Assembly (NCBI GenBank): GCA_027315115.1
Contig: DAHUYQ010000039.1
Coordinates: 1 to 64,000, forward strand
Reading direction: 5' to 3'
DNA length: 64,000 bases
From: Solirubrobacterales bacterium
GTDB lineage: Bacteria; Actinomycetota; Thermoleophilia; Solirubrobacterales; Solirubrobacteraceae
Shown here piece by piece: positions 1-64,000 of the stretch; the stretch's first letter is position 1; the number at the start of each line of letters is the position of its first letter. The position numbers and the translations under genes were made by a program. The notes below the pieces were generated by a model, which worked only from the letters and a program-made list of their open reading frames with translations, was not told where the DNA came from and did no database searches.

Positions 1-80
1 GGCGCGCCGCCGCGGCCGCGGCGGCCCCGTGGCCTGGGGCCTGGGCGCCGCCGGCGCTGCGGCCATGCCGCGCGCCGCGC

Positions 81-314
81 TCAGATCGGCATCAGCATCG
101 AGTCGCCGCAGTTGTTGCACTTCATGATCGCCGTCGAGGACATCCTCACGATCGTGGAGTGCTCGCCGCAGTTCGGGCAGACGGAGGCGAGCTCGAAGCG
201 CCGCAGGCAGTTGACGCAGCGGTAGCGCCCCGGCAGGTTGGTGGGTCGCAGCCACGGCTCCGAGCAGTTCGGGCAGGTCGGGCCCAGGTCTATCGCGTTG
301 CCTGTCATCCTCAT
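81..314 (-). CDS. small zinc-ribbon protein
   Basis: Three CxxC-type knuckles (CPNC, CVNC, CPNC, CNNC) in a 77-aa ORF; 4-nt overlap with the upstream rsmB-like gene. Confidence 0.6.
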   Translation of the reverse strand: MRMTGNAIDLGPTCPNCSEPWLRPTNLPGRYRCVNCLRRFELASVCPNCGEHSTIVRMSSTAIMKCNNCGDSMLMPI

Positions 315-1636
315 CGCCGTTTCAGCTTCGCCACGAAGAATCCTGCCGTGCGATCGCGGTCCGGCAGGCTCATCAGAAACGGCTCCTCGGCCGGGCCCTC
401 GCCCGCCGCGGCCGCGTTCTCAGCCGTGAATTCCGTGTGGGAATCGAGGAAGCGCTCTATCTGCCGCTCGTTCTCTGCGCAGGAGATCGTGCAGGTAGAG
501 TAGACCAGCGTCCCTCCGGGACACACCGTTTCGGCTGCCGCGACAAGGATCTTGCACTGCAACTCCGCAAGCTCGGCGATCGAGTGCTCTGAGATCCGCC
601 AGCGCAGGTCCGGATGGCCCTGCAGGGTGCCAAGGCCCGAGCACGGCGGGTCGACCAGCACGCGATCGAAGCTCTCCCGCGAGCCTCGCGGCTGCGCGGC
701 GTCGGCGACCTGAACATCGACGTTGGCGGCGCCGAGCCGGGCCAGCGTGTCCTGCATCTGCCGGGCGCGGCCGGGATGGCGCTCGACGGCGACGATTCTG
801 CCCTCTGCGCCCATCAGCGCCGCGATGTGGCTGGTCTTGCCGCCCGGCGCCGCGCAAAGGTCGAGCACGCTCTCCCCCGGCTGCGGGTCCAGCACGCGGC
901 TGACCATCATCGCGGCTCTGGACTGCGCGATCACGGCGCCCTGCTGCCACAGCCGGCTGGATCGCAGGTCCAGCGGGGCCTGCAGCACGATCGCCTCCGG
1001 CAGCTCGATGCCGAGCAGCGAGCTGCTCGCCGAACCCGCCCGCTCGCCGAGCGCCGTGGCCACCTGCGCCGGATCGGCGCGCAGCGTGTTGACCCGCAGC
1101 GCGTGCTCGGCCGGCTCGTTGTCGGCGGCCATCAGGGAGCGGGCGCGCCCGGGTCCGAGCTCGCGCCACCACAGCTTCGCAAGCCATTCTGGATGCGAAT
1201 GGGCGACCGCGGCGCCCTGCGGCGTGGAGTCGTCGATGCTGCCGAGCACGCCGGGCCCTTCCCGCGCCGCTCGCCGCAGAACGGCGTTGACCAGCCCGTG
1301 GCCGCGGCTGCGGGAGCGCTTGACCAGCTCGACGGCGTCGTCGACGACCGCGTAGGGAGCCGGAGCGCCGCTGTAGAGCAGCTCGTAGAGACCCAGCCGC
1401 AGCGCAGCGAGCACCGGAGGGTCGAGCTTGGAGATCCTGCGCGCGCTCATTGCCTCGATCGCGGGATCGAGCGTCCCGATCCGCTGGATCGCTCCGTAGG
1501 CCAGGCGCATCGCCAACGCTCTGTCCCGGGCGCTCAGGCCCTCCGCGCATGCGTGCAGCGCCTTGTCCGCGTAGGCGTCCTGCTCGAAGACGCGCCGCAG
1601 CACCTTGTAGGCGCAGACGCGCGCCTCAGAGGGCAT
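311..1636 (-). CDS. rsmB: 16S rRNA (cytosine-C5)-methyltransferase, RsmB/Sun family
   Basis: NusB-like N-terminus, then VLDLCAAPGGKTSHIAALM, DPPCSGLGTLQGHPDLRW and YSTCTISCAENE motifs; start trimmed to MPSEARVCAYK. Confidence 0.9.
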   Translation of the reverse strand: MPSEARVCAYKVLRRVFEQDAYADKALHACAEGLSARDRALAMRLAYGAIQRIGTLDPAIEAMSARRISKLDPPVLAALRLGLYELLYSGAPAPYAVVDDAVELVKRSRSRGHGLVNAVLRRAAREGPGVLGSIDDSTPQGAAVAHSHPEWLAKLWWRELGPGRARSLMAADNEPAEHALRVNTLRADPAQVATALGERAGSASSSLLGIELPEAIVLQAPLDLRSSRLWQQGAVIAQSRAAMMVSRVLDPQPGESVLDLCAAPGGKTSHIAALMGAEGRIVAVERHPGRARQMQDTLARLGAANVDVQVADAAQPRGSRESFDRVLVDPPCSGLGTLQGHPDLRWRISEHSIAELAELQCKILVAAAETVCPGGTLVYSTCTISCAENERQIERFLDSHTEFTAENAAAAGEGPAEEPFLMSLPDRDRTAGFFVAKLKRR

Positions 1637-2558
1637 GCCCGCGCATGTATGCCTGGGCGTCCATCGCCCTCCCGCCCGGTGGCTGCACCTGCAGCAGCTC
1701 CAGCGTTTGACCTCCGGCGAGGCCGTAGACCAGGCGATCCCCGCTGCGCCCGAGCTCGCCCAGCGGCGGGGGCGGCGCCGGATCGGTCGCGGGCGGCGGG
1801 CCCGCCGGCCCGACCCTGGCTTGCCAGACGCCGAGCATGGAGCCGTCGGCAAGCGTCAGGCGCGCCCCGATGTGCGGGTGCAGCGCGCGCACGACGCGCT
1901 CCAGCTCGATCGCGGTGCGCGCCGGGTCCAGCGTGCGGTCGGCGGCCTCGATCTTCTCCGCGTAGGTCGCCCGGCTCTCGTCCTGCTCCGCGAAGGGCAG
2001 CGCCTCTCCGCTCTGCATGCGATCCAGCGCCTGCACCAGCAGCTCACCGCCGGCGGCGCACAGGCGCTCGGCGAGGCTGCCGTAGTCGTCCTGCGCACCG
2101 ACTGGCTCCTGCGCGCTTAGGCATACCGGCCCGCTGTCCAGCCCGGCGGTCAGCCGCATGATGCAGACGCCTGTCTGCGCATCGCCGGCCATGATCGCGC
2201 GCTCGATCGGCGCCGCTCCACGCCACCTCGGCAGCAGCGAGGGATGGACGTTGAGGATCGGGTGGCTGGAGAGCAGCGGCTCCTTGATCAGCGCCCCGAA
2301 GGCGCACACCAGCAGCACCTCCGGGCGCAGCTCCTGGATCTGCGCCAGCACCTCCGGCGTGTTCACGCTCTGAGGCTGGGCGAGTGGGATGCCGAGCGCC
2401 TGCGCACGCTCGACCAGCGGCGGCGAGGCCATCTTCCTGCCCCTGCCCTTGGGCCGATCGGGTCGCGTGATCGCGAGCGCGGGGCGGTGCTCGCTTGCCG
2501 CCAAGCGGTCGAGCACGCCAGCAGCGAACTGCGAGGTGCCGAGAAAGACGGTGCGCAA
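1626..2558 (-). CDS. fmt: methionyl-tRNA formyltransferase
   Basis: MRTVFLGTSQFAAGVLDRL; NVHPSLLPRWRGAAPIERAI signature; adjacent to def. Confidence 0.95.
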   Translation of the reverse strand: MRTVFLGTSQFAAGVLDRLAASEHRPALAITRPDRPKGRGRKMASPPLVERAQALGIPLAQPQSVNTPEVLAQIQELRPEVLLVCAFGALIKEPLLSSHPILNVHPSLLPRWRGAAPIERAIMAGDAQTGVCIMRLTAGLDSGPVCLSAQEPVGAQDDYGSLAERLCAAGGELLVQALDRMQSGEALPFAEQDESRATYAEKIEAADRTLDPARTAIELERVVRALHPHIGARLTLADGSMLGVWQARVGPAGPPPATDPAPPPPLGELGRSGDRLVYGLAGGQTLELLQVQPPGGRAMDAQAYMRGHAL

Positions 2559-2577
2559 CGGAGCCGACGCCGCCGCG

Positions 2578-3168
2578 CTAGGCGTCGCGGCCGGAGAGCG
2601 CCTGCCGCAGCTCGCGCATAGCCTGCTTGCGCTGCTCCTTGGAGACGCGGTCGAGTATCAGGATGCCGTCGAGGTGGTCTACCTCGTGCTGGATGACGCG
2701 CGCCTCCAGCCCTTCCGCCTCGATCTCGACAGGCTCCCCAGCGGGATCCTGGGCGCTCACGCGCACGCGCGCCGGGCGCGTCACCTCCAGATGCACGCCG
2801 GGCAGGCTCAGGCAGCCCTCGTCGGCGGCCTCGGTCTCCTCGCTCGCCCACTCGATCACGGGGTTGGCCAGCGCGACCAGCGAAGCTTCGGAGTCGGTGC
2901 GGTAGACGAGCAGCCGGTGCAGCACGCCGACCTGGGTGGCGGCGAGGCCCACGCCGAGCGCGTCGTCCATCAGCGCCCCCATGCGCTGCACCTCATCCTG
3001 GAGCAGGTCGTCGAAGCGCTCGACACGCAGCGCCTTGGCGCGCAGCACCGGGTCCCCGAGCTTGCGCACATGCGCGAGCGCCGCGTCGCGGCGCGCCTTT
3101 ACCTCCGGATCGAGCTCGTCCGGGTGCTCCTGCTCCTGCTCGGGCTCCACAACGTCCAGCTCGCTCAT
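2578..3168 (-). CDS. def: peptide deformylase
   Basis: GLAATQVG, EGCLSLPGV and QHEVDHLDG motifs; start trimmed to MSELDVVEPE. Confidence 0.95.
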   Translation of the reverse strand: MSELDVVEPEQEQEHPDELDPEVKARRDAALAHVRKLGDPVLRAKALRVERFDDLLQDEVQRMGALMDDALGVGLAATQVGVLHRLLVYRTDSEASLVALANPVIEWASEETEAADEGCLSLPGVHLEVTRPARVRVSAQDPAGEPVEIEAEGLEARVIQHEVDHLDGILILDRVSKEQRKQAMRELRQALSGRDA

Positions 3169-3487
3169 CAGGACCAGTTTAGGCGCTCGCCTGAGCGGGG
3201 ATCGGCTACCCCCTGCACCTGCGGGCATGGGATGAGCATGCCTCCACGGAGGCGAACCTGCTGCGCCTTGCCGGCACGCCGGGCGGACTGCCGCTCTAAG
3301 ACGCCGCGTCGATGCTCGCCGAGGAGATCCCGCACGCAGGCGGCTACGCGCGCGTGCTCGCCGCGATCGGACGGGGGCGAACCCGCTTCGCTCAGATCGC
3401 GGCCAAGAGCGAGCAACGCGTCGAGCGGCCACTGGAGATCCTCGCGATCAGGGCTGATCGCAAAGACGCTCCCGGCGCTCACCACGC

Positions 3488-5533
3488 CTACTGCGGATCG
3501 ACGTCGACCGCGAAGCTCACGCCGACATGCGCGCGATCGGATGCGACCGCCTGCACCGCGGCGTCGATCGCGCGCACGGCGCCGGCGCGATCGGCCGACT
3601 TGATCACCAGCGCCTGGCGCTCGCGGCCGCGCAGCCGGAACAGAGACGCCGGGCCGAGCAGGCTGAGCTCCCCGCTTCGCCGGGCGGGCTGCAGTGCCGC
3701 CGCAAGCGCACTCGCGGCGCGGAGCGCCGGCTCGCCCTGCACCGCCGAGCAGATCACGCGCGCCAGATGCGAGTAGGGCGGGTAGGAGAGCGCGCGTCTG
3801 CGCTCCAGCTCTCCCGCCAGGAACCCGTCGCTGTCGTGGGCGGCGGCGTCGAGCAGGCTGCGCGCCTCCGGGGCGAGCGTCTGCACCAGCACGTGCCCTT
3901 GCGCGCCACGTCCGACGCGGCCGGCGAGCTGGGCGACCAGCGCGAAGGTGCGCTCCTCGGCTCTGAAGTCTGGGAAGCGCAGGGTCGCGTCGGCGTCCAG
4001 CACGATGCCGAGCGCGACATCGGAGAAGTCGTGGCCCTTGGCGACCATCTGGGTGCCGATCAACACCCCGGCCGGCGCCTCCTGGAAGGCGCTGAGGAGC
4101 TGCGCCGGCTCGGCGCCGGCGGTGTCCGCGTCAAGCCTGAAGACCGGGAAGGAGCCGTCGTCGAGCGTGGCCGCCAGCTCGTCCTGCAGGCGCTCGGTGC
4201 CGGTGCCGTGGCGGGCGAGCGTGCTGGACCCGCATTCGCAGAGGCTCGGGATCGCCTCGCGGTGATCGCAGTGGTGGCATGCGATGTAACCGCCGGCGCG
4301 ATGCAGAACCAGCGTCACGTCGCAGTTGGGGCAGCTCCACACCGTTCCGCAGGCCCGGCAGGAGAGGAAGTTCGACCAGCCGCGGCGGTTGAGCAGCACG
4401 ATCGCCTTGCCGCGATCGCGACGCAGCTCGGCTAGCGCCTGCGCGCTGCGCGGGTGCAGCGCTTCGTGGCGCCCGCGCATGTCAAGCAGCTCGACACCCG
4501 GCAGCGGTCGCCCGTCGACCCGGCGCGGCAGCCGGATGCGCTGCATCCGCAGGATGGACTCCGGGCGCGGTGTCGCGCTGCCCGCCAGCAGCAGCGCGCC
4601 GGTCTGGGCGGCGCGCTGCGCGGCCACCTCGCGCGCGTCGTAGCGGGGGTCGCCTTCGTGCTTGTAGGAGGAGTCGTGCTCCTCGTCGAGCACGATCAGG
4701 CCGAGCCGCTCGATCGGCGCGAAGACCGCCGAGCGCGGTCCGACGCACACGCGCGCCTCTCCACTGCGCAGCCTTCGCCACTCCTCGCGACGCTGCGGCG
4801 GAGTCAGGCGCGAGTGCAGCACCGCGACCGTCTCGCCGAAGCGCTCCAGGAAGCGGGCGACGATCTGCGGCGTGAGCGCGATCTCGGGGACCATCACGAT
4901 CACCCCGAAGCCGCGCTCCAGCACGCTTGCCGCCAGCCGCAGGTAGATCTCGGTCTTGCCGGAGCCGGTCACTCCATGCAGAAGCTGCGGCTGCTGCGCG
5001 GCCGCCGACTCAGGCTGCGACGCGGCCGCCGAGCCGGGCTGCGACGCGGCCGCCGGCGCGGGCTGCGCCAAGGCCGCCGTCAGCCGCGACAGCGCCGCCG
5101 CCTGCTCGGCGGTGAGCTCCGGCGGCGCGCCGCGCAGCACGCCGACCGACAGGTGCTCGGGCCGCCGGACGCGCGTGCGGCGCGGTTTGCCGCTGAGCTG
5201 CCCGCGCGTCAACCCGGGCGGCAGCACGAGCTTCAGCGCCCTCGGCACGGTCGAGCAGTACTGCGCCGCGACCCACGCGGCCAGCTCGACCAGGTCCGGC
5301 GGCACCCCCGCCTGCAGCGCCCGCAACGGCTCCAGCAGCCGATCCTCGGCGATCTCGCTGCGCTGAGCCAGGCGCACCACGACGCCGAGCACCTCGCGCC
5401 GGCCGAACGGGACGACGAGCAGCGAGCCGACCTGCACGCTCTCGCGCAGCTCCTCGCTGAGCCGGTAGTCGAAGGGCCCGCGCAGCGCCCGCGAGCTGCT
5501 GAGCGGCTGCACCTGGGCGATCGCGGCGCTCAC
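3488..5533 (-). CDS. priA: primosomal protein N' (replication restart helicase PriA)
   Basis: LLHGVTGSGKTEIYLR Walker A, DEEHDSSYK, Cys-rich zinc region CRACGTVWSCPNCDVTLVLH. Confidence 0.93.
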   Translation of the reverse strand: MSAAIAQVQPLSSSRALRGPFDYRLSEELRESVQVGSLLVVPFGRREVLGVVVRLAQRSEIAEDRLLEPLRALQAGVPPDLVELAAWVAAQYCSTVPRALKLVLPPGLTRGQLSGKPRRTRVRRPEHLSVGVLRGAPPELTAEQAAALSRLTAALAQPAPAAASQPGSAAASQPESAAAQQPQLLHGVTGSGKTEIYLRLAASVLERGFGVIVMVPEIALTPQIVARFLERFGETVAVLHSRLTPPQRREEWRRLRSGEARVCVGPRSAVFAPIERLGLIVLDEEHDSSYKHEGDPRYDAREVAAQRAAQTGALLLAGSATPRPESILRMQRIRLPRRVDGRPLPGVELLDMRGRHEALHPRSAQALAELRRDRGKAIVLLNRRGWSNFLSCRACGTVWSCPNCDVTLVLHRAGGYIACHHCDHREAIPSLCECGSSTLARHGTGTERLQDELAATLDDGSFPVFRLDADTAGAEPAQLLSAFQEAPAGVLIGTQMVAKGHDFSDVALGIVLDADATLRFPDFRAEERTFALVAQLAGRVGRGAQGHVLVQTLAPEARSLLDAAAHDSDGFLAGELERRRALSYPPYSHLARVICSAVQGEPALRAASALAAALQPARRSGELSLLGPASLFRLRGRERQALVIKSADRAGAVRAIDAAVQAVASDRAHVGVSFAVDVDPQ

Positions 5534-5597
5534 GGCGCCACCGCCCAGCCCTCAGACGGTGGCTGTGGCGAGCGCGCGATCGCTGCCCTCGCCGGCC

Positions 5598-6857
5598 TCA
5601 GACGGTTGCGGCCTCGGCCGCGATGCCTGCCGCGTCGCGCAGCTCCTGCGCCTTGTCGGTCCGCTCCCAGGTGAAGTCGGCGTCCTCACGGCCGAAGTGG
5701 CCGTAGGCGGCGGTCTTCTGGTAGATCGGCCGGTGCAGGTCGAGCTGCTGGCGAAACGCGCCGGGGCGCAGGTCGAAGTGCTGGTCCACCAGCGCGACGA
5801 TCCGCGAGCGCGGAATCCGCTCGGTGCCGAAAGTCTCGACCATCACCGAGACCGGCCGCGCGACGCCGATCGCGTAGGCGACCTGGACCTCGGCGCGTTC
5901 GGCAAGGCCGGCCGCGACGATGTTCTTGGCCACCCAGCGCGCGGCGTAGGCCGCGGAGCGATCGACCTTCGAGGGGTCCTTGCCGGAGAAGGCGCCGCCG
6001 CCGTGGCGCGCCATGCCGCCGTAGGTGTCCACGATGATCTTGCGGCCGGTCAGCCCGCAGTCGCCCATCGGCCCGCCGATCACGAAGCGACCGGTCGGGT
6101 TGACCAGGAAGTTGCGCAGAAGCTGCTTCTCCTCGTAGAGCCCGGTCGGCAGCACAGGGCGCAGCACGTTCTCGAACAGGTCGGGCTTGATCAGGCTCTC
6201 GGCGTCGATCCCGTCGGCGTGCTGGGTGGAGATCAGCACCTTCTCTATGCCAACCGGCTTGCCGTCGCGGTAGCGGACGGTGACCTGGGTCTTGCCGTCC
6301 GGGCGCAGGTAGGGCAGCACCTCGGCCTTGCGCACCTCCGCCAGGCGCTTGGCCAGACGGTGGGCGAGGGCGATCGGCAGCGGCATCAGCTCGTCGGTCT
6401 CGTTGCAGGCGTAGCCGAACATCATCCCCTGGTCGCCTGCGCCGGCGAGATCAAGCTCGTCGTGCCCGGATGGGCCACGACGGGTCTCATAGGCGGCGTC
6501 GACGCCCTGCGCGATGTCGGGCGACTGCTTGTCGATCGTGTTCATGACCGCGCAGGTCTCGTAGTCGAAGCCGTAGCTGGCGTCGGTGTAGCCGATGTCG
6601 CGGATCGTTTTGCGGGCGATGTCCTGGATGTCGACGTAGGTGTCGGTCGAGATCTCGCCGGAGACGACCACCAGGCCGGTGTTCACCAGCGTCTCGCACG
6701 CGACGCGGCCGTAGGGGTCCTCGGCCAGGACGGCGTCGAGCACGCCGTCGGAGATCTGGTCGGCGATCTTGTCCGGGTGACCCTCGGTCACCGACTCGGA
6801 TGTGAAGAGAAACTCGCTGTCGTTTTGCTCGCTCATCGGCTGTCTGGTCGACTCCAT
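5598..6857 (-). CDS. metK: S-adenosylmethionine synthetase
   Basis: [22 protein letters not shown] and [19 protein letters not shown] signatures; start may be the internal MSEQND at 6836. Confidence 0.96.
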
Positions 6858-6898
6858 GCTCGCTTTGCGTATCCGCGGAGTCTATCCGCGGCACCCGA

Positions 6899-8266
6899 TC
6901 AGCTCGGCAGCGCGGCCTGCTCACCCCGCCCGCCCTGGCCACGCGAGCGCCGGCCGCCTCGCTCGACGAAGTCCACGATCAGCGGCACCCCGTCCATCCC
7001 GAAGCGGGCGCGCAGCCGGTTCTCCAAAAAGTAGGTGTAGTCGCGCGTTACGCGCGCCCGCGAGTTGACCTGGATCGCAAAGCGCGGCGGGCGCCGGTCG
7101 ACCTGGGTCATGTAGATCAGCTTCAGACGGTGGCCCGAGGCGCCGCGCTTCATGCCTATCGGCGGCTGCCGCGCCTGGACCGCCTCGGCCAGGAAGCGGT
7201 TGAGCTCCGGGGTGGGGATCCGCCCCGCCATCCGGTCGCCGAGCGCGATCGCCTCGCTCAGCAGTCGCGCGACGTTGCGCCCGCTCTTGGCGCTGACGGT
7301 CAGCACCTTGGGTCGCAGACGCAGCTTCTCGGCCACCACCGCGCGCTCGTGCGCGAGCGTGTCGTCGTCGCCGTCGTAGATGTCCCACTTGTTGAGCACG
7401 ACGATCGTCGCGCAGCCAGCCTTCATCGCCAGCTCGGCGATCCGCAGGTCCTGGGAGGTGACGCCGTCGGTGGCGTCGCAGATCACGAGCGCCACGTCGG
7501 CGCGCTCGGCCGCGCGGCGCGAGCGCAACGTCGTGTAGTACTCGACCGAGTCGGCGACCTTCGCCTGGCGGCGCATGCCGGCGGTGTCCACGACGATCAG
7601 CCGCCGGCCGTCCACCTCCAGCGGCGTGTCGATCGCGTCGCGGGTGGTGCCGGCAAGGTCGGCGACGATCACGCGCTGCTCGCCGAGCATCTTGTTCACC
7701 AGCGAGGACTTGCCGACGTTCGGGCGCCCGATCACGGCCAGCCGGATCGCCTGCTCCTCCTCGGGCGGGTCCTGCTCGGGCAGCAGCTCCACGATCCGGT
7801 CCAGCAGGTCGCCGGTGCCAAGCCCCTGGGCCGCGGAGACCGGCATCGGCTCGCCCAGGCCGAGGCGGTGGAACTCCGCGGCCAGCGGGAGGTCCCCCAC
7901 CCCGTCGCACTTGTTGGCGGCGATGATCAACGGCGTGGAGTCGCGTCGCAGCAGATCGGCGAGGTCCTCGTCGCCGGCGCGCAGGCCCGCGCGCGCATCT
8001 ACGACCAGCACCGCCACCTCCGCGTCTGCGAGCGCCGCGCGCGCCTGGTCGCGGATCGAGCCGGCCAGCGGGTCCTCGTCGGCCATGTCCACTCCGCCGG
8101 TATCGATCAGCAGGAAGCCGCGGCCGTTCCACTCGCAGGCGACCTCGTTGCGGTCGCGGGTTACACCCGAGCGCTCGTGCACGACCGCCTCGCGGCTGCC
8201 GGACAGGCGATTGACCAGCGAGGACTTGCCGACGTTCGGATATCCGAGGATGGCGACCTTCAACAT
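6899..8266 (-). CDS. der: ribosome-associated GTPase Der/EngA
   Basis: Two tandem GTPase domains: [14 protein letters not shown] and [16 protein letters not shown]-like C-terminus. Confidence 0.95.
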
Positions 8267-8312
8267 CAGATCAGTATGCCCGGCAACGGGGTCTCCCCAC
8301 GTGGCAGCGCCA

Positions 8313-8999
8313 TCATGGGCCGGAATCGCCCCCGCCGGCGCCGGCGCGATCGCACGCCAGCCCGGCGATCTGCTCCACGACCTGCTCGATCGTCAGCCCG
8401 GTCGTATCGATCGTGACCGCGTCGGGCGCCGCCACCAGCGGACTGTGCTCGCGCTCGCTGTCGCGGGCGTCGCGAATCGCCTGCTCGGCCAGCACGGTCC
8501 GCGCGTCGGCGCCGAGCTCCGCCGCGCGCCGGCGCGCCCGCTCGGCCGGGTCGGCGACCAGGAAGACCTTCAGATCGGCGTCCGGCGCCACGACGGTGCC
8601 CACGTCGCGACCCTCAGCGACCCAGTCTCCGTCGGCCACCAGCGCACGTTGCATCGCCACCAGCGCGCTGCGCACATCCGCCACCGCGGCGACCGCGGAA
8701 GCGGCCTCGGAGACCTCCGGGGTGCGGATCTGCCGCTCGACCGCCTGCCCGTTCAGCTTCACAGAGCCCTCGTCGAGCTCGATCTGCAAGCCCGCCGCCA
8801 GATCGGCGATTTCGGCGCCGTCCAGCGGCGGCGCCAGCCGCCCGGCGACCCCCTCGGCGCCCCAGCGTTCGATCGCCGCCAGCGCCACGCAGCGGTACAT
8901 CGCGCCGGTGTCCAGGTAGCGGAAGCCGAGCCGCGCCGCCAGCGCGCGGGCGACCGTCGACTTGCCCGAGCCTGCGGGGCCGTCGATCGCGACGATCAT
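8313..8999 (-). CDS. cmk: cytidylate kinase
   Basis: [21 protein letters not shown]...LDTGAMYR. Confidence 0.94.
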
Positions 9000-9021
9000 C
9001 GCCGACCCTCGATCGCGACGA

Positions 9022-10335
9022 TCATCGCCGGACCAGGCGCTGGAGGTCCTCGACGAAGCCCGGATAGGAGATCGCGGCCGCCTCGACGCCGCGCACCAGC
9101 ACCCCTTCCCAGGAGGCCAGGCCGGCGATCGCTCCCATCATCGCGATCCGGTGATCGCCGCCCGCGTCGATCACGCCGCCACGCAGGCCGCCTTTGCCGC
9201 GCACCACGAACCCGTCGCTCATCGCCTCGATGTCGGCGCCGAGGCCCGACAGCCCGTCCACCACCGTGGCGATCCGATCGGACTCCTTCAGGCGCAGCTC
9301 GGCGGCGCCGCGCACGACCGTCTCCCCTTCCGCGAAGCACCCGAGCAGCGCGACCAGCGGCAGCTCGTCGATCGCCAGCGGCACCTCCTCGGGCTCGACG
9401 GTGCTCGCCGCCAGCGGGCCGGCGGCGACGTCCAGGTCGCTGACCGGCTCATGGCTTGCCAGGTCGCTGCCGGCGCTCTCCATCTCGCCGAGCACGATCC
9501 CGCCCATCCTGCGCACGATCTCCAGGAACCCGGTGCGGGTCCAGTTGACGCCGACGTCCTTGATCAGCAGCCGCGAGCCCGGCACGATCAGGCCCGCGGT
9601 CACCATGAACGCGGCGGAGCTCGCGTCCGCGGGAACCTCGACCGCCTCCAGCACGAGCTCGTCGGCGTTGACGACCGTGACGTGGTGCCCGAAGCGGTGG
9701 ATCTTCACACCGGCGCGGCGCAGCATCCGCTCGGTGTGGTCGCGGCTCGCCGACGGCTCGCCGACCGTGGTCGCGCCGTCCGCGGTCAGCGCCGCCAGCA
9801 GCACGCACGACTTCACCTGCGCGGAGGCGACCGGCAGCTCGTAGGAGATCGCGCGCAGCCGCGCGCCGGTGATCGTGAGCGGCGGCAGCCGTCCCTCGCG
9901 CGCCTGCAGCGTCGCGCCCATCTGCTGGAGCGGAACCATCACCCTGTCCACCGGCCGTCTGCGGATCGACTCGTCGCCGTCGAGCGTGTAGGTGCGGCCG
10001 CGCTGGGCGGCGAGCCAGCCCGGCAGCAGGCGCAGCAGCGTGCCCGCGTTGCCGACGTCGATCGGCTCCTTGGGCTCCAGCGCCTCGCGCAGCCCGGTGC
10101 CGCGGACGATCACCTCCAGCGCGCCATCGCGGCTCTCGCGGGTCTGGACCAGCGCCCCGAGCTTGCTCACGGCGGCGAGCGTCGAGCGCGTGTCGGCCGC
10201 GTCCAGGTAGTTGGAGATCCGGGTCGGGTAGGAGGACATCGCTCCCAGCAGCGCAGCCCTGTGGGAGATCGACTTGTCCGGTGGGGGCACCAGCGTGCCT
10301 GTCAGCCGGGTAGCCGGCTCGAAGCGCATGTCCAC
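9022..10335 (-). CDS. aroA: 3-phosphoshikimate 1-carboxyvinyltransferase (EPSP synthase)
   Basis: PPDKSISHRAALLGAM; GNAGTLLRLLPG; LKESDRIA. Confidence 0.95.
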   Translation of the reverse strand: MDMRFEPATRLTGTLVPPPDKSISHRAALLGAMSSYPTRISNYLDAADTRSTLAAVSKLGALVQTRESRDGALEVIVRGTGLREALEPKEPIDVGNAGTLLRLLPGWLAAQRGRTYTLDGDESIRRRPVDRVMVPLQQMGATLQAREGRLPPLTITGARLRAISYELPVASAQVKSCVLLAALTADGATTVGEPSASRDHTERMLRRAGVKIHRFGHHVTVVNADELVLEAVEVPADASSAAFMVTAGLIVPGSRLLIKDVGVNWTRTGFLEIVRRMGGIVLGEMESAGSDLASHEPVSDLDVAAGPLAASTVEPEEVPLAIDELPLVALLGCFAEGETVVRGAAELRLKESDRIATVVDGLSGLGADIEAMSDGFVVRGKGGLRGGVIDAGGDHRIAMMGAIAGLASWEGVLVRGVEAAAISYPGFVEDLQRLVRR

Positions 10336-10345
10336 TCTGAGAACC

Positions 10346-11179
10346 CTACGACAGCAGCGCCCTGCGGCGGGCGCGAGCGAGCTCGTTCCACGCGCCGAGC
10401 GCCTGTGCGTCCTGCTCGCGGAGCATCCGCGCGACCTCCCGCAGATCGCCGATCGTCTCCTCGATCGCGTCGATCAGCATGTCCGCGTTGGAGAGGTAGA
10501 TGTCGGTCCAGATGACGCTGCTGGCGCCGGCCACGCGCGTGGCGTCGCGGAAGCTCGGCCCACCGACTGCCAGCGAGCGCTCGCGCTGCGCCAGGTCCGC
10601 GGTCCGAGCGACCAGCACGTTGGCCAGCACGTGCGGCAGGTGGGAGATGCGCGCCATCAGGAGATCGTGAGCGTGCGCGTCAAGCTCCACGGGCCGGGCG
10701 CCGAAGCCCTGCACCAGCTCGCGCAGACGCGCGGCCAACGCCGGCTGCGAGGACGGCATCAGGCACCAGGAGGCGCCCTGGAAGAGGTCCGCCCGCGCGT
10801 GCTCGATGCCGCCGAGCTCCGAGCCGGCCAGCGGGTGCCCGCCGATGAACCGCTCCAGCCCCGGCTCGCCCGCAAGCTCCGCCAGCAGCGCGCGCTTGGT
10901 CGAGCCGACGTCGGTGATCACGCAGTCCGCTGGCGTGCTCCGCAGCGCCACCCGCACCGTCTGCGCCAGCGCTCCAATCGGCGCGGCGGCGAGAGCCACC
11001 TGCGCGCCGGCAAGCGCCTGCTCGGGCGCCTCGGCGGCCTCGTCGATCGCTCCCGCGGCTAGCGCCTTGGCCCGCGTCTGCGGGTCCGGGTCGAAGCCCG
11101 CCACGCTCGCTCCGCTCGCGCGCGCGGCCAGCGCGACCGAGCCGCCTATCAGCCCCAGGCCGAGGACCGCGACCTTCAA
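10346..11179 (-). CDS. tyrA: prephenate dehydrogenase
   Basis: MKVAVLGLGLIGGSVALAAR NAD-binding fold; GGHPLAGSELGG motif; aromatic biosynthesis neighbourhood. Confidence 0.88.
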   Translation of the reverse strand: MKVAVLGLGLIGGSVALAARASGASVAGFDPDPQTRAKALAAGAIDEAAEAPEQALAGAQVALAAAPIGALAQTVRVALRSTPADCVITDVGSTKRALLAELAGEPGLERFIGGHPLAGSELGGIEHARADLFQGASWCLMPSSQPALAARLRELVQGFGARPVELDAHAHDLLMARISHLPHVLANVLVARTADLAQRERSLAVGGPSFRDATRVAGASSVIWTDIYLSNADMLIDAIEETIGDLREVARMLREQDAQALGAWNELARARRRALLS

Positions 11180-11267
11180 GCGGCTCGCCTCCGCCGGGCG
11201 GGCGCCGCGTCTGCGCGCCCCTGATCCCGGCGAAGGCGAGTCTGCGCTGCGAGCCTGGCTGCTCTCA

Positions 11268-12305
11268 TCAGACCGCGCTGCTCAGCGCCTGTCCTGCGAG
11301 CTGCGCGGCACGGTGAACCGCGTCCGCGTAGGCGGCGAAGTCGTCGGCCAGCAGCGCCTGCGGTCCGTCGCAGAGAGCCTCGTCGGGGTTTGGATGCACC
11401 TCGACGATGATGCCATCCGCCCCGGCGGCCGCGGCCGCCAGCGACATCGGCGCCACGAGCGAGCGACGGCCCGCGGAGTGACTGGGGTCCACGACGACGG
11501 GAAGGTGCGAGAGCTCTTTGAGCACCGGCACAGCTTGCAGGTCCAGGGTGGTGCGGTAAGAGCTCTCGAACGTGCGGATCCCCCGCTCGCAGAGCATCAC
11601 GTTCGGGTTGCCCTCCTTGAGCACGTACTCGGCCGCCATCAGCAGCTCTTCCAGGGTCGCCGAGAGGCCGCGCTTGAGCAGCACGGGCCGCCCCGAGCGG
11701 CCGATCTCGGCCAGCAGCGGGAAGTTCTGCATGTTGCGGGCGCCGACCTGAATCACGTCGGCCACCTCGAGCACCGGCTCCAGGTCGCGCGCGTCCATCA
11801 GCTCGGTGACGACCGGCAGGCCGGTGCGCTCCTTGGCCTCGGCCAGCAGCCGCAGCCCCTCCAGGCCAAGCCCCTGGAAGGCGTAAGGGGACGTGCGCGG
11901 CTTGTATGCGCCGCCGCGCAGCATCGCCGCGCCGCCCTCCTTGACGACTTCCGCCGTGGAGATCACCTGGTCGCGCGATTCGACGGTGCAAGGGCCGGCC
12001 ATCAGGGCGAAGTGGCCGCCGCCGATCTTCTGTCCCTCTATCTCAAGGACGGTCCGCTCGCCGTGGCGGATCTGGGAGGAGGCGAGCTTGTACGGCTTCA
12101 GGATCGGCACGACGAGGTCCACGCCGGGCTGTCCCTCCAGCCCGAGGCTCGACACGGCGGCGTCCTGCTCGACGTCGCCGATCGCGCCGATCACCGTCAC
12201 GCGCGCGCCCTTGCTCTGGTGAGCGCGCGCGCCGGCTCGCTCCACCTTGGTGACGACGGCGGCGATCTCATCCTCGCTCGCCGTCTCCTTCATCACGATC
12301 ATCAT
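11268..12305 (-). CDS. aroF: 3-deoxy-7-phosphoheptulonate synthase (DAHP synthase, class I beta)
   Basis: FALMAGPCTVESRDQ, LLRGGAYKPRTSPYAFQG, VVVDPSHSAGRR; N-terminal ferredoxin-like region. Confidence 0.93.
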   Translation of the reverse strand: MMIVMKETASEDEIAAVVTKVERAGARAHQSKGARVTVIGAIGDVEQDAAVSSLGLEGQPGVDLVVPILKPYKLASSQIRHGERTVLEIEGQKIGGGHFALMAGPCTVESRDQVISTAEVVKEGGAAMLRGGAYKPRTSPYAFQGLGLEGLRLLAEAKERTGLPVVTELMDARDLEPVLEVADVIQVGARNMQNFPLLAEIGRSGRPVLLKRGLSATLEELLMAAEYVLKEGNPNVMLCERGIRTFESSYRTTLDLQAVPVLKELSHLPVVVDPSHSAGRRSLVAPMSLAAAAAGADGIIVEVHPNPDEALCDGPQALLADDFAAYADAVHRAAQLAGQALSSAV

Positions 12306-12473
12306 CTTCTCTGCCTTTCGATCAAATCTGTTTCGTTCACCGACGCTGCTGCACGGCCTGCATGAGACGCAGTCGAGCCAGGCGCCTGCTCTCGCCTGCT
12401 CTTCCGTGATGACCGCTTTCCTGCTCGCGATCCTGCTGGTCGCTCTTGCGGCGCCCGGCCCGAAGGCCCGTGC

Positions 12474-12511
12474 GGCTCGCGCGCCCCGCTCACGGAAAAC
12501 GGGGTGCAGCC
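12474..12511 (-). promoter_or_regulatory. hairpin just downstream of the aroF leader peptide (candidate attenuation structure)
   Basis: GGCT...CCCCG / CGGGG...AGCC pairing beginning about 8 nt after the leader stop codon; no long U tract. Confidence 0.4.
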
Positions 12512-12518
12512 GAAGCGC

Positions 12519-12590
12519 CTAGCTAAATCGCCAGGCGCGATAGGTGGCGTAGGAGAACGCGCCGTGCAGGGCACGCCCGGAGATCGTCAT
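12519..12590 (-). CDS. leader peptide MTISGRALHGAFSYATYRAWRFS upstream of DAHP synthase
   Basis: ATG...TAG frame of 23 codons with F,Y,Y,W,F in the last 12 residues, ending 213 nt before the aroF start. Confidence 0.6.
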   Translation of the reverse strand: MTISGRALHGAFSYATYRAWRFS

Positions 12591-12671
12591 CTTGCTCTGT
12601 GTCGAGTGCGAAGCCACCATCGCTCTGATGGCTTTGTAGCAGAAGCTCGCGCGATGGTCCAGCGGCGGGCT

Positions 12672-13823
12672 TCAGCAGCCGGCGCCAACCTGCGCCTGAA
12701 CCTCGGCCAGGGCGTCGAGGAATCGGGTGTTCTCCTCCCCGGTACCGTAGGTGACTCGCAGCCAGCCGGGCCGGCCCAGCGCGCCTCCGGCGCGCACGAG
12801 CACTCCCCGCTCAAGCAGGCCGCGCATCGTCTCCGACTCGATGCGGGCCACGAGCTCGCGTTGCTCCTCGTCGAGCCGGCTCGTCTCGCGCGGAACGCCT
12901 TGCAGCGCGAACCAGCAGAAGTTCGCCTGCGAGGGCGCGGGCGAGAGCCCCATCGCCTGCAACCGCTCGTCGATCGAGATGCGCTGCGCGATCGTGCGCG
13001 TCACGCGATCTGCGACGACGTCCTGGTGGGCAAGGGCCTCGACCGCCGCGGCCTGCGCCAGCGCGTTGCAGTAGAAGGGCTGGCGCACCTGGTCGACCGC
13101 CCTGGGCAGATCGGGCGAGCCACAGAGCGCGAACCCCACGCGCAGGCCGCAGAGCCCGTAGACCTTCGAGAAGGTGCGCAGCAGCACCAGGTTGGGGTGC
13201 GCGCGCAGCAGGTCGACGGAGGCATCGGGGTGGTCCATCAGATTGAACTCGCAGTAGGCCTCGTCGAGGACGACGCACACGTGCGGCGGAATCTGCTCCA
13301 GGAAGCCTGTGATCGCCTCCAGCGGGATCGCGGTGCTGGTGGGGTTGTTCGGGTTGCAGACGATCACCATCCGCGTGGCGACCGTCACCTCGGCCGCCAT
13401 CGCTTCGAGGTCGTGGCAGTCCTGCGCATCCAGCGGCACCTCGATCGCGCGTGCGCCGGATGCGGCGGCCAGGTGCGGGTAGACCGAGAAGGAGGGCCAG
13501 GCGTAGACCACCTCCGCCCCCGGCTCCAGCAGCGCCTCGCCCGCGGCCAGCAGGATGTCGCAGGAGCCGTTGCCGATCGCGATCCGCTCGGCGTTCACGC
13601 CGTAGCGTTCGACCAGCCGCTGCCGCAGCGCGGAGTTGGTCGGGTCGGGATAGCGGTTCAGGCTCCCGATCGCGCGGTCGATCGCCTGCTTGACCGCCGG
13701 CAGCGGCGGGTAGGGCGTCTCGTTCGAGGCCAGCTTCACGTCCGGCGCCTTGGCGCCATAGCCGTCAGCCGCCGGGTAGACCGGGATGCGCCTGATGCGC
13801 TGCGAGAGCTCGAGGGTCATCAC
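12672..13823 (-). CDS. hisC: histidinol-phosphate aminotransferase
   Basis: KLASNETPYPPLP, CNPNNPTST, RTFSKVYGLCGLRVGF (PLP lysine). Confidence 0.9.
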   Translation of the reverse strand: MMTLELSQRIRRIPVYPAADGYGAKAPDVKLASNETPYPPLPAVKQAIDRAIGSLNRYPDPTNSALRQRLVERYGVNAERIAIGNGSCDILLAAGEALLEPGAEVVYAWPSFSVYPHLAAASGARAIEVPLDAQDCHDLEAMAAEVTVATRMVIVCNPNNPTSTAIPLEAITGFLEQIPPHVCVVLDEAYCEFNLMDHPDASVDLLRAHPNLVLLRTFSKVYGLCGLRVGFALCGSPDLPRAVDQVRQPFYCNALAQAAAVEALAHQDVVADRVTRTIAQRISIDERLQAMGLSPAPSQANFCWFALQGVPRETSRLDEEQRELVARIESETMRGLLERGVLVRAGGALGRPGWLRVTYGTGEENTRFLDALAEVQAQVGAGC

Positions 13824-13872
13824 GGGGCATTGTGGCGGATTGGACAGGCACGTCGCCGCTGGGCGACCGCTC

Positions 13873-13935
13873 TAGACAACGTTAGACGTACTAGACAACA
13901 TTAGACGCCTTAGACAACGTTAGACAACGCTAGAC
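13873..13935 (+). repeat. seven TAGAC iterons at 9-10 bp spacing upstream of the AAA ATPase gene
   Basis: TAGAC starts at 13873, 13883, 13892, 13902, 13911, 13921 and 13931. Confidence 0.9.
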
Positions 13936-13942
13936 TGCCTCC

Positions 13943-15085
13943 ATGTCCCGCGTGGAGAACCCATACCGTCCGGGCTTCAACGAGATCCCGAAGGAGCTCG
14001 CGGGCCGGGATGATGTGCTCGAGGACCTTCGCGACGCGATCGAGGTCGCGGCGCTCGACGGCCGCATGCCGCGTCCCACGCTCCTCGTCGGCGCGCGCGG
14101 CGTCGGTAAGACCGTCCTTCTCGCGGAGGCGGGATCGATAGCCGGCTCTCGATTTGGATGGCCCCGGATCCAGATCGAGATGCGCCCCGAAACCGCCTTT
14201 ACGCCCGATCTCATCGACGCCGTGGAACGCACCTGCAACCTGCTTCAAGACGCTCGGCCTCGAAAGAGGATGCGCGCCGAGACGGTCACGGTGCGAGCCG
14301 GGCTCCCCGGCGTCGGCGGAGAGGTCAGGTTCGCTCGTCAGGCCGATCTCGCCGGCGACCCCACCCCCACGCTCCGTCCAGCGCTGGCGGAGTTGGCCGG
14401 CCTGCTGATCCAGCGCGAGAGCGGCGCGATTCTCACCGTCGACGAGGCGCATCTGGCCAAACGAGCCGAGTTGGCGGCGCTTGCCGCGCTGCTGCAGGAG
14501 GGGACGGGCGACCGGTGGCCGCTCGTCGTCGTCTTCGCGGGACTGCTACCGATGCGGTCTCCGGATCATTCGGTCACGTACTTCGAGCGAGGCTCGTGGC
14601 ACGAGCTTGGCCTGCTGGGCAGGCAAGACACTCTCAGGGCGCTGCGCCGGCCCGCCGAAGACGCGGGCCGGCCGATGGACGACGACGCCGCCGAGCTGCT
14701 CGCCGACGCGTGCGGCGGATACCCATACGCGGTGCAGCTTTACGGACACCATGCCTGGCGGGCGTCAGCAGATCAGGACCGCATCGAGATCGCCGCCGCT
14801 CAAGCGGCCCTGCCTCGCGCCCAGCGCGAGCTCGAACGCGGCCTCTACGCCGCGCGCTGGACGGCAGCCAGCCCGGCACAGAAGCGCTACCTGCTGGCGG
14901 TCGCCGCCGTCACCGCGTCAGGCAGCCCCGCCACCGCGAGGACCGTCGCAGAAGAGTTGGGCCGCCAGCCCAAGCAGCTCTCGACGGTCCGCGACAGCCT
15001 GCTCAAGCAAGGGACGCTCACGGTGGAAGGCGACGAGCTCCGCTTCACGATCCCTGGGATGAGCGCCTACCTACTGGCGCTCTGA
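13943..15085 (+). CDS. orphan AAA ATP-binding protein (AAA_16-like)
   Basis: TLLVGARGVGKTVLLAEAG Walker A; ILTVDEAHL Walker B; C-terminal winged-helix-like region. Confidence 0.75.
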   Translation: MSRVENPYRPGFNEIPKELAGRDDVLEDLRDAIEVAALDGRMPRPTLLVGARGVGKTVLLAEAGSIAGSRFGWPRIQIEMRPETAFTPDLIDAVERTCNLLQDARPRKRMRAETVTVRAGLPGVGGEVRFARQADLAGDPTPTLRPALAELAGLLIQRESGAILTVDEAHLAKRAELAALAALLQEGTGDRWPLVVVFAGLLPMRSPDHSVTYFERGSWHELGLLGRQDTLRALRRPAEDAGRPMDDDAAELLADACGGYPYAVQLYGHHAWRASADQDRIEIAAAQAALPRAQRELERGLYAARWTAASPAQKRYLLAVAAVTASGSPATARTVAEELGRQPKQLSTVRDSLLKQGTLTVEGDELRFTIPGMSAYLLAL

Positions 15086-15115
15086 GCGGGACGCGGAGCC
15101 CGCAGCGCGAGTGCG

Positions 15116-17245
15116 TCATCGCCGCCGCCGGCGCGCGGCGTGCGAGCGATTACGCGCCGATTTGGCGCGGCTCGTGAGCGTCAGACGCCGTTCGATCGTC
15201 CAGCTCGCGCCGGAGCTTTCTTCGACGCTTACGAGCAGGCGCGCCGCCAGCCGGCGATGCTCGCGCAGCAGCGCACGGCCGGCCGCGTTCAGCGATACCA
15301 GCAGTTCTCGCATGCCCGGTCCCGGCGCCTTGACGTACACGGCGCCCTTCGGCGTGCCCTGGATGTGCGCAGTGCCGACCGGCCTCCAGCGGGTGACCCG
15401 ATGTCCGTGCACGCGCCGCGTCACCTTCGCGAACAGCTTGAGCGTCACCGCACAGGCGGGCGGACATTCGGCGCGACCGAGGAAGATCGAGCCGGCGCCG
15501 GAGAATTTTGCTCCGCTGCCGGGCAGGCCAAGCAGCTTGGCTATTTCTTCACGTGTATGGCGAACCGTCGCCGCAGTGGTCGTGACCGTCGTTGTAGTCG
15601 CGGTCGTGGTCGTGGTCGTAAAGCTAGGCGGCGGAGGGGGCGGCTCACCGACGTGGATTTCGCGCGTAAAGGTGTAGCTGTTCCCATACGCGTCATAGGC
15701 GGTCAGCGTGACCGAATAGCTGCCCGCGGCCGCGTAGGTGTGTGAGATCGTCGGCTGGCCGCTTGCGGCCCGCCCGCCGTCACCGAAGTCCCAGGCCCAG
15801 TAGACGGCCGGGTCCGACGGTTCTCCGGACTGCGCGCCGTCGAACGTCGTCGGAACTGTCGCGGCCGCGCCGGAAGGTTCCGGGAAGCTCGTGGGGAGAA
15901 TGCGTTGCACGCACCCGCCGTCCACCGTAGCGGCAAGGCTCCACATCGTCTGCGTCCAATAGTGGCCGCTGCCGATCGCCTCGTTGAAGAACCCTTCTTC
16001 GCCCCCTGTGAGCGAGCCGAGCGGTTCCCCGTAGATGTCGCCGAACGGCGTCTCCGGCGGCAGGCACTTGTCGGCGACCTCCTGACCCGCTGCGTCCATC
16101 CAGGAGAACGGCTCGCAGCCGACGATTTCTTCCCCTTCTTCGTTGCACTGGCTGCCAAGTGGATCAGTGATCGCCTCATTGGTCTCGTGGTTGGCGGTGT
16201 CGATCGCGGCATCGGCGCCCACGACTTTCGTGGGACGGGCTTTGAACAGTTCGCAGCCCGGCACGCGGCCTATGTAGGGCAAGTTCTCGTACACCGTCTG
16301 CCCACTGACGGTTTCGCCGTTGCCACCGAAGTCGCCATGGTATGCGCAGTAGGCCGTGTAGGCGCATTCGCTCGAACCGCTGGTGAAGCAGCCGCCAACG
16401 CCCGGCGGCGTGATCACGACGAAGACGTCTCCTGCCTGCCGCGACGTCGCCGTGACCGATTCGAGGTTCCAATGCTCCGCGGCCGCGGCTCTCTCCACCT
16501 CTTCGTGGAGGTCACCGTCGAGCAGACACGGCCCGGCTTTCGTCTGTTCGGCGCCGGTCTTCGCGACGGTAGGCCCAGGACACACCGACGTCGTGTGAGA
16601 CGGGAAGGCGCTGCTCGTGTCTTCGTATGAGAACGGTTCTTCGCCGACGTGGACTTCCGATTTCGTCTTGAACCTGAGCGCATATTCACCCGCCACCGGC
16701 AGACCCGCTTCTTCGCTGAAATATTCGGAGTCAACAGCGAAGTCATTGGTGATCGACCCGCTCGCGCGAGCGAGGTTCGCAAAATACTGTTCGACCGCCG
16801 CCACGTAGCCTTCGGGAAACGCTTCGACGCTTTCTTCACGTCCGCTGCCAGGCACGTGACCCTGCCAAAAGATGAGATGAATCGCCGGGTCGCGCAGAAC
16901 AGGCCCGCCTCGGTAGCAAGGCTCCTGCGTGTAGAAGGACCGCACGGCTTCTTCTTCTGAGACGCAGGCAGGAAACGACACTTCGTTGGGCACGGGCGTT
17001 TTGCCGGCAGGCAGCTCACCGCGGGCACGGGCAGCAGCAAATGCGCTCTTCACGAGGGTTTCACGAGCCTTCACGTCGGCTTCGGATGCCAGCACCGGCT
17101 GCACGCCCCGCGCACGCGGAAATCCCGGCAGCTTGCCCAGGTGCCCACGTGGCACCGGCGATGCAAGCGCCGCTCCGCTCGAAGCCCCCAAGGCCATGAG
17201 CAACGTGAGCACGACGCTCACATAGAGACGCCCCCGGCGACGCAT
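15116..17245 (-). CDS. secreted PKD-domain protein with HE-NEAITDP motif region
   Basis: Signal peptide MRRRGRLYVSVVLTLLMALGASSGAALA; PKD-like YWAWDFGDGGRAASGQPTISHTYAAAGSYSVTLTAYD; Thr-rich linker. Confidence 0.65.
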   Translation of the reverse strand: MRRRGRLYVSVVLTLLMALGASSGAALASPVPRGHLGKLPGFPRARGVQPVLASEADVKARETLVKSAFAAARARGELPAGKTPVPNEVSFPACVSEEEAVRSFYTQEPCYRGGPVLRDPAIHLIFWQGHVPGSGREESVEAFPEGYVAAVEQYFANLARASGSITNDFAVDSEYFSEEAGLPVAGEYALRFKTKSEVHVGEEPFSYEDTSSAFPSHTTSVCPGPTVAKTGAEQTKAGPCLLDGDLHEEVERAAAAEHWNLESVTATSRQAGDVFVVITPPGVGGCFTSGSSECAYTAYCAYHGDFGGNGETVSGQTVYENLPYIGRVPGCELFKARPTKVVGADAAIDTANHETNEAITDPLGSQCNEEGEEIVGCEPFSWMDAAGQEVADKCLPPETPFGDIYGEPLGSLTGGEEGFFNEAIGSGHYWTQTMWSLAATVDGGCVQRILPTSFPEPSGAAATVPTTFDGAQSGEPSDPAVYWAWDFGDGGRAASGQPTISHTYAAAGSYSVTLTAYDAYGNSYTFTREIHVGEPPPPPPSFTTTTTTATTTTVTTTAATVRHTREEIAKLLGLPGSGAKFSGAGSIFLGRAECPPACAVTLKLFAKVTRRVHGHRVTRWRPVGTAHIQGTPKGAVYVKAPGPGMRELLVSLNAAGRALLREHRRLAARLLVSVEESSGASWTIERRLTLTSRAKSARNRSHAARRRRR

Positions 17246-17246
17246 C

Positions 17247-17627
17247 TCACTGCGCCGCCTGCAGATCGGAGCGCAGCGCGCTCGCCTCTCGCAGATAGAC
17301 ATGGGCTGGACCGGACCCATCTGCGGGATAGTAATGAATCAGCACGCGAATCACCCTCGGCAGCGAGCCCGGCACCGGGATCTCTCGCGCGCACAGCAAC
17401 GGCACCGCCTCGAAGCCCAGGGCGCGGGCCGCCACGGCCGGAAACTCGGCGTCGAGGTCGTCGGTGACCGTGAAGATGCAGGAGACGATGTTCTCGGGGT
17501 CGAGGTCGTTGCGTTCGATCAGGGCCTTCATCAGCTCCGTGGTCGCGCTCAGGATCTCCTGCGAGTCGTTGCGGTCGGCGGTGATCGCCCCTCTGAGGGC
17601 GTGAAGTCGTCCTGGCGCCGCGTTCAT
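17247..17627 (-). CDS. aroH: chorismate mutase, AroH type
   Basis: LHALRGAITADRNDSQEI...TVTDDLDAEFPAVAARALG...VIRVLIHY. Confidence 0.9.
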   Translation of the reverse strand: MNAAPGRLHALRGAITADRNDSQEILSATTELMKALIERNDLDPENIVSCIFTVTDDLDAEFPAVAARALGFEAVPLLCAREIPVPGSLPRVIRVLIHYYPADGSGPAHVYLREASALRSDLQAAQ

Positions 17628-18373
17628 CGCGATTGGATTCTGTCAGAGCGCTCGGGCGATGTGAGAGGCGGAGCCTGCGCGGCTGCTCGCAGCGCCTGCA
17701 CCTCCGCCTCATCCAGCAGCCGGCAGCTTCCCGGCGCCAGGTCTCCGAGCTCCAGCGGCCCGAAGCGCACGCGCTTCAGACGCGCGACGGGATGTCCGAC
17801 CGCCTCGCACATCCTGCGCACCTGGCGGTTGCGGCCCTCCCGGATCGTGATCTCCAGCCCGTCGCGCCCAAGCGATGCGACCTGCGCCGGAGCGGTGGGG
17901 CCGTCATCCAGCGCGACCCCGTCGCGCAGAGCCTGCAGCGCCCGCTGCCCGACCGTCCCTCCCTCGACCCACACACGGTAGGTCTTGGACACTTCGAAGC
18001 GGGGATGAGTGAGCATGTGCGCCAGCGCACCGTCGTTGGTCAACAGCAGCAGCCCTTCGCTGTCGAGGTCCAGACGGCCGACGGGATACAGGCGCCGGCT
18101 CTCCTGGGGGATCATCTCCACGACCGTCGGGCGCCCGTGCGGATCGCTCGCCGTGGACAGCACGCCGACCGGCTTGTTCAGCGCATAGACGGCGGGCGCC
18201 TCGAAGCCGGACAGCGGCCGGCCGTCCACGGCGATCTGCTCAGAGCCCGTGACGTCCCGTGCGGGATCGCGCACGACCTGCCCACCGAGGCTCACCCGTC
18301 CCTGCGCGATCAGCGTCTCGCAGGCGCGCCGGGAGGCGACGCCGCAGTGGGCCAGGTGCTTTGCGAGGCGCAT
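17624..18373 (-). CDS. ribosomal large subunit pseudouridine synthase (RluB/RsuA family)
   Basis: MRLAKHLAHCGVASRRACE S4 domain; GRLDLDSEGLLLLTNDG; GRNRQVRRM. Confidence 0.9.
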   Translation of the reverse strand: MRLAKHLAHCGVASRRACETLIAQGRVSLGGQVVRDPARDVTGSEQIAVDGRPLSGFEAPAVYALNKPVGVLSTASDPHGRPTVVEMIPQESRRLYPVGRLDLDSEGLLLLTNDGALAHMLTHPRFEVSKTYRVWVEGGTVGQRALQALRDGVALDDGPTAPAQVASLGRDGLEITIREGRNRQVRRMCEAVGHPVARLKRVRFGPLELGDLAPGSCRLLDEAEVQALRAAAQAPPLTSPERSDRIQSR

Positions 18374-18392
18374 CTTGCTGCAAGATAGGAGG

Positions 18393-19451
18393 ATGGACAT
18401 CACGCTGCTCGACCAAACGCTTGCCTCCGCCGGCCAGCCGCGCTTTCGCGCGGGCCAGATCTGGGAGTGGCTCTGCCGCGGCGCGGAGAGCTACGAGCAG
18501 ATGAGCAACCTGCCCGCCGGCCTGCGCAGCCTGCTCGCCGACCAGGTTCCGCTCTCCTGCCTGAAGGTCGAGCAGGACGCCTACGCGCGCGACGGCACCG
18601 TGAAGGCGCTCTTCCGCACCGGCGACGGTAGACCGTTGGAGGCGGTCCTGATGCGCTACCGCGACGGGCGGCGCTCGATCTGCCTCTCCTCGCAGTCGGG
18701 CTGCCCGCTCACGTGCAGCTTCTGCGCCACCGGGACGATGCGCTTCGCCCGCAACCTGAGCGCCTCCGAGATCCTCGACCAGGCGCTGCACTTCAGACGC
18801 ATGGAGGCGATCGACCACTGCGTCTTCATGGGCATGGGCGAGCCGCTGATCAACGTCGAGAACGTGCTCGCCGCCTGCGAGCGGCTGCCGGACGTCGGCA
18901 TCGGACACCGCAAGATCACGCTCTCCACCGTCGGCTGGATTCCCGGGATCGAAAGGCTCACGCAGCAGTCGATGCCGCTGCGCCTGGCGCTCTCGCTGCA
19001 CGCCGCCGACGAAGCGCTGCGCAGCGAGCTGATGCCCGTCAACGAGCGCTATCCGCTCAGTGACGTGATCGAGGCTTGCAAGGCCTTCTACGCGGCTCGC
19101 AAACGCCGCGTGTTCGTCGAGTACGTGATGCTGGCCGGCGTCAACGACCGCTACGAGCAGGCGCTGGCGCTGGCCAAGCTCCTGCGCGCCGCCGTCGGAG
19201 CGAGCGGCGAGACGATCTTCAAGGTGAACCTGATTCCGTGGAACCCGGTCGACACGCGCCCTGCGCAGCGAGGCTACGCCGATCCCGAGGCCGGCGAGGG
19301 ACCGGCCCGGCTCTTCGAGGGCTCCAGCCGCGAGTCGATCGCCGCGTTCAAGGCGGTGCTGGTGGAGCGGGGAGTGCCGGCGACCGTCCGGCTGACCCGC
19401 GGCCGCGACATCGACGCGGCATGCGGCCAGCTCGCCGCGAAGGCCGCATGA
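18393..19451 (+). CDS. rlmN: 23S rRNA (adenine-2503-C2)-methyltransferase
   Basis: CPLTCSFCATG radical SAM motif; FMGMGEPLINVENV; start trimmed to MDITLLDQTL. Confidence 0.92.
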   Translation: MDITLLDQTLASAGQPRFRAGQIWEWLCRGAESYEQMSNLPAGLRSLLADQVPLSCLKVEQDAYARDGTVKALFRTGDGRPLEAVLMRYRDGRRSICLSSQSGCPLTCSFCATGTMRFARNLSASEILDQALHFRRMEAIDHCVFMGMGEPLINVENVLAACERLPDVGIGHRKITLSTVGWIPGIERLTQQSMPLRLALSLHAADEALRSELMPVNERYPLSDVIEACKAFYAARKRRVFVEYVMLAGVNDRYEQALALAKLLRAAVGASGETIFKVNLIPWNPVDTRPAQRGYADPEAGEGPARLFEGSSRESIAAFKAVLVERGVPATVRLTRGRDIDAACGQLAAKAA

Positions 19452-19519
19452 GTGGATCCTGGCGCCTTTGGCGCGGCGCCGCCGTCACCCCGCCTCGATG
19501 TCGCGGCCGGTGAGCCCCG

Positions 19520-20386
19520 CTATTCCCCGGAGGGCCCGCCGCCGGCCCGCGCTTCGCCGGCGCGCAGCAGCCTGTCGCGCAGCTCCGCCTGCTCCTCCGG
19601 GCTCGGGTCCCACTGGGCGACGTCAGGCAGCTCCTGCAGCGAGCGCAGGCCGAACAGCTTCAGGAACGTGGTGGTGGTCTTGTAGAGGGCCGCGCCGAAC
19701 TGTGAGCGTCCGCTCTCTTCGATCAGACCGCGCTCGAGCAGCGCGGCGGTCGCGGAGTCGGCGCTCACGCCCCTGATGCGTCCTATCTCGGGTCGCGAGA
19801 TCGGCTGCAGGTAGGCGACGATCGCAAGCGTCTCGGTCTGAGCGGGCGTCAACGTGGCCACCCGCGGGCGGCTGAAGAGCCGCCGGGCGGCCTCCTCGGC
19901 CTCCGGCGAGCTGGCGAGCACGTAGCCCTCGCCGATTTCGCGCAGATGCAGCCCTCGCAGTCCGGGTGCAAGCTGCTCCTCCAGCAGCGCCAGCGCCTGG
20001 GCGACGTGCTCTTCAGGCGAAGCCACCGCTTCGGCGAGATCGGCGCGGGAGACGGGATCTGGGGAGAGGAACAGCAGCGCTTCGACCACGCGCGAGAGCG
20101 CGAGAAGCTGCTGCTCCTCCAGAGGCTCTGGCGGCTCCGAGGATCGCTCCTGCTCCAGGACCGGCGGCGGCTCCGAGGATCGCTCCTGCTCCGCTGACGG
20201 CTCCGGGGCAGCGGACAGCTCCGGCTCCGCGCCCGCCTCGCCTGCCGGCTCCGGGGCGACCTCCGCCTCAGACACCCCATCCTGCTCCGCCTCGGGCCGC
20301 TGGGGCTCTCCCTGGACGTCGGTCTCACCGGCAAGCTCCGGCTCAGCGGCCACCTCCGCCTCGGCGGCCGCCTCGCTGTCGCTCAC
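19520..20386 (-). CDS. scpB: segregation and condensation protein B
   Basis: VVEALLFLSPDPVSRADLAEAV; ETLAIVAYLQPISRPEIGRIRGV; overlaps scpA. Confidence 0.9.
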   Translation of the reverse strand: MSDSEAAAEAEVAAEPELAGETDVQGEPQRPEAEQDGVSEAEVAPEPAGEAGAEPELSAAPEPSAEQERSSEPPPVLEQERSSEPPEPLEEQQLLALSRVVEALLFLSPDPVSRADLAEAVASPEEHVAQALALLEEQLAPGLRGLHLREIGEGYVLASSPEAEEAARRLFSRPRVATLTPAQTETLAIVAYLQPISRPEIGRIRGVSADSATAALLERGLIEESGRSQFGAALYKTTTTFLKLFGLRSLQELPDVAQWDPSPEEQAELRDRLLRAGEARAGGGPSGE

Positions 20387-21165
20387 GCTGCGGCGCTCGC
20401 CGGGTGGGTGGGAATCAGGCCAGCCGCCAGCCGCTGACCCGGTGCGCTTGCAAGGACCGAGATCTCCCCGAAGCTCTCGCTCTGCTCCCAGCTCGCCTCC
20501 CCGCGCTTGTAGAGCTCCAGCAACGCGAAGAGCGTGACCGCGACGGTAACCCGGTCGGCGTCCCTGACGGCCTCGTCGAAGGAGAAGGCCCCGCGCGAGA
20601 GCAGACTGCGCAGGTGGGCAAGCCGCTCGGCGACGCTGACCCGCGGCGTATGTATGTGCCTGATGCTGATCGCCGGTGGCATCCGCAGCAGGCCGCCGAG
20701 CGCTTCGCCGAGCGCCTGCGGGCTCTCGGAGCCGTCGGTCGGGTCGATCACCGTGCGCCTCAGGAAGGCCGGCAGCGGAGCGGAACGGTAGCGGTAGCCG
20801 CGCTCGGCTTCCAGGCGCTCCCTCAGATGCGCGGCGGCCCCGCGGTAGCGGTGCGCCTGCAGCATCCGCGCCAGCAGCTCCTCGGCCGCCTGCTCGGGCT
20901 CGATGTCCAACATGTCTTCGGCGTCCTCGCCGGCGATCAGCAGCCGCGACTTGAGCTCCAGCAGCGCCGCGATCAGGACGATGAACTCGGTCGCCGACTC
21001 CAGATCCAGCTCACCCCTGGCTTCGAGGTGGTCGAGGTAGGCCAGAACGACATCCGCGATCTGCAGCTCCATCAGGTCGACCTCCTCACGCAGCACGAGC
21101 GTGAGCAGCAGGTCGAACGGGCCGCTGAAGACCTCGAGGTCCAGCTCCAGGGTGGCGATGCTCAT
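20383..21165 (-). CDS. scpA: segregation and condensation protein A
   Basis: LDLEVFSGPFDLLLTLVLREEVDLMELQIADV; FIVLIAALLELKSRLLI. Confidence 0.92.
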   Translation of the reverse strand: MSIATLELDLEVFSGPFDLLLTLVLREEVDLMELQIADVVLAYLDHLEARGELDLESATEFIVLIAALLELKSRLLIAGEDAEDMLDIEPEQAAEELLARMLQAHRYRGAAAHLRERLEAERGYRYRSAPLPAFLRRTVIDPTDGSESPQALGEALGGLLRMPPAISIRHIHTPRVSVAERLAHLRSLLSRGAFSFDEAVRDADRVTVAVTLFALLELYKRGEASWEQSESFGEISVLASAPGQRLAAGLIPTHPASAAA

Positions 21166-21169
21166 CGCG

Positions 21170-22192
21170 TCACGGTACCGAGCGCTCCCGACGTTTCGCT
21201 CCGGGTCCAAGTCCCATCACGTCGCGCACGTCGGCGAGTGTGTCCGCGGCGATCTCGATCGCCCGCTGCGCGCCTTCCCGCAGGATCGCCTCCAGCCGCT
21301 GCTCGTCGGCGCGCAGCTCGACGTAGCGCTCGCGCACCGGCGCGAGCATCTCGCTCACCGCCTCCGCGGTCGCGACCTTCAGGTCGCCGTATCCGCGCGC
21401 GCTGGCCATGTCGGCCTCGACCTGCTCGGGGCTTACCTGCCGGGCCACAGCCAGGATCTCGATCAGGTTGGAGACCCCGGGCTTCTCGGGGGATCGCACG
21501 ATCTCGCTGCCGGAGTCAGTGACGGCCCGCCGGAACTTCTTGGAGATCGCATCCGGCTCGTCGAGCACGTAGACGGTGCCCTCGACCGAGCTGCTCGTGG
21601 TCGACATCTTGCGCGTGGGGTCCTGCAGGTCCATGATCCGCGCTCCGATCTCGGGGATTCGGTGCTCTGGCACCACCAGCACCTCCTCGCCGTCGCCGAA
21701 GCGCTGGTTGAAGCGCCTTGCCACGTCGCGCATCAGCTCCAGGTGCTCGCGCTGGTCCTCGCCCACCGGCACCTCGTGCGCGCGATAGGCCAGCACGTCG
21801 GCGGCCTGCAGCACGGGATAGACGAGCAGGCCCGCGGAGACGAGCTCACGCTGCGCCACCGACTTGTCCCTGAACTGGTGCATGCGCTGCAGGCGACCGA
21901 GCTCGGTGACGCTGCAGAGCAGCCAGCACAGTTCGGCGTGCTGCGGCACGCCGCTCTGACGGAAGAGCATGCAGCGGGCGGGGTCCAGGCCGGCCGCGAT
22001 CAGCAGCGCCGTCAGGTCGTAGACGCTGCGCCTCAGCTCCCGCGGGTCATAGGCGACGGTGATCGCATGCAGGTCCACGATGCAATAGAGCGCCTCGCCG
22101 CGATCCTGGTGGGTGACGAACTGCTGGATCGCGCCTATGTAGTTGCCGAGGTGCTTGGTGCCGGTCGGCTGGATGCCCGAGAAGATCCGCAT
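21170..22192 (-). CDS. trpS: tryptophanyl-tRNA synthetase
   Basis: MRIFSGIQPTGTKHLGNYIGA; RKMSTTSSS (KMSKS-like). Confidence 0.95.
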   Translation of the reverse strand: MRIFSGIQPTGTKHLGNYIGAIQQFVTHQDRGEALYCIVDLHAITVAYDPRELRRSVYDLTALLIAAGLDPARCMLFRQSGVPQHAELCWLLCSVTELGRLQRMHQFRDKSVAQRELVSAGLLVYPVLQAADVLAYRAHEVPVGEDQREHLELMRDVARRFNQRFGDGEEVLVVPEHRIPEIGARIMDLQDPTRKMSTTSSSVEGTVYVLDEPDAISKKFRRAVTDSGSEIVRSPEKPGVSNLIEILAVARQVSPEQVEADMASARGYGDLKVATAEAVSEMLAPVRERYVELRADEQRLEAILREGAQRAIEIAADTLADVRDVMGLGPGAKRRERSVP

Positions 22193-22284
22193 CGCCGGGA
22201 GGCTAACGAAGCGCGGCGCGCCACCATCCTGAGAACGTTTATTATCCAGATAACGACCATGTTGCCAAGCCGACTGGGGACCTC

Positions 22285-23736
22285 ATGAGCACAGCCGAGA
22301 AGATCGCCGGGTCGTCCTTCACTCAAGCGCCCGACCGATGGAGCGCCCGCGTGCAGCCCTCCGCGGCGGGGCCCGCGCCCCAGGACGGCGCGCCGATCGC
22401 GCTGCCGCCCGCGGTGCGGATGCCAAGGCCGCTGCAGCAGCTCCGCTTCAGCATGCGCCAGTCCTCCTTCTTCCTGCGCTGCTCTCGCGAGCTCGGACAG
22501 ACCTTCCGCATGCGCGGCGTGCTGCAGGACGACTGGGTCACGGTCACCACCCACCCCGACCACGTCCGCTCGCTGTTCACCGCCGACCCGGAGCTCGCGC
22601 CCTCGCTAACCGGCGAGTCGCCGCTGCGCCCGATCGTGGGCCCCAACTCCGTGCTCACCCTGCTTGGCCCCAAGCACATGCGCCAGCGCAAGCTGCTGCT
22701 GCCACCCTTCCACGGCGAGGCGGTGGAGCGCTACACGCAGATGATCGCGGACGCGGCGCAGCGCGAGATCGAGAGCTGGTCGGTCGGAGAGCAGTTCGCC
22801 CTCGGCCCGCGGATGCAGGCCGTCACGCTCGAGGTGATCATGGCCGGCATCTTCGGCGTGGAAGGCCTGCCGCCGAAGGGCACGCTGGAGCGTGAGCTGC
22901 GCGACGAGATCCACAGCATCGTCGCGCTCTCGACCCGTCCGCTCTCGATCTTCGCCGAGATGATCCTGCTGCGCCAAGAGCAGCCTGGTGGCGTGGTCGG
23001 CGGTGTGATGCGGCGCGTGGACGAGCTGCTCTACGCGCTGATCGGCGAGCGTCGCGAGGCGGGCGCGGGCGCCGAGCAGCGCACCGACATCCTCTCGCTG
23101 CTGCTCGCCGCCACCGACGAAGACGGCGTGCCGATGAGCGACGAAGAACTGCGCGACGAGCTCATCACGCTCGTGCTCGCAGGGCACGAGACGACCGCCA
23201 ACTCGCTCGCCTGGGCCTTCGAGCGTCTGCTGCGCAACCGCGACGCCTACGACCGGCTGCGCGAGCTCGTCCGGGCCTCCGACGGCGCCGCGTCCGCGGA
23301 GGCGGATGCCTATGTGGAGGCCGTGATCCACGAGACCATGCGCGTGCGGCCCGTGGTCCCCTCGATCGGCCGGCGGGTCGCCGTGCCCTGGCAGCTCGGC
23401 CGCTTCCGCGTGCCGGCCGGCACGCCCGTGGTGCTCAGCATCATGCTGCTGCACCACCGTGAGGACGTCTACCCTCAGCCGTTCGCCTTCGCGCCGGAGC
23501 GCTTCCTGGAGAACAAGCCCGGCACCTACACCTGGATCCCCTTCGGCGGCGGCATCCGACGCTGCCTGGGCGCGACGCTGGCGATGGCCGAGCAGCGCGT
23601 GGTGTTGCGCGCGATCGCCGCCCGCACAGACATGCGCGCGTCGGCGGCGGCGCCGGAGAAACTGCGGCACCGCAACGTCACGATGGTGCCCGCCCAGGGG
23701 GCGCAGGTCGTCCTCGATCGGCGCCTTCCGGCCTGA
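22285..23736 (+). CDS. cytochrome P450
   Basis: AGHETTANSLAWAFERLL; ETMRVRPVVP (ExxR); FGGGIRRCLGATLAMAE heme loop. Confidence 0.93.
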   Translation: MSTAEKIAGSSFTQAPDRWSARVQPSAAGPAPQDGAPIALPPAVRMPRPLQQLRFSMRQSSFFLRCSRELGQTFRMRGVLQDDWVTVTTHPDHVRSLFTADPELAPSLTGESPLRPIVGPNSVLTLLGPKHMRQRKLLLPPFHGEAVERYTQMIADAAQREIESWSVGEQFALGPRMQAVTLEVIMAGIFGVEGLPPKGTLERELRDEIHSIVALSTRPLSIFAEMILLRQEQPGGVVGGVMRRVDELLYALIGERREAGAGAEQRTDILSLLLAATDEDGVPMSDEELRDELITLVLAGHETTANSLAWAFERLLRNRDAYDRLRELVRASDGAASAEADAYVEAVIHETMRVRPVVPSIGRRVAVPWQLGRFRVPAGTPVVLSIMLLHHREDVYPQPFAFAPERFLENKPGTYTWIPFGGGIRRCLGATLAMAEQRVVLRAIAARTDMRASAAAPEKLRHRNVTMVPAQGAQVVLDRRLPA

Positions 23737-23774
23737 CCTGGACGGCCGCCGCGTCTGCCGAGCGGCCTACGGCT

Positions 23775-23810
23775 TTGGGAAAGACGAAGATTGGATTTCG
23801 TTTTTCCCAA
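23775..23810. terminator. AT-rich hairpin between convergent P450 and gcvPB genes
   Basis: TTGGGAAAGACGAA / TTCGTTTTTCCCAA 14-bp near-perfect stem, 8-nt loop; a second hairpin CCCTGATCG/CGATCAGGG follows at 23829-23851. Confidence 0.7.
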
Positions 23811-23858
23811 CCCGCGTTCGGCTCCTGCCCCTGATCGCGCTTCGATCAGGGCACGCGC

Positions 23859-25388
23859 TCAGAGCTGCTGCCTGATCACCGGCCGCTTGGCCGCGGCCAC
23901 CTCGTCCAGACGTCGCACCGGCGTGGTGTGCGGTGCGGTCTGCGCGATCCGCGGGTCCTCGGCGGCCTCGGCGAGGATGTCCGCGATCGCCTGCGCGAAC
24001 TCGTCGAGGGTCTCCCTGGTCTCGGTCTCGGTCGGCTCGACCATCAGCGCCTCGTCGACCAGCAGCGGGAAGTAGACGGTCGGCGGGTGGTAGCCGTGGT
24101 CGAGCAGCCGCTTGGCGAGGTCGAGCGTCTTGATCTGCAGCTCGCGCTTCATCGGCGCGCCGGAGAGCACGAACTCGTGCATGCAGAGCTGCCCGTAGGC
24201 GAGCGGCAGGTGCTCGGCTACGCCAAGCTGGCGCAGCCGCGCGAGCAGGTAGTTGGCGTTTATCACCGCGGCCTCCGAGGCGTCCTTGAGGCCGTCGGCG
24301 CCGAGCGAGCGGATGTAGGCGTAGGCGCGCACGAAGCAGCCGTAGTTGCCGTGGAAGCCGCGCAGGCGGCCAATCGACTTGGGCCGATCCTCCTCAAAAC
24401 GAAAAACAAGGTCGTCTCCGGCGCCCGTCGCAGCGATCACCGGCACCGGCAGGTAGGGCTCGATTCGATCCGAGACCGCGATCGGGCCAGAGCCCGGCCC
24501 GCCGCCGCCGTGCGGCTGCGTGAAGGACTTGTGCAGGTTGAAGTGGACGATGTCGAAGCCCATGTCCCCCGGTCGCGAGAAGCCCATGATCGCGTTCAGG
24601 TTCGCGCCGTCGTAGTAGAGGATCGCGCCCGCGCCGTGAACGATCTCGGCGATCTGCGCGATGTTGCGGTCGAAGATGCCGAGCGTGTTCGGGTTGGTCA
24701 GCATCAGGCAGGCGACGGTCTCGTCCGCCTTTGCCCGCAGGTCGTCAATATCGATGCCGCCGTGCTCGTCCGTGGCCAGCTTGACCACTTCCAGGCCGGC
24801 CATCGTGACGGTCGCGGGATTGGTGCCGTGCGAGGTGTCGGGCGTCAGCACCTTGCGCCGCTGCTGATCGCGGTCCTCGTGATAGGCGCGCGTCAGCAGC
24901 ACGCCGGCGAGCTCGCCGTGGGAGCCGGCCGAGGGCTGCAGGCAGACGTGAGGCAGGCCCGAGATCTCGCCGAGGGCCTCTTGCAGGCTCCACATCAGCC
25001 GCAGCGCGCCCTGCGAGTCGGCCGGCTCCTGCAGCGGATGCAGACGCGAGTGTCCCGGCAGAGCGGCCACCCGCTCGTGCAGGCGCGGGTTGTGCTTCAT
25101 CGTGCACGAGCCGAGCGGGTAGAAGCCGGAGTCCAGGTCGAAGTTGCGCTTGGAGAGACGCACGTAGTGGCGCACGATCTCCGGCTCCGAGACCTGCGGC
25201 AGGCGCGCGGGCCGCTCGCGACGAAGCCGCGGCGGCAGCAGCTCCAGCGGGTCCACCCGCGGCACATCCATCTCCGGGCAGACGAACGCGCTGCGACCCG
25301 GCACCCCCTTCTCGAAGATCGTGATCGCGCGTTCGCGCTGCAGCGGGCTTTCGCTCGCGAGCACGGTGGCGCCGGACGGCTCGCTCAC
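23859..25388 (-). CDS. gcvPB: glycine dehydrogenase (decarboxylating) subunit 2
   Basis: YPLGSCTMKHNPRLHE; HFNLHKSFTQPHGGGGPGSGPIAV; GTG start overlapping the gcvPA stop. Confidence 0.94.
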   Translation of the reverse strand: MSEPSGATVLASESPLQRERAITIFEKGVPGRSAFVCPEMDVPRVDPLELLPPRLRRERPARLPQVSEPEIVRHYVRLSKRNFDLDSGFYPLGSCTMKHNPRLHERVAALPGHSRLHPLQEPADSQGALRLMWSLQEALGEISGLPHVCLQPSAGSHGELAGVLLTRAYHEDRDQQRRKVLTPDTSHGTNPATVTMAGLEVVKLATDEHGGIDIDDLRAKADETVACLMLTNPNTLGIFDRNIAQIAEIVHGAGAILYYDGANLNAIMGFSRPGDMGFDIVHFNLHKSFTQPHGGGGPGSGPIAVSDRIEPYLPVPVIAATGAGDDLVFRFEEDRPKSIGRLRGFHGNYGCFVRAYAYIRSLGADGLKDASEAAVINANYLLARLRQLGVAEHLPLAYGQLCMHEFVLSGAPMKRELQIKTLDLAKRLLDHGYHPPTVYFPLLVDEALMVEPTETETRETLDEFAQAIADILAEAAEDPRIAQTAPHTTPVRRLDEVAAAKRPVIRQQL

Positions 25389-26845
25389 GCCCGCACCCCC
25401 TGATCGCTTGCGGCCCGGCGGCACTCGGCGACCGCGGCGTGCAGAGCCTCCGCCAGCCGGTCGATGTCGGCCGCGCCGCGGCGCTCGGTGATCGCCACCA
25501 GCAGCAGCCCCTCATCCTCCTCGCGCCCGCTCAGCGCCTGCACGTCCACGCCCGGGTTGACGCCGCGCTCGATGCAACGCCGCCGCGCCGCCGCCACGTC
25601 GCAGGGCAGTCGCACCGCCAGCTCCCGCACCGCCGGCTGCTCGTGCATCGGGCTCACGCCGTCGATCTCGCACAAACGCTGCCGGGCGTAGTGGGTGCGG
25701 GCGAGCAGCAGCTCACCGAGCTGCACAATCCCCTCGCGCCCGAGCCAGGAGAGGTAGACCATCCCCGCCAGCGCGTTGAGCGCCTGCGCGGTGCAGATGT
25801 TGGAGGTCGCGCGCTCGCGCCGGATGTGCTGCTCGCGGGTCTGCAGCGTGAGCACGAAGCCACGGCGCCCGTCGGCGTCCAGCGTCTCCCCCGCGATCCG
25901 TCCGGGCATCCGGCGCAGGTACTCCTCCCTGGCCGCGAAGAACCCGAAGGACGGCCCGCCGAAGTCCAGACGCCCGCCGAGCGGCTGTCCCTCGCCGACC
26001 GCCACATCGACCCCGCATTCGCCGGGCGAGCGCAGTATCCCGAGCGTGATCGGGTCGACCTGCGCGATCACGACCGGATGGCCGCCCACCCGCGCAGGCT
26101 CTGCGCCGTTGCCGCTCGCGGCCGCGCCGACGCTCGCATCCTCGCTCGCGCCCCTGGCCAGCGAGGCGAGCCGCTGCGCATCCTCCACGGCGCCATAGAA
26201 GTTCGGCTGCGCGAAGAAGGCGGCGCCGGTCCGCTCGTCGATCGCCTGCTCCCACGCCTCGGGGTCCGTGACGCCGTCGCGCAGCGGCACCTCCACGATC
26301 TCCGCGCCGTAGCCATGGGCGTATGTCCGCAGCGTCTGCAGGCTGTGCGGGTGCAGCCCGGCGCTGACCACGAACCGGCTGCGCCCGTTGTGGAGCTTCG
26401 CCATGTAGCCCGCGGAGGCGACCGCGCTCGGCCCCTCGTAGACGGAGGCGTTGGAGACCGGCAGGCCCGTCAGCTCGCTGATCGCCGTCTGGTACTCGAA
26501 CATCGCCTGCAGGCCGCCCTGGGACACCTCGGGCTGGTAGGGCGTGTACGGGGTCAGGAACTCGGAGCGCTCGCAGAGCATGTCCACGATCGCCGGCACG
26601 TAGTGGTCGTACATGCCGGCGCCCAGGAAGCTGAGCTGCTCCTCGGCGGAGACGTTGCGGGCGGCCAGCGCCTTCAGGTGCTCGTAGACCTCCTGCTCGC
26701 CCATGCCGTCGGGCAGGTCCAGCGCGCGGCTCAGGCGAACTCCCGGAGGGATCTGGGCCTCGAAGAGCTCCTGCGCGGAGCCGACCCCGATCGCGGCGAG
26801 CATCTGCTCGCGGTCTGCCTGCGTGATGGCGGTGTAGCGACTCAA
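25385..26845 (-). CDS. gcvPA: glycine dehydrogenase (decarboxylating) subunit 1
   Basis: FLGAGMYDHYVPAIVD; TPYTPYQPEVSQGGLQAMFEYQTAI; GGPSFGFFA. Confidence 0.95.
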   Translation of the reverse strand: MSRYTAITQADREQMLAAIGVGSAQELFEAQIPPGVRLSRALDLPDGMGEQEVYEHLKALAARNVSAEEQLSFLGAGMYDHYVPAIVDMLCERSEFLTPYTPYQPEVSQGGLQAMFEYQTAISELTGLPVSNASVYEGPSAVASAGYMAKLHNGRSRFVVSAGLHPHSLQTLRTYAHGYGAEIVEVPLRDGVTDPEAWEQAIDERTGAAFFAQPNFYGAVEDAQRLASLARGASEDASVGAAASGNGAEPARVGGHPVVIAQVDPITLGILRSPGECGVDVAVGEGQPLGGRLDFGGPSFGFFAAREEYLRRMPGRIAGETLDADGRRGFVLTLQTREQHIRRERATSNICTAQALNALAGMVYLSWLGREGIVQLGELLLARTHYARQRLCEIDGVSPMHEQPAVRELAVRLPCDVAAARRRCIERGVNPGVDVQALSGREEDEGLLLVAITERRGAADIDRLAEALHAAVAECRRAASDQGVRA

Positions 26846-26888
26846 GCGCTTTGAGCCTAGCCGGCCAGCGGATTTCCCAGGCGAGCCA

Positions 26889-27287
26889 CTAGGCGCCGAT
26901 GCTCTGGCGGTAGGCGCCTGCGTCCATGAGCTGCGCCTGCTCGGCGGGCTCGGTGAGGCGCACCTTCACCAGCCAGCCGTCGCCGTAGGGGTCGTCGTTG
27001 ATCGCCTGCGAGGCTTCGGAGAGCGACTCGTTGACCTCCACGATCTCCCCGGAGAGCGGCGCCACCACGTCCGACACGGCCTTCACGGACTCGACCTCCG
27101 CGTATGGCTCGTCCTTGACGAGCTTGGCGCCGACCGCGGGCGGCTCGAAGAAGACGACCTCGCCCAGCGAGTCCTGCGCGTACCACGTGATCCCGAACGT
27201 GGCCTGCGAAGGGTCCCCCGAATCTATCCGCGCCCAGTCGTGGTCGGCGTGATACAGCAGGTCATCGGGGTAGCTCGCTTCAGCCAT
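26889..27287 (-). CDS. gcvH: glycine cleavage system H protein
   Basis: LLYHADHDWARID; YAEVESVKAVSDVVAPLSGEIVEVNE lipoyl-lysine motif. Confidence 0.94.
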   Translation of the reverse strand: MAEASYPDDLLYHADHDWARIDSGDPSQATFGITWYAQDSLGEVVFFEPPAVGAKLVKDEPYAEVESVKAVSDVVAPLSGEIVEVNESLSEASQAINDDPYGDGWLVKVRLTEPAEQAQLMDAGAYRQSIGA

Positions 27288-27978
27288 CGGCTCTCCTGGG
27301 CTCGCGGGACGGCATTGGCCGCGAACGATATTGGTCGCCGCGGGCGAATCGCACGAGATCCGTGTAGTCGTCCGTCTTGAGCGCATAGATCAACGCCTCG
27401 ATGTACCGCGCACGCCCTGAGCCGTCGCTGTCGAGCTTCGCCCCTCCCCAGACGAACGGCTCGATTCCGATGGAGGTTCTATATAGATCCGCCATCAGGC
27501 GGGTGCAGCGCCCGTTGCCGTTCGGAAACGGATGGACGCTGACCAGCCGTCCGTGGATGCGGGCAGCCAACTCGTCCGGCTCGTAAACCATCTCCGCATG
27601 CCAGAAGCGGGCGTCGTCAAGCGCCAGACGAGCCTGGCTCGCGATCGAATAGGGGTCGACGCCGATGTTGGTGACGCGCAACCGCATGGTGCCGGCCCAC
27701 CTCCACACGTCTTCGAACATGCGACGATGGAGCTTCAGCATGAACCCGTAGTCGAGCACACCCTTCGGGCCCAGGGATCTCGCTTCACGCTGAGCCGGAG
27801 CAATCGCCCTGGTGATGTTCTCGAACTCCACCTGGTTGAGATCGGCACGGGTGGCGACAAAGTCCGGGATGAGGCCCTCAAGGTCCTCCTGCTCGAGCGG
27901 GGTCGCGCCAGAGGGCTCCGGTCCGATGGTCTTCAGCACGAAGCGCCCGGCCTGCGGCTGCCGCTCCTCAGCCCTCAC
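27280..27978 (-). CDS. Fic/DOC family protein (mobile mystery protein B-like)
   Basis: SVHPFPNGNGRCTRLMADLYR Fic motif (N replaces the usual D/E); paired with an HTH gene by a 4-nt overlap. Confidence 0.85.
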   Translation of the reverse strand: MRAEERQPQAGRFVLKTIGPEPSGATPLEQEDLEGLIPDFVATRADLNQVEFENITRAIAPAQREARSLGPKGVLDYGFMLKLHRRMFEDVWRWAGTMRLRVTNIGVDPYSIASQARLALDDARFWHAEMVYEPDELAARIHGRLVSVHPFPNGNGRCTRLMADLYRTSIGIEPFVWGGAKLDSDGSGRARYIEALIYALKTDDYTDLVRFARGDQYRSRPMPSREPRRADG

Positions 27979-28463
27979 GTCTCGATGGTGGGACCGTGGC
28001 GCGGCCGTCCCCAGATCCGGCCGCTGGAGATGAGATCCTGCGCATACCGCTCGACCGCCTCGGCCTGCCGCTCGCGATCGATGTCTTGAGCCTCCAACTC
28101 CATCGTTCGAGCGGCATAGCCGAGAAGCTGCGCCGCCTGTGATCTCGCCTGAGCGCTCACGGTCTGCTCCAGCGTCGAATTCGGGACCAGCGCATAGACC
28201 AGATGACAGTCCATTGCTCCGGCAACTTCTGCCAACTTCCCAACCGTGATGCCGCCGTGACCCTCGGCGCGCTCCAGCTTGTTGACCGCGGCGCTCGATA
28301 CGCCGAGGCGCTGAGCGAGTACCGCCTGGCTCATCCCGAGAGCTCCCCGTATGGCGCGTATCCAGCCGGCGCGGGGTCGCGCCTCGACAGGCGTCAGATC
28401 AGCAGAGGCAAACTTACGATCCAGCTCGCGACGCGATTGGGCTGCCCTTTCGGTGAGGCGCAT
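27975..28463 (-). CDS. HTH transcriptional regulator (mobile mystery protein A-like)
   Basis: IRGALGMSQAVLAQRLGVSSAAVNKLERAEGHGGITVGKLAEVAGAMDCHLVYALVP. Confidence 0.85.
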   Translation of the reverse strand: MRLTERAAQSRRELDRKFASADLTPVEARPRAGWIRAIRGALGMSQAVLAQRLGVSSAAVNKLERAEGHGGITVGKLAEVAGAMDCHLVYALVPNSTLEQTVSAQARSQAAQLLGYAARTMELEAQDIDRERQAEAVERYAQDLISSGRIWGRPRHGPTIET

Positions 28464-28507
28464 ACCTATAGGTTAGCATTTCCGGCCGCGATCACAACCT
28501 ATAGGTT
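28464..28507. promoter_or_regulatory. paired palindromic operators ACCTATAGGT / AACCTATAGGTT
   Basis: Palindromes at 28464-28473 and 28496-28507, centres 33 bp apart, directly upstream of the HTH gene start. Confidence 0.75.
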
Positions 28508-28557
28508 TTGTGTTAACCGGTCTCGCCCGGACGGTCTCACTGATCCCGTAGGGGAGC

Positions 28558-29715
28558 TCAACAACCGACGAGAAGATCTTCTTCGTGGAGAAGAACCACG
28601 CCACCGGAGCTCACGATGATCTCTCCAGGCCTCGGTTCTTCGCCTTCGCCGCTGGGAGGCGGCCCGAGAAGCAGTGAGAGATGTTCTGTGGTGCCCGGCG
28701 CAACGGAAACGAATTCCTTCGATTCCATCTTTTCTCTACCAGACCATTCGACCCTGAAAGTCGCCGGCAGCGTTGCGCTGGCTTCGTTGCCGAATTCGAT
28801 TGCGAATTCGTGATAGTAGAATTCCTGTTTTTCGGTGCAGTATTCGACTTCGCCCTTGTATGTCGCGAACGGCTTCGCCACGCAGGTGTTCGTGAACGTC
28901 TCCGTGGGGATCAGGGTGGTTGATCCCGACGCGACGGTGATCGTCACGTGTTCGCCGGGCGCCAGGGGGAACTTCAGTTCTTCGCTCTGCCCGGCGGCAA
29001 TCGGGCCGTGGCTTGCTTCGTTGACCGTGAACGACGCCGACGCAGTGGCGCTCGCGCCGTTGGAGAGCGTCACGACCACGCCCGCGCCTGCGCTGCATGA
29101 TGCCTGCACGGCAGTGGCCGACGGATCGGCGACAGGGGTCGGCGCGGGCGCGGGCGGCGGCGCGGGCGCCGGGGGCGCCGCTTCTTTGATGGGCTTGACG
29201 TGGTGCTTCGCCTTGCGCCGGCGCACGTAGAGCACCACGCTCACGTGCCCGAAGTTCGGGTTCCAGCAGGTGATCGGGAAGACGACCGACTCTTTGAGGA
29301 CGATCCGTCGGCAGTCGCGGTGGGATCGCAGGCACAGGAGCGCGCGCAGCTTCGCCGGGACCCTCACTCCGGCCTGCTCGCCGGTTTGCAGCGTTCTCGG
29401 CCCGACGGCGAACCAGTGGCCTTCGCCGTCGCAACCGTGGTTGGCGGTCACGACCCGGCGTTGGATGCGGGCCACGACGAGCTGCGCCCTCATCGCGTGA
29501 GGCGAGCCGTGCAGCCCCACGAGATGGGCGAAGTCGGTGAGCACTCCGTTGGCCACGTAGTCGTGGACCGCCTGCGCGACGTTCGTGGTTTCCCTGGCGC
29601 AGGCGCCCTCGTGCGACTGCGTCGCGGGGTCGAACGCCTGTGCGCCGGCGGCCGGCGCGAGCACCAGGATCGCCACGGACGCGATCAGCAGCCGAATGAG
29701 AGGTTTGCGCAGCAT
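28558..29715 (-). CDS. secreted protein of unknown function, Pro-rich linker
   Basis: Signal peptide MLRKPLIRLLIASVAILVLAPAAGAQA; APPAPAPPPAPAPTPVADP linker. Confidence 0.6.
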   Translation of the reverse strand: MLRKPLIRLLIASVAILVLAPAAGAQAFDPATQSHEGACARETTNVAQAVHDYVANGVLTDFAHLVGLHGSPHAMRAQLVVARIQRRVVTANHGCDGEGHWFAVGPRTLQTGEQAGVRVPAKLRALLCLRSHRDCRRIVLKESVVFPITCWNPNFGHVSVVLYVRRRKAKHHVKPIKEAAPPAPAPPPAPAPTPVADPSATAVQASCSAGAGVVVTLSNGASATASASFTVNEASHGPIAAGQSEELKFPLAPGEHVTITVASGSTTLIPTETFTNTCVAKPFATYKGEVEYCTEKQEFYYHEFAIEFGNEASATLPATFRVEWSGREKMESKEFVSVAPGTTEHLSLLLGPPPSGEGEEPRPGEIIVSSGGVVLLHEEDLLVGC

Positions 29716-29754
29716 TGCGCCGAGATGCTACATCCCGGCCCCGCGCGAGCGCCT

Positions 29755-30825
29755 TCAGGCGCGCTTTGGCACAAGCGGCTTGCCGCGCACGACCGCCTCG
29801 CGCACGCGGCCGCGCACGTCGATCTGCAGAGCGGCGCCCACGGCCGCCTGCTGGGCCGGCACGTAGGCCAGCCCCACACCGACGCCGAGGCAGGGCGAGA
29901 GCGTGCCGCTGGTCACGATCCCGCCGCCGCTGATCTCGTTGCCCGCGCGGGCGATGCCGCCACCCTCGATCGCGAAGGCGACCAGCTTCTGCGGCGGCCC
30001 CTGCTCGCGCATCGCCGCGACCGCCTGCGCGCCGATGAAGCCGGTGTCCTCCTTGCAGCACCAGCCGAGCCCCGCTTCGATCGGGTTGCGCTCGACGCTC
30101 AGGTCGTTGCCGTACAGGTGGAAGCAGGCCTCCAGGCGCAGCGTGTCGCGCGCGCCGAGGCCGGCGGGCAGCGCGCCGCGGGCGACCAGCTCGTCCCAGA
30201 GCGGGCCGGCGTCCTGCGCGGCGCAGAGGATCTCCACCCCGTCCTCTCCGGTGTAGCCGGTCCCGCACACGAGCGCGCTCGCGCCCGCGAGCTGCTGGCG
30301 GTGCGCCCGCATCCGCGCCGGCAGCGGGGCGTCGGCGATCTGCTCCACGATCCCCCGCGCGCTCGGCCCCTGCACCGCGAGCATCGCGATCTCATCGCGC
30401 CGGTCGATCACCTCGACGCCGCTCACGGGCATGTGGACCACGAAGCGATCGAGGTCGCGCTGGTGGTTGGCGGCGTTTGTGACCGTGAGGTAGCTCTGCT
30501 CGCCGAGGCGGTAGCTGAACAGATCGTCCAGGACTCCGCCGTCGTCGCGGCACAGCAGCGCGTACTGCGCCCCACCGAGATCGATCGCCCCCACGTCGTT
30601 TGAGACCAGCCGCTGCAGCAGCTCCAGCGCGCGCGGCCCGCGCGTCTCGATCTGCCCCATGTGCGAGACGTCGAAGATCCCGCAGCCTTCGCGCACCGCC
30701 ATGTGCTCCGCTCGCAGCCCGGCGGGATATTCGACCGGCATCTCCCAGCCGGCGAAGTCGACGATCTTCGCCCCGGCCGCGACGTGGCGGTCGTAGAGCG
30801 GTGTTCGGCGCGGGCTGGCAGCCAT
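29755..30825 (-). CDS. gcvT: glycine cleavage system aminomethyltransferase T protein
   Basis: TPLYDRHVAAGAKIVDFAGWEMPVEY; GIFDVSHMGQIETRG; CGTGYTGEDGVEI. Confidence 0.95.
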   Translation of the reverse strand: MAASPRRTPLYDRHVAAGAKIVDFAGWEMPVEYPAGLRAEHMAVREGCGIFDVSHMGQIETRGPRALELLQRLVSNDVGAIDLGGAQYALLCRDDGGVLDDLFSYRLGEQSYLTVTNAANHQRDLDRFVVHMPVSGVEVIDRRDEIAMLAVQGPSARGIVEQIADAPLPARMRAHRQQLAGASALVCGTGYTGEDGVEILCAAQDAGPLWDELVARGALPAGLGARDTLRLEACFHLYGNDLSVERNPIEAGLGWCCKEDTGFIGAQAVAAMREQGPPQKLVAFAIEGGGIARAGNEISGGGIVTSGTLSPCLGVGVGLAYVPAQQAAVGAALQIDVRGRVREAVVRGKPLVPKRA

Positions 30826-30852
30826 TGCGCGGCAGGCTACATGGGCCGGCGG

Positions 30853-31947
30853 CTAGCGCAGGAACGGCGGCACGTCGATCTCATCGTCGGAGATCTCCAG
30901 CGAGGCGATGCTCTCATCCTCGCTGCGCAGACGCCGCTCGCGGCGGCCACCGTCGCGCTCGCCTTCGCGGCGGCGCTCCTCGCGCACCGAGCGGCCCGGA
31001 CGATGGTCGAAGCCGGTGCCGATCACGGTCACGCGCACCTCGTCGCCGAGGCTCTCGTCGATCACCGCGCCGAAGATGATGTTGGCGTTCGGGTCGGCGG
31101 CGTTCTGGATGATCTCAGCCGCTTCGTTGACCTCGAAGAGGCCGAGCTCCTTGCCGCCGGTGATGTTCAGCAGGATCCCGGTGGCGCCGTCGATCGACTC
31201 CTCCAGCAGCGGCGAGGAGATCGCGGCCTTGGCGGCCTCGGCGCAGCGGCTCTCGCCGGCCGAGGAGCCGATGCCCATCAGCGCCGAGCCGGCGTCGTGC
31301 ATGATCGTGCGCACGTCGGCGAAGTCGAGGTTGATCAGGCCCGGAATCGTGATCAGGTCGGTGATGCCCTGCACGCCCTGGCGCAGCACGTTGTCGGCCT
31401 CGCGGAAGGCGTCGAGCATCGACGTGCGCCGCTCCACGACCGCCAGCAGCTTCTCGTTGGGAATCACGATCAGCGTGTCCACGACCTCGCGCAGGCGCTC
31501 GATCCCTTCGGAGGCCTGGCGGGCGCGCTGGGTGCCCTCGAACTCGAAGGGCCGGGTGACGACGCCGACGGTGAGCGCGCCGATCTCGTTCTTGGCGATC
31601 TCGGCGATCACGGGCGCGGCGCCGGTGCCGGTGCCGCCGCCCTCGCCGGCGGTGATGAACACCATGTCGGCGCCCTTCAGCGCCTCCTTGATGTCGTCGC
31701 GCGACTCCGCCGCGGAGGCGAAGCCGACTTCCGGGTTGGCGCCTGCGCCGAGGCCCTTGGTCGACTCGTGGCCGATGTTCAGCTTCACGTCGGCTTCGCA
31801 CATCGTCAGCGCCTGGGCGTCCGTGTTGGCGGCGATGAACTCCACGCCGCGCAGGCCCGCGTCGACCATGCGACTGACCGCGTTGGTGCCGCCGCCGCCG
31901 ACACCGACGACCTTGATTACTGCGAGGTAGGTACCGCCGCTCTCCAT
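30853..31947 (-). CDS. ftsZ: cell division protein FtsZ
   Basis: [45 protein letters not shown] tubulin signature. Confidence 0.97.
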
Positions 31948-32068
31948 GTGTGGGTTCCGTCCGAAGCCTTGACTAGGAATTAAGGGTTGATCGCAGCTTA
32001 GCTGCCAAAACCGGCATATGGCACGTTATGCAGGGAACTTCGCCATGTCAACGATCGCCACGATTCTC

Positions 32069-32082
32069 GCAACGATCGTTGC
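32069..32082. promoter_or_regulatory. 14-bp perfect palindrome GCAACGATCGTTGC upstream of ftsZ
   Basis: Direct reading; half-site CAACGATCG also at 32049-32057. Confidence 0.55.
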
Positions 32083-32121
32083 AGATCGCGGAAGTCTCGA
32101 CCTGGCGCTGAGAATCCGAAG

Positions 32122-32151
32122 CGACCTGAAGTAACCCTCTACTTCAGGTCG
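32122..32151. terminator. 12-bp perfect hairpin between ftsQ and ftsZ (terminator or processing site)
   Basis: CGACCTGAAGTA-accctc-TACTTCAGGTCG; no U tract on the coding (minus) strand. Confidence 0.55.
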
Positions 32152-32192
32152 AGCCCCGCACGCGGGCGCGCGACCGGCGCGCGACCGGCGCT

Positions 32193-33218
32193 TCAGCCGC
32201 CCGCAGGCGTGCTGCCGACGCTTTCGCCCGCTTCCGCGGCGGCCCCTTCTTCGGTCGGAGCAGTCGAGCCTTGGGAGGAGGAGGAAAAGGAGGAGGCAGC
32301 GCCTTCGGTGGCGCCAGGTTCCGCTCCAGAGGTGAGGCTCGAGGTGGTGGCTTCCCCGTTCACGGCCCGAGCGAGGCTGGCCGCCAGCGCCGCCGAGGTC
32401 GGATCGGACGCGCTCACCTGCGTCGATTCGCTGCTCGTGACGGCGCCGCCGGGCACCCCCGCGGCCGGTCGTTCGGGCATCCGCACGTCGACGTAGCTTG
32501 CGCCCTGCGTCCCCTGAGCGATCAGGACCGTCACCAGCGCATCCCACTTGGCATGCGGCCTGGAAGCGTCGCCGAAGTAGACGAGCAGGCCGTTGGCCAT
32601 CTTGACCGTGAGCCCCTGCTGGCCGGTGTATACACCCGAGACCAGGCCCAGCAGCGGCGCGGGCGCCGCCCCCAGGACGCCCAGATAGGAGCGCAGCCGC
32701 CCCCCGCTCACATGAGTGCCGACCGCCGGGAGCACACTCGTGCTCAGCGCGGGCAGCGCCGTGGAGGCCGGCGGCGTCCCGAGCACCACCCCGTCGGCGG
32801 CGACCGCGGCGCGAGCTCCGGCGGCGGACAGCACGGCGACCGGCGGCTGCTCGGAGACGACGATCGTCATCCGGTGCGGGAAGCTGGTGCTCGCGGTGAG
32901 CGACCGCACGACCGGATACCGGGCGACCGCGGCACGCAGTTCGCTCACGCTGTATTCCATCGTGCTCATGCGCTTGGCGGCCGTTTCGAGCGCCTCGCTG
33001 ACGGCGGCCGCCTGCGCGCCGCCGACGCCGCTGATCCGCACCTGCTCCACGGCCACCAGCGAGGAGCCGCGGAAGAGCATGAAGCCGCCGCCGAGCACGA
33101 CGGCCACCGCGAGGGCGATCAGCAACGTGCGGGTGCGGGGCCGCCTCAGCGGCAGGCGCAGGGTCGATTGCAGGATGGCGGGGGGACGCCTCAGGCGCGC
33201 AGCTAGGACCGACTCCAT
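32193..33218 (-). CDS. ftsQ: cell division protein FtsQ (POTRA domain)
   Basis: TM segment TRTLLIALAVAVVLGGGFMLF followed by VEQVRISGVGGAQAAAVSEAL POTRA-like; position upstream of ftsZ. Confidence 0.82.
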   Translation of the reverse strand: MESVLAARLRRPPAILQSTLRLPLRRPRTRTLLIALAVAVVLGGGFMLFRGSSLVAVEQVRISGVGGAQAAAVSEALETAAKRMSTMEYSVSELRAAVARYPVVRSLTASTSFPHRMTIVVSEQPPVAVLSAAGARAAVAADGVVLGTPPASTALPALSTSVLPAVGTHVSGGRLRSYLGVLGAAPAPLLGLVSGVYTGQQGLTVKMANGLLVYFGDASRPHAKWDALVTVLIAQGTQGASYVDVRMPERPAAGVPGGAVTSSESTQVSASDPTSAALAASLARAVNGEATTSSLTSGAEPGATEGAASSFSSSSQGSTAPTEEGAAAEAGESVGSTPAGG

Positions 33219-33303
33219 CCACGTGTTCTTCGACCCGCGCCCGCCGAGCCCTGCTGGATCGCGCGCGCGATCACGCCCGCCCAAGAAATGCAACAATGCT
33301 CAC

Positions 33304-33732
33304 ATGAACGAGGCTCCCTGGGCGGGCGCCGAGGCCAAGGAACTGGTCATGCGTCTGTTCGACGCGTTCAATCGGAGAGACATCGAGACGGCGCTCTCGC
33401 TCCTGCACCCGGACGTCGTCTTCGAGCCGATCTCGGGCATATTCCTGAACGCCGGAGAGCCCTACGTCGGCCACGACGGCATCCGTCTCTACTTCCAGCA
33501 CATCTCGCAGGGCTGGCGCAGCCTCCAGGTGAACCCGCTGCAGACACGCTCCGCCGGGGCGGCGGTCGTCGCGCTTGGACAGGTCAGCGGCGAAGGCCAG
33601 GGCGGCCCGCTGGTCGCCGCCCCGACCACCTGGGTGTTCAAGTTCAGAGAGGGCCTGGCCGCCCATATCCAGATCTTCTCCGACGAGCAGCTTGCCCGGA
33701 AGGCGCTGGAGGCTCGCGAGCCGCAGCCCTGA
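33304..33732 (+). CDS. SnoaL/NTF2-like family protein
   Basis: LVMRLFDAFNRRDIETALSLLHPDVVFEP...YVGHDGIRLYFQ. Confidence 0.8.
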   Translation: MNEAPWAGAEAKELVMRLFDAFNRRDIETALSLLHPDVVFEPISGIFLNAGEPYVGHDGIRLYFQHISQGWRSLQVNPLQTRSAGAAVVALGQVSGEGQGGPLVAAPTTWVFKFREGLAAHIQIFSDEQLARKALEAREPQP

Positions 33733-33751
33733 TGATCTCGATCCCCGGCGG

Positions 33752-33802
33752 CGCGCGGGGCGCGGGCTGAGCAAGCGCAGCGCAGGGGGCGCGCCCCGCG
33801 CG
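33752..33802. terminator. 13-bp perfect GC-only inverted repeat between convergent genes
   Basis: CGCGCGGGGCGCG (33752-33764) / CGCGCCCCGCGCG (33790-33802). Confidence 0.45.
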
Positions 33803-33804
33803 GC

Positions 33805-35442
33805 TCAAAGAGCGATCGTGACGAGCGTGCCGATCGGCATGTAGGGCCACACTTCGGCGGAAGCCTGCAGCGGCAGCTCCACGCAACCCAAGCTCTGCGG
33901 CGTGCCGAAGGAGGCACGGTCGAAGTTGTGGACCGCGTCGCCGCCGTTGAAGTAGCTGATCCACTTGATGCCGGTGTCGTGGTAGTGGGACCCGTCCGGA
34001 TTGGTCCCTTCCATCGTGCCTTCCGGGATGTGCTCGAAGACCGGGAAGGTGCCGAGTTCGGTTTCAGCGCCGGCGATGCCGGTGTTCGCGGGAGTGGTCA
34101 GGACGGTCCTGCCGCTGTGCCAGAGCGTGAGCGTCTCCGGAGTCGCGCGGTGCACGTAGACGTAGGTGTAGCCGCCGCTGTAGCGCTTGCCGGCGATCGC
34201 GGCGCTCATCAGCGCCCGCCACACCTGCCTGCCCGGTTCGCCGTCGGCGGTCATTCCGTGGTCGTTCTCGAACATCATCACCGCGCCCTTGGTCATGACG
34301 TTCGCTTCGCCTTCGCTCCAGAGCCCCTTCAACGCCGACGGCGTTTTGGCGTAGCGCCACGTGAACGTGCCTGCGGGCGGCTGGACCGCGGCCTGGACCT
34401 CGGCGGCGGCGGTGCGCCGCACTTCTCCTCCCGAGGGGGTCCACCGCAGCGGCAGGTATCCGGCCTGCGCCAGGAGCTGCTGCAGGCGCAGCGTCGAGCC
34501 GCCCGGCACCGCCCAGGAGATCTGGGTCGCCTGGTGAGCCTGGCCGCCGGAGGGACCCGTCAGCTCTATCGACCGCGGCATCGAAACCTGGAGCCGGCTG
34601 GACATCGCCGCCCCGTAGCCGGAGGGCGTGAACGCCAGCGTGTGGCTGTCGATCGTGCGCCAGTGCCCGGGCGTGGCGGGCGTGATCTTCGGAAGCTGCG
34701 AGCCGAGCACTTCGGAGACGGGCTTGGAGAACATCAGCCGGATCTGGCCGGAGGGCGAGATCTGTGAGCCCGGCGCGGGGCTTGCGACCATCATCGGAGT
34801 CGAGGAGTCAGGGAACCAGGCGACCCGCACCGGCCTCCCGAACCGCTCCCAGCTTCGCGCCGCCGCGTAGACGAGCGTGGAGCCGATCGCCGCATGCGAT
34901 CCAAGGGTGAGCGTGTCGGTGGCGCTGCGCAGCGTTCTGCGCGCCGGATCGCCGGCGTTGCCGTATGCGACCGCTACGACCGGAGCCTCGAAGCGAACCT
35001 GCGGCGCCGCGCCGCCAGCGACCGTCAGCCAGCGACTGCTCACCTGCGCGACCGGAGCCTGGATGGTCAGGTGCTCGTGGCTTATGGCCCCGAGCGCCCA
35101 CGCGTCCCAGCCTGGACGGCGCACCACGGCTTCCACGCTGACGCGCTCACCGGGGCGCAGCCGCACGCGCGGGGTCAGACGCCCTTCGCTGACCGACAGC
35201 GGAATCGGCTTGCCCGATGGTCCAAACGCGTGGACGCTCTGCACCGTGCCGCCGAAGGGCCCCACTTCCAGATGCGCCAGCGCGGTGGAGTCACCGGCCA
35301 GCGAGGCGCCGGACCAGACGACGACCGCGACCACGAAGGCGACCAGCACGACGGCGAGCGTGCCGACGATCCCCAGCCAGAGGCGGGGCGATGATCCCGA
35401 TCGAGCGCGAGGCCCCACTCGCGATCTCCCAATCGTGGCCAT
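33805..35442 (-). CDS. L,D-transpeptidase (YkuD) with Ig-like domains
   Basis: YFNGGDAVHNFDRASFGTPQSLGCVELP catalytic motif; N-terminal TM segment; start trimmed to MATIGRSRV. Confidence 0.85.
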   Translation of the reverse strand: MATIGRSRVGPRARSGSSPRLWLGIVGTLAVVLVAFVVAVVVWSGASLAGDSTALAHLEVGPFGGTVQSVHAFGPSGKPIPLSVSEGRLTPRVRLRPGERVSVEAVVRRPGWDAWALGAISHEHLTIQAPVAQVSSRWLTVAGGAAPQVRFEAPVVAVAYGNAGDPARRTLRSATDTLTLGSHAAIGSTLVYAAARSWERFGRPVRVAWFPDSSTPMMVASPAPGSQISPSGQIRLMFSKPVSEVLGSQLPKITPATPGHWRTIDSHTLAFTPSGYGAAMSSRLQVSMPRSIELTGPSGGQAHQATQISWAVPGGSTLRLQQLLAQAGYLPLRWTPSGGEVRRTAAAEVQAAVQPPAGTFTWRYAKTPSALKGLWSEGEANVMTKGAVMMFENDHGMTADGEPGRQVWRALMSAAIAGKRYSGGYTYVYVHRATPETLTLWHSGRTVLTTPANTGIAGAETELGTFPVFEHIPEGTMEGTNPDGSHYHDTGIKWISYFNGGDAVHNFDRASFGTPQSLGCVELPLQASAEVWPYMPIGTLVTIAL

Positions 35443-35505
35443 GACGAAAGCATAAAGCCCGGACTGCGGAATCGCGCCGGTACGTCGGCATAATGACAAC
35501 TTCGT

Positions 35506-36723
35506 CTACGCGGGCTTGGCCTGCACCGCGGGAGCCGCCCATGCCGGCAGCGAGGGCTCCGGCCGCCCGGCGGGCAGCTCCGCCAGTGGCGAGAACCGCC
35601 TTGCGAGCATCTCCAGCACGCTCCCGAGGCTGCCGTGCATCAGCGCGCGGCGGCGCTGCCGGCAGGCTCCGTTGGCCGCAGCCAGGCCGCGCGCCGTCTC
35701 CAGCGCCTCGGCGCACCCGAGCAGCTCGGCGTGTGGACGGCAGCGCCGTATCAGCGCGTCGATCGTGGCGGCGACAGGCTCCAGCGCCCTGGAGCGCTCG
35801 CCGATCAGACTCGCCTGCATCCCGTCTCGCGCGGCAAGGAATCGATTCTCGGCCAGCACCTCGGGCGCGCCCCACGACTCGAGCTCGCCCTCGAGCGCCA
35901 TGTTCGCAAGCGACTGGACGAGCGCGACGATCGCGGCCGTGTCGGCGACCTCCATCTGCGCGTCCATCACCCGCACCTCGACGGTTCCGAGAGCCGGCTG
36001 CAGCCGCAGATCCCACCACAGGAAGGTCGGGTCCGGCAGCGCACCAGACTCGACCAGCGCGTCGACTGCCCGCACGTACTCCTCGTAATCCTCGAAGGCC
36101 CGCGGCAGACCGGTCCTCGGGAAGGCCTGGAAGATCGCTGTCCGCTCGGAGGCGAAGCCTCCGTCGCGACCTTCGCAAAACGGCGAGTTGGCGGCAAGCG
36201 CGATCAACGGCGGCACCGCGGAGCGCAAGCCGTTCAGGACGCGGATCGCGTCTTCGGGGTCCGGCACCCCCACATGCACGTGCAGCGCCATCGTCGGGGA
36301 CCGGTGGGCCAGCGCCCTCATCGTGCGGGCGATCTTGCGGTAGCGAGGCCCCCGCGAGAGCGCGACCGTCTGCGCCAGAGCCAGCGGATAGGTGCCCGCG
36401 GACGCGGAGCGCAACCCTGTCTCGGCGAGCGTCGCGCTCAACGCGGCACGTAGCTCCGCAAGCTCGGAGATGGCTGCTGGCACGAGCTGGTGAGCGCCGG
36501 TCCGCAGCTCCATCACGGCCGCGTGGGTCTCGGTGCCGGCATGATCGCGCAGCCGGCCGGGCATGCGCGCGAGCACCTGATCGCCGCACTGCGCCAGACC
36601 CGGCCCGCCGGCGTCGAGGATCATCGTCTCCTCCTCGATCCCCACGGTGCAGCCGCGAGGCAGGCCGGCGCGCCAGCGAGCCCAGCCGGGGCGCGGACGC
36701 GACGTTCGAGCGAGAGCCTTCAC
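35506..36723 (-). CDS. YbdK-type carboxylate-amine ligase (GCS2 family)
   Basis: TVGIEEETMILD; MALHVHVGVPDPEDAIRVLNGLR; VEVRVMDAQ. Confidence 0.85.
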   Translation of the reverse strand: MKALARTSRPRPGWARWRAGLPRGCTVGIEEETMILDAGGPGLAQCGDQVLARMPGRLRDHAGTETHAAVMELRTGAHQLVPAAISELAELRAALSATLAETGLRSASAGTYPLALAQTVALSRGPRYRKIARTMRALAHRSPTMALHVHVGVPDPEDAIRVLNGLRSAVPPLIALAANSPFCEGRDGGFASERTAIFQAFPRTGLPRAFEDYEEYVRAVDALVESGALPDPTFLWWDLRLQPALGTVEVRVMDAQMEVADTAAIVALVQSLANMALEGELESWGAPEVLAENRFLAARDGMQASLIGERSRALEPVAATIDALIRRCRPHAELLGCAEALETARGLAAANGACRQRRRALMHGSLGSVLEMLARRFSPLAELPAGRPEPSLPAWAAPAVQAKPA

Positions 36724-36929
36724 CGGGATAGCGTGGTGCCGTGACAGGCCCCAAGCGACAGTAGAGGGCCACAGCGCGCGTGGGACGACTACGGAGCAGC
36801 CGCGCGCGGCTCACGCGCCCTGCGAGAGGCGCTGCGGCTCGCCGATCTGGCCGGGGTCGACGATCGGAGCGCAGACGGGCAGCGGCAGGCAATCAGCGCC
36901 GCCGTCTTGAACGTGCACCGAGAGGCCCT

Positions 36930-37181
36930 CTACTCCTGTCGCTCCTCTTCCTCTAATTCGATCTTGCTGCCAAGCTCGTTCAGCGGCAGATCCAGCGCCC
37001 GGCAGACGGCGCGTATCGTGCTCCAAACCGGATCGGATTTCCCGGCCTCGAGGTTTGAGAGCGTGCCGGCTGTCAGCCCCGAGCGCAGCGCCACGCGTTC
37101 CTGGCTCTCGCCAAGTGCTTCGCGCACCCGGCGCAGCGCCAAGCCGAGATTGGGATCGATGGGCAGTGTGGATCGAGGCAT
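36930..37181 (-). CDS. XRE-family HTH regulator
   Basis: LALRRVREALGESQERVALRSGLTAGTLSNLEAGKSDPVWSTIRAVCRALDLPLNEL. Confidence 0.88.
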   Translation of the reverse strand: MPRSTLPIDPNLGLALRRVREALGESQERVALRSGLTAGTLSNLEAGKSDPVWSTIRAVCRALDLPLNELGSKIELEEEERQE

Positions 37182-37334
37182 CTAGTCGGAAGCATTCACC
37201 AGCCACTACGATGAAGTCCATAGGATGAAATGTCAGGGCTTCAGGGTATGGGCCGAAAGGCATGGGCGGAAAGCCATGGCGACGAGGGTATACATATTGT
37301 CTTCTATAGTCACATCCTACGCTGGCGTTGGCTC

Positions 37335-37730
37335 ATGAGCGCGCCCGTCGAGATCCCCATGCATGGGCTGCGCGACGCGCTGGCCGAGCTCATCCACGAG
37401 CACCGCGCCGGCCAACCGCTGCTCCCCTCGCGAGATGACCTGGGCGCGTATCCGAAGGTGGCGCGGGCGGCAGAGCTCACGCGCCTGCTCGACCTGGTCG
37501 CCTCGGCGCAGCGCGACTCTCCCTCGTCATCGACGATCGTCGTGGACGCCGTCGAGCACGGGCGCGCCGCAAGACAGGCGCTCCGGCGAGCCATAGACCG
37601 CGCCGAGGCCGAGACCGAGACCGCCACCGACGACGACGCAGAAGCCGTCGGAGAGGCGCTGTGGCATCTGCGCGAAGCCCGCCTCGCGCATGACGCCCTG
37701 CTCGCGGCCGGCAAGCGCGCAGCGGCGTGA
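37335..37730 (+). CDS. hypothetical protein
   Basis: ORF of about 131 aa with acidic and Ala-rich helical composition; no recognised family. Confidence 0.4.
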   Translation: MSAPVEIPMHGLRDALAELIHEHRAGQPLLPSRDDLGAYPKVARAAELTRLLDLVASAQRDSPSSSTIVVDAVEHGRAARQALRRAIDRAEAETETATDDDAEAVGEALWHLREARLAHDALLAAGKRAAA

Positions 37731-37838
37731 TCTCCGTACTGGTCCGAAGTGCGAGTCCGTGAGAGCGACCGATGTGAAGGGTGCGCCCCCACGGGAATGA
37801 TCCTGGAGAAGCGTCAGCTAGCGATCGGAGGATTGACG

Positions 37839-38039
37839 ATGGCAGTTGCAAAGGTGATCGAGATCACGTCGGCATCGAGTGAGAGCTTCGAGGACGCGAT
37901 CCGCCAGGGGGTCGCGAAGGCCAGCGAGTCGGTGCGTGACATCAGGGGCGCATGGGTCAGCCAGCAGACGGTCAAGGTCGAGAACGGCAGGATCGTCGAG
38001 TACCGCACCGACCTGAAGGTGAGCTTCGTGCTGGAGTGA
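37839..38039 (+). CDS. dodecin family protein
   Basis: MAVAKVIEITSASSESFEDAIRQGVAKASESVRDIRGAWVSQQTVKVENGRIVEYRTDLKVSFVLE. Confidence 0.92.
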   Translation: MAVAKVIEITSASSESFEDAIRQGVAKASESVRDIRGAWVSQQTVKVENGRIVEYRTDLKVSFVLE

Positions 38040-38227
38040 TCCTGGTCTGACGATGAGCCCAGGGCAGAGAGCCGGCCATCGCGCGGCAGTCCCGTGGCGA
38101 GCGCGCAGGCTCCATGCGACAGGAACGACTCACGCGCCGATTCAGAGCCTGTGGTGATGAGGCCGCGGACAGACAGGAGGCCCTCACGCGCTCCTGCGCC
38201 CAGGGCGGCGCTCGGAGCGGCTCGCCC

Positions 38228-39472
38228 ATGAAGGTCGCCGTGGTTGGCGCCGGCATCTCCGGCCTGGTTGTCGCGCACCTCCTGCACGACGCGCATGACC
38301 TGACTGTGTTCGAGGCCAATGGCCATGCCGGGGGTCACACCAACACGATCCGGGTGGACACGCCGAACGAGACGCATCAGGTCGACACCGGGTTCATCGT
38401 GTTCAACGATCGCAACTACCCGAACTTCGAGCGGCTGCTCCGCCGCCTCGACGTAGCCTGGCAGCCGTCGACGATGAGCTTCAGCGTCAGTGACGGCGTC
38501 GGCGACTTCGAGTACAGCAGCGCATCGCCGAACGGGCTGTTCGCCAATCGGATGCATCTCCTCACGCCATCGTTTCACCGCATGATCGCCGACCTGGCCC
38601 GGTTCAATCGCGCGGCACGCGAGCTGCTCGATGATCGAGCTCCCGATGTCACGCTGGGCGAGTGGCTGCGGCAGCATCGATTCTCTCCCAGGTTCATCGA
38701 GCGGCTGATCGTGCCGCAGGTGTCGGCGGTGTGGTCCGCGGCTCCGCGGCAGATGTGGAGCTTCCCGGCGCGATTCCTGGCTGAGTTCTTCGACAATCAC
38801 GGGATGCTGTCCTTCGGCGGCCGGCCGCGTTGGCGGACCGTCCGCGGGGGCTCGGCTCGATACGTCGAGGCGTTGACGCGCCCGTTTCTTGGAAGGCTGC
38901 GGCTGGACGCGCCCGTGCAGGCGGTGACCCGCCACGACGATCACGTGCTGGTGAAGCCGCATGGCGGCGACTCCGAGCGGTTCGATGAGGTGGTGCTGGC
39001 GACCCATTCCGACCAGGCCCTGGCCCTGCTGGCTGACGCCAGCGATCGCGAGCACGAGATCCTCGGCGCGATCCCGTATCAGGCCAACGAGGCCGTGCTG
39101 CACACGGATGCGCGGATGCTGCCCCGTCGGCGACGCGCGTGGGCGAGCTGGAACTACCACCTGCTGCCCGAGCCCAAGTCGGTGGCCACGGTCACTTATC
39201 ACATGAATCGCCTGCAGTCGCTGCGCGCGGAGCATGAGCTCTGCGTGACGCTCAACCGCAGTGAGGAGATCGATCCGAATCTAGTCATCAAGAAGATCTC
39301 CTATGCCCATCCCGTCTATACGGAGGATGGCGTCAAGGCGCAGGCACGGGTGGGTGAGATCGACGGGCGCAACCGCACGCACTTCTGCGGCGCGTACTGG
39401 GGCTGGGGCTTTCACGAGGACGGCGTGGTGAGCGCGCTGCGCGTCGGCGAGCGGTTCGGGACGAGGCTGTGA
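38228..39472 (+). CDS. FAD-dependent amine oxidase-like oxidoreductase
   Basis: MKVAVVGAGISGLVVAHLL; GFIVFNDRNYPNFERLLRRL; HFCGAYWGWGFHEDGV. Confidence 0.88.
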   Translation: MKVAVVGAGISGLVVAHLLHDAHDLTVFEANGHAGGHTNTIRVDTPNETHQVDTGFIVFNDRNYPNFERLLRRLDVAWQPSTMSFSVSDGVGDFEYSSASPNGLFANRMHLLTPSFHRMIADLARFNRAARELLDDRAPDVTLGEWLRQHRFSPRFIERLIVPQVSAVWSAAPRQMWSFPARFLAEFFDNHGMLSFGGRPRWRTVRGGSARYVEALTRPFLGRLRLDAPVQAVTRHDDHVLVKPHGGDSERFDEVVLATHSDQALALLADASDREHEILGAIPYQANEAVLHTDARMLPRRRRAWASWNYHLLPEPKSVATVTYHMNRLQSLRAEHELCVTLNRSEEIDPNLVIKKISYAHPVYTEDGVKAQARVGEIDGRNRTHFCGAYWGWGFHEDGVVSALRVGERFGTRL

Positions 39473-40215
39473 GCTCGAGCTGCATATATGAGGGGGTGGT
39501 GCGCCACCGGCGTCTGGAGCCGCGGCGCGAGTTCCGGCATCGGCTGGCGCTTGCGTATCTGGACCTCGATGAGCTGCCATGGCTGCTGGGTGGCCGGCTC
39601 GTGTCACCGCATCCGGGTGTGGTGCGCTTTCGCCGACGGGATTATCTGGGCGATCCGGCGGTGCCGCTCGCGCGCGCGGTGCGCGAGCTGGTGAGCGAGC
39701 GAGTCGGCGAGCGGCCGGCGGGCCCGATCCGCCTGCTGACGCACCTGCGCTCCTTCGGTCATTGCTTCAACCCCGTCAGCTTCTACTACTGCTTCGGCCC
39801 AGCCGGCGAGCACCTGCAGGCGCTCGTCGCCGAGGTCACGAACACGCCCTGGGGCGAGCGACACGCCTACGTCCTGGGGGCCGGGAGCGAGAGCGGCGCA
39901 GTGCTGAGTGCGCAGTTCGAAAAGGCGATGCACGTCTCGCCGTTCATGGGTATGGAGCACCGGTACGACATTCGCGCGAGCGCCCCGGGGCGAACGCTGT
40001 CGGTCCACATCGGCTCTAGCCATGAAGGGAGCACCGTGTTCGACGCGACCCTCTCGCTGCGCCGCCGCGAGCTGACGCGGACGTCGGTGGCGTTGACGAG
40101 CGCCCGCTACCCGTTCGGCACGGTTCGCGTCCTGGCGCTGATCTACGCCCGCGCGCTGGGGCTGAAGCTCGCCGGCGCGCCCGTCCACCCCCATCCAAAG
40201 GCAGCCCGAGCGTGA
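39469..40215 (+). CDS. DUF1365 family protein
   Basis: YEGVVRHRRLEPRREFRHRLALAYLDLDELPWL; FGHCFNPVSFYYCF. Confidence 0.9.
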   Translation: MSSSCIYEGVVRHRRLEPRREFRHRLALAYLDLDELPWLLGGRLVSPHPGVVRFRRRDYLGDPAVPLARAVRELVSERVGERPAGPIRLLTHLRSFGHCFNPVSFYYCFGPAGEHLQALVAEVTNTPWGERHAYVLGAGSESGAVLSAQFEKAMHVSPFMGMEHRYDIRASAPGRTLSVHIGSSHEGSTVFDATLSLRRRELTRTSVALTSARYPFGTVRVLALIYARALGLKLAGAPVHPHPKAARA

Positions 40216-41459
40216 CCACGCGACTTTCCCGCTGGATCGTGTCTGCCCTGCTGCGGCGCATCAGTGGTGGCAGCCTGGTCGTCGTGGAGGGGGACCAGCG
40301 GCGCGTCCACGGGTCAGGCGCGCCGATCGCGACGGTTCATGTGCGCTCCTCCCAGCTCTGGCCGATGCTGCTTCGCGGCAGCCGTGGACTGGCGGAAGGG
40401 TTCGCTCATGGTCTGTGGGACTCGCCGGACCTGGTGGAGCTGGTCGGGCTCGCGGCACGCAACGCCGACGGGCTCGACCGGCTCCGTGAGCGCCTCACGC
40501 CGGTGCGCTGGCCGCTGCAGCGCACCGCGACCCTGCTGCGTCCCAACACGAGGCGGCGGGCCCGACACGACATCGCCGCTCACTACGACCTCGGCAGCGA
40601 GCTGTTCGCGCGGATGCTCGATCCGACGATGAGCTACTCGTGCGCCTTCTTCCAGCGCCGCGAGATGAGCCTCGAGCAGGCCCAGGCGGCAAAGCTCGAG
40701 CGGATCTGCGAGAAGCTCGAGCTGGGTCCGCGGGATCGCGTGATCGAGCTCGGAAGCGGTTGGGGCGCGTTCGCGCTCTACGCCGCCAGGACCCGTCGTT
40801 GCCATGTCACGACTGCCACGATCTCGCGCGATCAGCACGAGCACGTGCTCGAGCAGGTGCGGCGCGCAGGGTTGGAGGGCACAGTCACGGTCCTGCTGGA
40901 GGATTACCGTGACTTGCGCGGTCGCTTTGACAAGCTCGTGTCGATCGAGATGATCGAGGCGGTCGGCTGGCGCCAGTTCGGCACGTTCTTCGCGACGTGC
41001 TCAGAGCTGCTGGCCACCGACGGAGCGATGCTGCTGCAAGCGATCACGATCGACGACCGTGCCTTTGAGGTCGAGAAGGCGTCGAGATCGTTCATGAACA
41101 CCTGCATCTTCCCCGGCGGATGCCTGCCCTCGCTCGCGGTGATCACGCGTGAGCTCGCCAGGCGAACGGACATGCGGGTCGCAGGCCTCGAGGACCTCAC
41201 CCCACACTACGTTGAGACGCTTCGGCGCTGGCGGGCCAACGTCACCGCCAACGCCGGGGCGTTGGCGGAGCTCGGCTACAACAAACGCTTCCGGCGGATC
41301 TGGACGCTCTACCTCGCCTACTGCCAGGCAGGATTCGCCGAGCGGCGCATCCGCGACCTCCAACTGCTGCTGACCAAGCCCCGCTCCCGACTCACCTCCG
41401 GTGAGCGCCCGGGAAACGGAGGCGGGATCGGGCCGCACGACCTTCCGCTGAGCGCATGA
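40212..41459 (+). CDS. cyclopropane-fatty-acyl-phospholipid synthase family methyltransferase
   Basis: HYDLGSELFARMLDPTMSYSCAFF; VIELGSGWGAFALYAA; IFPGGCLPS. Confidence 0.9.
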   Translation: MTTRLSRWIVSALLRRISGGSLVVVEGDQRRVHGSGAPIATVHVRSSQLWPMLLRGSRGLAEGFAHGLWDSPDLVELVGLAARNADGLDRLRERLTPVRWPLQRTATLLRPNTRRRARHDIAAHYDLGSELFARMLDPTMSYSCAFFQRREMSLEQAQAAKLERICEKLELGPRDRVIELGSGWGAFALYAARTRRCHVTTATISRDQHEHVLEQVRRAGLEGTVTVLLEDYRDLRGRFDKLVSIEMIEAVGWRQFGTFFATCSELLATDGAMLLQAITIDDRAFEVEKASRSFMNTCIFPGGCLPSLAVITRELARRTDMRVAGLEDLTPHYVETLRRWRANVTANAGALAELGYNKRFRRIWTLYLAYCQAGFAERRIRDLQLLLTKPRSRLTSGERPGNGGGIGPHDLPLSA

Positions 41460-42466
41460 CCGGGGCACTGCTCGACAGCATCCTCGATCGCAGCGTGGTC
41501 GGCGGCTACACGAACGTCGGCTACCGGATCCGCAGCCGCGGGTGGAGCCGGTCCGAGCTCCCGTCGCTGGGCGGCAGGGTTGTGATGGTGACCGGCGCCA
41601 CCTCTGGCCTCGGGCTCGCGGCCGCCGAAGGCTTCGCGCGCCTCGGCGCCACGGTCTGGCTGCTCGCCCGCCACCAAGCCCGCGCAGAGCAGGCGCGCAT
41701 CCGGGTCGCGGAGCGATCCGGCAACCAAGACGTGCACGTGGGCGTGTGCGATCTGAGCGATCCGCGGTCTGTGAGGCTGTTCGCCGAGCGCTTCACGGCA
41801 CAGGCACGACGGCTCGACGTGCTCGTCAACAACGCCGGCGTCCTCCCCGCTCGCCGGACGCTCTCGCCGGACGGGATCGAGACGACGTTCGCGACCAACG
41901 TTCTCGGCCCGTTCCTGCTCACGAGCTTGCTGCTGCCGCTGCTCGAGCGCAGCGCACCGGCTCGGATCATCAACGTCTCCTCCGGGGGCATGTACACGCG
42001 GCGGATCAGGGTCGATGACCTGCAGTGCGAGCGCGGGGACTTCGACGGACCGACCGCCTACGCGCGGGCCAAGCGCGCGCAGGTGATCCTCACCGAGATG
42101 TGGGCCAAGCGCCTGCAGCGACGCGGCGTCATGGTCCACGCGATGCACCCAGGCTGGGCCGACACCCCAGGCCTAAAGGCTTCGCTGCCGCTGTTCTACA
42201 GGCTGACACGACCGCTGCTGAGAACGCCCGAGCAGGGCGCCGACACGATCGTCTGGCTCGGCGCGGCGGAGGAGCCCGGCCGACGCACCGGGCTGTTCTG
42301 GCATGACCGCCGCCCACGACCCACGCACCTGCTCCCGTGGACACACGAGACCCAGCAGGAGCGCGAGCAGCTCTGGACGCAGTGCGCCCAGCTCAGCGGT
42401 TGGCGGGAGGCCAACACCACCTCAGAGAAGGAGGAGCCCGATGGCCCGCTACCGAGCAGCGCTTGA
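41456..42466 (+). CDS. short-chain dehydrogenase/reductase
   Basis: VMVTGATSGLGLAAAEGFARLGA; VNNAGVLPARR; YARAKRAQV. Confidence 0.92.
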   Translation: MTGALLDSILDRSVVGGYTNVGYRIRSRGWSRSELPSLGGRVVMVTGATSGLGLAAAEGFARLGATVWLLARHQARAEQARIRVAERSGNQDVHVGVCDLSDPRSVRLFAERFTAQARRLDVLVNNAGVLPARRTLSPDGIETTFATNVLGPFLLTSLLLPLLERSAPARIINVSSGGMYTRRIRVDDLQCERGDFDGPTAYARAKRAQVILTEMWAKRLQRRGVMVHAMHPGWADTPGLKASLPLFYRLTRPLLRTPEQGADTIVWLGAAEEPGRRTGLFWHDRRPRPTHLLPWTHETQQEREQLWTQCAQLSGWREANTTSEKEEPDGPLPSSA

Positions 42467-43355
42467 CACGCCGCGCGAGCGCGAGTCCGTGTTCGCCTAT
42501 CTCAGCGACTTCGCCACCGCCCAGGAATGGGATCCCGGGGTGATCCACGCCGAGCGGTGCGGCGACGCCGAAGTCGGGCAGGGGACCGAGTTCCGCCTCA
42601 TCACCGAGTTCCTCGGACGCAAGACGCAGCTCACCTACCGAATCGTCGAGTACGCCCCTCCGCGCGCCGTGACCTTCCGCGGCGAGAACGCCACCGTGAT
42701 CTCAAACGACAGGATCACATTTGAAGGGGTCGGCACTGGTACGCGCGTCGCCTATGACGCCGAGTTGACGCTGAAGGGGGCGCTGCGGATCGCCGACCCG
42801 CTGCTTGGCCTCGCGTTTCACCGGATCGGCGACCGCGCGCTCGCCGGACTGAGGAACAAGCTGGCGCCGGCGCAGGCCGATGAGCTGCCCCCTTTGAGCG
42901 GGCGCGCGCTCGACGGCCGCGCCTACGAGCTGCCCGCCGATCTCGCCAAGCCGTACAACGTGCTTGTCGTTGCCTTCCGCCGCGAGCAGCAGATGGTCGT
43001 CGAGCGATGGCTGCCGTGGCTGATCGAGCTCGAACGCCGCCGTGGCGACATCGCGGTGTACGAGCTGCCCGTGCTCTCATCGACATACAGGCCGGTACGG
43101 CGGCTCATCGACGGCGGCATGGCCCGTGGGATTCCCGATCCTGCCGCCCGCGCGCGCACCATCACCGTCTACACCGACGTCCAACGAGTGGTGCGGGACC
43201 TCGGCCTGAGCGGTGCCGACACGATCGCGCTGCTGGCCGTGAAGAGCTCTGGACGCATCCTCGCGCGCGAGCTGGGCGACTTCGAGCAGGAGAAGGCCGA
43301 GCGGCTCGCCGCATCGCTCACGCCCCAACCACCGGCGGACGCGGCGGCCGCATGA
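42441..43355 (+). CDS. SRPBCC (polyketide cyclase-like) domain fused to a C-terminal thioredoxin-like domain
   Basis: N-terminus YRAALDTPRERESVFAYLSDFATAQEWDPGV; C-terminus YNVLVVAFRREQQMVVERWLPWLIELERRRGDIAVYELPVL. Confidence 0.7.
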   Translation: MARYRAALDTPRERESVFAYLSDFATAQEWDPGVIHAERCGDAEVGQGTEFRLITEFLGRKTQLTYRIVEYAPPRAVTFRGENATVISNDRITFEGVGTGTRVAYDAELTLKGALRIADPLLGLAFHRIGDRALAGLRNKLAPAQADELPPLSGRALDGRAYELPADLAKPYNVLVVAFRREQQMVVERWLPWLIELERRRGDIAVYELPVLSSTYRPVRRLIDGGMARGIPDPAARARTITVYTDVQRVVRDLGLSGADTIALLAVKSSGRILARELGDFEQEKAERLAASLTPQPPADAAAA

Positions 43356-43660
43356 CCTGGCGAGTGCTGGTCGCCGCCGTGACGGGATTCATCGGTGGCC
43401 GCCTCGCCAACACGCTCGTCGCGTCCGGCACGAGGTGCGGTGCCTCGCCCGCGATCGCACCGGGCGCCGGGCTCGCGCGCTCGAGGCCGGCGGACTCGAA
43501 GTGCGCGAACGGGATGTGCTGCGTCCGCGGACGCGCGCGCGAAGAGGGAATCGAGCGCGTGATCTGCCTCTGCCTCGGCGGGCTCGGTGCCCCCCGCACT
43601 CCCGGCACCTGCGCAGCCGGCACGAGACCGAGCTGCTCCTGCGCGAGCACGGCCCGCCGC
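43352..43660 (+). pseudogene. frameshifted, truncated NAD(P)H-binding epimerase-like gene
   Basis: VLVAAVTGFIGGRLANTLVASG continues only after a +1 correction near 43430 as HEVRCLARDRTGRRARALEAGGLEVRERDVLRP; ATGA overlap with the upstream gene. Confidence 0.7.
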
Positions 43661-43676
43661 TGACCCCGTCGCGCGT

Positions 43677-44011
43677 TCAGGGGAGCTTGCGGCGCGTGTC
43701 TCGCGCCTGCTCGACGAGCTGATCGAAGAGCGTCGGGTGACGATGGGCGGCCTGGCCGGCGAGCAGTGGCTGGACCACGCCGAGTACACCGCGGCACCGC
43801 TCGACCGCTTCCATCGCCTCCAGCGCGTTGAGCTTCGCACGGAAGTAGGGCTTCTGCAGCCCTTCGCGGACCTCTTGGATCAACTGCGGGCACGCGACCG
43901 ACTCAAAATCGCCGTTGTGGACCGCAGCGAGCAGCAGAGCGAGCGGCGCTGTCGGCCGGCCCCCCCCAGCGCGCCAAGCAGCACGTTGGCGTCCAGAATG
44001 AAGCGGCTCAA
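43677..44011 (-). pseudogene. PIN-domain toxin remnant frameshifted at a homopolymer
   Basis: TTG-SRFILDANVLLGALGG then frameshift at C8 (43960-43967) into GRPTAPLALLLAAVHNGDFESVACPQLIQEVREGL. Confidence 0.6.
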
Positions 44012-44099
44012 CCGGCCGCTCGCCGCGCCGCTCGCCCCTCACGAACGACGCGCACTGCTTCAGCCATGACCTCATCGTCATCGACACCGGCGGCCGCGT

Positions 44100-44460
44100 T
44101 GCGCTCCTGCACACGCCGGCGCCGGCGCGTTTCAGCGTGCGCCGCAGCCGCGAGGCGTGGGAGTCCACGGTGCGCGTGGTGCTGATCTGATAGCCCCACA
44201 CTCCGCTGAGAAGCTCAGCACGCGTGAAGACGCGATAGGGCTCGCGCGCAAGATGGGCGAGCAGCGCGTACTCGCGACGACGCAGCTCCAGGCGAGCCTC
44301 TCCGAAGGTAGCCGTCCGTGTCACCGTGTCGATCCTGAGCGGCCTCGCAGAGCGGCAAGACCTTCGCCTCTCTGCGATGCGCGGCCAAAGATGAGCAGAT
44401 CGACACCCTCGACCGTCGCGAGGTTGCTGATCAGTCGAACGTCGTAGCCGTCAAGCGCTA
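44100..44460 (-). pseudogene. response-regulator remnant with internal deletion
   Basis: QLALDGYDVRLISNLATVEGVDLLIFGRASQRG... stop, then EARLELRRREYALLAHLAREPYRVFTRAELLSGVWGYQ; both parts match the intact regulator at 55481-56338. Confidence 0.75.
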
Positions 44461-44736
44461 GTTGCTGACCGCAACCACGACGCCGCCGCCTATCGCGCTG
44501 AGCCCAGCGATAATCGCTGCCGTCTCACTATCAACCATGCCAAGACGCTACGCAGCGCACCGGATGGTCCCTCGTGTGCAGAAAGACGCCGGCCTTCGAC
44601 ATCACGGCCTGTCCGACGCGCCGGGAGCAGCAATGGGTGGCCATACCGCAACCCCAAGTGCCAGAAAAAATTGGACCCCAACCCGCCGCCTCGGCCTACC
44701 GCGGCCGGAAAACCGCCGATTCGCAGGCACTTCCTA

Positions 44737-44786
44737 AGGGGTGAGCGAGGGGACTCGAACCCCCGACCGCCTGGACCACAACCAGG
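44737..44786. repeat. attL-like direct repeat (3' half of tRNA-His)
   Basis: AGGGGTGAGCGAGGGGACTCGAACCCCCGACCGCCTGGACCACAACCAGG, identical to 57042-57091. Confidence 0.93.
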
Positions 44787-44865
44787 CGATGGCCTTCTGA
44801 GCCGCACGGTTATGCGGGTTTTCGATCGCTGAATTCGTTGTTATCACGGCGATCTGGGGTTAGTG

Positions 44866-44912
44866 CGGTACTGGAAACGGTACTGCGCAGCGGCGGTACT
44901 GCGGCGGTACTG
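44866..44912. repeat. four CGGTACTG iterons between attL and the integrase gene
   Basis: CGGTACTG at 44866, 44878, 44894 and 44905. Confidence 0.85.
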
Positions 44913-44931
44913 TGCGCTACGATCTCGACTC

Positions 44932-46248
44932 ATGCAGACAGAGAGCACCCGCCGCCCCCGCGATCCGACCGGCGCCCTCGTCGTCACCGAGCGCCGTGCG
45001 GGGCCGGTCTACGAGGCCAAGTGGCGTCGAGACGGAAGACAGCTCAAGCGCTCGATCGGCCCGGCCTGGCTTGAGCGCGATGAGGAGACGGGCGGCTGGC
45101 GCCCCCGCCGCGGGCGCGTGCCCGAGGGCCACTTCGACGAGAAGCGCGCGACGGTGCGGATGGCCGCGATGATCGCCGAGCACGAGCACGAACGACGCGC
45201 CGCGGAAGACGGTGAGCGCGCCCGGCGTGAGCGCGGCGTCACCTTCCGGGACGTCGCCTCGGAGTGGCTTGAGCACCTGCGCCGCGAGCGCGGCGTCAAG
45301 CCAGCGACGCTCAGGGACTACGGATACCTGCTCGCCGAGCCGGGAACGCCCCACCGGCGCGGCGCAGGCAAGAGCGCCGGGCTCATTCTGGCGAGCTTTG
45401 GCGACCGCCCGATCGCGAAGATCACGACCAAGGAGGTCTCCGCATTCCTGCGAGAGCTCGACGATGCCGCCACCTCCCCGCGATCGGTCAACAAGTACCG
45501 CGAAGTGCTCTCAGCGATCTTCAACTACGCCGGCCGTGAAGACACCTACGGCCTCGCCGCCAATCCGGTGAAGGGCACCGTCAAGCGCCGCCAGCCACCG
45601 CCTGCGGTCCTCGACTTCTACGAGCCGCATGAGATCGAGGCGCTCGCCCAGCACGCCGCCGCCGGCAGCCATCGCAGCAAGCGGCACACCAGCCTCGGCC
45701 CCGATGAGATCGCATGGCGTGCGCAGGAGGATGCGCAGGATGGCGAGCTCTTCCGCCTCGCCGCCTACACCGGCTTGCGGTTCGGCGAGCTGCTCGCGCT
45801 GCGCTGGGGCGATGTCGACATGGACGCACGGCGAATCATGGTCCAGCGGGCAGTGTCCGCCAAAGTCGAGGGGCCTACCAAGAGCTGGCAGGCCCGCCTC
45901 GTGCCGCTAGCTGACCCCGCCGCCGAAGCGCTCAACCGACTTCGAGCACGCGGCCACTACACCGCGCGCGGCGACTACGTCTTCTGTTCACGCCTCGGCC
46001 GGCGTCTCAACCCCTCCGCCATCCGCCGCCGGTACAAGGCCGCACGCGAGGCCGCGGGACTCCGACCCCTGCGCTTCCACGGCCTGCGCCATGCCGCCGG
46101 CAGCCTGATCGCCCGCCATGCAGATGCCCGCTTCGTTCAAGACTTCCTCGGGCACTCGCGGATCGCGACCACCGAGCGCTACATGCACGCGAAGGCCCGG
46201 CCGGAGGACGTGGACCGGGTCAACCTCGCATTCCAAGTGACGACGTGA
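44932..46248 (+). CDS. tyrosine-type site-specific recombinase / integrase
   Basis: [54 protein letters not shown] (R-H-x-x-R-H-Y). Confidence 0.95.
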
Positions 46249-46270
46249 GGCTGGGGTAGAGTCGAGGCCC

Positions 46271-46996
46271 GTGAACATCGGCGTCTACATCGATGGATTC
46301 AATCTCTACTACGGTGCCCGCGAACTCTGCGGCAGAGGCACACCCGGCTGGCGATGGCTCGACCTCAAGGGCCTATCCACGGAGCTGCTGCCGCCTTCCT
46401 GGTTGAGCGGCGAAATATCACGCATCGTCTTCTGCACGGCCCGCGTTGACCCCGGCAGCGACCCGTCAAGCGCTGCCGACCAGGACGTCTACCTCAAGGC
46501 GCTGAAGGCATCTGGAAGCGTCGACATCATCGAGTACGGCTACTACGTCTCGCGCGTCAAGCGGGCGCCGCTCGCAACGCCCGACCGCAAGGGCCGGCCG
46601 GTGCTCACACCCTCGCGGTGGCCGGTGATGGTCCGTGACTCCAACGCGTCCGATGTGCCGGACGCCAAGTTCATGGTCTCCTACGCCTACCGCGAGGAGA
46701 AGGGCTCAGACGTGAACGTCGCCGCGCACATGCTGCTCGACATCTTGGACGGCACAGTCGACGCGGCGATCGTCATCTCCAATGACAGCGATCTGCGCTT
46801 CCCGCTTCAGCAGGCCCGCCGGCGCGTGCCGGTCGGCACCGTCAACCCCACTCGCTCCTACATCGCCGGCGCCCTGCGCGGCACGCCCAACGATGGAGTC
46901 GGCGGCCACTGGTGGCGCCAGCTGACCGCAAGCGACTGCGCGGCCCACCAGCTCCCCAACCCGATCGGAACGTACACGAGGCCCGACGGCTGGTAG
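46271..46996 (+). CDS. NYN-domain (PIN-like) protein
   Basis: GTG start; [58 protein letters not shown]. Confidence 0.88.
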
Positions 46997-47064
46997 AGCG
47001 CGGCTCGGCAGGAGTGCACGGCCCTTGTGAATCCGCGTGGTGCGCTACTATCAAGCTCTATACC

Positions 47065-47095
47065 ACCCGGCCCCTCGTGGGCCGGGTTTCTTTTT
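47065..47095 (+). terminator. rho-independent terminator after the NYN gene
   Basis: ACCCGGCCC-ctcgt-GGGCCGGGT followed by TTCTTTTT. Confidence 0.85.
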
Positions 47096-47102
47096 GGGCA
47101 CA

Positions 47103-47321
47103 CTACGCGCCGCCGGCACGCGCGCTCCGCACCGCCGCCTCGACCTCATCACGGAGGAAGATCCAACGGCGGCCGAGCTTGCGAGCGGGCAGCAGGCCGC
47201 GGCGCGCGTATTCGAGGACAGTGGAGATCGGCATGTGCAGCAGGTCCGCGACCTGCCGGCAGTCGAGAACGTCCTCGCGAGTAAGGCGCGGATGGCTCGG
47301 GATGTGCGTGTGAGCGCTCAT
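47103..47321 (-). CDS. small HTH DNA-binding protein (excisionase/AlpA-like)
   Basis: CRQVADLLHMPISTVLEYARRGLLPARKLGRRWIFLRDEVEAAV. Confidence 0.85.
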   Translation of the reverse strand: MSAHTHIPSHPRLTREDVLDCRQVADLLHMPISTVLEYARRGLLPARKLGRRWIFLRDEVEAAVRSARAGGA

Positions 47322-48301
47322 CGGAGGGAACCATTGCGCTGCTTCGGCTGGCGCTTGGTGCAGCGACTGCGACTCGTCCGGCGCCTGCTCGGCGGCATCG
47401 CCGGCTTGGCGGGCTTGGCCGGGCCCGAGGTCAGCACCGGCTGTCGGGACATTGCTGTGAGCCTCACGCCCGACATGCGCACACCCCCGCGCCCGTGGGC
47501 ATAAAGACCGCGCCGCGCGCGAGCCGTCCCCAGCGCGCGATACGATCCCGGCGTCGTCATAGATGCAATGGGAGTGACGGTGGTGCAGATTCTGCTCCAC
47601 CGTGGCAACAGCGCGTCTGACCCAGAGACGACCAGCGCACCAGCCAATCTGGCACGGTGCCGCTGATTCGACGGGACCGTCGGGGATAGGACTGACGGTG
47701 TTGGAAAGTTTCCGCGACCGTCGAGCCGAGCGTGACCGACGCGGAGACGGACTAGCCGTCGTGGCGTTTCGCCACCACCGTGCCCACTGCCCCGATAAGG
47801 CGGGTTGTGCAGAGTTGTGAGCCTTTCTTGCCCGCGGCGCGGGGCGTGCAACGCAGCCGCGGGGTGCAGGCGCACGAGCAGCGCATGCAACGCCGCCGGG
47901 CTGGCAAACGCCGACTGTGGGCCGGCCGGCCTGAGTGCCGGCGAAGTGCGATGTGGGTTGACGGGCATTCTCACCCATAGGTGCGCACCACGCCCCACCC
48001 GATTCCCTCGAAGCATCCCTCGCAGCCTTCTGTGGCTGCTGGACGCCCTCGACGCGTACGCGCCTGCCCGGACAGACCACTCGCATCCTCCGCTGGCCGC
48101 GCCGCCATGCAGCCGCGTCACTCACCAGCACGCCCGCATCCCGCCGCCTGATCCGCCGAACACCGGCTCAGCGCTCGATCGCGCCGTAGACGCCCCGCCC
48201 TGACTCTGACCCCGCTCGCCAGGTCCCCCGAACTGCTCCATGCCTCACACGTCTTGCATCACGGGGAACGCGCCGCGCACCTGGCGGGTGTGACGGTCTC
48301 G

Positions 48302-51300
48302 ATGCGTGTGATGTCCGCCGGCAACGGATACCGGTATCTGCTCACCTCGGTGGCTGCTGGCGATGGGCAGCGTTCCCTCACCAAGCCGCTGACCGACTAC
48401 TACACGCAGATGGGCACCCCGCCGGGCTACTGGCTTGGCAGCGGGACCGGCGGTCTGGGCACCAGCGAGCACGGCATTCAGGCGGGCGGGACGGTGAGTG
48501 AGGAGCATCTGCGGCGGCTACTCGGCCAGGGCCACGACCCGATCACCGACGCGCCACTTGGCTTGCCGTACTACAAGCCCAAAAGCGTCGAGGAGCGGAT
48601 CGCGGCGCGCGTGGACCAGCTCGATGCAAACCTTGCGCCATCGGAGCGGGCGTCGGCGGTTGAGCGGATCGAGGCGGAGGAGCGTGAGCGTGGCGCGCGG
48701 AGGGTCGTGGCGGGCTATGACTGCACGTTCTCGGCTCACAAGTCGGTGTCCGCGTTGTGGGCGATCGCCGATGCGGAGACTCGAACGCGGATCATGCGGG
48801 CGCATCATGCGGCGATCGCGGATGTCGTTGCGTTGATGGAGCGCGAGGTTGTAGCTACGCGGGTTGGGCACAACGGTGTTGCGCAAGTCGGCGTCCGTGG
48901 GCTGATTGCAACTTGCTATGACCACTACGACTCACGTGCTGGGGATCCGCAGCTGCACACGCATGTCGTGGTTGCGAACAAGGTGCAGGGCGCTGATGGG
49001 AAGTGGCGTGCGCTGGACGGCCGACCGATGCACGCCGCGGTCGTTGCGCTCTCGGAGCATTACAACGCGCTGCTGGCCGACCGGCTGACCCGTGATCTCG
49101 GCGTTGCATGGGAGCAGCGCGGCCGCGGCGCGGATCGCAACCCTGCGTGGGAGATCACGGGCGTGCCCGAGGCGCTGATCAGAGAGTTCTCCTCGCGCAG
49201 CGCTGCGATCGACACTGAGAAGGACCGGCTGATCGCAGCCTATGTCGCTGAACATGGACGTCAGCCGGGCACGACGATGATCCTCCGGCTGCGGCAGCAG
49301 GCCACGCTCTCCACACGACCAGAGAAGATGGCCCGCTCGCTGCAAGAGCTGACCGGCCGGTGGCGCCACCGCGCCGGCGGTGTGTTGCAACACGACGCCT
49401 GTGTCTGGGCAGAGCAACTCCTCGCCGCCAGCGCACACTCCGGGCTGATCCGTGCGCATGAGGTGACGCGCGAGCAGATCGCCGCAGCGGGCCAGGCTGT
49501 GGTCGAGCAGGTGCAGGGCAAGCGCTCGACTTGGCGGCGTTGGAATCTGCACGCGGAGGCATCGCGGCAGACGATGAGCCTACGCTTCGCTTCGACTGCC
49601 GATCGCGAGATGCTTGTCGGGTTGATCGTTGAGGCAGCAGAGGTAGCATCGCTGCGGATCACCCCGCCCGAGCTGACTACGGCGCCGGCGGCGTTCACTC
49701 GCACGGACGGGTCCAGCGTGTTTCGCCCCCGCCACGCAACGGTCTTTACATCTGTGGCGCTGCTGGCCGCCGAGGAGCGGCTGCTCGACCTCGCTCGCAC
49801 ACCGGCCGGACCGGCTCTTGAACGCGCGCTCGTCGACCGCATCGCCAGCTCCCAGGATGAGCAGGGGCGGTTGCTTTCAGCCGAACAGCAGCGTGTGGTT
49901 GAGCGGATCGCGACCTCTGGTCGGATACTGGACCTGCTGGTCGGACCGGCCGGCGCCGGCAAGACACTCGCGCTCGGGGCGCTGCGCCGCGCCTGGGAGA
50001 GCAGCCACGGGCCAGGCAACGTGATCGGCCTCGCCCCCTCTGCCGCCGCGGCGGAGGTGCTGGCAGGCGAGCTTGGCATCCCGACCGAGAACACCGCCAA
50101 GTGGGTCCACGAGCACAACCACGACCGCTGGAACCTCACGCCAGGGCAGCTTGTGATCCTCGACGAGGCATCCCTGGCCGGCACCACCACGCTCGATCAG
50201 CTCGCCACCCACGCCGCCCAGGTCGGCGCGAAGATCCTGCTCGCTGGAGACTGGGCGCAACTGTTCGCGATCGACGCCGGCGGCGCGTTCGGAATGCTCG
50301 TCCGCGACCGCAACAACCAGCCCGACAATGATCCCGCGCCGGAGCTTTACGAGGTGCGTCGTTTCACCAGCGAGTGGGAGAAGGCCGCCTCGCTGCGCCT
50401 ACGCGAAGGCGACACCGACGTGATCGGCATCTACGACCAACACGGACGAATCATCGGAGGCGACCACGACCAGATCCTCGACGCCGCATACCGAGCCTGG
50501 CAAACCGACACAGCCGCCGGGAATACGAGCATCCTGATCGCCGAGACCACCGAGACCGTCAACGCCCTGAACCAGCGGGCACGAGACGACCGGGTACTCG
50601 CCGGGCAAGTTAGCTCCGATGGTGTCGCCCTGCACGACGGCACCCTGGCCGGGCAGGGCGACACGATCATCACGCGCAGCAACGACCGGCGTCTGGCCAC
50701 AGGCCGAGGGTGGGTCAAGAACGGCGACCGCTGGACCGTCCTTCACGCCCACCAGAACGGGAGGCTGACCGTCCGCCGCCACGGCGCCCGCGGGCGGCGA
50801 GGAACCATCACGCTCCCCGCCAGCTATGTCGCTGAGCACGTCGAGCTTGGCTACGCGATTACCGCTCACCGCGCCCAGGGCGCGACCGTCGACACTGCGC
50901 ACCTGCTGGTCCACTCAAGCTCCATGACAAGGGAGGCGCTCTACGTCGCACTGACTCGCGGCCGCCACTCGAACCGTGCCTACGTCGCCACCGACGAGGC
51001 GCACCTGGAGGCCCACCAGCACACCCCCGACTTCCAGAACAGGCTGGTGACAGCCCGCTCGATCCTCACCGCCGTCCTTCAACACCAAGGCGGCGAACGC
51101 TCCGCACACGAGACGATCACCACCGAGCAAGACGCCTGGACGAGCATTAGCCAGCTCGCCGCTGAATACGAGACGATCGCTCAAGCCGCACAACACGACC
51201 GGTACGCTGCCACCGTTGCGCGTAGCGGGCTTGCCGCCGCCGAAGTAGAGGCCGTCGTCGACAGCGAGTCGTTCGGCTCGCTCGTCGCGCAACTCCGTCA

Positions 51301-51865
51301 TATCGAGGCCGACGGGTACGACCCAGAGCAAAGCATCGCCCGGGTCGTGCGAGCCTGCGGGTTCGACGGCGCCGACGACCCTGCCGCCGTTTTCGCATCC
51401 CGCTTGGCGAAGCTCACCGCGACGCACTCCAGCGGCACCCGACCACGCAGCCGTCCCCGTTATGTCGCAGGGCTCATCCCCCAAGCCATCGGCCCGATGC
51501 CTGCCGACATGCGTCGCACCCTCACCGAACTCGCCGAGCTGATCGAGCAGCGGGCGGACGTGCTCGTAGAGGACGCTATCGAGGTGCGGCAACCCTGGGT
51601 CAGAAGCCTCGGCTCTCCGCCGAGCGACCCGGCACGGTGTGCCGAGTGGCGACAACAGGTGCGCACCGTTGCCGCCTACCGAGACCGCTACGACATCTGT
51701 GGCAGCGACCCGCTTGGCCCCGCGCCTACCCGCCGAGGCCAGCGACTCGCCCACCAACGCGCTACCTTGGCCGCCGGGCAAGCCCATGCGGCAACCCGCC
51801 AGAGCATCAGACGACAACATGGGCCACGCCAGCAAATCGCCACGCGCCACGACCTCGGCCGATAG
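48302..51865 (+). CDS. MobF-family relaxase/helicase (TrwC/TraI-like)
   Basis: YYTQMGTPPGYWLGSG; DPQLHTHVVVANK three-His motif; LLVGPAGAGKTLALGAL Walker A; GYAITAHRAQGATVD. Confidence 0.93.
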   Translation: MRVMSAGNGYRYLLTSVAAGDGQRSLTKPLTDYYTQMGTPPGYWLGSGTGGLGTSEHGIQAGGTVSEEHLRRLLGQGHDPITDAPLGLPYYKPKSVEERIAARVDQLDANLAPSERASAVERIEAEERERGARRVVAGYDCTFSAHKSVSALWAIADAETRTRIMRAHHAAIADVVALMEREVVATRVGHNGVAQVGVRGLIATCYDHYDSRAGDPQLHTHVVVANKVQGADGKWRALDGRPMHAAVVALSEHYNALLADRLTRDLGVAWEQRGRGADRNPAWEITGVPEALIREFSSRSAAIDTEKDRLIAAYVAEHGRQPGTTMILRLRQQATLSTRPEKMARSLQELTGRWRHRAGGVLQHDACVWAEQLLAASAHSGLIRAHEVTREQIAAAGQAVVEQVQGKRSTWRRWNLHAEASRQTMSLRFASTADREMLVGLIVEAAEVASLRITPPELTTAPAAFTRTDGSSVFRPRHATVFTSVALLAAEERLLDLARTPAGPALERALVDRIASSQDEQGRLLSAEQQRVVERIATSGRILDLLVGPAGAGKTLALGALRRAWESSHGPGNVIGLAPSAAAAEVLAGELGIPTENTAKWVHEHNHDRWNLTPGQLVILDEASLAGTTTLDQLATHAAQVGAKILLAGDWAQLFAIDAGGAFGMLVRDRNNQPDNDPAPELYEVRRFTSEWEKAASLRLREGDTDVIGIYDQHGRIIGGDHDQILDAAYRAWQTDTAAGNTSILIAETTETVNALNQRARDDRVLAGQVSSDGVALHDGTLAGQGDTIITRSNDRRLATGRGWVKNGDRWTVLHAHQNGRLTVRRHGARGRRGTITLPASYVAEHVELGYAITAHRAQGATVDTAHLLVHSSSMTREALYVALTRGRHSNRAYVATDEAHLEAHQHTPDFQNRLVTARSILTAVLQHQGGERSAHETITTEQDAWTSISQLAAEYETIAQAAQHDRYAATVARSGLAAAEVEAVVDSESFGSLVAQLRHIEADGYDPEQSIARVVRACGFDGADDPAAVFASRLAKLTATHSSGTRPRSRPRYVAGLIPQAIGPMPADMRRTLTELAELIEQRADVLVEDAIEVRQPWVRSLGSPPSDPARCAEWRQQVRTVAAYRDRYDICGSDPLGPAPTRRGQRLAHQRATLAAGQAHAATRQSIRRQHGPRQQIATRHDLGR

Positions 51866-52308
51866 CTCTGACGGACACACGGTGGCGAGCATTCGCCTGC
51901 GCGCGACCACACGATCGGGGATGTAAGAGCGGACCTCTGCAGACAGGGCTGCTCGCGCGCACCGTGCAGGCAAACGGGGCGCCGTTGGGATGGCTGCTGC
52001 TCGTCCGTTGGGAGCATGTCGGGCTCGCCCCGGAGGACGCTCGCAACCATTGGAGAGGAGAAGTCGGAAGAAGATCGCTTACCCGAGCACCGAACTTCTG
52101 TAGGCGAGCGCCGAGATCTCTGCGCGCGAGCATCTCATCGGAGCTCCATCCGACTAAGTCGTCCGCCGGCTGACTACAATTTGCATATAGGTCAAGTCCA
52201 GTGCGCGGTGAGCGGTCGCTCAGGTCCAGCCTGACCCACTGCAGCCGCCGGGTGACGTGGCCGCCCTGTCCAGGTGGTCAGCTGACCACACGACTTGAGG
52301 AGAGCCCC

Positions 52309-54189
52309 GTGGCTACTGCCCCTGAGCCGCCGTCTGCCGGCGATCAGCCCAACCTGGGTGGCGACGACGTGATCGCGCCGCCGATCCCGCCCGACCGCAC
52401 GATGAAGATGGATGTCGGGGAGATCGGATTTCTACTAGAGCGCCTCGGCGCCGACTGCGGTGATCAGCAGTACTTGCGCGAGCTGACGATGAACTCGCTT
52501 GAGGCTGAGGCGATGAATGTCATCTGGGATGTCGACTGGAAGCTCCACGAGGCGTCCGGCGGCTCTCTCTACAAGCTCTGTTGCATCGACGACGGGCGCG
52601 GGATGGGGGCGCGCGAGATGATCCAGCACATCAACAACCTGTCGTCTTCCGGGCGCGTGCAGGCGATGGACGCCAACTTCGGCGTCGGTGCCAAGATCAG
52701 CGCGGCCACACGCAACCCGGCCGGCGTCGTCTACCAGTCCTGGCAGGACGGTAAGGGCTCTATGATCCAGCTCTGGCGGGACCCGACCAGCCGTGAGTAC
52801 GGACTGAAGCAGTTCCGGCTGCCAGACGGCTCCTACAGCTACGTCGTGCCGTTGACCGATACCGCCAAGCCGGACATCATCGACGAGCACGGCACTAAGG
52901 TGACGCTGTTCGGCTTCGACGACGGCGATGACACGATTACCGCGCCGGAGGGCGTGCCGACTCCGTCGCGGTGGTTTGCCCGCTACTTGAACGCGCGGTT
53001 CCTCGACTTTCCCCAAGGGGTGACTGTTCGCGCCCGGCAGGGCTGGACGTACGACCCGGAAGACTCAAACCACAACATCCTGCAGCGCGTTCGCGGCATG
53101 GGTAACTTCCTCACCGAGCACGCAGAACACTCCGGCGTCGTCGACCTCACCAGCTGCCGGGTTCACTGGTGGATACTCGATGACTCGGAGAAGCGTCGGA
53201 AGACCAGCGAGCTACCGAACACTGGCCACTTCGGCGCGCTCTATCAGGGTGAGCTCTACGAGATGACGACTGGTCGCGGCGGAACCGCCCGCCTGCAGCA
53301 GTTCGGCGTCCTTTTCGGTCCCGACCGCGTCGTCCTGTACGTCGAGCCCAAGAACGGTCCGGACCGCCCTCTGTCGGCGAATACTGCACGCACGCAGCTG
53401 CTGCTCCGCAACGCGCCGCTGCCCTACGGTGAGTGGGCGCACGAGTTCCGCTCGAACCTCCCGCAGGAGATCCGCGACTACATGGACGCCGTAATCGCTG
53501 GCACCAAGGGTGTGGACAACAGTGAGTCGATCATGGAACGCCTAAAGGCATACGTGAAGCTGTTTCGCCTCTCGCGCTACCGCTCGCAGGCCGGTGGCCC
53601 ACTGCGCGCTGGTGAGCGCGTCAGTGGTGGGCGCAGTCCCGGCGAGGGCACGATCCCAAAGGAAACCGTCGAGCCTAAGCCGGCGGCGCATAAGCCCGGC
53701 AGCCAGACCGGCGACCTGCTCGCCTCAATGCTCGCAGCCGATGGGGATGAGGCGGCTGAGCTGCCGCCCGCCGAGCCGTCGATACCTAATGTGGTCTGGC
53801 TCAGCGCCTCAGAGGGCGCGAGTACCCCTGACTTGCTCGACGACCGCGCCGCGCTGTACCTCCCAGATGACAACCTCATCCAGGCCAACGGTGACTTCCG
53901 CGTCTACACGGACATGGCCGACTACTGGAGCGACGAGTACGGGATGCCGCACGGCAGCGAGATCATCGTTGCAGTCGTTCGGGAGTGGTTCCAGCAGGCG
54001 CTCGTCGAGACCGTCCTCGGGGCTCAGGCTCTGCAGGGCGAGCGGCGATGGTCGCCCAAGGATATGGAGACGATTCTTAGTCCTGAGGCACTCACCGCCG
54101 CGGTGATGCAGCGCTACCACGTCGCCAATGCGGTCAAGCGGACCCTCGGAGCAAAGATCGGATCGCTGCGCGAAAAGGCTGGGGCGTAA
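52309..54189 (+). CDS. GHKL (HSP90/MutL/MORC-type) ATPase, large protein of unknown function
   Basis: N-box ELTMNSLEAEA; G1 box CIDDGRGMGAREM; G2 box NFGVGAKISA; GTG start preceded by GAGGAG. Confidence 0.8.
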   Translation: MATAPEPPSAGDQPNLGGDDVIAPPIPPDRTMKMDVGEIGFLLERLGADCGDQQYLRELTMNSLEAEAMNVIWDVDWKLHEASGGSLYKLCCIDDGRGMGAREMIQHINNLSSSGRVQAMDANFGVGAKISAATRNPAGVVYQSWQDGKGSMIQLWRDPTSREYGLKQFRLPDGSYSYVVPLTDTAKPDIIDEHGTKVTLFGFDDGDDTITAPEGVPTPSRWFARYLNARFLDFPQGVTVRARQGWTYDPEDSNHNILQRVRGMGNFLTEHAEHSGVVDLTSCRVHWWILDDSEKRRKTSELPNTGHFGALYQGELYEMTTGRGGTARLQQFGVLFGPDRVVLYVEPKNGPDRPLSANTARTQLLLRNAPLPYGEWAHEFRSNLPQEIRDYMDAVIAGTKGVDNSESIMERLKAYVKLFRLSRYRSQAGGPLRAGERVSGGRSPGEGTIPKETVEPKPAAHKPGSQTGDLLASMLAADGDEAAELPPAEPSIPNVVWLSASEGASTPDLLDDRAALYLPDDNLIQANGDFRVYTDMADYWSDEYGMPHGSEIIVAVVREWFQQALVETVLGAQALQGERRWSPKDMETILSPEALTAAVMQRYHVANAVKRTLGAKIGSLREKAGA

Positions 54190-54291
54190 GCATAGCACGC
54201 ACAGAAGCGAGTCGACGTATAGTGAATCGGACCTGACGCGCCGAGTCTCGCAATCGGACATACGCAGAGCACTGCCGCGAGGGGTGAAACG

Positions 54292-55104
54292 ATGGAGTAT
54301 CCCGAGGAGAATGCGCTCAACATCTACACGGATGGCTCAATGTTGCCTGGCCCGCGCCGCGGCGGCGCGGGACTGCTCTTCATCGCAGTAGACAGCGAAG
54401 GAAACGAGGAACAGCACGAGGAGATACTGCCGGGCTTCGCCAGCGCCACCCAGAATCAGATGGAGCTTGAGGCGGTGATCCAGGGTCTAAAGATGGCGAC
54501 CGGCCGCCACCCTCCATTCGACCTGTCGAGATACCGAAAGATCGTCATCAAGACTGATGCGACGTACGTGGCGGAAAACTTTGGCACGGCGGTATCGGTC
54601 TGGTCAAGAAATGGCTGGACGACGAGACGGGGCAAGCCAGTCGACAACGCCAAGCAGTGGAAGGAGCTCGTCCGCCTTGTCGTACTCTCAAGCAAACACG
54701 GAAAGCCGGTCAGACTCGTTCGTGTACCAGGTAAGAGAAGCCCGCGAACGAAGGCTGTGGACAAGCTCGCGAAGCAGTCCGCGAAGAACGCCTCAAAGCG
54801 CCAACTAAACCCACATGAGGTCCGGCGAAAGAGAACTGACCAGCCAATTGAGATCGGGAGTGTGGAGATGGAAGGGCAGTTGATGACTATCCACATCTTC
54901 AAGTCGGAATATCAGCCGCTGCATCGTCTGTCGAAGTACTGGTACTCGGTGATATCCAAGACAAGCCCATACCACGGGCTTGCCAGCACCATCTACTCCG
55001 AGCTTCATCACCTCCGTCGACGGACGTACCGCGTGCGCGTCAATCGCGACACGGGAAACCCTCGTATCGTGAAGGAGTTCGGCGAGGTGGAGCGGGCCAA
55101 CTGA
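54292..55104 (+). CDS. RNase H-fold protein with C-terminal extension of about 90 aa
   Basis: IYTDGSMLPGPRRGGAGL, NQMELEAVIQGL, IVIKTDATYVAENF, KAVDKLAKQSA (D-E-D-D); RBS GAGGGG. Confidence 0.85.
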   Translation: MEYPEENALNIYTDGSMLPGPRRGGAGLLFIAVDSEGNEEQHEEILPGFASATQNQMELEAVIQGLKMATGRHPPFDLSRYRKIVIKTDATYVAENFGTAVSVWSRNGWTTRRGKPVDNAKQWKELVRLVVLSSKHGKPVRLVRVPGKRSPRTKAVDKLAKQSAKNASKRQLNPHEVRRKRTDQPIEIGSVEMEGQLMTIHIFKSEYQPLHRLSKYWYSVISKTSPYHGLASTIYSELHHLRRRTYRVRVNRDTGNPRIVKEFGEVERAN

Positions 55105-55480
55105 ACAACGCCAGTAGCCTGCTGCCTACCGCTTTGCGCCGCTTGCAGGCGCATTCCTGCGGGTTTGCACGTGCCTGCAAAGGACGACAAGCAGCACTTC
55201 GCGAGAGCCGCTGGAGACCCCCACAGCCGACGACGAGCAACGGTGGAGGCTGCACGCGGCGGTGCACTCCGCTTTGCACGTCCGTACGGTCTTCGCTGGT
55301 CGCCCGAGCCAGGTTCTAGCCGCCGGAGGTCAGGTCAGCCCAATCTGCTCGCTGCTGCCGGCGTCCCGCGCGCCTGAAGCAAGACCGCAACGCCGGCGAT
55401 TGCGAACACATGGATGGAGGTCGTGGTTTCGGCCAACGATTGGCCAGAACCCCCCGGAATTGGCCCCGATCCGCCCCAAT

Positions 55481-56338
55481 CTAAACGCCGTGTCTAGACG
55501 GCCAAAGGGCCAGGTTCCCCGTATTCATGCGGGATCGCGGCCCCCGAGTCGGCCTGTCCCCGAACGCCTCCGGAGCGACCTGTCGTGGAGACAGTCCTCT
55601 GAGGGTCAGGGAGTTCGCTTGCTCATCGGCTCCCGCCGGTGGGTGCAGGTGGGGTGTGAGGCGGTAGCCGACGCCCCATGTCGAGGACACCCACCCCACC
55701 GCGCCGGCGTGCGCGAGCTTGCGGCGCAGCCGCGAGACGTGGGAGTCCAGGGTACGTGACCTGTCGTCGGACGGGTAGCCCCAGACGCCTTGCAGCAGCT
55801 CGGCCTTCGTGAAGACGCGGGTGGGTTCGTGGGCGAGATGCAGCAGCAGCGCGTACTCCCGCCTTCGTAGCTCCACGCGTCTCGTTTCGTAGGTCACGGT
55901 CTGCGTGGCGGTGTCGATCGTCAGAGGCCCGTGTCTGATCACGGGCGGCGGCTCGTCGGCGGGTCGTCGTAGGAGCGCTCGCACGCGCGCGAGCAGCTCT
56001 GCGTAGACGAACGGTGCGCGGAGCACGTCATCGGCGCCCGCCTCAAAGGCCCGCAGAGTCTCCCTGACGTTGGTGGTCGTGCTGACCCAAAGGACGCGAG
56101 CACCGGACCCCGCGAGCGGGCTCTGACGCAACGCTCGCAGGCAAGCAAACGCTGCGTCTCGGCGCGATGCATGAGCAAACACGATCAGATCGACCGCGGT
56201 CTGCGGCGTAAGGTCGCTGATCAGCCTTACGTCGTAGCCGTCGAGCGCCAGCTCATCGGCAAGCGTCACGTTCTCGCTCTCCTGGCCGTAGATGGCCAGG
56301 ACAGAGGGCGCAACTCGCGGGATATGCTCCGGCTGCAT
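55481..56338 (-). CDS. OmpR/PhoB-type response regulator with degenerate receiver domain
   Basis: C-terminal VELRRREYALLLHLAHEPTRVFTKAELLQGVWGY...DSHVSRLRRKLAHAGAVGWVSSTWGVGYRL; receiver lacks the acidic pair and phospho-Asp. Confidence 0.85.
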   Translation of the reverse strand: MQPEHIPRVAPSVLAIYGQESENVTLADELALDGYDVRLISDLTPQTAVDLIVFAHASRRDAAFACLRALRQSPLAGSGARVLWVSTTTNVRETLRAFEAGADDVLRAPFVYAELLARVRALLRRPADEPPPVIRHGPLTIDTATQTVTYETRRVELRRREYALLLHLAHEPTRVFTKAELLQGVWGYPSDDRSRTLDSHVSRLRRKLAHAGAVGWVSSTWGVGYRLTPHLHPPAGADEQANSLTLRGLSPRQVAPEAFGDRPTRGPRSRMNTGNLALWPSRHGV

Positions 56339-56480
56339 GGGAAGGCGACCCCTTTCCGTGCCACGCCCCCGGCTGTTAGCGCAGCGCGGGGGCACTTGAT
56401 TTTACGCTTAGAGCATACCGCGTACGCGCAAGACGCTACCAGCATGGACGTAAGTGCTTGCGCCTGCGAGGCTCCAGGCC

Positions 56481-56723
56481 ATGCCCCCGCCGCTTCCACC
56501 GGACCCAGCACTCGGCCTCGCGATCAAAGAGTTGCGCGAGGCTCGCGGCTGGACGCAGGAAGAACTCGCCAGCAACGCCGGCACCACAGTCGGGACCATC
56601 AGCCGCGTGGAGGCCGCCAAAAACGCACCAGCCTGGGCGACCGTCATGCAGATCATCGACGCCCTCGGCGTGTCGCTGACCGAGCTGGCCCGCGCGGTCG
56701 AAAAGGCTCGGCGCAGCGAATGA
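56481..56723 (+). CDS. XRE-family HTH regulator
   Basis: LAIKELREARGWTQEELASNAGTTVGTISRVEAAKNAPAWATVMQIIDALGVSLTEL. Confidence 0.88.
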   Translation: MPPPLPPDPALGLAIKELREARGWTQEELASNAGTTVGTISRVEAAKNAPAWATVMQIIDALGVSLTELARAVEKARRSE

Positions 56724-57015
56724 CGGCCCGGTCGAGGTCGGGTCGAGCCATCGCCTGAACAAGTTCGCGCTCGCCTCACACGCAGCGCGATGCTCAGCCG
56801 AAGACATCACGGCGGATGCGACCAATATGCGACCACGAGAGCCGCCGTGAGAGATGCGGCGACGAGAGGCGCGCAGCGCCGCAGCACAAGCCGAGCGAGC
56901 CCAGGGCCGAGGAGTCACGCCGCACGCACGGGTGACCCAAAACTATCCAAGCGGTACTGCGACGCGGTACCGCGGGCCGCGCTGGCTGGCGAGTGAGTCG
57001 CCGAAAAACGCAGAA

Positions 57016-57035
57016 AACCGCTCCGTAGAGCGGTT
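57016..57035 (-). terminator. intrinsic terminator downstream of tRNA-His
   Basis: AACCGCTC-cgta-GAGCGGTT perfect 8-bp stem; T-rich on the minus strand (TTTTCTGCGTTTTT). Confidence 0.7.
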
Positions 57036-57041
57036 CTCATG

Positions 57042-57091
57042 AGGGGTGAGCGAGGGGACTCGAACCCCCGACCGCCTGGACCACAACCAGG
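57042..57091. repeat. attR-like direct repeat within tRNA-His
   Basis: Identical 50-bp copy of 44737-44786. Confidence 0.93.
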
Positions 57092-57118
57092 AGCTCTACC
57101 AACTGAGCTACGCCCACC
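57045..57118 (-). tRNA. tRNA-His (GTG)
   Basis: Cloverleaf GGTGGGCG...GAGCTCCTGGTTGTGGTCCAGG...GGGGGTTCGAGTCCCCTCGCTCACC; extra G-1 opposite C73. Confidence 0.95.
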
Positions 57119-57180
57119 AAGTCGGCTGAGCAGGAGTCTAGCGGGCGCCGGCGCGGTGGATCGGCCGGCGCGCGGGACGG

Positions 57181-57837
57181 TCAGGGCCGCCGCAGGAAGA
57201 GCGCGCCGGGCCCCGACTCCAGGGTCCAGGCGTCGATCGTCGCGAGCGCGTCGTCGAGGGCCGAGCCGTCGAGATCGACCGCCTCGCCTCCATCCGCCGG
57301 CGCGAGGCGCACGAGGCGCGCCAAGCGGGAGCGGACGAGTGAGGCGACGGCGCCGCGGGTCAGGTCGAGTGCGGCGCCGATCGGCAGGCGCGGGTGACGT
57401 TGGGCGGCGATCCGCCAGGCGGCGGGCAGCGAGGTGGGGGTATCGCCGATGTTTCGCAGCAGCTCGAGCCCGAGCGCGTCGGTGAGCACCGCGGCGTCCG
57501 CCGTCGCGGACGCCGGTGCGATTTGTTCGGGGGCGCCGTCCACGATGGCGTCGGCCAGCTCCCGCCTGACCGCAGCGATCACCTGCGCGGTCACCTCGGT
57601 GCCCTCTCGCTGGGCGACCGCCCAGCCTCGACCCATCGTGAGCCTGCCGATCGGGATCTCAGGGCCTTCGAGCACCAGGATGCTGGCCGTCGATGGGTCC
57701 CAGACGCGTTCGCCGATCTCTATGTGCGTGCCTCTGACCCACGGCGCAAGCACGGTCGCCTCCAGCTCGCGCTGATCGAGGTTGAACCTGTGAAGGCTGT
57801 GAGGAGCCTGACGCAGCTCGATGTGGAACATCCGCAA
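57181..57837 (-). CDS. hypothetical protein
   Basis: 218-aa ORF starting MRMFHIELRQAPHSLHRFNLDQRELEATVLAPWVRG; no recognised family. Confidence 0.55.
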   Translation of the reverse strand: MRMFHIELRQAPHSLHRFNLDQRELEATVLAPWVRGTHIEIGERVWDPSTASILVLEGPEIPIGRLTMGRGWAVAQREGTEVTAQVIAAVRRELADAIVDGAPEQIAPASATADAAVLTDALGLELLRNIGDTPTSLPAAWRIAAQRHPRLPIGAALDLTRGAVASLVRSRLARLVRLAPADGGEAVDLDGSALDDALATIDAWTLESGPGALFLRRP

Positions 57838-57939
57838 AGGCTCTCATATGTGCGCGAACGTGGGCGCGAGCAGCGTTCGCTTGCGCCGAATCGGTCTGAT
57901 TGGGCTTGACGTTCGCACACGCGCTGCCGATGAGGAGAC

Positions 57940-60141
57940 ATGCCAACTGCTCGCCTCACCAGGCGGCTGGTCGGCCGGGTACTGCTGGGTCTACCTTACC
58001 CCTCTCGCAGCGGACGGCTGACCGCACCTTCAAGCCAGCGCTTCGGAGCGTGGTGGACACGCCACCCAAGGCTGCTGCATGCCTTCGCGCTGCTTGCGCT
58101 CTGCTGGAGCGCCGGCTACCTGGCCTGGCGGATCGGCTTCAGCGCCGGGGGCGCAGAGCCCGTCCTCTGGGGAGCGCTGCTGCTCGCCGAGCTCTACGGG
58201 CTCTGGAACCTCGCCATGCTTGCGTGGATGACCTGGGAGGTCGGCGTGCGCGACGACCGGAGCACCGGCCTCGCGACAGGCTCGGCGGGCGCGGCCTGCG
58301 CCGCGGAGCTCACCGTCGATGTCTACATCTGCACATACGACGAGCCGCTGCACGTGCTGGAGGCGACGCTCGCCGGCTGCGCGCTGCTGGATCGAGCACA
58401 CACGACCTATGTCCTGGACGACGGCCGCCGCGAGGAGGTCCGGCAGCTCGCCGCAGCCTGGGATGCGACCTGGGTCACGCGGCCCGACAAAAGCCACGCC
58501 AAGGCAGGCAACATCAACCATGCGCTGCCGCTGACCGACGGCGATCTCGTGCTGGTGCTGGATGCGGACCACGTGCCGATGCCTGACGCGCTCAGCATTC
58601 TCTGCGAGCCGTTCGGTGACCCGACTGTCGCGCTGGTGCAGAGCCCGCACGACTTCTCCAACCACGACTCGATCCAGCACTACGCGCTGGGACGCCACGA
58701 GCAGTCGCTGTTCTTCTCGGTGATCTGCCCCGGCAAGGACCGCCACGGCGCGGCGTTCTGGTGCGGCTCAGGCGCCGTGATCCGCCGCGACGCGCTGCTG
58801 CAGGCGGGTGGCGTGGCCACCGAGACGATCGCCGAGGACTTCCACACGACGATCAAGCTGCACAGTGCGGGATGGAAGAGCAGGTACGAGCCGCGCACCG
58901 TCGTTCAGGGCTTGGCGCCGCACGACCTGGCCTCCTATCTGCTGCAGCGCGACCGCTGGGCGCGCGGCAACCTCGCGGTCTTCACCACCCCGGAGAGCCC
59001 CCTGCGCGCTCGCGGTCTGAGCCGTGCGCAGCGGATGAGCTACTTCGCGAGCCTCACCGGCTATCTGGCGGGCCCGATGCGGCTGCTGCTGCTGGCCGTC
59101 CTGATCGCGGTGCTGTGGAGCGCCGCGCTGCCGCTGCGCGTCGCGCCGGTCGCGCTGGCGACGCTCTGGGCGCCCGCGACGCTGCTCGGCATCCTTGCCG
59201 GCACCGCGCTCTGCCGTGGCGTCCAGAGCGCCGCGGAGACGTCCCACTTCGAACTCTGCACAGCCGAGATCTTCACGCGGGCGCTGCGCTGCGCACTGAG
59301 GCCCGGCCGCGCGAGCTTTCGCGTCACGCCGAAGGAGGGCGTCGACCCCGGCGGCTGGCAGTCGGTGCGCCAGTTCCGTGCCGTGCTCGTGATCGCCGTG
59401 CTGCTGGGCGCGGGCATCGTGCTCAGAGTGATCCAGGACTTCGGCGCCGGGTTCCTCCCGAGCATGCCGGGCTTCGCCGCCTGGTTCGTGCCGTTGCTCG
59501 GCGCGCTGGAGTTAAGACGAGTGCTCCGCACCCTGGCGGTGGCCGGACGCAGACGCCAGCTCCGCACCGAGTACCGCACGCCGCTGGAGACCTCCGCGTT
59601 CGTGGAGCGGCTGCAGGCCGCCGAGCCGCCACTGTCTCTCGGGCGGCCGCGTGCCGCCGAGCCGCCGCAGTCCCTGGCACCGCCGCGTGCCGCCGAGCCG
59701 CCGCAGTCCCTGGCACCGCCGCAGGCCGTCGAGCTGACGCGGCCGCGGAGCGTCATCGCCGCAGAGCCGGCCAGGACGCCGCTGCTGGCCAAGGTCCACG
59801 ACATCACCCACTCGGGCCTCGGCTTCGAGCTGGCGACGCCGCTCGATCGGGAGACCGTGGTGCGCCTGTCGCTGCGCCTGCCAGGAGTCGACAGGGAGCG
59901 CGCGAGCACGATCACGTTCGAGGCGCAGGTCCGATCGTGCCACCAGACAAGCTCGGGCTGGCGAGTCGGCGCGGCGATCACGCACGCCGACGAGGACGCC
60001 CGTCGACGGATCGTCGAGTACTGCCACGTCGTCTGGCCCTACCTGCGGCTGCGTGGGATGGACGATCAGCTTCCACTCGCGGCGCCCACCACCGCGCCGC
60101 TGGCCGTCTCAGAGGTCTCTTTGGAGGCCGTGCCCGCATAG
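57940..60141 (+). CDS. cellulose synthase-like GT2 glycosyltransferase with C-terminal PilZ domain
   Basis: YICTYDEPLHVLEATLAGC; VLDADHVPMPDAL; QRDRWARGNL (QxxRW); multiple TM; PilZ-like THSGLGFELATPLDRETVVRLSLRLPG. Confidence 0.88.
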   Translation: MPTARLTRRLVGRVLLGLPYPSRSGRLTAPSSQRFGAWWTRHPRLLHAFALLALCWSAGYLAWRIGFSAGGAEPVLWGALLLAELYGLWNLAMLAWMTWEVGVRDDRSTGLATGSAGAACAAELTVDVYICTYDEPLHVLEATLAGCALLDRAHTTYVLDDGRREEVRQLAAAWDATWVTRPDKSHAKAGNINHALPLTDGDLVLVLDADHVPMPDALSILCEPFGDPTVALVQSPHDFSNHDSIQHYALGRHEQSLFFSVICPGKDRHGAAFWCGSGAVIRRDALLQAGGVATETIAEDFHTTIKLHSAGWKSRYEPRTVVQGLAPHDLASYLLQRDRWARGNLAVFTTPESPLRARGLSRAQRMSYFASLTGYLAGPMRLLLLAVLIAVLWSAALPLRVAPVALATLWAPATLLGILAGTALCRGVQSAAETSHFELCTAEIFTRALRCALRPGRASFRVTPKEGVDPGGWQSVRQFRAVLVIAVLLGAGIVLRVIQDFGAGFLPSMPGFAAWFVPLLGALELRRVLRTLAVAGRRRQLRTEYRTPLETSAFVERLQAAEPPLSLGRPRAAEPPQSLAPPRAAEPPQSLAPPQAVELTRPRSVIAAEPARTPLLAKVHDITHSGLGFELATPLDRETVVRLSLRLPGVDRERASTITFEAQVRSCHQTSSGWRVGAAITHADEDARRRIVEYCHVVWPYLRLRGMDDQLPLAAPTTAPLAVSEVSLEAVPA
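59617..59724 (+). repeat. three 36-nt in-frame tandem repeats in the GT2 gene
   Basis: AAEPPLSLGRPR / AAEPPQSLAPPR / AAEPPQSLAPPQ. Confidence 0.9.
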
Positions 60142-61043
60142 CCGGCAAGCCGCGCGCGCATCAGCGACACCGCTTCGGGGTTGCTGTCGATCAGCACGTA
60201 GCGCCGGCCGCTCTCCGCGGCGGCCGCCCCGAGCGTGCCGCTGCCCGCGAAGAAGTCCAGGCACCAGTCCCCCGGCCTGCTGGACGCGGCCACGATCCGG
60301 CGCAGGATCCCAAGCGGCTTCTGGGTGGGATAGCCGGTCTTCTCGGCGCCGCTGGTGGGCACGATCGTGTGCCACCACACGTCCGTCGGCAGCTTGCCGC
60401 GCGCAGCCTTCTCGGGGGTCACCAGCCCCGGCGCCATGTAGGGCTCGCGGTCCACCGCCTCACTGTCGAAGTGGTAGCGCCGCGGGTCCTTGACGTAGAC
60501 GAGGATCGTGTCGTGCTTGGCGGGCCAGCGGCGCTTGGAGCGCCCTCCGTAGTCGTAGGCCCACACGATCTCGTTCAGGAAGCACTCCCTGCCGAAGACG
60601 CGGTCCAGCAGCAGCTTGCAGTAGTGCGCCTCGCGGTAGTCGATGTGGAAGTAGAGCGTCCCTTCCTGGCTCAGGAGTCTGTGCGCGTGCCGCAGCCGCG
60701 GCTCCAGGAAGGCGAGGTAGTCGTCGTAGGCGTCCTCGTAGAGCTGCTCGGAGACCGGCGTGCTCGCATAGCGGCGCCCTTTGAAGCCGACCCGGTCCCC
60801 CTGCTCGTCCGGGACGGTCTGCAGGACGACGCGACGCCGCGAGCTGCCCGTGTTGAACGGCGGGTCGATGTAGATGAGCTGAAAGCTGCCGTCGGCGAAC
60901 TGGTCGAGCAGCTCGAGGTTCTCGCCTTCCAGGATCTCGTCGCGCTCCGGGGCGCGGGCGCCGCCTCGGAGAGGGGCGCGGGCAGCGCATCGGAGAGGGG
61001 CGCCAGCGGCGCCTCGGCGCGGGGCGCGGGCGCCGCCGCTCAC
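60066..61043 (-). CDS. site-specific DNA-methyltransferase (N4-cytosine/N6-adenine type)
   Basis: LIYIDPPFNTG (DPPF); TQKPLGILRRIV; DFFAGSGTLGAAA (FxGxG). Confidence 0.9.
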   Translation of the reverse strand: MSGGARAPRRGAAGAPLRCAARAPLRGGARAPERDEILEGENLELLDQFADGSFQLIYIDPPFNTGSSRRRVVLQTVPDEQGDRVGFKGRRYASTPVSEQLYEDAYDDYLAFLEPRLRHAHRLLSQEGTLYFHIDYREAHYCKLLLDRVFGRECFLNEIVWAYDYGGRSKRRWPAKHDTILVYVKDPRRYHFDSEAVDREPYMAPGLVTPEKAARGKLPTDVWWHTIVPTSGAEKTGYPTQKPLGILRRIVAASSRPGDWCLDFFAGSGTLGAAAAESGRRYVLIDSNPEAVSLMRARLAGYAGTASKETSETASGAVVGAASGS

Positions 61044-63805
61044 GCGACCGCCTTCAGATGGCGGTAGGGCGTGCCGCGCAGCTCGCGCACGACCGCGTCC
61101 AGCACGCCCTCCTCGTCCTGCCGGCGTCCGTCGGTGACCGCGCCGATCACCACCCGCTTGCGCTCCAGCAGCGTGGCGATCGTCTCGTCGATCGTGTCGC
61201 TGGCGAGCAGGTAGGTGGCGTTCACCGCGTCCTGCTGGCCGATCCGGTGACAGCGGTCCTCGGCCTGCTCCAGCTTCGCGGGGGTCCAGTCGAGCTCCAG
61301 GAACGCGACGTTGGACGAGCGCGTGAGTGTGAGGCCGTGCCCGGCCAGCTCGATCGAGCAGACGATTAGCTGATTGTCGAGCCCGCCCGCCCCGTCCGGC
61401 TCCTGGAAGGCGGTGACGGCGGCGTCCCGCGCGGCGTGGTCGTCGCCGCCGAGCACGTGCAGCGCGGTCGGGAAGCGCTCGATCACCGCGCGCTGGATCT
61501 TGCGGTGGCGGGCGAATACGACAAGGCGCTCCCCTGAGGCCAGGAAGTCGTGGATCCAGGCGAGCGCCGCGTGCAGCTTGCCCTCGGCGGCCAGCAGCTT
61601 CAGGGCGTTGAGCCTCACGAGCCGCTCGGCCCGAAGCGCCGCGGCGACCTTGGCGTCCAGCTCGCGCAGGTCCAGGGGCTGTGTGCGAAGCCAGGCGATC
61701 ACGTCGCGCTCGGCGAGTCTGTACTCCGACTCGTTGTCGAGCTCGACGGGCACGATCGCGCGCGTCTTGGCCGGAAGCTGCGGCAGCACCTCTGACTTCA
61801 GGCGGCGCACGAAGCAGCGCGAGCGGAGGTGCCAGTGCAGGCGTAGGTTCGCGTCGGCGCCCTGGAAGCGCCTGCTGAACTGCGCCCCGGAGCCGAACTC
61901 GGCGAGCCGGCCGATGATCCGAAGCTGTGAGATCAGCTCCGCCGGACGGTTCATCACCGGGGTGCCGGTGAGCGCGAGCACCAGGCCGTCCTTGGGCACC
62001 GCGGTCGCGAGACGGTGCACCGCCTGGGTGCGCTTGGCGGCGGCGTTCTTGCAGTAGTGGGCCTCGTCGAGCACGAGCGCGCGCGGACCAAGCGCGGAGA
62101 GCGCGGGCAGCCGCGCGGCGAGGATGTCGTAGTTTACGATGCTGATCTCGGCGTCCGGCAGCGGGCCCGCGCCGGTCCCGGAGACGACCTGCACCTCACG
62201 GCCGGGCAGCCAGCTTCGCACCTCGCGCGCCCAGTTGAGCTTCAGGCTGGCCGGGCAGACGACGACCGCCGGGTAGGCGCCGTCGGCCTCGATCGCGGCC
62301 AGCGCCTCAATCGTCTTGCCGAGCCCCTGCTCGTCGGCCAGGAACGCGCGCCGGCGCGAGAGCAGGTACTGCACGCCCGCGCGCTGGAACGGCTTCAGCT
62401 CGCCCGAGAGCTCCGGGACGTCCAGCTCGGCGTCGGTCGCCTTGGACAGCGCGACCAGGCCCGCCGCCTGCGCGTGCCGCTCGCGGATCTCCTGCAGCAC
62501 CGAAAGCGCCTCCGGGTCGACCCAGGCCTCGTGCTCGGCCAGGAACGCGTCCAGCTCCGGCACGCAGAAGGGATCCGCGTGGATCGCGGGCAGTCGTGCG
62601 TGCTCGTGACTCACCGAACGGCCGCCACCAGGCGGCAGCGCGCCCGGCAGCGCCGCGAAGGCGGGCTGCTGGCCGGGATCGTGGCCCGGGGCGAGCACGA
62701 ACGCCGGCTCCTCGTGGACGGTCGAAAGCTCCAGCACCGAGGGCGGCGCCGGCCGCCCCTCCACGAGCGCGGCGATGCAGCGGCGGGCGGCGGGGCTGAT
62801 CCAGCCTCCCGCTCGTGTGACCGTGAGCGAGTCCTCGATCAGCCGCCAGGACTCCAGGCTCAGCGGCAGGCTCGCGCCGCCCGGCACGCTTGCCGCGCGC
62901 TCACGCAGCTCGCTCGGCAGCCGCGAGGTCTCGCCCAGCAGCAGGAAGCAGGCCTCGCCGGCGGCGCCGGTGACTTCGAGCGTGCCGCGCCACGCGCAGG
63001 CCTGCTGCAGCCAGGCGCTGACGCGCACGTCGATCTCGGAGACCTCAAGCGCGGCGAGCAGCTCGGCGATCTGCAGCGCGTCGGGCTCGGCGGCGGCCAG
63101 CGCGAGGCTGCCGCCCATCGTCTCCCGCGCGTGCAGTCCGATCCGCCCCGCCAGCTCTCGGCCGAGCGATGCGTGCTCGGCCGCGATCACGACGAAGCGG
63201 CGGCCGTTTCGGTCGCGCCGCATCTCCACCTCGTGCGAGAGCCGGTCGCCGCCCGCCTCGCCGCCGCCCGCGCCGCCGGAATCCTCGGAGGCCGCGCTGC
63301 GACTGGCCTCGATGAGGGCGTGGCGCGCATCCCGTGAGAGCCGCAGGCCGCTCTGCCCGCGGCCGAGCGCGCCGATGATCATCACAGCCTGCTCGTCGAG
63401 CGGCATCAGCGCGCGGTCGATCAGCGGCAGCCGGTAGGCGCCCGGATGCTCCATCAACGCCTCCACGGCCGCGGGCGCGCGATCTGTGGGGAAGCTCAGC
63501 CACCAGCTCTCATCCGCCCGCGCCACGTCGACCAGGCACTCCTGGCCGTGCCTGCGGCGCCGCAGGCGGGCAAGCTCGGAGGCGAGCTCCTCGCTGATCT
63601 CCGGCTCGATCGGCAGACGCGAGAGGAGCTGCCCCACCGACTCCGCGATCTCCGGGTCCAGCGGCAGCCGCCAGACCCGCGACTCCGGGTCCCAGCGACG
63701 CCCCGGAATCGCGCGCAGCAGCTTGCGCAGGTCGTCGTCGTAGGGGAAGCGCAGCAGCGCATCCCCATCCTGCAGGTAGGCGTGGAGCGCGAAAGGCATG
63801 AGCAC
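61040..63805 (-). CDS. SNF2-family DEAD/DEAH helicase with N-terminal HARP-like domain
   Basis: LKPFQRAGVQYLLSRRRAFLADEQGLGKTIEALAAI; LDEAHYCKN; HRIGQQDAVNATYLLA; N-terminal AIPGRRWDPESRVWRLPL. Confidence 0.9.
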   Translation of the reverse strand: MLMPFALHAYLQDGDALLRFPYDDDLRKLLRAIPGRRWDPESRVWRLPLDPEIAESVGQLLSRLPIEPEISEELASELARLRRRRHGQECLVDVARADESWWLSFPTDRAPAAVEALMEHPGAYRLPLIDRALMPLDEQAVMIIGALGRGQSGLRLSRDARHALIEASRSAASEDSGGAGGGEAGGDRLSHEVEMRRDRNGRRFVVIAAEHASLGRELAGRIGLHARETMGGSLALAAAEPDALQIAELLAALEVSEIDVRVSAWLQQACAWRGTLEVTGAAGEACFLLLGETSRLPSELRERAASVPGGASLPLSLESWRLIEDSLTVTRAGGWISPAARRCIAALVEGRPAPPSVLELSTVHEEPAFVLAPGHDPGQQPAFAALPGALPPGGGRSVSHEHARLPAIHADPFCVPELDAFLAEHEAWVDPEALSVLQEIRERHAQAAGLVALSKATDAELDVPELSGELKPFQRAGVQYLLSRRRAFLADEQGLGKTIEALAAIEADGAYPAVVVCPASLKLNWAREVRSWLPGREVQVVSGTGAGPLPDAEISIVNYDILAARLPALSALGPRALVLDEAHYCKNAAAKRTQAVHRLATAVPKDGLVLALTGTPVMNRPAELISQLRIIGRLAEFGSGAQFSRRFQGADANLRLHWHLRSRCFVRRLKSEVLPQLPAKTRAIVPVELDNESEYRLAERDVIAWLRTQPLDLRELDAKVAAALRAERLVRLNALKLLAAEGKLHAALAWIHDFLASGERLVVFARHRKIQRAVIERFPTALHVLGGDDHAARDAAVTAFQEPDGAGGLDNQLIVCSIELAGHGLTLTRSSNVAFLELDWTPAKLEQAEDRCHRIGQQDAVNATYLLASDTIDETIATLLERKRVVIGAVTDGRRQDEEGVLDAVVRELRGTPYRHLKAVA

Positions 63806-63847
63806 TGCACGATAGGCCGTGGTGTGGATGCAACCGTCGCATCGCGC

Positions 63848-64000
63848 TCAGAGGCCGAGCTCGCCGAGGCAGGCGGCCCGCAGATGCTCCGGGCGCGCGA
63901 GGTTGAGCACCGGCACCCCGTGCGCACGCGCGACCCGCAGCGCCTGTCCGGTCCCGCCCGCGTCTGGACTGCCGCCATCGACGCTGCCGTCGGGCGTCCA
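63848..64000 (-). CDS. partial CDS, C-terminus of a YspA/DUF2493-like Rossmann protein
   Basis: WTPDGSVDGGSPDAGGTGQALRVARAHGVPVLNLARPEHLRAACLGELGL stop; runs off the window. Confidence 0.4.
   Translation of the reverse strand, partial: WTPDGSVDGGSPDAGGTGQALRVARAHGVPVLNLARPEHLRAACLGELGL

Follow-up and report, generated by a model that had tools for sequence, protein, structure and literature searches.

A GHKL ATPase gene and an RNase HI gene side by side on an integrative mobilisable element of a Solirubrobacterales bacterium

Two genes on an element at tRNA-His

The DNA analysed here (the window) is a stretch of 64,000 nucleotides from a Solirubrobacterales bacterium (contig DAHUYQ010000039.1), and it carries two neighbouring genes on the plus strand. 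The first (52309..54189) encodes a protein of 626 aa, P0001, which is assigned as a GHKL-S5 ATPase from its open reading frame, its motifs, Pfam and an AlphaFold model. The second (54292..55104) encodes a protein of 270 aa, P0002, which is assigned as an RNase HI with a C-terminal beta domain from its open reading frame, Pfam and Foldseek. The two genes are separated by 102 bp, a spacing that does not amount to translational coupling. Plausible ribosome-binding sites are found 5′ of both start codons, GAGGAGAG for the GTG at 52309 and GAGGGGTG for the ATG at 54292; for P0001, the gene-call codon model preferred this GTG to an upstream one at 52201. These positions, along with the strand, the spacing and the ribosome-binding sites, had been given in a first-pass annotation of the window and were all verified on the sequence. 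The P0001 gene has a GC content of 64.8% compared to 57.9% for P0002 and a GC3 of 81.8% compared to 72.7%, a difference in composition indicating that the two genes may be of different origins.

Both genes reside on a 12.3-kb element that is located at tRNA-His and bracketed by a 50-bp identical att direct repeat. The tRNA-His (GTG) gene (57043..57117, minus strand) is the integration target and contributes attR (57042-57091), while attL (44737..44786) is a displaced copy of the 3′ part of the tRNA gene, identical to attR over its 50 bp. Adjoining attL on the plus strand is a tyrosine integrase gene (44932..46248, start possibly at 44863; Phage_integrase, 119 bits), followed on the same strand by a gene for an NYN-domain (PIN-like) protein (46271..46996) and, on the minus strand, by an HTH_17 excisionase-like regulator (47103..47321), the domain of which is found inside a longer open reading frame (47103-48131). 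A MobF/TrwC relaxase-helicase gene (48302..51865, plus strand) ends 443 bp upstream of P0001 on the same strand. Downstream of P0002 are a winged-helix response-regulator-like gene (55481..56338, minus strand; Trans_reg_C) and, towards the element's right end, an 80-aa open reading frame (56481..56723, plus strand) that appears HTH-like by eye. The element is best explained as an integrative mobilisable element in tRNA-His, and the mobile setting described in the first-pass annotation is correct. The same annotation took the pair to be the only non-mobility, non-regulatory cargo of the element, which is incorrect, as the NYN-domain protein is encoded between integrase and relaxase. This protein matches phrog_7929 (function unknown) and is possibly an extra RNA-targeting cargo.

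The tRNA-His sequence is present in other genomes of the genus, and in at least two of them (G740 and G739) the contig in question has additional, incomplete copies close by, so the site has probably been used recurrently for integration. Just outside attL, the response-regulator region recurs in degraded form at positions 43677-44731, with stretches 70-81% identical to 55692-56251; this resembles the right end of a related, older element in this tRNA-His. Just beyond attR and outside the element, N6/N4 DNA methylase and SNF2 helicase genes are found on the minus strand (60066-63799).

The two proteins

P0001 is a member of the GHKL ATPase superfamily, as judged from its motifs and predicted fold. 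Its N-terminal GHKL domain (residues 34-200) contains intact Bergerat motifs: an N-box with E58 and N62, DDGRGM(G) around residues 94-99, NFGVGAK at 123-129 and GT at 195-196. Among 17 aligned family members with identities down to 17%, these motifs are invariant or nearly so, and most are invariant. The GHKL domain is followed by a predicted S5-like transducer domain (residues about 220-400), as in MORC and paraMORC proteins. Within it, R361 is invariant in the 17 aligned members and lies in the loop NTARTQLL, which we take to resemble the catalytic-arginine loop of Hsp90, PLNVSRE. The remainder consists of a disordered linker (residues about 400-488) and a conserved helical C-terminal domain (residues about 490-626). 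The Pfam model HATPase_c_3 scores P0001 at 23.8 bits, narrowly below its cutoff of 25, and scores a 54% identical relative at 37.4 bits, above that cutoff. The AlphaFold model (mean pLDDT 72) shows the GHKL domain, a second alpha/beta domain, the disordered linker and the helical C-terminal domain. Foldseek aligned this model with MORC2, MORC3, MutL, ParE/GyrB and Hsp90 over about 430 alignment columns; the arrangement of the domains is uncertain, since the query-normalised TM-scores are about 0.3-0.36.

Motifs and predicted fold therefore agree with the MORC/Hsp90-type GHKL assignment in the first-pass annotation. The long C-terminus described there as unassigned is present, but it is not unique to this protein, as residues about 490-626 are conserved throughout the family, phage members included. 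None of the PADLOC or NCBIfam models matched P0001, searches of PHROGs and of PDB sequences yielded nothing of use, and a tblastn search of phage records gave zero matches. Identification of P0001 as Hsp90/HtpG was considered and rejected: the family profile is only weakly similar to the Hsp90 N-domain (best 34 bits), and P0001 by itself has no PDB sequence match.

P0002 is, on sequence and predicted structure, an RNase HI with an intact D-E-D-D site. It scores 69.5 bits against the Pfam RNase H model (cutoff 25.8), the four catalytic carboxylates D14, E58, D89 and D157 are all present and invariant in the family, and Foldseek matched it to E. coli RNase HI at 2.5e-12. The first-pass annotation was accurate in calling an RNase H fold with these four residues and in noting an extra C-terminal domain: residues 196-266 form a five-strand beta domain that is conserved in 11 loci. 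This domain had no separate match among the Foldseek matches listed, and nothing was found when it was used as the sole query against plasmids. General RNase H models were the sole matches of P0002 in the libraries searched, with none in PADLOC.

Compared to E. coli RNase HI, P0002 shares the fold and the active site but differs in several respects. First, it has the additional C-terminal beta domain. Second, it is encoded in an island or mobile-element setting. Third, its loop GKRSPRTK does not contain a His where the E. coli enzyme has H124. A housekeeping RNase HI was rejected as an identity for P0002 in view of the extra domain, the mobile setting and a score of 75.6 bits against an NCBIfam equivalog cutoff of 160. 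The host genome, the assembly of which is about 91% complete, carries an RNase HII gene and, in the part assembled, lacks any further P0002 match at E<=1e-3.

Relatives and their neighbours

The recurrence of the pair was studied by running both family profiles against all loci fetched, many viral loci having flanks of 4 kb or less, in which a more distant partner could be missed. Among the 39 distinct rows of the GHKL tree (one of them a short fragment) and the 11 loci with the extended RNase H (the window, G047, G127, G096, G205, G175, G192, G423, L065, G658 and G784; the genes in G192 and G658 are broken, and L065 is a viral contig), the two families are adjacent in the window only. At the level of the order, the GHKL family was found in 10 of 232 genomes, the extended RNase H in 6 and both in 2, compared to 0.26 expected (hypergeometric P=0.023, uncorrected for relatedness). 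In the second genome with both families, G658, the two genes are broken and do not share a contig. A profile search of the phylum, from which very weak matches to the ATPase domain alone (about 18-28 bits, probably housekeeping proteins of the Hsp90/gyrase type) were left out, gave G654 as the sole clear relative.

The first-pass annotation had proposed a candidate undescribed two-gene system, for which it looked to repeated co-localisation. No such co-localisation is seen in the 39 GHKL rows, 11 RNase H loci and 232 genomes, and the proposal is unsupported: the two families rarely co-occur, the outcome that the annotation itself had named as a refutation, and adjoin each other in one place. 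That annotation could name no characterised system with this pair, and none was found here that would explain it; neither protein matches PADLOC, the GHKL protein has no NCBIfam model, and a paper on a GHKL and RNase H pair was not found in the literature. The libraries and papers searched thus have no record of the exact pair, yet it is a one-off in the sequences searched, and it resembles one of several exchangeable combinations more than a new system of fixed composition.

Several relatives of P0001 have nuclease or methylase genes as neighbours. The sister of P0001 in the tree, L012 (54% identical, 100/100 support), is followed 10 bp downstream on the same strand by a DpnII/MboI-type restriction endonuclease gene (148 bits), which also matches Aga_Helical-REase of PADLOC; a DUF4917/PDC-S21 gene comes next. 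The protein upstream of L012 contains methylase-like motifs by eye (FTG...DPAAGAGD...NPPF) and has no Pfam match. In L013, a 50% identical relative, a DUF3800 gene is found 16 bp downstream on the same strand, with a marginal match of 20.8 bits against a cutoff of 21; the L013 GHKL gene contains stops in the frame that was searched, and its N-terminus may be damaged. DUF3800 has been described as an RNase H-fold nuclease (PMC12669027); the DUF3800 protein of L013 did not match the RNase H family when the two were compared by profile. No nuclease was seen downstream of L007, another close relative. L171 has an Eco57I-type methylase gene 140 bp upstream on the same strand and no nuclease in the 1.8 kb downstream. 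The methylases of L012 and L171 were rejected as clear homologues of each other, as they share only a short motif match. L174 has a SIR2 gene nearby and, by reading, an apparent Dcm end adjoining.

More distant full-length relatives (about 23% identity) occur on two alphaproteobacterial plasmids. There, a 76-aa open reading frame and the GHKL gene are found upstream of GajA-like and UvrD-family genes (L009 7745-14486 and L011 5743-11048; the GajA match is 731 bits in L009, the only one of the two scanned for GajA), an arrangement that is possibly a GHKL-linked Gabija variant. These proteins differ from P0001 in their partner genes and form a separate deep clade in the tree.

GHKL members on phage contigs are near ERF, YqaJ, SSB, gp32 and methylase genes according to Pfam and, by eye, near RecT, UvsX, terminase and PD-(D/E)XK nuclease genes; the Pfam set consisted mostly of two genes on either side plus nine recombination and SSB genes added by hand, so its tally is biased. 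On IMG/VR contigs (L129, L137, L139, L140, L144, L149-L152, L060 and L130), the GHKL relatives near recombination, SSB or packaging-type genes suggest a role in DNA metabolism in phages.

The extended RNase H family has a different set of neighbours. Its members are found alongside an AbiJ/Abi_C gene (L032), an NsnA-like GmrSD_N gene with a HEPN gene (L033), a HEPN gene (L123), a PRTase-CE/HD (PRTase_III-A) gene (L030) and a PIN gene (L028), and some of these stretches contain an integrase. The RNase H relative in L123 (7855-9060; G423) is 402 aa long; its sequence continues past the beta domain, with a very weak hint of HNH (E 0.04). Collectively, the neighbours point to an island nuclease whose surroundings change from locus to locus. 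Genes for DUF4917 are found near both families, in L012 for the GHKL family and in L030 for the RNase H family (38% identical), a pattern more suggestive of common islands than of a common operon.

A proposed clamp with an interchangeable nuclease

As the best explanation we propose, tentatively and at somewhat below even probability, that P0001 is an ATP-operated clamp that licenses an interchangeable nuclease for defence. P0001 would be a probably dimeric clamp of the MORC/MutL/Hsp90 build. We infer that it would load onto DNA, that ATP binding would close it on nucleic acid or a nucleoprotein complex, and that the closed clamp would recruit or license a separately encoded nuclease, with P0001 and P0002 physically coupled. 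The nuclease slot would be interchangeable, being filled by the RNase HI with beta domain in the window, the DpnII/MboI-type enzyme in L012 and DUF3800 in L013. In the window, the pair would cut the RNA strand of RNA:DNA hybrids (primers and R-loops) in incoming replicons, i.e., provide an element-borne defence.

The licensing model is favoured because, in all three loci, the GHKL gene is immediately followed by a nuclease gene in the same orientation, and because the GHKL motifs and R361 are intact, the predicted fold is GHKL plus transducer and the RNase HI site is complete. A role in defence is favoured because GHKL relatives are near DUF4917/PDC-S21 (L012), GajA and a UvrD-family helicase (L009) and SIR2 (L174), and because RNase H relatives adjoin AbiJ, NsnA-like and HEPN, HEPN and PRTase_III-A genes. 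The licensing model is weakened by L007 and L171, as no nuclease was seen downstream of either, and by the marginal DUF3800 match and the empty RNase H profile comparison in L013. The defence reading is weakened because phage members are near recombination and packaging genes rather than defence genes, which fits DNA processing. A wider formulation, in which a family of GHKL-S5 clamps borne by mobile elements uses an interchangeable nuclease subunit (RNase HI with beta domain, DUF3800 or DpnII/MboI endonuclease) and extends to phages for recombination or packaging, is possible but leans towards doubtful.

The strongest alternative is that P0001 and P0002 are chance neighbours, two separately acquired cargo genes (a stand-alone island RNase H and a GHKL protein of the element) that were joined once. 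The observations that favour it also weaken the licensing model, namely a linkage confined to the window, the difference in GC and the 102-bp gap; in addition, the neighbours of one family are for the most part not those of the other. Against it, the two genes are adjacent on the same strand, the two closest relatives of P0001 (L012 and L013) also have a nuclease gene in the same position, and both families are found together in more genomes of the order than expected, one of the two cases being unlinked with broken genes. We regard coincidence as a serious contender that is nonetheless somewhat unlikely.

A second strong alternative, which is less probable still, is that the pair serves the element's own DNA processing and has no role in defence: the GHKL clamp would aid conjugative transfer or replication with MobF, and the RNase H would remove RNA primers. 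P0001 follows MobF on the same strand at a distance of 443 bp, and other GHKL members are near MobF (L064), a T4SS coupling-protein gene (L009), SSB genes (L006, L014, L137 and L141), ERF/YqaJ, gp32 and, by eye, a PD-(D/E)XK-like gene. However, L012 and L013 are accompanied by the endonuclease and DUF3800 genes, with no mobility gene in the stretches read, and the RNase H family is mostly found beside Abi-type genes. Finally, a relic of a paraMORC-type restriction-modification system, in which a GHKL family working with an N6-methylase and an endonuclease would in this element have lost the former and had the latter replaced by RNase H, is highly improbable: it would fit the described paraMORC context (PMC2292703), the L171 methylase, the motifs upstream of L012 and the apparent Dcm end beside L174, but the element contains no methylase, the protein upstream of L012 has no Pfam match, and the methylase and SNF2 pair of the window is outside the att sites.

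The suggestion in the first-pass annotation that the ATPase may gate the nuclease is plausible, given the analogous paraMORC restriction loci and VcSduA and because close relatives of P0001 pair the ATPase with other nucleases. In VcSduA, a Shedu protein with an N-terminal GHKL domain, GHKL control of the nuclease has been proposed, and E27A and K557A each abolish anti-phage activity, so that both activities are needed for phage defence (PMC12137116). The window pair shares the proposed logic of an ATPase-controlled nuclease and the linkage of a GHKL ATPase and middle domain to a nuclease. It differs in that VcSduA combines both parts in a single fusion, the nuclease being a DUF4263 PD-(D/E)xK enzyme, whereas the window has two genes and an RNase HI; DUF4263 had no Pfam match in P0001 or P0002. 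Prokaryotic MORC and paraMORC families have been assigned to restriction-modification loci by gene context (PMC2292703). Like P0001, paraMORC proteins have a GHKL and S5 module with an extension past S5 and are encoded near nucleases and, in relatives of P0001, methylases. Their typical neighbourhood of SFII helicase, methylase and endonuclease is not that of the window, where the element has a relaxase-helicase and RNase H, and methylases are found in relatives alone.

The window pair represents a GHKL protein with a nuclease, which is an already known kind of pairing, in a combination that is new to the libraries and papers searched. GHKL-controlled nucleases are known from MutL, and they have also been described in paraMORC restriction loci, by context, and recently in VcSduA. 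The RNase H family with the beta domain, which is repeatedly found beside abortive-infection genes and is unnamed in the libraries searched, offers another candidate for a function in defence. If it is true that one clamp accepts nucleases of different folds, the family would provide a direct test of whether the clamp chooses the target and the nuclease only cuts.
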